DNA of 34,218 nt from Exilispira sp. (GTDB lineage: Bacteria; Spirochaetota; JAAYUW01), in assembly GCA_012517545.1 (NCBI GenBank), contig JAAYUW010000044.1, positions 1-34,218 of the forward strand. The letters are read 5' to 3'. A model generated the notes under the pieces. That model ran no database searches and had not been told where the DNA came from. It worked only from the letters and a program-made list of their open reading frames with translations. Of this stretch, positions 1 to 34,218 are shown piece by piece (position 1 is the first letter of the stretch; the number at the start of each line of letters is the position of its first letter). The translations under genes and the position numbers were made by a program.

Positions 1-63
1 AAAGTTTTTTTTAACGATAAAACTTTGTATTGAACCTTTGTTTGATAAAAGAGGGGAAAAAGA

Positions 64-1068
64 ATGGGAATCCGTTATAGCGAAAAAGTTGAAGATATAC
101 TTGTAGAAAAAGAAAGATTTCGTTTACAAAGAATTGCGTCTGTTATGAATGCAAGGATGAAGATTATTTATGAAATACGAAGTTACTTGCTGAATGAGGG
201 GTTTCTCGAAGTAGAAACTCCAATAAGAGTTGTTGCTCCTGCTCCAGAGTCAAATATCGAGACGTTTCGTAGTGAAGAGCGCTTCTTGATAGCATCGCCC
301 GAGCTACAGATGAAGATACTCGTTATGGCTGGCTACAAAAAAATCTTTCAATTTGTTCATTGTTTTCGAAAAGAAAATCTGTCTGAAACACATGAGACAG
401 AGTTCACTATGCTTGAGTGGTATCGAACTTCTGCCAGGATAGAAAATCTTATGGAAGACATCGAAAATTTTACCAGAAGGTCGATAAAAGAGTTAATTAA
501 ACTAGTAAATGAAAATACGGATTTTTACGGTGGTGAGATAGACATAGAGAAACTTTTGAAGATAGAGCAAGATTTAAAAAAACCCTTTGAAATTTTTAAG
601 ATAAGGGATCTTTATAAAAAACTTGCTGGATGGGACCCGATCACCACAATTGACCCTTCAAGATTTGATAAGGATATGATACAGATAATCGAACCTTTTT
701 TAAAGGATAAACCAGCAGCATTCATCTATGGGTACCCAGAGTATCAAGCTTCGCTTGCAAGACTTTCAGAAGATGACCAGCAAGTCGCACAGAGATTTGA
801 GTTTTATATGTATGGGGTTGAAATTGCAAATGGATTTGATGAACTTACCGATGGAGAGCTTCAGGAGAAAAGATTCATAGAGGAAAGCATAATACGTGCA
901 CAAAAAGGAATGAATGAATATCCACTTGATGCACATTTTTTAGTTCATCTTAAAAAGGGAATGCCCCAGACTTCTGGCATTGCTCTTGGAGTTGATAGAT
1001 TTGTCATGATTCTACTCTCAAAAAACAATATTAAAGATGTTATATTGTTTCCAGATGGCTTTTTTTAG
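64..1068 (+). CDS. epmA: EpmA/GenX-type class II lysyl-tRNA synthetase paralogue (EF-P lysine lysyltransferase family)
   Basis: This 334-residue protein is a class II aminoacyl-tRNA synthetase catalytic core without the N-terminal anticodon-binding domain of true LysRS. That is the architecture of EpmA (PoxA/GenX), which attaches beta-lysine to a conserved lysine of elongation factor P. Visible signatures are the motif 2 region (FRKENLSETHETEFTMLEWY) near residues 102-121 and motif 3 (GIALGVDRFVM) at residues 305-315. The ATG at 64 follows a purine-rich ribosome site (GAGGGG). The efp gene and the lysine aminomutase EpmB are not in the window, so the substrate is inferred from family only. 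Some homologues outside Proteobacteria have not been tested biochemically. The gene converges with the next gene on the minus strand. Confidence 0.85.
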   Translation: MGIRYSEKVEDILVEKERFRLQRIASVMNARMKIIYEIRSYLLNEGFLEVETPIRVVAPAPESNIETFRSEERFLIASPELQMKILVMAGYKKIFQFVHCFRKENLSETHETEFTMLEWYRTSARIENLMEDIENFTRRSIKELIKLVNENTDFYGGEIDIEKLLKIEQDLKKPFEIFKIRDLYKKLAGWDPITTIDPSRFDKDMIQIIEPFLKDKPAAFIYGYPEYQASLARLSEDDQQVAQRFEFYMYGVEIANGFDELTDGELQEKRFIEESIIRAQKGMNEYPLDAHFLVHLKKGMPQTSGIALGVDRFVMILLSKNNIKDVILFPDGFF

Positions 1069-1103
1069 CTCAATTTTTAACTCAAGATGGTTTTTTGACC
1101 AAA

Positions 1104-1121
1104 GATGTTTTTTTAAACATC
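1104..1121. terminator. Weak AT-rich hairpin between convergent genes
   Basis: GATGTTT (1104-1110) and AAACATC (1115-1121) can pair around a TTTT loop between the convergent epmA and DUF2804 genes. The stem is short and AT-rich, so a terminator role is only a suggestion. Confidence 0.3.
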
Positions 1122-1125
1122 GATA

Positions 1126-2151
1126 TTACCAGTATGCCCGCTGGATCTCGGTTAAACCCCATGCATTGGTGAACTCTACCTCTTTTTTACCACCTACATT
1201 TATTTTGCCCGAAAATGTTCCGAGAAATTGGCGAAAATATATTTTTAAGGCCAGTGCATTGATTTTCTGAACTCTTATCTTTACAGGATTGAATTCTAAA
1301 TTTATCGATTTTTCTTTATTGAAAATATACCACTTTTTTTCCGGATCATTTTTCTCAAAAGAAAATATTACCTGATCAAGTTTAAACATCGCATCACCAA
1401 TCCAGATAGCATTTTCTGTTGTGTATGTTTCGTTGATAAAGGATGCAAGGTTTGCACCGATAGAAAGATTAAGTTCAGCATCAACGGCCGAAAAAGCAGC
1501 CCAATGCCAGTTAGTCATCCTTTTCATATAACCCATAGAAAGATCATATATAAGAGAGCATTTGTTTAACTGGGGATGAATAGTTTCGTTTTCTACTTTT
1601 ATCTTTAAAAGATCTGGCTTTATCGATGTACATTTTTCTGTAAAAGTCCAGCAGTTAATACCATTTGGAGCACAGACTCTTAATGGATTATTTGTTTTCA
1701 TACCATAGAAAAAGCTTGATTCCAGTTGACAAAAGCCGGGAAAATCTATAGAAATGTTGAGAATAGATTTTTCGAAATCCTTTGAAATGATTAATTTTTC
1801 TTTTTTTGTTTTATAGTTGATAAGGTAATTATCTGGATTTACTGGAAAATCAAGGTTCATATGTCCTGGCATCTTTCTTTCGATCTGTATGAATTTTTTT
1901 GTTTGTACGCTGTATGTGAAGGCAAAAATATCTGCTAAATAAGTAAGATCAACTATCCCGACACCGATAAGGTGTGTATCCGTCACAAACATAAAGAAAT
2001 GAAACTTATGAAACCTGAAGTTTTTTAAGAAACCATGAATTGGTTTATCAAAAAAATCTTTTAATATATAATCTTTATAGTTCAGGTTGATAGGTGAATT
2101 GATCTCGCCATAGTACACTGAATTTGTCTCTTTATCGATTAAGTCCAACAT
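1126..2151 (-). CDS. DUF2804 domain protein, function unknown
   Basis: The 341-residue protein resembles the DUF2804 family across its length. The N-terminal part covers the usual opening segment (INSPINLNYKDY onward). The central NWHWAAFSAVDAELNLSIGA block and a TENAIWIGD block are the regions I recognise. The C-terminus has RQFLGTFSGKINVGGK, matching the family's FG-F-G pattern. I see no signal peptide and no membrane segment. The start at 2151 is preceded on the minus strand by AAAGGGAAATAA, a plausible ribosome site. The function of DUF2804 is not established; the fold has been likened to lipocalin-like beta barrels, but I cannot verify that here. The gene stands alone: the upstream minus-strand gene is separated by 180 bases holding a hairpin repeat. 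Confidence 0.7.
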   Translation of the reverse strand: MLDLIDKETNSVYYGEINSPINLNYKDYILKDFFDKPIHGFLKNFRFHKFHFFMFVTDTHLIGVGIVDLTYLADIFAFTYSVQTKKFIQIERKMPGHMNLDFPVNPDNYLINYKTKKEKLIISKDFEKSILNISIDFPGFCQLESSFFYGMKTNNPLRVCAPNGINCWTFTEKCTSIKPDLLKIKVENETIHPQLNKCSLIYDLSMGYMKRMTNWHWAAFSAVDAELNLSIGANLASFINETYTTENAIWIGDAMFKLDQVIFSFEKNDPEKKWYIFNKEKSINLEFNPVKIRVQKINALALKIYFRQFLGTFSGKINVGGKKEVEFTNAWGLTEIQRAYW

Positions 2152-2250
2152 TTATTTCCCTTTATTTATCTTTTCTCTATCAAATATATCGTTTATTTAT
2201 CAATTAAATTTAGAAATTACATGCTATTTTATCTGAAAGATTATTTTGCC

Positions 2251-2329
2251 GCTCTTCGCTATTTTGTATGGCTAAACCATACAAAGAAAAACTACGAAGA
2301 GCTTAAAAAGTATGCATTAAGAGCAAATA
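2251..2329. repeat. Dispersed hairpin repeat, copy 1
   Basis: GCTCTTCG (2251-2258) pairs with CGAAGAGC (2295-2302). Inside, TTTGTATGG (2263-2271) pairs with CCATACAAA (2277-2285) around a CTAAA loop. A further block TTAAAAAGTATGCATTAA follows at 2303-2320. Read on the minus strand this hairpin matches the copy near 27121, including the 9-base inner stem and the CTCTTC arm. The later block has a 17-of-18 match at about 27298. Its nature (MITE remnant, REP-like element or transcript hairpin) is unknown. Confidence 0.6.
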
Positions 2330-2331
2330 TC

Positions 2332-3555
2332 TTATTTTTTTGAGATAACATCTGGAAGCGTTATTATTGCTATAATAGAGCTAAAAAGACAACCTGAAGC
2401 CCCTAACAAAAAAACCCATTTTTTTGAAATATTCCAAAGAATACCTATCAATAAAGGTGCTACAAAACTTAATGCATTATCAATAGATGAAAGGAATCCC
2501 TGAACAACAATACCTTTTTTATCTTGAAAACAATCATATAGGTATGCAAATGATGAAGGTGCAAATGCATCCTTAATCATAGTGCAAACTATGCCAGCGA
2601 TAAATAAATAAGTATTAGTAGTAAAAGCAAAAATAAGAGCCGGTATAATATCAAAAGCATTGTCAAAAACAAACAGCCATTTTCTGTTTATGAAATCAGA
2701 GACATTACCTATTAATATTGCAACAATAGAGTTAACTAATGTAATAGCTCCAAACATAGATAATATTTTAGGAACAGATATTCCTATTGAAGTTCCTAAT
2801 AGAGGCAGGAAAAAAAGCGATGTCGTATAAATTGTTGAACCAAAACCAACTAAAAGAAATCCCCAAAAATATTTATTTTTAATTACACTTAAAAATTGAT
2901 TTTTATCTTTTTTATCATCACCATTTGATTGCCTGGATATAGTTTCTTCTTTTATTTGAACTTTTGCAATATTTTTATCAGTTCTTTTAATAAAAAACAT
3001 AGGAATAAAAAAGATAAAACTAAAACCAAAAAACAAAACTGAAACATTTGTTTTTGAAGTTATGATACTTCCTAAAAACATGCCTATTGAAATTGAACCA
3101 AACAAGAACAAATCTCTAATGGCAAAATATTTACCTCTTGAATCCGATTCTATTGAATAATTTATTGCATTTCCAGAAGAATAATTAAAAACAGTTCTAC
3201 TGATCATTATCATAAGACATGCCGGGTAAACTGTATATATGCATGATGGTAAGCATCCTGCTAAAATTGCTCCAAAAAAACCTATTAACATAGCTATCAT
3301 ACCAAATAGCATCGAGCTAAATCTATGAGCCATATAAGCAATAAATGATGGAAGAATAATGTTAATGATGCTATTAGTCGACAAAAATGCACCATAGATA
3401 TTACCATGAAATCCATAATGCTCAAATAAAAGAGGTATTGAAGTTTCCAGAGGACCATTTGCCAGGAAAAATGAGAAATAGATAAAGTAAATTATAAAAA
3501 ATTTTTTGTTAATAACTTTTTTGTAACTTGAAAAAAATCTATTAAAACTAGCCAT
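2332..3555 (-). CDS. MFS transporter, substrate unknown
   Basis: This 407-residue protein is strongly hydrophobic with about 12 predicted membrane spans. A charged, poorly conserved cytoplasmic loop near residues 195-222 (rich in Lys, Asp, Glu) lies between the two six-helix halves, which is the major facilitator superfamily layout. The first span starts near residue 18 (FFIIYFIYFSFFLANGPLET). The motif A-like loop between spans 2 and 3 is weak (AHRFSSMLFG). I cannot assign a substrate. The start has no clear ribosome-binding site in the 15 bases upstream, which may mean weak translation. It stands alone between a repeat-bearing spacer and leuS. Its Phe/Ile/Ser-rich, very AT-rich coding suggests it could be horizontally acquired, but I have not computed this. 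Confidence 0.75.
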   Translation of the reverse strand: MASFNRFFSSYKKVINKKFFIIYFIYFSFFLANGPLETSIPLLFEHYGFHGNIYGAFLSTNSIINIILPSFIAYMAHRFSSMLFGMIAMLIGFFGAILAGCLPSCIYTVYPACLMIMISRTVFNYSSGNAINYSIESDSRGKYFAIRDLFLFGSISIGMFLGSIITSKTNVSVLFFGFSFIFFIPMFFIKRTDKNIAKVQIKEETISRQSNGDDKKDKNQFLSVIKNKYFWGFLLVGFGSTIYTTSLFFLPLLGTSIGISVPKILSMFGAITLVNSIVAILIGNVSDFINRKWLFVFDNAFDIIPALIFAFTTNTYLFIAGIVCTMIKDAFAPSSFAYLYDCFQDKKGIVVQGFLSSIDNALSFVAPLLIGILWNISKKWVFLLGASGCLFSSIIAIITLPDVISKK

Positions 3556-3739
3556 AACGATTTGAATTAAAACCTATTTAGTAATATTCACAAGCTAAAA
3601 ATTAGTATTTATTAAAAAAATGATGAGTTTATCTAAGCACTTAATTTTATACACAGGATTTTATAGGATTTCTATTGACTTGATTCAAAAATCTAATATC
3701 TTTTCTTTAATATTTTTGGTTTTTAAAGAGGTAAAATCT

Positions 3740-6181
3740 ATGGAAGGTTATCCACATCAGGAAATTGAAAAAAAATGGCAGGAATTCTGGGAAAAAAATG
3801 AATCAAACAGAGTAACTGAGGATTTATCGTTTCCAAAGGAAAAGAGGTTATATATTCTCGATATGTTCCCTTATCCTTCCGGAGAAGGTTTACATGTTGG
3901 GCATCCAGAAGGATATACTGCCACAGATATTTTATCTCGTTATTATAGGTTAAATGGGTACAATGTTTTACATCCTATGGGGTGGGATGCTTTTGGCCTT
4001 CCTGCAGAAAACTATGCGATAAAGACAAAGATTCATCCATCTATAACAACTCAAAAAAATATAAATACCTTTACACGTCAGATTAAGTCATTGGGTTTTT
4101 CATATGACTGGTCAAGAACTTTTAGTACGACTGATCCGGAATATTTCAAGTGGACACAGTGGATATTTTTAAAGTTTTTTGAAAAAGGCCTGGCTTACAA
4201 GTCTAAAGCTCCCATTAACTACTGTCCGAGTTGTAAAACTGGTGTCGCAAACGAGGAAGTCGTAAATGGCTGCTGTGAACGTTGTGGAACGCCAGTTGAG
4301 CGAAGACTTATTGATCAATGGCTTTTAAAGATTACAGCTTATGCAGATAGGCTTTTAGATGATCTTGAACTGGTTGACTGGCCAGACGATATAAAAACCA
4401 TGCAGAAAAACTGGATAGGTCGTTCAGAAGGTGCCAATATAATATTTGATATTGACAAATTTAACGAGAGGATAGAGGTTTTTACAACAAGAGCAGATAC
4501 AATTTTTGGTGCAACCTATCTTGTTCTTGCACCTGAGCATCCTCTTGTTGATAAGATTACGACTTCTGGACAAAAAAAAGAAGTTTTGGATTATAAGCAA
4601 AAGACTTTGAACAAATCGGACCTCGAAAGAACCAGCCTTAATAAGGAAAAAACAGGAGCTTTTACCGGTTCTTATGCTATTCATCCTTTATCTGGTAAGT
4701 TACTTCCTATCTATATTTCAGATTATATTCTTATGCACTATGGGACTGGAGCGATAATGGCAGTTCCAGCTCATGATGAAAGGGACTTCGATTTTGCCAG
4801 TAAATTTAGGCTTCCTATAGTCCAGGTTGTGGCTCCAGAAAGAGATATGGCTATTTCTCTTGATAAACCTTATGTTGAAGATGGATATTCTATTAACTCG
4901 GCACAGTTTAGTGGTCTTCCTACCTCAAAGTGTGCTGAAAGAATAATAGAAGAGCTTGAACGAATGAAGAAAGGAAAAAGGGCTGTAACATATAAACTTC
5001 GCGATTGGATATTTTCAAGACAGAGATATTGGGGAGAGCCTATACCGATAATAAATTGTCCAGACTGTGGCCATGTTCCATTAAAATATGAGCAACTCCC
5101 TTTATTACTTCCTCTCATTGATTCATACGAACCAGCTGGGGATGGAACCTCACCACTTTCAAAGGTAACAAGCTGGGTAAATGTAAAATGTCCCAAATGT
5201 GGAGCTGATGCTAAAAGAGAAACAAACACCATGCCTAACTGGGCAGGAAGTTGCTGGTATTACTTAAGATACACGGATCCACATAATGATAAAGAGTTTG
5301 CCAGCATTGAAAAACAGAGTTACTGGATGCCTGTTGATATATATGTTGGTGGTAAAGAGCATGCTGTTTTGCACCTTCTTTATGCTAGATTCTGGCATAA
5401 ATTTTTGTTTGATCTTGGTCTGGTAACAACTGCAGAGCCATTTATGAAACTTAGAAATCAGGGATTAATACTTGGAGAAAATAATCAAAGGATGAGTAAA
5501 TCACGTGGAAATGTTATAAATCCTGATGATATTGTTAAAGAATTTGGTGCAGATACATTTAGAATGTACGAGATGTTTATGGGACCTTTAGAGACATCAA
5601 AACCCTGGAATAAAAATTCTATAGGAGGCATAAGAAGATTTCTTGATCGAATCTATGACTATTTTACATCTGTATCACTCGATGCGGAATCACTACCACC
5701 TGATATTGATAGACTTTTACATAAAACCATAAAAAAGGTTGGAGAAGATATAGAAACCATTAGTGCATATAACACAGCAATATCAGCCCTTATGATACTT
5801 TTGAACGAACTTCAAAATCTCGAAAGTATACCGCGAAAAGTTGCTCAAAGCTATATTGTTATACTTTCTGTTTTTGCACCACACATTGCTGAGGAATTGT
5901 GGGGAACTGTTGGTGATGGAAAACCTATATTTTTAAAACCAGGTGATCGAGAAGTTTTGTGGCCATCTTATGATGAAAGCAGGATAAAAGATGAAACAGT
6001 TACTTATGCAATAATGATATCTGGTAAAAAAAGAGCTACAATAGAAATGCCAGCAGGAGCAAACAGGCAAGATGTGGAAAATGAGGCAAAGAAGTTACCC
6101 ATGGTTCAAAAATATCTTGAAAATGCCCACATAAAAACTATTATATTTGTTCAGGATAAAATAATTAATTTTGTATTATAA
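3740..6181 (+). CDS. leuS: Leucyl-tRNA synthetase
   Basis: LeuRS charges tRNA-Leu and edits mischarged products. The ATG at 3740 is chosen because AAAGAGGT (3725-3732) precedes it and the protein then begins MEGYPHQEIEKKWQEFW, the usual LeuRS N-terminus. An in-frame upstream ATG (3620) would add 40 unrelated residues. The resulting 813-residue protein has the HIGH-type motif HVGH (residues 52-55), a first zinc-type cluster (CPSC...CERC), the CP1 editing domain with TTRADTIFGATY and GTGAIMAVPAHDERD, a second Cys cluster (CPDC...CPKC), the catalytic WAGSCWYYLRY block and RMSKS (584-588). It ends with the anticodon-binding and small C-terminal domains. Length is normal for a bacterial LeuRS. Confidence 0.97.
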   Translation: MEGYPHQEIEKKWQEFWEKNESNRVTEDLSFPKEKRLYILDMFPYPSGEGLHVGHPEGYTATDILSRYYRLNGYNVLHPMGWDAFGLPAENYAIKTKIHPSITTQKNINTFTRQIKSLGFSYDWSRTFSTTDPEYFKWTQWIFLKFFEKGLAYKSKAPINYCPSCKTGVANEEVVNGCCERCGTPVERRLIDQWLLKITAYADRLLDDLELVDWPDDIKTMQKNWIGRSEGANIIFDIDKFNERIEVFTTRADTIFGATYLVLAPEHPLVDKITTSGQKKEVLDYKQKTLNKSDLERTSLNKEKTGAFTGSYAIHPLSGKLLPIYISDYILMHYGTGAIMAVPAHDERDFDFASKFRLPIVQVVAPERDMAISLDKPYVEDGYSINSAQFSGLPTSKCAERIIEELERMKKGKRAVTYKLRDWIFSRQRYWGEPIPIINCPDCGHVPLKYEQLPLLLPLIDSYEPAGDGTSPLSKVTSWVNVKCPKCGADAKRETNTMPNWAGSCWYYLRYTDPHNDKEFASIEKQSYWMPVDIYVGGKEHAVLHLLYARFWHKFLFDLGLVTTAEPFMKLRNQGLILGENNQRMSKSRGNVINPDDIVKEFGADTFRMYEMFMGPLETSKPWNKNSIGGIRRFLDRIYDYFTSVSLDAESLPPDIDRLLHKTIKKVGEDIETISAYNTAISALMILLNELQNLESIPRKVAQSYIVILSVFAPHIAEELWGTVGDGKPIFLKPGDREVLWPSYDESRIKDETVTYAIMISGKKRATIEMPAGANRQDVENEAKKLPMVQKYLENAHIKTIIFVQDKIINFVL

Positions 6182-6261
6182 CAACAGTTTAAAGTGTAAC
6201 AGTCCAAATTCTAAAGTTGAAAGTCAAGAAAAAAACTTTATTATACAAAAGTCGAAAGTTA

Positions 6262-6280
6262 AAGAAAAAAGATTTTTTCT
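6262..6280. terminator. AT-only inverted repeat between convergent leuS and hydrogenase genes
   Basis: An AGAAAAAA / TTTTTTCT inverted repeat separated by GA lies at about 6263-6280. It overlaps the hydrogenase stop codon (6279-6281, minus strand). It could act as a bidirectional terminator for the convergent pair, but it lacks GC pairs. The rest of the 97-base spacer contains near-repeats of AAAGTTGAAAGTC / AAAGTCGAAAGTT. Confidence 0.25.
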
Positions 6281-8048
6281 ATTCTCTCCATTTACCGCCG
6301 TGTACGCCTTTATATAAAGGTCTTGGAATGTAATGGGTATGCAGATATCTTTTAGCCTTATCAGATTGGGGTTTTTCAAGAAATTCTTCGTATAGCTTTA
6401 TTATAGAAGGGTTGTTATGAGATTCTCTATGGGGAAGGCTTTTATCTTCTTGATAGAGTGATTGAGCCCTGATTTCTCGTTTTTTGATAGTTGAACCATA
6501 TGGTTGTCCACCACCACCAACACAACCGCCAAAACATGCCATAACTTCGATAAAGTGATATGGCATTTCAAGATTATTTTGTTTAGCCTGCTGAACTTTT
6601 TTCAATATCTTCTCAACATTTGAAAGTCCTGATGCTACAGCTATCCTTACCTTTTTCCCGGCTATATCTAGTTCTCCTTCCTTAACTCCTCTTGTACCTC
6701 TGGTAAATGGGATATCAGGGTTGGATAGTTCTTTACCAGTTATAAAATAGAACGCGGTTCTTAAAGCTGCTTCCATAACTCCACCAGATGCTCCAAAAAT
6801 GGTACCTGCTCCAGAGTACTCTCCAAGGGGGCTGTCAGCCTGGCTATCTTCTAAAGAGGCTAAATCTATCCCAACGGATTTAATCATACGAGCAAATTCT
6901 CGTGTAGTTATGGTTACATCAACGTCTTTATAACCTGAAGCATACATCTCTTCCATTCTATCTATCTCATATTTTTTTGCAGTGCAGGGCATTATAGATA
7001 CAAGAAAAATCTTTTTTGGATCTATCCCCATCTTTGAAGCCCAATATGTCTTTACCATGGTTCCAAGCATCTGGTGGGGAGACTTTGAAGTAGAAAAGTG
7101 CTCTATAAGATCGGGGAAAAATTTCTCAAGGTAATCGACCCATGATGGGCAACAGGTAGTTATAAGAGGGAGTTCTTCACTTCTCTCTTTGAAAATATGA
7201 GCAAATTCGGTGGCTTCTTCCATAATAGTAAGGTCAGCTCCAAAGTTTGTATCAAAAACATATTTAAATCCAAGTTTTCTTAAAGCAGTATACATCTTCT
7301 TAACGACATTCGTACCAGTTGGAAGGCCAAACTCTTCTCCAAGAGCAACTCTGACGGCTGGTGCTTCCTGTGCAACTACTATAAGATCTGGATTGTTCAA
7401 GGCTTCCCATACTTTTGCTGTATCATCTTTTTCAATAATTGCACCAACGGGGCAATGCGCTGAGCATTGTCCACATTTAACACATTCAGACTCATTAAGG
7501 ACTCTTTCCATAGTAGGTCCAACGAATGATGAAAATCCTCTATAGCTTACTTCGAGAGCATGGACATTTTGTATGTTTTGACAAACATATGTGCATCTTC
7601 CGCACTGAATACAATATGCTGGTCTTAAAATAATTGAAGTTGAAGAATCGTCTACCTTTGTAACTGTTCGATCTATATGATCATATGTAATATTTCTTAA
7701 ATCCAGCGATGCAGCAACTTTTTGTAACTCACAGAATCCATTTTTAGGGCAGTATAGACAATCATTTGGGTGATTTGAGAGTAAAAGTTCTACTACTGTT
7801 TTTCTAGCCCGGAATAATGATGGTGTATTAGTGAAGACTTCCATCCCTTCACTAACAGGTGTTGAACAGGATCTTACAGTTTTTCCACCTTTCTGTTCAA
7901 CTACACAGAGTCCACAATGACCAGTAGGGGGTAAATCTTCATGATAACAAAGTGTAGGAATATTTATACCAAATTTCCTGGCTGCTTGTAAGATGGTTGT
8001 CCCATTTTCTACTTCTATTTGTTTATTATTAATGGATAATTTAACCAT
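6279..8048 (-). CDS. hydA: [FeFe] hydrogenase, monomeric CpI-like
   Basis: The enzyme evolves or takes up H2, normally with ferredoxin, in the cytoplasm. The 589 residues follow the Clostridium pasteurianum CpI layout. There is a [2Fe-2S] domain (Cys34, 45, 48, 61), a His/Cys [4Fe-4S] site (His93, Cys97, 100, 106), two classical [4Fe-4S] sites (Cys146, 149, 152, 156 and Cys189, 192, 195, 199) and then the H-cluster domain. The H-cluster motifs are complete: L1 TTCCPSW (Cys299/Cys300), L2 MPCTAKKYE (Cys355) and L3 EVMACFGGCVGGGGQP (Cys505, Cys509). The proton-path residues expected in IMEE and the small-subunit-like C-terminus are also present. AGGAGG (8053-8058) precedes the ATG. No HndA/HndC-type partner subunits or HydEFG maturases are in the window, so the electron partner is unknown. 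Confidence 0.95.
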   Translation of the reverse strand: MVKLSINNKQIEVENGTTILQAARKFGINIPTLCYHEDLPPTGHCGLCVVEQKGGKTVRSCSTPVSEGMEVFTNTPSLFRARKTVVELLLSNHPNDCLYCPKNGFCELQKVAASLDLRNITYDHIDRTVTKVDDSSTSIILRPAYCIQCGRCTYVCQNIQNVHALEVSYRGFSSFVGPTMERVLNESECVKCGQCSAHCPVGAIIEKDDTAKVWEALNNPDLIVVAQEAPAVRVALGEEFGLPTGTNVVKKMYTALRKLGFKYVFDTNFGADLTIMEEATEFAHIFKERSEELPLITTCCPSWVDYLEKFFPDLIEHFSTSKSPHQMLGTMVKTYWASKMGIDPKKIFLVSIMPCTAKKYEIDRMEEMYASGYKDVDVTITTREFARMIKSVGIDLASLEDSQADSPLGEYSGAGTIFGASGGVMEAALRTAFYFITGKELSNPDIPFTRGTRGVKEGELDIAGKKVRIAVASGLSNVEKILKKVQQAKQNNLEMPYHFIEVMACFGGCVGGGGQPYGSTIKKREIRAQSLYQEDKSLPHRESHNNPSIIKLYEEFLEKPQSDKAKRYLHTHYIPRPLYKGVHGGKWRE

Positions 8049-8107
8049 TTTGCCTCCTAATTTTATCTATTAAAGACTATAAAATTTTGTGAAAAACTTT
8101 AGCTAAT

Positions 8108-8138
8108 ATTATATAAAGATAATTTTACCTTAAAACAA
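8108..8138 (-). promoter_or_regulatory. Possible hydrogenase promoter
   Basis: On the minus strand a perfect TATAAT lies at 8113-8108. A poor -35 candidate, TTGTTT (8138-8133), sits 19 bases upstream. This would give a leader of about 50 bases before the hydA start codon. Confidence 0.35.
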
Positions 8139-8197
8139 TGATTTAATAGGTAAAAAAGTCAATAAAAAATTTTATATATTTTATTGAATCCCGATGG

Positions 8198-8261
8198 CTG
8201 CAAATATCTAACTGAATGACAAACAAAATTGTGATGTTGATGCATGTCAAAAAATTTGCAG
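8198..8261. repeat. Nested inverted repeats between hydA and the serine-hydrolase pseudogene
   Basis: CTGCAAAT (8198-8205) pairs with ATTTGCAG (8254-8261). Inside this, TGACA (8217-8221) pairs with TGTCA (8245-8249), and ACAA/TTGT (8223-8226, 8229-8232) forms a mini-hairpin. The stretch 8049-8319 holds no other gene. The structure could be a 5' leader of a hydA transcript, an operator or an element remnant. Confidence 0.4.
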
Positions 8262-8319
8262 ATAAAACATAGATCAGAAATATAAAATATTCCAGAATAT
8301 CGGTTTATTATTACTATAA

Positions 8320-8939
8320 ATGAAGAGAAATAATAGGCAAAATAATTGGTTTTGCTTTTCTTAACAATTTTTCCAATAAGTTGTCAGCTGCAATTACCAC
8401 AAATCAACTTTGATGAAGGAACACTTGAATATGAACTCGAAGAGGTCAGGTACAAGTATAATCTTCCAACTATTACTGTGGCTGTTAAAAATAATGATGG
8501 ACCGCCTGTTTTTTGTTCTATAGGTTATAGAAATGTAAAAGATGATGATAACTATGTTACAAATAATGATAAATGGCACATTAGTTCAATAGCAAAATCT
8601 ATGACAGCTACATTGACAGCTAAACTTATAGAAATAAATCCATCTTTAAGTTGGGATCTAAAGTTGATAGATGTATTTCCAGAACTTTGAGGGCAAATCA
8701 ACTCTGCTTATGAAGATGTGATATTTGTTGAACTTTTATTTCATAAAGCCGGGATGATGAGTGATTTAACAACCTTACCTGATTGGGTTAGTTATTTTAC
8801 GGATAGCTCATCATTAAAAGAACAAAGATATGAGTTAATTGAAGAAATATTGAAAAAACTACCAGAAGGCGCAAAGGGAAGATATTTATATGGATGAAAT
8901 ATTGTCAGTTGCATGGAATTTTTAATTGAAAATAGATAG
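8320..8939 (+). pseudogene. Broken serine hydrolase (beta-lactamase / penicillin-binding protein-like family)
   Basis: The frame from 8346 starts with a lipoprotein-like signal (LVLLFLTIFPISC) and then resembles the serine beta-lactamase-like hydrolase family. The Ser-x-x-Lys nucleophile motif is in WHISSIAKSMTATL, and the family's LLxHxxGM block follows (LLFHKAGMMSD). The reading is broken by TGA at 8688-8690, TGA at 8895-8897 (in the position of the YxN motif) and TAG at 8937-8939. The likely true start, ATG at 8320 (MKRNNRQ), is one base out of frame with the signal sequence, suggesting a frameshift near 8340. The C-terminal third of the family domain is absent. TGA readthrough as tryptophan is unlikely because neighbouring genes end on TGA at normal lengths. 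Confidence 0.8.
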
Positions 8940-9044
8940 AATATGGTTAATATTGATGACAGGCTAGTAAATATTGATGCAGCTAAAAATGCTGGAATAA
9001 ACTCTTATCATTTTTTAGTTTACCTAAAAATTTATTTTAGTTGA
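8940..9044 (+). pseudogene. Possible C-terminal remnant of a HAD-family phosphatase
   Basis: In the same frame, directly after the last stop of the serine-hydrolase relic, the translation reads MVNIDDRLVNIDAAKNAGIN and continues to a TGA at 9042-9044. This matches the motif IV region of HAD-superfamily hydrolases (hydrophobic-DDR-x-x-N-hydrophobic-x-A-A-K-x-x-G). Nothing of the N-terminal DxD motif is nearby, so it appears to be a fragment joined to the preceding relic by deletion. The match covers only about 25 residues. Confidence 0.45.
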
Positions 9045-9069
9045 CAGATTTTTAAAAATTTACTATCTT
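9041..9069 (+). promoter_or_regulatory. ssrA promoter, sigma70-type
   Basis: TTGACA (9041-9046) is a perfect -35. After exactly 17 bases comes TATCTT (9064-9069), a 4-of-6 -10. Transcription would begin near 9076, leaving a short leader to be removed from the tmRNA 5' end by RNase P. The -35 overlaps the last codons of the HAD remnant. Confidence 0.6.
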
Positions 9070-9103
9070 AATATTGTTAATTGATAATAAACATCCATTT
9101 TCT

Positions 9104-9451
9104 GGGGGTGAAAATGGTTTCGACTACCTGGGGATGTTTCTTGCTGCATGCAGACCAGCTGAAAGTCTTAAAACCTTAGCAAACTAAGAACTGACAACAG
9201 TTCACTTGCTTTTGCTGCATAATTTTTATGTAGCAGGGAAAACTCTCCTTACTCCTGGGGTGAGCATTTCCCACGATTACAGGGGAAACTTTTTTTCCTT
9301 TTGCCTGTGGGGAAAAAAAGTAAATAACAGGCTGGTTTGGTTCAAGTTTGCCATTTTATTACTTGAATCAAATGAGATTGAAAAGTGGCTAAGCATGTAG
9401 AAGTAAGTTTCAGAACCTTGTAGGACGGGAGTTCAACTCTCCCCACCTCCA
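9104..9451 (+). ncRNA. ssrA: Transfer-messenger RNA (tmRNA)
   Basis: tmRNA rescues stalled ribosomes. The 5' end GGGGGTG (9104-9110) pairs with CACCTCC (9444-9450) as the tRNA-like acceptor stem, including the G-U at the third pair also seen in E. coli. It is followed by the conserved 5' block AAAATGGTTTCGACTACC. The 3' end holds a T-arm (GGGAG-TTCAACT-CTCCC). The discriminator is A9451; the genome continues ATTC, so CCA is not encoded and must be added. The tag reading frame ends GAC AAC AGT TCA CTT GCT TTT GCT GCA TAA (9193-9222), giving a tag ending DNSSLAFAA. The resume codon is probably GAC (9193) or ACT (9190). The G/C-rich pieces after 9222 fit the pseudoknot region. Confidence 0.95.
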
Positions 9452-9811
9452 ATTCTCTTTTTTCTATTTGAATTTTAGAAATATTTTTAAATCTTATTTT
9501 TCAAAAGTAAACCTGTCCATTTATTTCATCTTTTAATTTCTTTAGAAGCTCTATTTTTTTGATTATTCGATATGCTCTTTTTAATATATGACTATTCTTT
9601 CTCCCATTTTGTTTAAAGTCCTGGTAACAACTTTTCCTTTTTTCAAACTCTATTTTTAACTTTTCTTTTTAAAATCGCATTTCTCTTTTTCATTTTTTTT
9701 AATCAATCTTTACCTGTAACATTATTTTTAGGCAAAGTTTATTAATCGTTTCATCATGGACTGTTCAATTATTATTGAATAAAATTATAATAAAACTTTT
9801 TTTTACATATT
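9452..9811. other. Gene-free spacer downstream of ssrA
   Basis: This stretch of about 360 bases is T-rich on the + strand with many short pyrimidine runs. I see no gene, no tRNA, no strong hairpin terminator and no copy of the dispersed repeat. Confidence 0.6.
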
Positions 9812-9840
9812 TTGACTAAAAATAATTCTTGTTTTAAAAT
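9812..9840 (+). promoter_or_regulatory. psuK-psuG promoter, sigma70-type
   Basis: TTGACT (9812-9817), a 17-base spacer and TAAAAT (9835-9840) make a near-consensus housekeeping promoter. It would start transcription around 9847, about 40 bases before psuK. Confidence 0.65.
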
Positions 9841-9887
9841 AGTTTTGTATCAATGAAAAATTAAAGATAAAATATAGCAGGAAAATT

Positions 9888-10904
9888 ATGGTCTATATAT
9901 TTGGAGGAATTTCTCTGGATATTATTGCCTCAAAGAAATGCTTTGATCTTGGGACATCGAACCCCTTAAAATTCTCTATTAGAGTGGGAGGTGTTGGATT
10001 CAACATACTCAATCATCTTGAGTACAATCATAATATCTTTATTTCAGCTATAGGTAATGATGCATTTGGCCAACTGGTAGTTGAAAAGGTAAGAAGGCAA
10101 AATTTTAATATTGCCATTCAGAATATTAATACTGATTTGAATTTAGAAGATATTTTTAAAAAAAACGATAAGAAGCTTGATAAAATCAATTACAATGATA
10201 ATAAAGATTCTCAATCGAACGAGACTCAAATTTATGAATATCAGCCATCTTTTAAGGTTTTTGGAGATAATTTTGATAATAATATTTGCTTAATAAAAAA
10301 TGATAAATACCAGACATCTATTTATTCTGCTTTTATGGAAGGAGGAAATTGTCTTGTTGCAGCAGCTGATTTTGAAATTATTGAAAAAACTTTAACATTT
10401 GATATAATCCATCCAATACTTGAAAAAGTTGATAGTAAGGATATATGCGTTATTGACTCAAATCTTGATCCAGAGGAGTGCGAAAAGATTATTTTATTTT
10501 TAAACTCAAAAGGATGCAAGATATTTTTTGAAACTATTTCTTTACAAAAAACCTTGAGAGTGGCTAATATTTTAAAAAATATTTTTTTTACAGCTCCAGA
10601 TGTTATAGAGTTCAATGCTCTTTTAGAAGGATACTCAAATATAGAACAGATGATTAGAGATAGAAATATTCAGTATATATTGAAAACTGATGGGGAAAAT
10701 GGGAGTATCTTATATGGATTGGATTTAAAAGAACCTATTCATTTCAAGCCACCAGAGGAATTAGATGTTTATGATACTACTGGTGCTGGAGATTTTTTAT
10801 TATCCAAGATCATTGAAGCTTTTCTTATGTCCAGAAAGATTGAAGAATCCATTAATTATGCATCCGAAAAAGTTGTAGAGTATCTCAAGGAATTAAATAG
10901 ATAG
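9888..10904 (+). CDS. psuK: PfkB-family carbohydrate kinase, probable pseudouridine kinase
   Basis: This 338-residue protein has the ribokinase/PfkB layout. The N-terminus is MVYIFGGISLDIIA, with a glycine-rich RVGGVGFNILNHLEY block at about residues 32-46 that replaces the usual GGxxxN substrate-binding motif. The C-terminal signature DTTGAGD (residues 296-302) contains the catalytic base Asp302. The specific assignment to pseudouridine rests mainly on the adjacent psuG: PsuK phosphorylates pseudouridine to its 5'-phosphate, which PsuG then splits. An Asn/Asp/Lys-rich stretch around residues 85-145 makes it longer and more divergent than typical PfkB kinases. The ATG is preceded by AGGAAAATT. 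It is the first gene of a two-gene operon, 54 bases from psuG. Confidence 0.75.
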   Translation: MVYIFGGISLDIIASKKCFDLGTSNPLKFSIRVGGVGFNILNHLEYNHNIFISAIGNDAFGQLVVEKVRRQNFNIAIQNINTDLNLEDIFKKNDKKLDKINYNDNKDSQSNETQIYEYQPSFKVFGDNFDNNICLIKNDKYQTSIYSAFMEGGNCLVAAADFEIIEKTLTFDIIHPILEKVDSKDICVIDSNLDPEECEKIILFLNSKGCKIFFETISLQKTLRVANILKNIFFTAPDVIEFNALLEGYSNIEQMIRDRNIQYILKTDGENGSILYGLDLKEPIHFKPPEELDVYDTTGAGDFLLSKIIEAFLMSRKIEESINYASEKVVEYLKELNR

Positions 10905-10958
10905 AAATTTAAAGATCAAAAATTAAATAAATTTAAAATTATTTTGATAAGGAATTTT

Positions 10959-11900
10959 ATGGAAATCAAAATTGCAAGAAATGTTTTAAATGCCTTAAAA
11001 AAAGGCACTCCAGTTGTAGCACTTGAATCAACCATTATCTCTCACGGTTTATCTTACCCACATAACATCGAAGTTGCTTTTGAGTGTGAAAAATTGATAA
11101 AAAATAAAGGAATTGTTGCAGCTACGATAGGGATTATCGATGGTGTTCCCACAATAGGACTCGATGAAAAGGAGATAGAAATACTTGCAAAAAGCGAACA
11201 TTCTGGAAATATTATGAAAGCTGCGGCAAAAGATATCTCTCTTTGTTATGCTCAAAAAATTTCAGCAGGAACTACTGTATCAGCAACGCTTTTCCTTGCT
11301 GATTTTGCTGGAATAGCAACTTTTGCCACAGGTGGGATAGGTGGTGTACACAGGGATGTAAATAAAACATTCGATATCTCATCCGATTTGATGGCTTTAC
11401 CAAAATACTCAGCTATAGTTGTTAGTGCTGGATGTAAGTCTATACTGGATATACCAAAAACTCTTGAGATGCTTGAGACTTTAGAAGTACCAATAGTAGG
11501 TTACAAAACAGATGAGTTCCCCGTGTTCTATTCTAGAAAATCGGGTCATAAGCTTGGTTTCACGACAGATAATGTTTCATATATTGTTGATGCTTTCCTT
11601 TTTATGCAGGAAACTTCTGCAAAAGCATCATTACTCGTTGCCAATCCTATACCAGAGGAAGAAGAACTTCCTTATGAAGAAATTAACTTTATACTTGAAA
11701 AAGCTCTTGAACAGATGACACAAAAGCACATTTCAGGTAAAGCTGTTACTCCTTTTCTTTTAGAACAACTTTCCATACTGAGTGAAGGCAAGACAGTTAA
11801 GGCTAACAAAGCTTTAATATACAACAATGTGCAACTTGCTACTGATATAGCCATAAATCTTGAGCCGAATGTTAAAAAAATTAGAAAAAATTTTGTTTAA
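10959..11900 (+). CDS. psuG: Pseudouridine-5'-phosphate glycosidase
   Basis: PsuG cleaves the C-C glycosidic bond of pseudouridine 5'-phosphate to uracil and ribose 5-phosphate. The start is ATG 10959, behind AAGGA (10949-10953); an in-frame TTG at 10944 is less likely. The 313-residue product has the normal family length and the family blocks VALESTIISHGLSYPHN (about 20-36), GTTVSATLFLA (104-114), FATGGIGGVHR (122-132), AGCKSILDIPKT (157-168) and GYKTDEFPVFYSR. Lys160 in AGCKSILD is, by memory of the E. coli enzyme, the equivalent of its Schiff-base lysine. Pairing with a PfkB kinase upstream supports pseudouridine salvage. No transporter is adjacent. Confidence 0.93.
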   Translation: MEIKIARNVLNALKKGTPVVALESTIISHGLSYPHNIEVAFECEKLIKNKGIVAATIGIIDGVPTIGLDEKEIEILAKSEHSGNIMKAAAKDISLCYAQKISAGTTVSATLFLADFAGIATFATGGIGGVHRDVNKTFDISSDLMALPKYSAIVVSAGCKSILDIPKTLEMLETLEVPIVGYKTDEFPVFYSRKSGHKLGFTTDNVSYIVDAFLFMQETSAKASLLVANPIPEEEELPYEEINFILEKALEQMTQKHISGKAVTPFLLEQLSILSEGKTVKANKALIYNNVQLATDIAINLEPNVKKIRKNFV

Positions 11901-12045
11901 GACTAAAATTAAATCTTAAAATCTTTCCTTAATTACAAAATCATGACTAAAATGCTTATAAATGAAAGCTAAATAGAATCTTATAAAAATATAAAGGATA
12001 TTTTACAAGAGTTATCGATTAGGTTTTTCACAAACATAAGTATAA

Positions 12046-12068
12046 ATAGGCTCTTCACATTTTTCTTT
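12046..12068 (+). repeat. Dispersed repeat, partial copy 2
   Basis: These 23 bases (ATAGGCTCTTCAC followed by a T-rich stretch ending CTTT) are identical to 27117-27139. The hairpin half (TTTGTATGG and its partner) is missing here and replaced by AT-rich sequence, so this is a truncated copy. Confidence 0.6.
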
Positions 12069-12119
12069 AAATATTTTATGAAAACAAATTAGTGAGTAAA
12101 TATTAAATAAGCGTAAAAA

Positions 12120-12142
12120 ACAATTTGTAAACAGCAAATTGT
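12120..12142 (-). terminator. Terminator-like hairpin on the minus strand
   Basis: ACAATTTG (12120-12127) and CAAATTGT (12135-12142) form an 8-bp stem with a 7-base loop. Read on the minus strand it is followed at once by a run of T (the A run at 12115-12119), which is the form of an intrinsic terminator with an AT-rich stem. No minus-strand gene lies upstream of it, so any transcript it ends is unknown. Confidence 0.3.
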
Positions 12143-12475
12143 GATAAATAACTATGTTACTTAGTAAATTGCTCGTATAGATATTACATTCATAAAAGAT
12201 TTTATGCTTTAAAAACTTAAATTTACACTGATTAAATGAAATTACATTTATCATCAACACACTATAGACCATCATAATCTTTACTTTTATAAAGTGTAAT
12301 ATAAGTTGAACTTTCATAGTCAACATAATATATATTACCATAGTTATTACCTTTATAGAGTATGACATACCCTTAATCACATTGTAAAAATTATGTTTTA
12401 AGCAACTTTATTTTGAAAATCCTCTGGTTGATAAAAAAAAGAAAATATAAAGCAAAAAAATTTTGATATTGCTAG

Positions 12476-12502
12476 TAATCAAAAAAAAATTTATGTCGAT
12501 AT
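12476..12502 (+). promoter_or_regulatory. Possible flagellar sigma28-type promoter before flgC
   Basis: TAATCAAA (12476-12483), an 11-base spacer and GTCGATAT (12495-12502) resemble the sigma28 consensus TAAAGTTT-N11-GCCGATAA at the correct spacing. The match is partial. Borrelia drives its equivalent operon from sigma70, so this is tentative. Confidence 0.25.
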
Positions 12503-12570
12503 TTTGAGAAGCAAAAAGTAAATGTAATTATATTCAAAGAAGTAAATGATTAAACCTAAAAGAGGTACTT

Positions 12571-13020
12571 ATGCTCGACTCTTTTAATATAGCCTCAACT
12601 GGACTTTCTGCACAAAGATTAAGAATGGATGTAATAGCAAACAATATTGCAAACGCCAACACTACCAGGACACCAGAGGGTGGAGCTTATCAAAGAAAAA
12701 TGGTAATATTTCGAACATATGATGAACAGCCACAGTTCCTTTCACCTTTTACGCCACCTGGTTTTGAACAAAGCAGTGGGAAAGGAGTTAAGGTTGTTAA
12801 AATTGAGTCAGACAGCTCGCCATTTAGACTTGTCTGGGATCCAAATCATCCCGATGCCATTCAGTCTGGTCCTAAAAAAGGTTATGTCTTGATGCCAAAT
12901 GTAAATATAGTAAAAGAGATGACAGACCTTATAAGTGCTTCAAGAAGTTATGAAGCCAATAGTGTCGTTATAACAAACGCAAAACAGCTCTATATGCGAA
13001 GCATAGATATGTTAAAGTAA
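12571..13020 (+). CDS. flgC: Flagellar proximal rod protein FlgC
   Basis: FlgC is a 149-residue axial rod subunit of the flagellar basal body. The N-terminal rod/hook signature is clear (SGLSAQRLRMDVIANNIANANTT, about residues 11-33). The C-terminal amphipathic motif is MTDLISASRSYEANSVVITNAKQ (about 117-139). The length and the internal segment after RKMVIFRTYDEQ fit FlgC rather than FlgB or FlgG. AGAGG five bases before ATG 12571 is the ribosome site. It is the first gene of the flagellar locus: its usual partner flgB is not upstream. A 261-base A/T-rich spacer separates it from fliE. Confidence 0.95.
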   Translation: MLDSFNIASTGLSAQRLRMDVIANNIANANTTRTPEGGAYQRKMVIFRTYDEQPQFLSPFTPPGFEQSSGKGVKVVKIESDSSPFRLVWDPNHPDAIQSGPKKGYVLMPNVNIVKEMTDLISASRSYEANSVVITNAKQLYMRSIDMLK

Positions 13021-13269
13021 AACATTTTATTTTTATCAGGTTATTTATGAAAATTGTTTGAATTTTAGATAAAAAAAATCTTTAAAAAAAGTTAAAAAAA
13101 ATGAAAAAATTAATAAAATAACCTTGATTTATAAAAAAACTATAATATAAATATTACAACGTAGATTAATTGCACTTTTTATTCAAATTATTGCTTATAT
13201 AAATTTTAAAAGTTAAGATAATATATATATAATTTGTTCAATTATTTTTTTCCAAGAGTTTATTATTTT

Positions 13270-13280
13270 GGGGGGAGGGG
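13270..13280 (+). promoter_or_regulatory. G-tract ribosome-binding site of fliE
   Basis: GGGGGGAGGGG (13270-13280) lies one base before the fliE start ATG (13282), in otherwise AT-rich DNA. It provides the anti-Shine-Dalgarno pairing and is a homopolymer-type tract that could slip in replication. Confidence 0.55.
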
Positions 13281-13281
13281 T

Positions 13282-13668
13282 ATGCAGAATATTGGTCAAA
13301 CCAGTTCATTATCCAGCATTTTTAATTCAAGCGTTCAAACATCAAATGTTTCAAAACTTTCAAATATTTCTCCAGATGGTCATATTGTAAAGATGAAGGC
13401 ACTTTACAATAATCACTTCAATTATATAGACAAAGCTGAACCAGCATCTGCAAATTTTCTCGATTATTTAAAAGGTTCAGTTTTGGATACAAATGATTCT
13501 ATAGTATCAGCTGAGCTTTTGCAGCAACAACTCATTGTCGATCCTGATAATACAAATATAGATGAGGTTACCATAGCTGCTAAAGAAGCTGAAGTCGCCT
13601 TAAACCTTACGAAATCGATTATCAATAAACTAATTACTGGATATAAAGAACTTATAAATATAAGGTAA
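13282..13668 (+). CDS. fliE: Flagellar hook-basal body complex protein FliE
   Basis: FliE joins the MS ring to the proximal rod. ATG 13282 is preferred over an in-frame TTG at 13234 because the G-rich ribosome site sits directly before it. The product is then 128 residues, slightly longer than the usual 100-110, the extra length being a Ser/Asn-rich N-terminus. The C-terminal half carries the family pattern: a DPDNTNIDEVTIAAKEAEVAL block (about residues 91-111) followed by LTKSIINKLITGYKELINIR to the end. It lies between flgC and fliF as in most spirochaete operons. Confidence 0.9.
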   Translation: MQNIGQTSSLSSIFNSSVQTSNVSKLSNISPDGHIVKMKALYNNHFNYIDKAEPASANFLDYLKGSVLDTNDSIVSAELLQQQLIVDPDNTNIDEVTIAAKEAEVALNLTKSIINKLITGYKELINIR

Positions 13669-13845
13669 ATTAACATTAAGTTGAATATGTTTAATTTTGT
13701 ATTATAATTATAATAAATGTAATTTATTGTTAGAAATCTAGAAGATAGTATTATCTATTTCTGCAAGCAAATAAGATTTTGCTGCAGGTTTTAACTTTTT
13801 ATATGAATTGATTCAGGAGGAAAGCAGGAGAAGGAGCTTTTTACA

Positions 13846-13853
13846 GGGGGGGG
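13846..13853 (+). promoter_or_regulatory. G8 homopolymer at the fliF ribosome-binding site
   Basis: Eight consecutive G residues (13846-13853) end one base before the fliF ATG (13855). Upstream, 13814-13837 contains three more Shine-Dalgarno-like purine blocks (AGGAGG, CAGGAG, AAGGAG). The 13669-13845 spacer has no gene. Confidence 0.6.
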
Positions 13854-13854
13854 T

Positions 13855-15567
13855 ATGGGTGATTTTTTCAAAAAAATTGTTGATTTTTTCAAAAATACAT
13901 TTTCGAAATTGAACAAAAATCAAAAAATAATCATTATCAGTGTTGCTGCTGCTATAATCATTGCTTTGATTCTAATTATATCTTTTTCATCAAAACCGGA
14001 TAAGACTCTTCTTTTTCAAAAACCATTGACACCAGAGGATTATGCCAAGGTAACAAAAGCACTGAGTGATATGAATGTTGACTTCTCTACTAAAGATGAC
14101 AAATATATAGTAGTTAAAGATACAAAAACTGCTGAAACTCTCAGGATGAAACTTGGTCAACAGGGAGTTATCCCAAATAATGTCACCGGTTGGGAACTCT
14201 TTGATACTCAGAAGTGGACAACAACGGACTTTGAAAGAGATGTTAACCTCAAAAGAGCCGTGAAAGGTGAGATTGAACGACAACTTAAGCTTTTAGATGG
14301 TATTGAAGATTGCTATCTAAATGTTGCCTGGCCAAAGGAAACTCTTTTTTCTACAAATGCTGAACCTGTTACTGCTTCCTTAACTATAATTCCTAAACCA
14401 TATTCCACACTTCTTGAAAATAGAAAACAGATAGAAGGCATTAAAAAACTAGTTGCCTTTGGAATACCTGGATTAAAAGAAGAAAATGTCGTAATTACAG
14501 ACCCTTCTGGAAATATTATTTCAGATTTTTCTTCTGAAGATCAGTCCAGTTACCTGGAAATCGTTAAACAACAACTTCAGATAAAAGAAAGAGAAAGGGT
14601 AAAGATAGAACAAAGAATTCGTGAACAATTACAGAAAATAATTGGACAAAATAAGGTTGATATTCAACTCGATATAGATATTAAATTTGATCAGATAAAA
14701 AGTGAAGCTGATAAGATAATACCAACGGTTTTGAAAGAAGACAATCCAAATACTCCATATGATGATTCGGTTATAGCTCCTAATGTCACGATATCTGAAC
14801 AAACAATAAATAAAGAGTATAAAGGTCCTCAGACTATTCCCGAAGGACCACCTGGAACTGAACCAAATGTCCCTCCGGGTTACAAGGAACTCTTACCAAG
14901 TTCCATAGTCATGAATGAAAACCAGCAAACCAAAAATTATGAGATTTCAAAGGAAAAGGTTACAACATCTCTCACTCCTTATCAGATTAACAAAATAACC
15001 TGTTCTGTAGTTGTTGATGGTAAATGGGAGATAGAGGTAGATGAAAAAGGGAACCTGGTTGTCGATAAAACTAAGCTTGGTTATAAGAGAAAATATACCC
15101 CTGTTGAGCAAGAGGAACTTACAAAGATCGAACAGGTCATAAAAGGTGCTATAGGTTACGATAAGGCAAGAGGAGATATGGTGACTGTTCAGAATATCCC
15201 TTTTAACCATGAAACAGAATTTTCTGCAGAAGATGCTATTATTAAAAGAAAAGAACTTATAAGAAAAGCACTTATAACTTCTTTTGTTTCCATCCTTTTA
15301 TTTTTACTGATTATTGTTTTATATAGAGTTATTGCTGCAGAATTACAGCGAAGAAAAAAATTAAAGGAAGAAGAACTTCTTCGAAAACAGCAGGAACTCA
15401 GAGAAAAGGCTTTGAGGGCAGCTGAAAAGGAAGGGATCGAAGTTGAACTTTCTATGGAAGAGAAAGCTAGACTTGAAATGCAGGAAAATGCTATCAATAT
15501 TGCAAGAGAGCATCCTGAAGAAGTTGCTAAACTTATCAGAACCTGGCTTGCTGAGGATGTTACATAA
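13855..15567 (+). CDS. fliF: Flagellar MS-ring protein FliF
   Basis: FliF forms the membrane-embedded MS ring on which the basal body assembles. The 570 residues show an N-terminal membrane span (about 24-46, IIIISVAAAIIIALILIISF) and the YscJ-like ring-building region with GWELFDTQKWTTTDFERDVN. A Pro-rich periplasmic segment (about 320-345, TIPEGPPGTEPNVPPGY) follows, then a second span at about 470-492 (ALITSFVSILLFLLIIVLY). The charged cytoplasmic tail ends ARLEMQENAINIAREHPEEV and on through the FliG-binding helix (IRTWLAED). Length and layout are normal. Translation depends on an unusual G8 ribosome site. Confidence 0.97.
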   Translation: MGDFFKKIVDFFKNTFSKLNKNQKIIIISVAAAIIIALILIISFSSKPDKTLLFQKPLTPEDYAKVTKALSDMNVDFSTKDDKYIVVKDTKTAETLRMKLGQQGVIPNNVTGWELFDTQKWTTTDFERDVNLKRAVKGEIERQLKLLDGIEDCYLNVAWPKETLFSTNAEPVTASLTIIPKPYSTLLENRKQIEGIKKLVAFGIPGLKEENVVITDPSGNIISDFSSEDQSSYLEIVKQQLQIKERERVKIEQRIREQLQKIIGQNKVDIQLDIDIKFDQIKSEADKIIPTVLKEDNPNTPYDDSVIAPNVTISEQTINKEYKGPQTIPEGPPGTEPNVPPGYKELLPSSIVMNENQQTKNYEISKEKVTTSLTPYQINKITCSVVVDGKWEIEVDEKGNLVVDKTKLGYKRKYTPVEQEELTKIEQVIKGAIGYDKARGDMVTVQNIPFNHETEFSAEDAIIKRKELIRKALITSFVSILLFLLIIVLYRVIAAELQRRKKLKEEELLRKQQELREKALRAAEKEGIEVELSMEEKARLEMQENAINIAREHPEEVAKLIRTWLAEDVT

Positions 15568-15647
15568 AGTTTTTTCTTCCGCAATTGGGGAAGTGCATAA
15601 TTATTAAAATAAATATGTTTATCATTAGTCTCTAAAGAGGTGGAAAA

Positions 15648-16679
15648 ATGGGAAAAGCTGCACCTAAAACAAAGGAAAAGACAAAATTAACCGGTAAAAG
15701 AAAAGCAGCTATTTTTTTAGTTACTCTTGGTTCTGAAGTTGCATCTCAGGTATTAAAATACCTTAAAGAAGAAGAAGTTGACTCTATAACTTATGAAATA
15801 GCCAGGATAGAAAAGGTAGATCCTGAGGAAAGAGATAAAGTTCTGATGGAATTTCAGGAACTTATGATGGCTCAGGACTTCATTACTACCGGTGGTCTTG
15901 ATTATGCGAAAGAGCTTCTGGAAAAAGCATTAGGTTCTCAAAAGGCTGTTGATATTATCAATAGATTGACAACAACTATGGCTGTTAGACCTTTTGAGTT
16001 TGCTAGAAGGACAGATCCACAACATCTCATAAACTTTATACAGAATGAACATCCACAAACTATAGCACTTATATTATCTTATCTTGATATGAAAAAAGCT
16101 GCAACAATACTTCAGCAACTTAATCCTAACCTTCAGGCTGATGTCACAAGAAGAGTTGCAAAGATGGACAGAACTTCACCTGAAATAGTTAGAGAGGTTG
16201 AAAGAATACTTGAAAGGCAGATATCTGCTATAGCTTCGGAAGAGTTTGCCAGTGTTGGTGGAGTGCCAGCTGCAGTTAATATACTAAATTCATCTGATCA
16301 AACTACTCAGAAAAACATTCTTGAAAAACTCGAAGAAGAAGATCCAGAACTTGCTGAAGAGATAAAAAAGAATATGTTTGTATTTGAAGATATCGTTCAG
16401 CTTGACGATAGATCTGTTCAGCGTCTTATTAGAGAAGTTGATACAAATGATCTTGCTAAGGCTTTAAAGAATGTTGAAGCTGAAGTTCAAGATAAAATAT
16501 TTAGAAATATGTCCAAAAGAGGTGCTACTTTACTGAAAGAAGATATGCAATTTATGGGTCCTATAAGGTTGAAAGATGTTGAAGAAGCACAATCGAAGAT
16601 AGTTTCGATCATAAGAAAACTTGAGACTTCTGGGGAGATAACTATTTCTCGTGGAAGTGAAGATGAACTTGTTTACTGA
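15648..16679 (+). CDS. fliG: Flagellar motor switch protein FliG
   Basis: FliG couples the C ring to stator torque. The 343-residue protein has the N-terminal FliF-binding domain (KRKAAIFLVTLGSEVASQVL, about 17-36), the middle armadillo domain with the EHPQTIALILSYL motif (about 131-143) and the C-terminal torque domain. In the torque domain, the MFVFEDIVQLDDRSVQRLIRE block contains the conserved alternating charges that interact with MotA, and the tail EDMQFMGPIRLKDVEEAQ matches the family end. AGAGGTGG precedes the ATG. There is an 80-base gap after fliF. Spirochaetes often carry two fliG copies; only one is visible here and it looks like the functional type. Confidence 0.97.
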   Translation: MGKAAPKTKEKTKLTGKRKAAIFLVTLGSEVASQVLKYLKEEEVDSITYEIARIEKVDPEERDKVLMEFQELMMAQDFITTGGLDYAKELLEKALGSQKAVDIINRLTTTMAVRPFEFARRTDPQHLINFIQNEHPQTIALILSYLDMKKAATILQQLNPNLQADVTRRVAKMDRTSPEIVREVERILERQISAIASEEFASVGGVPAAVNILNSSDQTTQKNILEKLEEEDPELAEEIKKNMFVFEDIVQLDDRSVQRLIREVDTNDLAKALKNVEAEVQDKIFRNMSKRGATLLKEDMQFMGPIRLKDVEEAQSKIVSIIRKLETSGEITISRGSEDELVY

Positions 16680-16715
16680 TTCCGGCTTTATAATTTATAA
16701 TAATAAAGGTATACT

Positions 16716-17651
16716 ATGGCTAAAAATGTATTGAAAGAATATGAGGTTAAACCTTTAGAGAAAAAATATATTATTCCTCCTCCTAAAATTAAGTCAAAAG
16801 AAACAATAATCGAGACTAAAGAAGGGGAAGAAGTAGTATCATCAACCTGGAAAGGCCCATCAGTTGAAGAAGTCAAAAAAGAGATTGATTCTCTCAGAGA
16901 GCAGTGGAAAATTGAATTTGAAAATATGAAGCAAAAAGCTGAAGCTGAAGCTAAGGAGATAATAGAAAAAGCAGAAGATCTTGCCTTTGCAAAGATTAAA
17001 GAATCTAAGGCTCAAGCAAATATTGAGATTGATAAAGTCAAGGCTGAAGCGGAGCATATTATCGATAATGCAAAAGCTGAAGCAGAACAGATTATTAACG
17101 AGGCAATGAAAAAGAGTAACGAAATAATTGAGGAGAATAAAAAGCAAGGCTTTGATCAGGGTTATAAAGAAGGATATGAGAAGGGGAATGAGGAAGTTAC
17201 CAGGTTAATTGAAAGAATGCATAAGATTATTTCCGAGATTATTGCGAAAAGAACTGAAATAATTGAAGGAACAGAATATCAAATAGTTTCAATAGTTCTT
17301 TTGATTGTCAAAAAGATAATAAAAATAATCACCGAAAATCAAAAAACTGTCATAATTAACAATGTTGTTGAAGCATTAAAAAAAGTTAAAGGTTCTAAAA
17401 ATGTTATCATCCGTGTTAATCTTGATGACATAGCTATGGCTACAAAACACAAGGAAGATTTTATAAAGATGATTGAAGGACTCGAAGGCATACAATTTCT
17501 TGAAGATTCTTCAATTGAACGAGGTGGGTGTATAATTGAAACCGATTTTGGAGAGATAGATGCCAGGATTTCTTTGCAGCTTAAAGAGATAGAGGATAAG
17601 ATACTCGAACTTATGCCTATTAAAAAGAGAATGATAGAGGAGTCTAAATAG
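16716..17651 (+). CDS. fliH: Flagellar export apparatus protein FliH
   Basis: FliH is the ATPase regulator/stator of the flagellar type III export system, binding FliI. The 311 residues start with a divergent, Pro/Lys-rich segment and then a long charged coiled coil (about 55-150) with repeating KAEAE units. Next comes the glycine-spaced GFDQGYKEGYEKG motif (about 146-158), which is typical of FliH. The C-terminal globular V/A-ATPase E-subunit-like domain includes EDSSIERGGCIIETDFGEIDA. It directly abuts fliI: the TAG stop (17649-17651) is followed at once by the fliI ATG, so translation is probably coupled. Confidence 0.93.
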   Translation: MAKNVLKEYEVKPLEKKYIIPPPKIKSKETIIETKEGEEVVSSTWKGPSVEEVKKEIDSLREQWKIEFENMKQKAEAEAKEIIEKAEDLAFAKIKESKAQANIEIDKVKAEAEHIIDNAKAEAEQIINEAMKKSNEIIEENKKQGFDQGYKEGYEKGNEEVTRLIERMHKIISEIIAKRTEIIEGTEYQIVSIVLLIVKKIIKIITENQKTVIINNVVEALKKVKGSKNVIIRVNLDDIAMATKHKEDFIKMIEGLEGIQFLEDSSIERGGCIIETDFGEIDARISLQLKEIEDKILELMPIKKRMIEESK

Positions 17652-19007
17652 ATGAGTGTCTATGATAAGTATGAAAAAACAATCGAAGCCATAGATCCTA
17701 TAAAATATAGAGGCAAAGTCAAAGAGGTTATTGGATTTTTAATAAAAGGTAAAGGACCACACGCACAGATTGGAGAGATATGTAAAATATTTAAAGATAA
17801 AGAAAATCCAGATGATCTTAGCGATTATATAAAAGTCGAGGTCGTTGGATTTAATGAAAGAGAGATGATGCTTATGCCTCTTTCTGAAATGGTTGGTGTT
17901 GAACCAAATCAAGTTATTATTGCCACTGGAGAACCACTATCTATACCTGTATCAGATAGATTACTTGGAAGAGTCCTTAATGGAATGGGTGAACCCATAG
18001 ATACGAAAGGAGAGATCTATTCTTCAGTTAGATATCCGATCTTTAATAATGCCCCATCTTCTTTATCAAGAAGAAGAATAACAGAGAGACTTTCAGTTGG
18101 CATAAAAGCAATAGATATACCTCTAACACTTGGAAAAGGGCAAAGAATTGGTATATTTTCAGGTTCAGGTGTTGGAAAATCTACTTTGCTTGGTATGATA
18201 GCTCACTATACAGAAGCGGATGTCAATGTTATATGCTTGATAGGGGAAAGAGGGAGAGAAGTTAAAGAGTTTATAGAAGATATTTTACAGGAAGATGGCT
18301 TAAAAAGATCTGTTGTTGTTGTTGCTACCTCAGATGCTTCTCCTTTAGAGAGAGTTCGTTCAATATATGTTGCTCAAACTATCGCTGAGTACTTCAGAGA
18401 TGAAGGAAAGGATGTCCTACTGATGGTCGATAGTATGACAAGATTTGCATGGGCTCAAAGAGAAATAGGTCTTTCAATAGGTGAACCACCTGCTACTAGA
18501 GGTTATCCAACATCTGTATTCACTCTTCTTCCTAAGATATTTGAAAGAGCGGGATGTTCCGATAAGGGGAGTATTACTGGTATTTATACAGTTCTTGTTG
18601 AAGGTGATGATGTAAACGAACCTATTTCAGACACTGTAAGAGGTGTTCTGGATGGACATATCATTCTTAGTCGAAGTATCGCCGAAAAGGGTCAATACCC
18701 TTCAATAGATATACTAAAGTCTATATCAAGGCTGTATTCCAATATTGCCAGTAAAGAACAAAAAGAGCTTGTTAAAAAGTTAAGAAATATTATCGCAACA
18801 TACACGGAAAATGAAGATCTTATTTCAATTGGGGCTTATTCCAGAGGAACAAATCCAGATATAGATTATGCAATAGATAACATAAAGGCAATACAGAGTT
18901 TTCTTTCTCAGGAAGTTAGTGAAGGTTATAGTTTTGAGGAAAGTATGAGGCTTCTTTCACAGATATTTGAATCCAGAACTTCTGAAGAAGAACCTGGTTA
19001 TATGTAA
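17652..19007 (+). CDS. fliI: Flagellum-specific ATP synthase/export ATPase FliI
   Basis: FliI is the hexameric ATPase of the flagellar protein export gate. The 451-residue protein is an F1-beta-like ATPase with Walker A GSGVGKST (residues 171-178), the GERGREV motif (198-204), Walker B LLMVD (256-260) and the following SMTRFAWAQREIGLSIGEPP signature. The C-terminal helical domain is complete. There is no intergenic space with fliH. A 174-base AT-rich spacer without a visible feature separates it from fliJ. Confidence 0.97.
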   Translation: MSVYDKYEKTIEAIDPIKYRGKVKEVIGFLIKGKGPHAQIGEICKIFKDKENPDDLSDYIKVEVVGFNEREMMLMPLSEMVGVEPNQVIIATGEPLSIPVSDRLLGRVLNGMGEPIDTKGEIYSSVRYPIFNNAPSSLSRRRITERLSVGIKAIDIPLTLGKGQRIGIFSGSGVGKSTLLGMIAHYTEADVNVICLIGERGREVKEFIEDILQEDGLKRSVVVVATSDASPLERVRSIYVAQTIAEYFRDEGKDVLLMVDSMTRFAWAQREIGLSIGEPPATRGYPTSVFTLLPKIFERAGCSDKGSITGIYTVLVEGDDVNEPISDTVRGVLDGHIILSRSIAEKGQYPSIDILKSISRLYSNIASKEQKELVKKLRNIIATYTENEDLISIGAYSRGTNPDIDYAIDNIKAIQSFLSQEVSEGYSFEESMRLLSQIFESRTSEEEPGYM

Positions 19008-19181
19008 AGAAATATTGTTTACACTTTAGATTTTTTTATATTTTTTATATTAAAACATCGATTAGATTTAATTTTAAACCCTTTACATACAACAATTATC
19101 TCATTAGAATTATTTTTTAATCTTTATATTGTGCTTATTTTTTATAATAAATGATCTTTCTATTTTTTATTAGAGGTCAGA

Positions 19182-19613
19182 ATGAGAGCTTTTTCTTTTA
19201 GATACGAAAAATTGCTTCATATGAAATCGTTTATTAGAAGGCAAAGGGAGATAGAATTTAGTGAAATTGCTTCGTTAATCGAAAATATGAAGAGTAAAAT
19301 AAGAGATTATACAGATTTTCTTTTAAATCCACCAGAGATAAAAGATCCAGGTCTGGAATTAAACTATAGAAAATATTTTGATGCAATTGCTGCTGAAATA
19401 AAATACCTTGAAAATAGAATAGATGAGCTTACCCCTGAGTATAATAGAAGAAAAGCAATATACATAGAAGCCAGGAAAGAAGAAAAAGTTATGCAAAAAC
19501 TTAAAGAAAAAAGATATCAAAAATATTATAAGGAATCTTTAGTAGAAGAATCAAAAATGTTTGATGAAGTTGGAACTACAGAGTTTTATAATAAAAAATT
19601 TAAAATACATTAA
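19182..19613 (+). CDS. fliJ: Flagellar export chaperone FliJ
   Basis: FliJ is a small coiled-coil component that links FliI to the export gate and escorts substrates. The 143-residue product opens with the FliJ pattern FSFRYEKLLHMKSFIRRQRE and is almost wholly charged alpha-helical (two antiparallel coiled-coil arms), with a short break at DFLLNPPEIKDPG (about 46-58). AGAGGTCAGA precedes ATG 19182. It corresponds by position to flbA of Borrelia. Confidence 0.88.
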   Translation: MRAFSFRYEKLLHMKSFIRRQREIEFSEIASLIENMKSKIRDYTDFLLNPPEIKDPGLELNYRKYFDAIAAEIKYLENRIDELTPEYNRRKAIYIEARKEEKVMQKLKEKRYQKYYKESLVEESKMFDEVGTTEFYNKKFKIH

Positions 19614-19637
19614 ATATAAAATTTATAGGTGGTCAAA

Positions 19638-20258
19638 ATGCAGGCTAAACATAGCCTAACAGTGATGTTTTTGTTAATATTTTTGATAATACTTATTATT
19701 TCAGTTGTTTACTGGTTCAACTATCTTGGCCTACTTAATCTTCCAAGGGCTCTTAGCAAAATTGTATCGAAAGTTCCTCTTATATCTTACGGTAAAGATA
19801 TCACTGACCCCTTTCTTTTAGAGAAAGAATATTATTCAAAGTTAAGATTATCTTATGATTCTATGTTTACTCAGTTGAATCAATATGAAAATGAACTCAA
19901 AGCAAAAGATGAACAGATAAAAGAAAAAGAGAAGATTCTTTCTGAATCAGAACTTTCTTTTAAACAAAAAGAAGAAAATATTTATCGAAAATTAAAAGAG
20001 TACGAAGATTATAAAGAGAATATCAAAAAAGAAGCTATTCAATTTATAAACATGCCACCAGAACAGGCAGTAAAGGTTTTGAATAGTATGGATATTCTCA
20101 AAGTTGTAGATATTCTTCGTGCCATGGATGAATACTTTGCCCAGATCGGTGAAAGTTCATTGGTGCCTTATCTTGTGAGTTTGATGCCACCTGATCGAGC
20201 AGCAAAGATTAGTGAATACAAGGTAGAAGGAGCTACAACTTATAGTCCAGCGCCATAA
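19638..20258 (+). CDS. flbB: FlbB/MotE-like membrane-anchored coiled-coil protein (periplasmic flagellar collar-type)
   Basis: ATG 19638 is chosen because AGGTGG (19627-19632) precedes it; an in-frame GTG at 19629 overlaps that site. The 206-residue protein has one N-terminal membrane span (about residues 8-28, TVMFLLIFLIILIISVVYW), a charged coiled coil (about 68-130) and a C-terminal MgtE-N/MotE-like helical repeat segment. That segment includes FINMPPEQAVKVLNSMD and VSLMPPDRAAKISEY, where the MPPxxA repeats are characteristic. In this position (fliJ-x-fliK) spirochaetes carry FlbB, a base component of the periplasmic flagellar collar, while other bacteria have MotE/YlxF-like proteins. The collar role is inference from position and architecture. 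Confidence 0.75.
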   Translation: MQAKHSLTVMFLLIFLIILIISVVYWFNYLGLLNLPRALSKIVSKVPLISYGKDITDPFLLEKEYYSKLRLSYDSMFTQLNQYENELKAKDEQIKEKEKILSESELSFKQKEENIYRKLKEYEDYKENIKKEAIQFINMPPEQAVKVLNSMDILKVVDILRAMDEYFAQIGESSLVPYLVSLMPPDRAAKISEYKVEGATTYSPAP

Positions 20259-20279
20259 TAGCCACAACAAGGAGGATCC

Positions 20280-21617
20280 GTGAAACTCATTCTTCCCACT
20301 ATCCCTCAAGGGATTGATGGGGGGGAAGATTCAACTCGTTTAAAAAATGTATCTAAGCTAAAAAAGGATGAAGCAAAAAAAACATTTAAAGAGTTACTTT
20401 TAGAAGACCAAAAAACTGGTGTAACTGGAAAAAAACGAGTTAAGTTTATTTACAATGAAAAAACGATGGTTAGCTCGACCATCCAGCAAGAGCTTTTGGG
20501 CTTAAGGCGCACGGAGGCAAAGAATTATCCAAGGATGGATAAAAAGACATTTGGTTTTTGTGATGCTGCTGAAAAATCTTTAAAAACTAAATCTGCAAAA
20601 TCTATATCTTCATCTGTTGTTTCAGATTTAAAGAGTAATATTGATTCAAGTTTACTTTATAATATTGATATTTCTCTTAAAGAAGCTGATAGTCAAATGC
20701 TTTTAAGTAAGGCTCGGGGAGAAATAAACAAATCTACTGATCTGAATGAAAAAAAGAAATTTTTCATAAGTGAAAAGCAGATTGATAACCCTGGATCTTT
20801 ACAAAATGTTAAAGATCTAAAATCAGCAGGAAAGTTATCTTTAAAAAACAGTATTGAAGATGAAGAAATTTCAGGTAAACATGATTTTAGCCTTGAAAAT
20901 GACAACCTGATGGATGAATCATCACTTACAGCTCTTAAAGGAATTCAAAAAAGATCTCTGAACTTTGATCTTGCAAATTCAAAAGATTTTGAATTTTCAG
21001 GTGAAAAAACAAAAGGACTAAAGTCTGGCTTAAAAGAAATTTTTAAAAACAATTCTATTGACTCAACAAATTTTCAATCACTAATTCAGTTATATTTTAA
21101 TCAAATTGGAATCAATAACTCTTCAAGTAATAATATTTCTTCTATTCTTCTTCATATTTATTCAAACATTTCCAAATTTTACAGGGCAACAGCACAAGAT
21201 TTTTCAAATATGCTTGATTCTATAACGATTAATTCTTTTGGGAAAGGATTTTTAGTAAACATGAAGTTATATCCGGAAGATCTTGGTGAACTGGAACTTA
21301 TCTTACGTAAAGATGGGAAAGATATTTCTTTAGCTGCGACAGTACTAAATGAGGAAGCAAAACAGATTTTGATGAATGACAGTGAAAATCTATCATTTTA
21401 TTTTTCACAACAAGGATTCAATCTTACTGATTTTAATGTTGATGTTCGAAGCGATAATAATGATTCTACTGAAAATGATTTTGGAGAATTCATTAATTCA
21501 AATGACAGATTTTCATTACATGAAGATGATCATGTGGAATTTGATCCTTCATCATTTGCAGGGCAGATAAACAAGGTAAATCGAAGTATCGGGAAAATTG
21601 TCAACAAAATAATTTAA
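20280..21617 (+). CDS. fliK: Flagellar hook-length control protein FliK
   Basis: FliK measures hook length and switches export specificity. The GTG at 20280 follows AAGGAGG. The 445-residue product has a long, low-complexity Ser/Lys/Asp-rich N-terminal ruler region. The conserved FliK C-terminal domain lies at about residues 310-400, with [20 protein letters not shown] and the following [20 protein letters not shown] block. Only this C-terminal part is conserved in the family, so the assignment also leans on position (between flbB and flgD, as flbC in Borrelia). A G7 tract at codons 14-16 is a possible slippage site. Confidence 0.88.
20319..20325 (+). repeat. G7 homopolymer within the 5' coding region of fliK
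   Basis: Seven consecutive G residues encode Gly14-Gly15 and the first base of Glu16 of FliK. Change by one G would shift the frame after about 15 codons. Confidence 0.6.
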
Positions 21618-21633
21618 TTTAAATGGAGATAAT

Positions 21634-22416
21634 ATGTCTGAAATAAGTCAAATAAATACCTTTCAAACAAAAGAAGACTATGCAAGAACTCAGATGCTTG
21701 TCGAATCATTCAATAAATCTTTGATGCTTGACGGTAAGGAAAGGAAACAGGAACTTGGGAAAGATGATTTTTTAAAACTTTTAATAACCCAATTGCAACA
21801 TCAGGATCCTACAAAACCTCTTGAAGATAAGGAGTTTATTGGGCAAATGGCTCAATTTTCTAGTTTAGAGCAGATGAAACAGGTAAATGATACTTTATCT
21901 CTTTTAAATCAAGGATTTTTGGTAAATCAAACACTTTCACTTTTGGGAACTGAAGTGAAAATTCAGACTCCTTATGGAGTAGATAGTGGAGTTGTAACTA
22001 ATGTTGTTTTTGAAGCAGGAATGCCTAAAGTTGAAGTTAATAATTCTTTATATCCAACATCATTTATTTACGAGATAGGGATACCTTCTATTTACCAGCA
22101 AAATGATTCATCTATCTCACCTGAAGCAGCAAAAGATGAGTCATCAGAAGATAAAGTGGAAAGTGAAGCTAGCAATAATTCCAGTAATTCTTATAGTCAA
22201 ACAGATACTACTCTTGTAAATAAAGCAAGTACAAATGAAATTGATAATAAATATCAGATAAATAATACAGGGCATGGGGAAGATAGTAAAATTAGTTACA
22301 CACTTGATGATATAAATTATCAGATAGATGGTGATATTATCGAAAATCATAATAGTCTTTCTAATAATCCAAAAACGGTAAATGACTATTATTATGATCC
22401 ATTTTATGTAAGATAA
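21634..22416 (+). CDS. flgD: Flagellar hook assembly (cap) protein FlgD
   Basis: FlgD caps the growing hook and lets FlgE subunits assemble. The conserved N-terminal block is strong: [20 protein letters not shown] then [20 protein letters not shown] (about residues 41-78). A small beta domain follows ([20 protein letters not shown], then a PKVEVNN segment). In place of the usual Tudor/FnIII-like domains, the last 100 residues are a low-complexity Ser/Asn/Asp-rich tail ending DPFYVR. The GGAGA ribosome site precedes ATG 21634, 16 bases after fliK. Confidence 0.93.
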
Positions 22417-22420
22417 TTGG

Positions 22421-22530
22421 TTCTTTGCAACAAGGCTTGGGTAAATAAATAGAAAAATTGACTCTTTGCTTCTTTATAGGACTTTGGCTTGCAAAGAAAA
22501 TTGTGGGTAAATGTAGAAAAAAGAATTATT
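22421..22530. repeat. Inverted and direct repeats between flgD and flgE
   Basis: TTCTTTGCAA (22421-22430) is perfectly inverted by TTGCAAAGAA (22489-22498). A direct repeat of GGGTAAAT-n-TAGAAAAA also occurs, at about 22438-22457 and 22503-22521. The 197-base spacer has no gene. It may shape or regulate the flgD-flgE message. Confidence 0.45.
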
Positions 22531-22613
22531 AACCAGAAATAGGCGAAGGGTATGAGAATTTAAGATAAGTTAATAGAGGTTTTTAATAATAATAAAATTA
22601 TAAGGAGATAATT

Positions 22614-23996
22614 ATGATGCGATGTCTTTATTCAGGAGTTTCTGGACTTCAAAATCATCAGGTCAGGATGGATGTTATAGGTAATAACGTATCAAATGTT
22701 AATACATACGGTTTTAAAAAGAATAGAGTGAGCTTTCAGGATTTATTATATCAGAATATGTCTGGTGCAGCAGCTCCTACAGTTGAAGTAGGTGGTATAA
22801 ATCCAAAACAGATAGGTCTTGGTATGTCCATAGCTCAGATAGGAACTATCTTTACACAGGGTGCATTGCAAACAACAGGAAGGAATCTTGATCTTGCTAT
22901 AACTGGAGAAGGATTTTTCATTGAAAAAAAAGGTGAAAATGTTTTCTATTCAAGAACCGGTGTCTTTGGCATAGATAAAGATGGAGTTCTGGTAAATCCT
23001 TCAAATGGATTCAGGATTCAAGGTTGGAACTCTGAATTTGTCAATGGAAAATATATTATAAATACTGCTAATCCAATAGGCGATATAACTATTCCTATTG
23101 GAGGAAAATCTCCAGCTAAAGCTACTTCAAGGGTAGATTATAAATCAAATCTAAATTCAGAAACGGCAGCACTGCCTGAGGGAAGAGAGCCAACAGAAGA
23201 GGAAATAGCTGCCAGTGTTCATAAAACGACTATCGATATTTTTGATAGCAAAGGTAATAAGCACCAGCTGCAACTTTCATTTACAAGAATTCCAGGAACT
23301 GTAAACCAGTGGACCTGCACAGCAACAATGCTGGATCTCCCGGATGTCCAGATACAGCTTGATATTCCCGGGAACAACATCAACGATTCTAACTCCATTT
23401 TACTGCAATTTAACAATGAGGGAGCCATTTTATCAACCTCAGATAATCCTGCAAATCCTGGTGCTCCGTCTGATATTATAAATGTTGGAAATCTTATAGC
23501 TAATGCTAGTTTTGTTCTACCTGATGGTCAGCAACAGAATATACAATTAAATTTAGGAACCAGTGGGCAATATGATGGTATTACTCAGTTTGCTTCTCCA
23601 ACTACAACTAAAGCAATAGATCAGGATGGATATACCATGGGTTACCTTGAGACATTTGTCATAGATAATCAGGGTGTTGTCACAGGTATTTATTCAAATG
23701 GAGAGAAGATAGCTCTGGGTCAGGTAGCTCTTGCTACATTTACTAATCCTGAAGGACTTCAGAAGGTAGGAGACAATAATTTTGTTCAAACTATTAACTC
23801 AGGGATGGCAAATGTCTCGGCTGCAAATACAGCAGGTAAGGGAGCTCTTGTTGCTGGCGCTCTTGAGATGAGCAATGTTGATCTTTCCGAAGAATTTACC
23901 GATATGATAGTCACTCAAAGGGGTTTTGAAGCAAATTCAAAGACTATACAAACTGCTGATCAGATGCTCCAGGTGATAATGGGTCTGAAAAGGTAA
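22614..23996 (+). CDS. flgE: Flagellar hook protein FlgE, with Ser at the spirochaetal crosslinking Cys position
   Basis: FlgE polymerises into the flagellar hook. The 460-residue protein has the N-terminal signature SGVSGLQNHQVRMDVIGNNV (residues 7-26), the hook D1 motif RNLDLAITGEGFF, and the C-terminal helix LSEEFTDMIVTQRGFEANSK and following residues. AAGGAGATAATT precedes ATG 22614. By recalled numbering of Treponema denticola FlgE, residues Lys165 and Cys178 form the lysinoalanine crosslink that stabilises spirochaetal hooks. Here Lys165 (codon 23106-23108) and Asn179 are kept, but residue 178 is Ser (TCA, 23145-23147). The only other cysteines are Cys4 and Cys234. Confidence 0.97.
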   Translation: MMRCLYSGVSGLQNHQVRMDVIGNNVSNVNTYGFKKNRVSFQDLLYQNMSGAAAPTVEVGGINPKQIGLGMSIAQIGTIFTQGALQTTGRNLDLAITGEGFFIEKKGENVFYSRTGVFGIDKDGVLVNPSNGFRIQGWNSEFVNGKYIINTANPIGDITIPIGGKSPAKATSRVDYKSNLNSETAALPEGREPTEEEIAASVHKTTIDIFDSKGNKHQLQLSFTRIPGTVNQWTCTATMLDLPDVQIQLDIPGNNINDSNSILLQFNNEGAILSTSDNPANPGAPSDIINVGNLIANASFVLPDGQQQNIQLNLGTSGQYDGITQFASPTTTKAIDQDGYTMGYLETFVIDNQGVVTGIYSNGEKIALGQVALATFTNPEGLQKVGDNNFVQTINSGMANVSAANTAGKGALVAGALEMSNVDLSEEFTDMIVTQRGFEANSKTIQTADQMLQVIMGLKR

Positions 23997-24125
23997 TATT
24001 GCACTTATTTATAAGACTATTGTAATATTATTTTTTTGATGTAAACAAAGCTATATAGAAAATGAATATTTATACTTTCTTTAATATTTACAGCAAAAGA
24101 AGGATTGATGTTAAAAGAGGAAAGA

Positions 24126-24323
24126 ATGATTAAATTGACCAGAATTAATGGAAAAGAGTTTTATCTAAACCCTCATATAATAGAATATATTGAGTCTGTT
24201 CCAGACACTTTAATATCACTTCTCGATGGTACGACAATCTATGTTAAAGAAAGACCAGAACAGGTTATTGATAGAATAATTGAGTATAGAAAGAAAATAG
24301 GGATTTTTAAGAGTGAACTGTAA
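24126..24323 (+). CDS. flbD: FlbD-family small flagellar protein
   Basis: The 65-residue product starts at ATG 24126 behind AAGAGG (24115-24120); an in-frame ATG at 24105 is less likely because the family begins MIKLTRINGKEFYLNP. The rest follows the family (IEYIESVPDTLISLLDGTT, KERPEQVIDRIIEYRKKI). FlbD proteins of this type sit between flgE and motA in spirochaetes, clostridia and bacilli. Their function is not well defined; the name is shared with, but unrelated to, the Caulobacter regulator FlbD. Confidence 0.9.
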   Translation: MIKLTRINGKEFYLNPHIIEYIESVPDTLISLLDGTTIYVKERPEQVIDRIIEYRKKIGIFKSEL

Positions 24324-24350
24324 TATTATTTTTAATTTTGGGGGAAGAAT

Positions 24351-25142
24351 ATGCTTGATCTAGCATCTGTTATTGGTGTAATTACTGGAGTTGTAATGGT
24401 AGTTTTTGGTATTGTAACAGCTGGTGGAGGTGTTGGTGCACTGAGTATGTTTTTTGATCTCCCTTCTGTTTTTATAACATTCGGTGGTGGTCTTGCTTGT
24501 GCATTGACAAGTGTTCCTCTATCCCGTTTTTTATCAATGCCAAAATATGCAAAATTTGTTTTCACAGCTCCTGTTTATGATCCAAGTTCAATAATAAAAA
24601 TGCTGATAACTTTTTCTGAGAAAGCGAGAAGAGAAGGGATACTTGCACTTGAAGATGATATAGCTGAGCTTACAGATCCTTTTATGAAGAAGGGTATTCA
24701 ACTAGTAGTTGATGGAACTGAACCAGAAAAGATCAAGAATGTTTTACAAATAGAGATGGATAAGATTCTTGATAGACATGGTCAAAATCAACTTGTTTTC
24801 GATAAGCTTGATAGTTTTTTCCCTGCTTTTGGTATGATAGGAACACTTATAGGGCTTGTCTTGATGTTAACACAGCTTTCTAACAAAGAGGCTCTTGGTC
24901 AATCGCTTTCAACAGCATTAGTAACTACCTTCTATGGAACAATTGGAGCAAACATTATAGCTCATCCCTTTAAGACAAAACTTGAAGATAGAGATTCACA
25001 GGAAATGCTTATTAAAGATATAATGCTTGAAGGTATTATGTCTATACAGGCTGGTGAAAACCCCAGAATTTTAAAAGACAAATTGATATCTTTTCTTGCT
25101 CCATCAATGAGAGAAGCAATAAATAGGGAGATGGGAGATTAA
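24351..25142 (+). CDS. motA: Flagellar motor stator protein MotA
   Basis: MotA is the ring subunit of the proton-driven stator. The 263-residue protein has four membrane spans, a cytoplasmic loop with the FliG-interacting charged region (FSEKARREGILALEDDIAEL, about residues 82-101) and the conserved span-3 start AFGMIGTLIGLVLMLTQL (about 161-178). The fourth span is ALVTTFYGTIGANIIAHP. A GGGGGAAG ribosome site precedes ATG 24351. It is 27 bases after flbD. A 355-base gap, unusual for this pair, separates it from motB. Confidence 0.97.
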   Translation: MLDLASVIGVITGVVMVVFGIVTAGGGVGALSMFFDLPSVFITFGGGLACALTSVPLSRFLSMPKYAKFVFTAPVYDPSSIIKMLITFSEKARREGILALEDDIAELTDPFMKKGIQLVVDGTEPEKIKNVLQIEMDKILDRHGQNQLVFDKLDSFFPAFGMIGTLIGLVLMLTQLSNKEALGQSLSTALVTTFYGTIGANIIAHPFKTKLEDRDSQEMLIKDIMLEGIMSIQAGENPRILKDKLISFLAPSMREAINREMGD

Positions 25143-25497
25143 TATGTCTTTTTGCATTTCCAAAAGGTAAAGATGAATTTTATTTTATTGTACTTTCGTT
25201 AATGTATGCTTTTTATCATTATAAAGAATAGATTTAGAGCTAATGTGTTAACTTTCGTTTATCGGACAAATGAGCGTTTAAAAAAAAAGAAATGTACAAA
25301 TTCTGAAAGAAGTATTAAAAATATATAGTTACTATTTGTTTTTATTCTTAGCTTTTTTCTTTATATTGTTTAACCGCAAAAAAGAAGTTAATAATAGAGA
25401 AGCACAAATTTGTCCAGTAAACTATTTTTATTTTTTATTGAATTTAAATCAAATTTCAATGCTTATTTAGTAATTTTAACTTTTGTTAGGAAGATTA
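25143..25497. other. Gene-free spacer between motA and motB
   Basis: This AT-rich stretch of about 355 bases has no credible reading frame, RNA gene or repeat copy. T-rich tracts near 25340-25370 and 25425-25445 could include a promoter for motB, but I see no clear -35/-10 pair. Confidence 0.6.
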
Positions 25498-26220
25498 ATG
25501 GGAAGAAAAAAGGAAAAGGTTGCTAAAGCTCCATCGTGGATTACTACGATGTCAGATTTAAATAATTTATTGCTATGTTTTTTTATTTTACTTTATGTAT
25601 TAGCTGATGTTGAAGTGGAAAATATCCCAAGATTTTTTCCTTCACCTTTCAAAGGAGGCATGGGGCCTATGACTGGTGGGATGTCTTTTGAACCCGGGCA
25701 ACTTGCAGAGATGGGTTCAAGAATAGAATCTTTACCTTCAAATGAAAGGGGGCAAAGCCTGGCTAGGGCTGTCGAGAAGGCGGTATCTTTGTTCCAGCCT
25801 GAGATACTGGCCAAGAAAGTTAAGGTTCAACTTGAAGAAAGAGGGCTGGTTATAACATTAGGTTCAGATTTTTATTTTAAACCTGGATCGGCAGAATTAA
25901 ATCAGGATGGTATTGAAGTTCTGCAGAGGATTTATAAAGCTTTCGAATTACTTCCCAATAAAATAAGGATAGAAGGACATACAGACAATACAACTATACC
26001 ATTTGGTAGTGAATTATCCAAACTATATCCAACCAACTGGGATCTATCAGCTAAAAGAGCTATTAATGTTCTTTTGTATTTAGAGTTTTTAGGCATTTCG
26101 AGCAATAGGATGTCTGCTGTTGCATTTGGAGATACAAGACCAATTGAAACCAATGAGACTCCTGAAGGAAGAGCTTATAATAGAAGAGTTGAGATTGTTA
26201 TTTTACGGCAGGAGGATTGA
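25498..26220 (+). CDS. motB: Flagellar motor stator protein MotB
   Basis: MotB anchors the stator to peptidoglycan. ATG 25498 (MGRKKEKV) behind AGGAAG is preferred to an in-frame TTG at 25483. The 240-residue product has a single span (about 21-39) starting with the proton-binding Asp20 in TTMSDLNNLLLCFFILLYVL. A periplasmic linker rich in Pro/Gly/Met (about 45-75) follows. The OmpA-like peptidoglycan-binding domain has RIEGHTDNTTIP, NWDLSAKRAINVL, VAFGDTRPI and AYNRRVEIVI. All key regions are present, so it should be functional. It ends with TGA. Confidence 0.96.
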   Translation: MGRKKEKVAKAPSWITTMSDLNNLLLCFFILLYVLADVEVENIPRFFPSPFKGGMGPMTGGMSFEPGQLAEMGSRIESLPSNERGQSLARAVEKAVSLFQPEILAKKVKVQLEERGLVITLGSDFYFKPGSAELNQDGIEVLQRIYKAFELLPNKIRIEGHTDNTTIPFGSELSKLYPTNWDLSAKRAINVLLYLEFLGISSNRMSAVAFGDTRPIETNETPEGRAYNRRVEIVILRQED

Positions 26221-26382
26221 TTAATTTTGCTTTGTTAATAATTTTTCTTTCCTTGACAATATTTTCTTAAAAGTTAGAAATAAGTATATTTATTTTTTTA
26301 CTTTAAAATTTGAAATTTATATTTTCAGTAATAAAATTATTTTAAACTTTAAAATATGAGATTATTGATTTTGGAGGCTATA

Positions 26383-26970
26383 GTGGCGGAAGATAAAAAT
26401 AAAGATAAGCTGGACGATTTAGATTTTCAAGATGACAATGAACTTGTTGATAATGAACCTGAGGAAAAAGAAGAAGAAAAGAAAACTGAAAAAAAAGGAT
26501 TTAAAGGTCTTTCTTCTGGTGTCGTCAGGATTCTTTTATATGCTATCGGGGTAATTATTTTACTGGCTATTACTGTAACAGTAGCATATCTTGTTGCCAC
26601 AAAAACTGCTGATAAACCTGATAAAATAAGTGTAGAAGAAACATACAAAAACGTTACACCACCTTATGATACTCTTAAGCTGGCTGACTTTACAATAAAT
26701 ACAGCTGATATAGATGAACCTCATGTTATGCGAGTTACTATAGCTTTAGCTTATACTCAGAAAGATGCCGCTGTAAGTGCCGAACTTGCTCAAAGAGAAG
26801 CTCAGATAAGAGATATTATAAATAGGATTTTAAGTTCAAAACGAAAAGATGAGATTGAATCTATTGATGGGAAAGAGAATCTTAAAAATGAGATTAAAAA
26901 TGCAATAAATAACATTCTGGTAAATGGAAAAATCAAGGATGTTTACTTTATAGATTTTTTTATTTCTTGA
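26383..26970 (+). CDS. fliL: Flagellar basal body-associated protein FliL
   Basis: FliL surrounds or supports the stator. The likely start is GTG 26383 behind GGAGG (26373-26377); an in-frame ATG at 26356 lies upstream of that site. The resulting 195 residues contain a very acidic cytoplasmic N-terminus (about 1-35), one membrane span (about 50-73, VVRILLYAIGVIILLAITVT) and the periplasmic FliL domain. That domain shows LADFTINTADIDEPHVMRVT, a REAQIRDIINRILSSKRKDE block and the terminal VYFIDFFIS. The gap after motB is about 160 bases. Confidence 0.93.
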   Translation: MAEDKNKDKLDDLDFQDDNELVDNEPEEKEEEKKTEKKGFKGLSSGVVRILLYAIGVIILLAITVTVAYLVATKTADKPDKISVEETYKNVTPPYDTLKLADFTINTADIDEPHVMRVTIALAYTQKDAAVSAELAQREAQIRDIINRILSSKRKDEIESIDGKENLKNEIKNAINNILVNGKIKDVYFIDFFIS

Positions 26971-27489
26971 TTCTATTTACCTGTATAATGATAAAAACAC
27001 TGTATTTCGTTGCATAATTTGTTGAAAATTAAGGTTCCTCCAGCAAATTAGCACTTTTTGATATTCGCTTCTTTTTTAGGTCAGGTCATAAGATAAAAGT
27101 AAAAGACAAAAAAAATATAGGCTCTTCACATTTTTCTTTGTATGGAAAAGCCATACAAACTGGTGAACAGCGCAATTAAAAATCTATTTGTTCATTATTG
27201 TTATAAAGATTTATACATTTCTTTTTTTTAAAATATGCATGCAATTGCCTGATGAACGAGTATTTGTATACTATGCTTTACATTTATTTCTTCATATTAA
27301 AAAGTACGCATTAACAGGAAGTACCAAAAATAATTGACAATTAATTTAAAAGATTATACTATTCGTCTATAAGTTGTTTTTAATTTTTGTATTTTTTTAT
27401 TTTATAATGCAAAGAGAGATGTCTGATTTATAAGGATAATACTTAATTAGCACATTTATATAAATAGAATAAGTTCTTTGGGAGTAAAG
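26971..27489. other. Gene-free spacer between fliL and fliM with repeat copy 3
   Basis: About 519 bases without a credible gene. It contains the full dispersed hairpin repeat at 27117-27172 and a second matching block near 27298-27315. No clear terminator or promoter is visible, although a break in the operon here is possible. Confidence 0.6.
27117..27172 (+). repeat. Dispersed hairpin repeat, copy 3
   Basis: 27117-27139 is identical to 12046-12068. TTTGTATGG (27137-27145) and CCATACAAA (27151-27159) form a 9-bp hairpin with an AAAAG loop. The same hairpin and CTCTTC arm occur at 2251-2302 on the opposite strand. A further block at about 27298-27315 (TTAAAAAGTACGCATTAA) matches 2303-2320 at 17 of 18 bases. 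Confidence 0.65.
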
Positions 27490-28515
27490 ATGACCGAAGT
27501 TCTTTCCCAGGATGAGATAGATCAGCTTTTGTCGGCTATCAATGCTGGGGAAACCACCATTGATGATGTGACCAAGACAACTACACAGAAAAAAATCAGA
27601 ATCTATGATTTTAAGAGACCTTCCAAATTCTCAAAAGATCAACAGCGTGCCATACGAATGATTTATGATGCATTTGCAAGATTATCGCAAACTACTCTTT
27701 CAGCATTGTTAAGAGCCCCTGTTCAATTTCATGTCGCATCTGTCGACGAGTTAACTTTTGAGGAATTCACAAGATCTATCCCTTCTCCTACCACAATGGC
27801 TATAATAAATATGGACCCTTTGAAAGGATCAGCAATATTTGAAATAGACCCCTCAATAACATTTGCAATTATAGATAGGATCTTTGGAGGTAAAGGAAAG
27901 ACATTAACAAAGATTACAAGAGAACTAACAGATATTGAACAGGCTGTTATGGAAAATATTATAGTAAAACTTTTAACAAATCTTAGAGAAGCATGGGCAA
28001 ACTATGTGGATTTACGACCAAGACTTGGAACTATTGAGGTAAATCCCCAATTCGCTACTATAATAGCTCCCACCCAGATGACTACTCTTGTTACACTTGA
28101 AACAAAGATCGGTGAGAATGAAGGGATGAGCAACTTCTGTATCCCGGCTTTAACGCTTGATCCTATAATCGCTAAACTTACTCCTACATATTGGTTTTCA
28201 TCTTTTAGAAAAGGTAAAGGTTCTGAGTATTCAAATTATCTTAAAAAGAAAATAGAGGATATTCCACTTACATTGAAAGCAGAGTTAGCTTCTACGATGA
28301 TTCGTTTTGGTGATATTTTAGACTTACAAAATAATGATATAATAGCTTTTCATAATGTAAAAGTAACCGATGATATATGTATAAAAGTCGGACGACATGT
28401 CAAATTTTATGGTAGACCTGGAATTCACGATGGAAAGATGTCTGTGCAGATTACAAAAGTCGTGGAGTCTCCGGCTATTGAAGATATTATTACTGAGGAG
28501 GAAGATAATGGGTGA
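27490..28515 (+). CDS. fliM: Flagellar motor switch protein FliM
   Basis: FliM is the C-ring switch subunit that binds phosphorylated CheY. ATG 27490 follows GGGAG; an in-frame TTG at 27478 overlaps that site. The 341-residue protein has the N-terminal CheY-P-binding motif LSQDEIDQLLSAI (residues 5-17). The FliM family block (KRPSKFSKDQQRAIRMIYDA, about 42-61), the CheC-like middle domain with FEIDPSITFAIIDRIFGGKG and the C-terminal SpoA domain are all present. Its last 8 bases overlap the start of fliY, so the two are translationally coupled. Confidence 0.96.
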   Translation: MTEVLSQDEIDQLLSAINAGETTIDDVTKTTTQKKIRIYDFKRPSKFSKDQQRAIRMIYDAFARLSQTTLSALLRAPVQFHVASVDELTFEEFTRSIPSPTTMAIINMDPLKGSAIFEIDPSITFAIIDRIFGGKGKTLTKITRELTDIEQAVMENIIVKLLTNLREAWANYVDLRPRLGTIEVNPQFATIIAPTQMTTLVTLETKIGENEGMSNFCIPALTLDPIIAKLTPTYWFSSFRKGKGSEYSNYLKKKIEDIPLTLKAELASTMIRFGDILDLQNNDIIAFHNVKVTDDICIKVGRHVKFYGRPGIHDGKMSVQITKVVESPAIEDIITEEEDNG

Positions 28516-29560
28516 TGGAGCTCTCTCTCAGAGTGAAATAGATGCTCTTTTGCAAGGTACAGATAGCTTTCTGGATGTTAATTCTTCTTCACCTTCACAG
28601 GGAGCATTGAGTGATATTGATTTAAACGCATTTCGAGATGTACTTATTCCTTTGATTGATATTCAAAGTTCTACTTTAAAAAACTTTACAAATAGAGAAA
28701 TACAGATATTAAATCCTAAAGTTGAGCTAGTTTCAAAAGAAGCGCTTGCTACTTTGCTTCCTATGCCTATTTTAGAGATTAGTTTACCTTTTGAAGATGA
28801 GCTGGTTGGTTTTAATGCATATTTTTATAAATCTTCGGACGCAATTCAGCTTGGTTCACTCATGATGGGTCAGGAAAGTAAAGAACTAACTGATATGCTT
28901 ATTTCAGCCGTTGCAGAGGCCACTTCACAGATAATAGGTTCTGCTATAACTTATTTTTCAAATACATACAAGATTCATATAAGTACAGGCTCTCCGGCTC
29001 AATTTGAGGTAAATTCATTTTCTAATCTTACTTTACCTTCGGACGAAAGTGTTGTCCTTGTGACCTATATACTAAAAATAGATAAAAGTACTACAAATCT
29101 GTATCAAATACTATCTCCTTCTATTGTTCAGGTTTTATCCAGTTTAAAGCAGGGGACAAAACCTCAAGTAAAGGCAGCTTCTTCGTCTGGTTCTGTTGAA
29201 CCCCGAGCTTTTGATATGGGTGAAAGTCGAACCAGAACAGCTAAATCTTATCAGCCTGCTGCATTTTCAAAATTGGAACCAGTACTTTCTGAAGAAGAAT
29301 CTAGAAATATTAATCTTTTGCTTGATGTTGAGATGGAAGTTACTGTTGAACTTGGGAAGACTCAAAAAACAATAAAAGATATACTTTCTATGGGTGAGGG
29401 AACAATAATAACATTGAATAGATTGGCTGGAGAGACTCTTGATGTCCTTGTTAACGGAAAGCCGATAGCTAAAGGTGAAGCTATAGTTATTGAAGAATAT
29501 TTTGGAGTTCGAATTACAGAGATTCTCAGTAAAGAGGCCAGAATTTCTACTCTCAAGTAA
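28508..29560 (+). CDS. fliY: Flagellar motor switch protein FliY (FliN-type with CheC-like domain)
   Basis: The ATG at 28508 overlaps the end of fliM; the frame is open further upstream but inside fliM. The 350-residue product is far longer than FliN (about 130). It has an N-terminal LSQSEIDALLQG motif (residues 6-17, CheY-P-binding-like), a CheC-like domain (about 40-195) and a C-terminal FliN/SpoA domain (about 275-345) with LDVEMEVTVELGKTQKTIKD. In active CheC/FliY phosphatases the signature is [D/S]xxxExxN-x22-P. Here Ser133, Glu137 and Pro163 are in register, but the catalytic Asn is Ser140. CheY-P hydrolysis is therefore doubtful, while the structural C-ring role is intact. Confidence 0.92.
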   Translation: MGDGALSQSEIDALLQGTDSFLDVNSSSPSQGALSDIDLNAFRDVLIPLIDIQSSTLKNFTNREIQILNPKVELVSKEALATLLPMPILEISLPFEDELVGFNAYFYKSSDAIQLGSLMMGQESKELTDMLISAVAEATSQIIGSAITYFSNTYKIHISTGSPAQFEVNSFSNLTLPSDESVVLVTYILKIDKSTTNLYQILSPSIVQVLSSLKQGTKPQVKAASSSGSVEPRAFDMGESRTRTAKSYQPAAFSKLEPVLSEEESRNINLLLDVEMEVTVELGKTQKTIKDILSMGEGTIITLNRLAGETLDVLVNGKPIAKGEAIVIEEYFGVRITEILSKEARISTLK

Positions 29561-29685
29561 TTTTTCATAAATTTTAATTAGATCATAATTCTCAATTCAT
29601 TTATCAACCCAATTTTCCTGATTCTTGATTATTATTTTATTTGCGTTATTATTTAACTGGAGTTTTCTTTTATAAAGAGTTTTTT

Positions 29686-30306
29686 ATGCAAAAAAAAATG
29701 TTTTTTTTGTCAATATTTATTATTATCATGATTTTTTCTTTTACTTCAAATATATTATCTCAAAATACTGACACATCCAGCACATCAACTGCACCATCAG
29801 AGGAAGAATCTATCACAAAGCAGATAAACGAGAATTTAAAAGGAACTGGTTCTACAGATGATAGAAAAAATCAAGAAAAAACTTCTTTTTTTTCAATTTT
29901 CTTAAGAACTGCTATTATTCTTCTTGTTTTAATTGGTATTTATCTTTTCTTTAAATACAAATATTCAAAAAAAAGTGATAAGAAATTACCTGATAAGATT
30001 TTTAATATTCTTTTTCTGCAACCAGTTGCAAAAAATATTTCAATTGGAATATTGGAATTTTTTGAAAATTATTATATAATTTCAATAGGAACTGATATCA
30101 ATATACTGGAAAAAGTTGATAATCAAGAGCTTATAGATTTAATAAAACTTGAAAGCAGTAAAAAGTCGGAAAAAAAAAGTTTTTTAGAATTTCTTGGTTT
30201 AAGTTCAAGTTCAAATATTGATGATAAAAAATCAGTTACTCAATCATTCAATAACTTAAAACAAAAGATTGGCAGGATAAAAAAAGGGAATCAGCAAGAT
30301 GAGTGA
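29686..30306 (+). CDS. fliO: Flagellar biosynthesis protein FliO (FliZ-like)
   Basis: FliO helps assemble the FliP core of the export gate. ATG 29686 is preceded by AAAGAG; an in-frame TTG at 29641 is unlikely. The 206-residue product starts with a hydrophobic signal (MQKKMFFLSIFIIIMIFSF), then a Ser/Thr-rich stretch and a membrane span near 65-87 (FFSIFLRTAIILLVLIGIYL). The cytoplasmic FliO-like segment (ILFLQPVAKNISIGILEFFE, YYIISIGTDINILEKVDNQE) follows, and the C-terminus is Lys-rich. Sequence conservation is low in this family, so position after fliY carries weight. Its last 8 bases overlap the next start. fliP does not follow. Confidence 0.8.
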   Translation: MQKKMFFLSIFIIIMIFSFTSNILSQNTDTSSTSTAPSEEESITKQINENLKGTGSTDDRKNQEKTSFFSIFLRTAIILLVLIGIYLFFKYKYSKKSDKKLPDKIFNILFLQPVAKNISIGILEFFENYYIISIGTDINILEKVDNQELIDLIKLESSKKSEKKSFLEFLGLSSSSNIDDKKSVTQSFNNLKQKIGRIKKGNQQDE

Positions 30307-31534
30307 TAATACTAAGTTTGGTATTTCTCGATACAATGCGAATTCTGTAATAATGATAAGTGGAGATACAAATAATAAAGCCTTTTACATAATCCAGGAA
30401 GGCGCAGTTAAACTTACAAGTCCTATCTCAAAAATAATTGATGATATAGATGTAGATTTACAAAAAGGAGATTTTTTTGGAGTTGAATCATGTATGGCCA
30501 ATCTTCCACGTATAGATGGAGCAGTCACAACAAAACCATCTCTGTTGATAACCATCTTAAGAGAACAATTCTCAAATCTTATAAAGAGATCTCCGACAAT
30601 ACCTATAAAGATAATAAAATCATTCTCTGAAAAACTTCGTAAGTATGATCACTATATAGCATCACTTTCTTTAAAAGCTAACAATAGTAGTAATATCGAT
30701 GAAGAAGAATTACTTTTATCAAATGCACGATTTTATGAGCAACATTCAAAATTTGCATTTGCTTATAAAATTTATCTTACTTATTTAAAGCTATTTCCAC
30801 AGAGCAAACATTTCAATGAAGTTAAGCAGCTTGCTGTAAATTTAAAACCATATTGTGAAGATGCTGTACTTGATATTCAGCTCAATGGTTTAACAGCAAA
30901 TGTGCCTAAAGATTTTCTCTTATTTTCAGAGGGAGAACCGGGAGATCGTCTCTTTATTATTCAAAAAGGCAAAGTGAATATTACAAAAATAATGGATAAT
31001 AAGGAAATCCTGATTGCAGTTCTTAAAGAAGGTGATATTTTTGGTGAAATGGCGCTTTTGGAGAATAAACCACGAACTGCCAATGCAATCACTGCTGAAG
31101 ATTGTACCTTCCTTATTGTTGAAAGAAAAAACTTTGATGCTATGGTTGCTACACAACCAAGTTTAACTACCAAGCTCATAACTTTACTTTCTGAAAGAAC
31201 CTGGGTAGCCTATCGTCAATTGGAAAATTTATTACTACAGGAACCACTGGCTAGAATATGGGATACTCTATTAATTCAATTGCAAAAAAATAGAATAATA
31301 CCTGTGGAAAATGGCAGTTTTATTTTTCCATTTTCTTTTACTGGTCTTGTCAAAATGGTTGGATTACCTGAACATGAATCAGCTAAATATAAAGCAGAGT
31401 TTATTAAGACAAAAAAGTTTGAAGAACTAGAAGATAAGATTGTCTGTCGAAACACTATCCTTATTCAAAATCAGGTTGAATTTTATCAAAAAATGCTTTT
31501 AAGAAAAGAAAAAATTTTAAATCAGAAAGAATGA
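30299..31534 (+). CDS. Tandem cyclic-nucleotide-binding domain protein, Crp-like
   Basis: This 411-residue protein has two cyclic-nucleotide-binding domains. Domain 1 (about residues 10-120) is degenerate: its phosphate-binding cassette reads FFGVESCMANLPRIDGA. Domain 2 (about 200-315) has a canonical cassette FGEMALLENKPRTANA (residues 248-263, with Glu250 and Arg259 that grip the cyclic phosphate and ribose), so it should bind cAMP or cGMP. The C-terminus (about 340-395) resembles a Crp winged helix (TGLVKMVGLPEHESAKYKAE). I recall similar two-domain proteins in treponemes, but their role is unclear. The ATG lies inside the end of fliO (30299-30306), which couples its translation to the flagellar operon. 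DNA binding is possible but not certain. Confidence 0.85.
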   Translation: MSDNTKFGISRYNANSVIMISGDTNNKAFYIIQEGAVKLTSPISKIIDDIDVDLQKGDFFGVESCMANLPRIDGAVTTKPSLLITILREQFSNLIKRSPTIPIKIIKSFSEKLRKYDHYIASLSLKANNSSNIDEEELLLSNARFYEQHSKFAFAYKIYLTYLKLFPQSKHFNEVKQLAVNLKPYCEDAVLDIQLNGLTANVPKDFLLFSEGEPGDRLFIIQKGKVNITKIMDNKEILIAVLKEGDIFGEMALLENKPRTANAITAEDCTFLIVERKNFDAMVATQPSLTTKLITLLSERTWVAYRQLENLLLQEPLARIWDTLLIQLQKNRIIPVENGSFIFPFSFTGLVKMVGLPEHESAKYKAEFIKTKKFEELEDKIVCRNTILIQNQVEFYQKMLLRKEKILNQKE

Positions 31535-31550
31535 TTATTAAGGAGTTTTA

Positions 31551-34067
31551 GTGTCTTCTGTTATAGATCCGAGAAAGATACAAAAAGATTTACCGATACC
31601 TAAAGGTGCTGTTCTTTATGACTTTGATGATCAATATAACAAATTAAACATGCTTGAATCTGGCAGCGTACAATTTATAGCAAAAATAAATGATTCTGGA
31701 AATGAAAGATTATTAGGTGAAATAAAGACCAAGAGATTTATCCTTCCTCATCTCTTATTTGGTGAAAATAATAATCCTCTTAAAATTATTTCTTCTATGG
31801 ACTGTATCATTAATTCATATCCATTCTATCAAAATACATTAAGTTTTTTTTCTCAAAATCCTCTCATTGCCAGATCAATTTTTGTTTCACTTATTGCTGA
31901 TTTCAATGAAATATATTCAAAAATAAAATCCTTTTATGAGTTTTCTTTTAAAGTTGAAAAACTTTATGATAATCTTATTCTTGCAATTGCATTGGGAAAA
32001 CTAAATAAGAATCTTATAGTATTTTCAGATGATTCGTTCAACCTTTTTCAAATATCAAAAAATTATGAAGAAAAATTCAAAAGTCAAAATGGCTTTTTCC
32101 CTGGTGTTGATAATCCCAATTTTCTAGGGAATGATAACAGCAGATTCATACAAAAAAAATATGAATTTAGTATGGAAAGATTATCCTGTAATCAAGATAT
32201 TTTAAATATTGCATTTTCTTTTAGAAAAACTCCTCTGGAGGTTATGGATAGTATATATAAAAACACTTATGAATTACCTTTTTATATATGCAAAACCTTC
32301 AGCAAAGAGTTAGATTCTTTAATAGCTTCATTTATTGAGATAATAGTACGTACTGAATCTTATCTTATAAGGATTTTTTCACATCCATCTAATCTTTCCT
32401 ATGTATTATTAAAAGGGATTAATGATAAGCTTGGTAAAGAAAAATGTCTTGCTATTTTTTCAACAGTATATGCATCATATCAAAATTTTGCAGAATTTTA
32501 TAAAAATTTCTTTCAACTAATTTCTTTGCCTTTTAATCTTAATTTCAAAAATGATTTATTATATCTTATTGAAACAACTAAAAAAAGTACCCTGGAATCT
32601 GTTGCTCAACCTGAAAAAAAAGGCAAAGAAGCTGTTTCATCTATTATTTCAGATATACTTTCGAAAAATGAAAACTCAAGTTTTTCAATTGATTCGATAA
32701 TAATAGGAGAAAAGAAGTCTTCTCAGCTGACAACATCATCCAAATTCTTTTCAGAGATTTGCAGTTTTGCAAATTTTCCAGCTGATGAGACAAAAATATT
32801 TTCAAAAGCACTTGATACTTTTATTAAACAGCAAGATAAAACTGCAGATAATGAAATAAATAGAAAAGTACAAAAAGCGATACGAACTCTTTACTTTAAA
32901 TTATACGAAAAGACTTTTATTAAATCTTTAAATACAAAGCAGTACCCAAAGGCTGTAGATTATTTTTTAAAATTTGGAATAATAGATGAAAGGTTGCTTA
33001 CACAGGAAGATTTGAACGTAATTATTAATTTTTCAGATAATTCTTATAGTGATTATGAGATCTACTATCCTTACGATTGGTTTTCACTTATATATAATGA
33101 GAAAATTGAGCCTTCGATAAGTGATCTCGGACAAAGTTTTGCTGAAATAGAAAGAGAAGAAGCTAAAAGATATAAAAAAGTTAAAGAAGAAGAAATCCCT
33201 ATTAATCTAAAAAAGCTTAAATTTGAAATAGAAAACTTTTATCAAACTACATATAGAGTGTTAACTTCATCTCCTCTTACAGCCCTACCTATTTTTTTCT
33301 CAGAAAATGTAAGAGGAAAATTAAGTGATCTAATAATTACAAGAGAAAAAATAGCAAATGAGTTAGATTGGCTTAGATCTATAGACTACTCTCTTTTTTG
33401 GAGAGAGTCTATATATAGGCAGGAAGATATTTTTGATATATACAAAAAGGAAGTACTTCCATATATCATAATAATACCAGGTATTGGTGATAGAATTTTC
33501 ATGTGGCAGGATTCTGGGACCAATAAGTACATGCCTGCTCGATTTGTTTTCCCTTCTGTTTTTACAGGTTCAGATCTTCGTAAATCAGTGGCTTTGGCTT
33601 GTGCTGCTTATAGGTGGGAAAATAATAAAACAATGAAAGGTCCTGCTTGGGCTGATGCGACAGCAGGTGGTATAACAGGAGCATATGTTGATTACCTTCA
33701 AACATATCAAAAAAGTACAGAGCTATCTATTGAAGCAAAAAAAACGATAAAGGAACAACTCAGCAAGTTTCGAAGTGATAGAGAAAAGTTTGCGAATGAT
33801 TATATCCAGTGGATATTTTACGAATCAGAAGGTATTTTAAAACTAAACTCTCTTTTAAGAAGAATATTTATATTTGAAATTCCTTTTAAGAAAGAAGTTT
33901 TGCTTCAATTACAACGGCTACCAGCATTTGAAAAACTTGTTACAACATTTATAAATAGAAGAAAGATGGAAATAAGATCAAATATAAATAGATATAGAAA
34001 ATTTGAAGATCAAGAAAAAAATCTTCCAGATGAAATTCAAAAATTTATGGATTTTTTAAAAAATTAA
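31551..34067 (+). CDS. Large protein of unknown family with degenerate N-terminal cyclic-nucleotide-binding-like domain
   Basis: I do not recognise this 838-residue protein as a whole. A GTG start at 31551 follows AAGGAG with 16 bases after the preceding gene. Residues 1-110 have the beta-roll pattern of a cyclic-nucleotide-binding domain (IPKGAVLYDFDD, MLESGSVQFIAKINDSGNE, GEIKTKRFILPHLLFGE) but lack the FGE...PRxA cassette, so nucleotide binding is unlikely. The middle is helical with Ser/Lys-rich linkers (about 360-410). The most distinctive segment is near 630-690: YIIIIPGIGDRIFMWQDSG, then MPARFVFPSVFTGSDLRKSV and LACAAYRWENN. The C-terminal 120 residues are helical and basic. No signal peptide, clear membrane span, zinc site or nucleotidase motif is visible. 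The pairing with the tandem-domain protein suggests a shared complex or signalling step. Confidence 0.8.
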   Translation: MSSVIDPRKIQKDLPIPKGAVLYDFDDQYNKLNMLESGSVQFIAKINDSGNERLLGEIKTKRFILPHLLFGENNNPLKIISSMDCIINSYPFYQNTLSFFSQNPLIARSIFVSLIADFNEIYSKIKSFYEFSFKVEKLYDNLILAIALGKLNKNLIVFSDDSFNLFQISKNYEEKFKSQNGFFPGVDNPNFLGNDNSRFIQKKYEFSMERLSCNQDILNIAFSFRKTPLEVMDSIYKNTYELPFYICKTFSKELDSLIASFIEIIVRTESYLIRIFSHPSNLSYVLLKGINDKLGKEKCLAIFSTVYASYQNFAEFYKNFFQLISLPFNLNFKNDLLYLIETTKKSTLESVAQPEKKGKEAVSSIISDILSKNENSSFSIDSIIIGEKKSSQLTTSSKFFSEICSFANFPADETKIFSKALDTFIKQQDKTADNEINRKVQKAIRTLYFKLYEKTFIKSLNTKQYPKAVDYFLKFGIIDERLLTQEDLNVIINFSDNSYSDYEIYYPYDWFSLIYNEKIEPSISDLGQSFAEIEREEAKRYKKVKEEEIPINLKKLKFEIENFYQTTYRVLTSSPLTALPIFFSENVRGKLSDLIITREKIANELDWLRSIDYSLFWRESIYRQEDIFDIYKKEVLPYIIIIPGIGDRIFMWQDSGTNKYMPARFVFPSVFTGSDLRKSVALACAAYRWENNKTMKGPAWADATAGGITGAYVDYLQTYQKSTELSIEAKKTIKEQLSKFRSDREKFANDYIQWIFYESEGILKLNSLLRRIFIFEIPFKKEVLLQLQRLPAFEKLVTTFINRRKMEIRSNINRYRKFEDQEKNLPDEIQKFMDFLKN

Positions 34068-34218
34068 TCGACTGTTTATGTTTCATTATTTATAATTTTC
34101 CGATAAAAATAGTAGTTATCCTATATTTTTAAATTGATTTTTTAAATTTTTATTTAATTAAGTGATTTTATGTTTTTTCGAACTATATTAAATATGGTTT
34201 TTATTTTAAATGATTTGT
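34068..34218. other. AT-rich spacer at the window end
   Basis: No gene or clear terminator is visible. TCCGATAA near 34100-34107 resembles the sigma28 -10 but has no matching -35. Confidence 0.4.

Follow-up and report, generated by a model that had tools for sequence, protein, structure and literature searches.

Serine and cysteine have been swapped repeatedly at residue 178 of the spirochaete hook protein FlgE, with the remainder of the crosslink site unchanged. The FlgE encoded in the window, i.e., the whole 34,218-nucleotide stretch of Exilispira sp. DNA that was analysed, has serine at this position, and most probably belongs to the serine type of lysinoalanine-crosslinking hook protein, in which Ser178 would be dehydrated and then joined to Lys165 of the neighbouring subunit.

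The flgE gene (positions 22614 to 23996, plus strand) starts with ATG and encodes a hook protein of 460 amino acids. The product of this open reading frame scored 537 bits against the NCBIfam FlgE model NF004241 (cut-off 469) and contains the Pfam domains FlgE_D2, Flg_bbr_C and Flg_bb_rod; the assignment also draws on the predicted model described below. The alignment with Treponema denticola FlgE (PDB 6ndx_B) had zero gaps from K165 through N179, in agreement with the residue numbering of the first-pass annotation. The codons were also as read there: the crosslinking Lys165 is AAA (23106 to 23108), Ser178, at the position of T. denticola Cys178, is TCA (23145 to 23147), and the structural residue Asn179 is AAT (23148 to 23150). 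The equivalents of T. denticola Thr334 and Lys336 are present as Thr331 (23604 to 23606) and Lys333 (23610 to 23612), and all of these codons lie on the plus strand. Cys at 178, the defining trait of the Cys-type subgroup (the T. denticola, Borreliella and Brachyspira form), is absent, and codon 178 is a TCA serine; the protein was therefore filed with the Ser-type FlgEs.

Three other explanations of the serine were rejected. The only cysteines of the protein are C4, located in the N-terminal helix, and C235, the position of which is poorly kept (Ala in 106 of 165 loci); both are off-site and unconserved, and thus neither substitutes for the missing cysteine, a possibility that had been raised before. 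An assembly error at codon 178 was dismissed, since TCA was also found in two more genomes of the same genus and in the one sampled genome of the sister family. The genome has one flgE copy, and no second, Cys-bearing FlgE was found in it, the remaining matches being shorter FlgG/FlgF-like frames on C171.

The predicted structure of the window FlgE was compared with the PDB. The top match was 6ndx_B, the crosslinked T. denticola FlgE dimer (E 2.6e-20, TM 0.82 by target length), and 6ndt, the dehydroalanine intermediate, was also matched. The model is a moderate one, with a mean pLDDT of 62 and failed terminal helices, and the matched portion is the modelled D1/D2 region, which has the D1/D2 fold of FlgE.

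The gene is located in a flagellar cluster comprising an FlgC-like gene (Flg_bb_rod/Flg_bbr_C), fliE, fliF, fliG, fliH, fliI, fliJ, flbB, fliK, flgD, flgE, flbD, motA, motB, fliL, fliM and fliY. Its neighbours on the plus strand include flbB for the periplasmic flagellar collar protein (19629 to 20258; NCBIfam NF047368 collar_FlbB, 2.9e-45, above the cut-off), fliK for hook-length control (20280 to 21617; Pfam Flg_hook, 6.7e-12), flgD for hook capping (21634 to 22416; Pfam FlgD, 2.2e-22) and flbD (24108 to 24323; Pfam FlbD, 5e-27). Because FlbB is retained, together with three FlaA-family matches elsewhere in the genome, the organism probably has ordinary periplasmic flagella. The closest titled FlgE relatives are spirochaete MAGs with 88% identity, and with FlaA and FlbB this places the organism inside Spirochaetota, settling the doubt that it might lie outside the phylum. 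On the 3' side of fliY, the region from 29641 to 34067 contains a 221-aa open reading frame and an 838-aa protein, both with no Pfam or NCBIfam match, and a cyclic-nucleotide-binding protein between them (30299 to 31534). Two adjoining short open frames at 8346 to 8897 resemble fragments of one interrupted gene; they contain an SxxK-like motif, and neither piece matches Pfam.

A serine-type hook crosslink site is already known, and serine at this position does not imply loss of the crosslink. In Leptospira FlgE, Ser179 replaces Cys178 and forms lysinoalanine in vitro as well as in vivo (Lynch et al. 2023, PMC10691653). Its partners are Lys166 and also Lys145/148, as found with the recombinant protein and with native periplasmic flagella, and several crosslink isoforms occur (PMC10691653). 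The recombinant protein crosslinks without a helper, the serine reaction in vitro is slower and requires pH 10-11, and the T. denticola C178S mutant also forms lysinoalanine in vitro (PMC10691653). Thr-334 and Lys-336 were highlighted in the alignment of the same paper, in which K165, S178 and T328 of Brevinema FlgE were noted from its sequence only (PMC10691653). The window FlgE resembles L. interrogans FlgE (Lys166/Ser179; PMC10691653) in having Ser for Cys, a Lys 13 residues earlier and, probably, periplasmic flagella. It is unlike that protein in that Leptospira Ser179 also joins K145/K148, whereas the window has N144 and Y147 by numbering, with K146 close by. Brevinema andersonii FlgE (A0A1I1E638, cited in PMC10691653) likewise carries K165 and S178, identically numbered, with T328 as the Thr at the regulatory position; like the window FlgE, it is known from sequence alone.

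To place the window FlgE within the phylum, a census was made from a 393-genome draw of the phylum, with FlgE taken from almost all genera that gave a strong match. It comprised 166 FlgE loci, of which the 165 readable at residue 178 come from 146 genera and 57 families. Residue 178 was Cys in 96 loci, Ser in 69 and nothing else. Lys165 was invariant (166/166), as was Asn179 (165/165, Cys-type and Ser-type alike), and the Thr334 position was Thr or Ser without exception in both types. Thr, Ala and Gly were found at residue 178 in none of the 165 loci, although a single base change in a Ser codon can give each of them. When one representative per genus was counted, including the window, 83 had Cys and 64 had Ser (n = 147). 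Ser occurred in 32 of the 57 sampled families, of which 30 had Ser only and two were mixed (f10 and f38); the other 25 had Cys only. The first-pass annotation had taken the serine as an exception, a view contradicted by the published occurrences in Leptospira and Brevinema and by the 64 Ser-type genus representatives. What was observed directly for the window FlgE is the make-up of the site, how far it is conserved and how it is distributed.

A second set of loci with record titles, partly overlapping the census, had 48 Cys, 16 Ser and 1 Gly at residue 178. The FlgE of one spirochaete MAG (L077, positions 3001 to 4386) has Lys, Gly (GGC) and Asn at 165, 178 and 179, i.e., neither Cys nor Ser, and its closest relatives (at most 83% identical) carry Cys; either it naturally lacks the crosslink or its sequence is in error. 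A MAG titled Brachyspira murdochii (L035) has a Ser-type FlgE 88% identical to that of the window, unlike the FlgE of Brachyspira pilosicoli (L085), which has Cys at 178, and L035 is probably a mislabelled record. Outside the phylum, three Clostridia-type FlgEs lack Lys165 and carry Gly as residue 178, and in the alignments listed the residue aligned with 178 is Ile in Salmonella and Ala in Campylobacter.

We infer the crosslinking reaction in this organism from Leptospira FlgE and the T. denticola C178S mutant. After assembly of the hook subunits, Ser178 would undergo beta-elimination with loss of water to give dehydroalanine, assisted by the conserved pocket (Asn179 and Thr331), and Lys165 of the neighbouring subunit would then add to the dehydroalanine. 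The end product would be the same lysinoalanine weld as that made from Cys178 in T. denticola (K165/C178/N179; PDB 6ndx and 6ndt), where hydrogen sulfide is lost in place of water. The presence of K165, S178, N179, T331 and K333 in a site gapless against that of T. denticola, and the fold that the two proteins share in the modelled D1/D2 region, are consistent with this scheme. The occurrence of only Cys and Ser at residue 178, and the invariance of K165 and N179 whichever of the two is present, are as expected if the two residues do one job. The reaction of the Ser may need a helper factor or slow ageing, because the Leptospira reaction in vitro is slower and needs pH 10-11.

The conservation of K165 and N179 could instead reflect packing. 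On that account Ser178 would be unreactive, Lys165 and Asn179 would be retained for subunit packing only, and the hook would work uncrosslinked in this lineage, which we regard as improbable. Serine is a poor leaving group, the Leptospira reaction needs its high pH in vitro, and the Gly in the L077 FlgE hints that an uncrosslinked hook may be tolerated somewhere. However, all 69 Ser-type loci have both K165 and N179, an idle Ser should show one-step changes to Ala, Thr, Pro, Gly or Asn, where solely Ser and Cys occur in 165 loci, and Leptospira Ser179 does crosslink. An even smaller chance is given to the idea that Ser178 links mainly to other lysines, as with K145/K148 of Leptospira, or reacts via an activating enzyme (Ser phosphorylation or acylation, as in lantibiotic synthesis). 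Leptospira indeed has several isoforms, and in the window FlgE K146 is close to that stretch and K169 and K177 are close to the site; yet the counterparts of K145/K148 by numbering are not Lys, the stretch is variable across the phylum, and recombinant Leptospira FlgE had no need of a helper. The serine-type weld between Ser178 and Lys165 stays our preferred reading. It keeps that part of the earlier interpretation in which Lys was retained, Cys was replaced by Ser and the Ser would react by dehydration, and drops the proposals that the serine marks a transition state, that the crosslink was lost or that the chemistry is new. Loss is argued against by the presence of Ser in 64 of the 147 genus representatives without any variation at K165 or N179, and the chemistry was already published for Leptospira Ser179 as lysinoalanine-forming. 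A transition state is argued against by the window's order, where all 4 sampled genomes have Ser (TCA); Ser178 is therefore settled there and not transitional.

The history of the exchange was examined on an FlgE tree built with column 178 left out. At least 9 Cys/Ser changes were counted on this tree, 5 when only branches with SH-aLRT of at least 95 were trusted, and 11 after the titled loci were added. The window's group (families f1 and f2) is all Ser with the codon TCA, and a two-state model made Ser near certain at its base. The same model, with a root resting on distant outgroups, leans to Cys as the ancestral residue of the phylum. Both TCN and AGY serine codons are used at 178, sometimes within one family (f48). 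These codon sets are two base changes apart, via Cys (TGY) or Thr (ACN). Because Thr was never found at 178, Cys may have been the intermediate in some of the switches between the two Ser codon sets; tandem changes are a possible alternative.

Two leads came from the comparison of the types. The Lys336 position, at which the window FlgE retains Lys (K333), was occupied by Lys in 95 of the 96 Cys-type loci vs 40 of the 69 Ser-type loci; it is relaxed in the latter, with mostly Arg as the replacement. On the FlgE tree, a model of correlated evolution favoured dependence between 178 and 336 (LR 13.8, 4 df, p 0.008) for this column, which was picked before testing, and the independent pairs are too few for confirmation; we treat the co-change as a lead. 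The second lead is a link of Ser178 with alkaline lakes: all seven MAGs with the labels GEM2, DLM2 and CSSed, which we take to denote soda-lake samples, have Ser178 (L057, L058, L067, L069, L074, L075 and L088), from mixed AGY and TCG codons and with only 2 independent contrasts.

By itself, the window case is an ordinary one, a probable occurrence in one more lineage of the published serine-type hook crosslink. The useful addition is the repeated Ser/Cys exchange in spirochaetes with the other site residues fixed, and the census corrects the view of Ser as essentially a Leptospira peculiarity. Tentatively, the hook crosslink might be a two-chemistry trait, a somewhat doubtful generalization in which one residue is repeatedly swapped between Cys, which would release H2S, and Ser, which would release water, within an otherwise fixed site; helper residues such as Lys336 would change along with it, and a habitat such as alkaline lakes might favour Ser. 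The spread of the Ser-type matters to any drug idea aimed at the cysteine, and the repeated natural swaps offer a test of enzyme-free dehydroalanine formation from serine.
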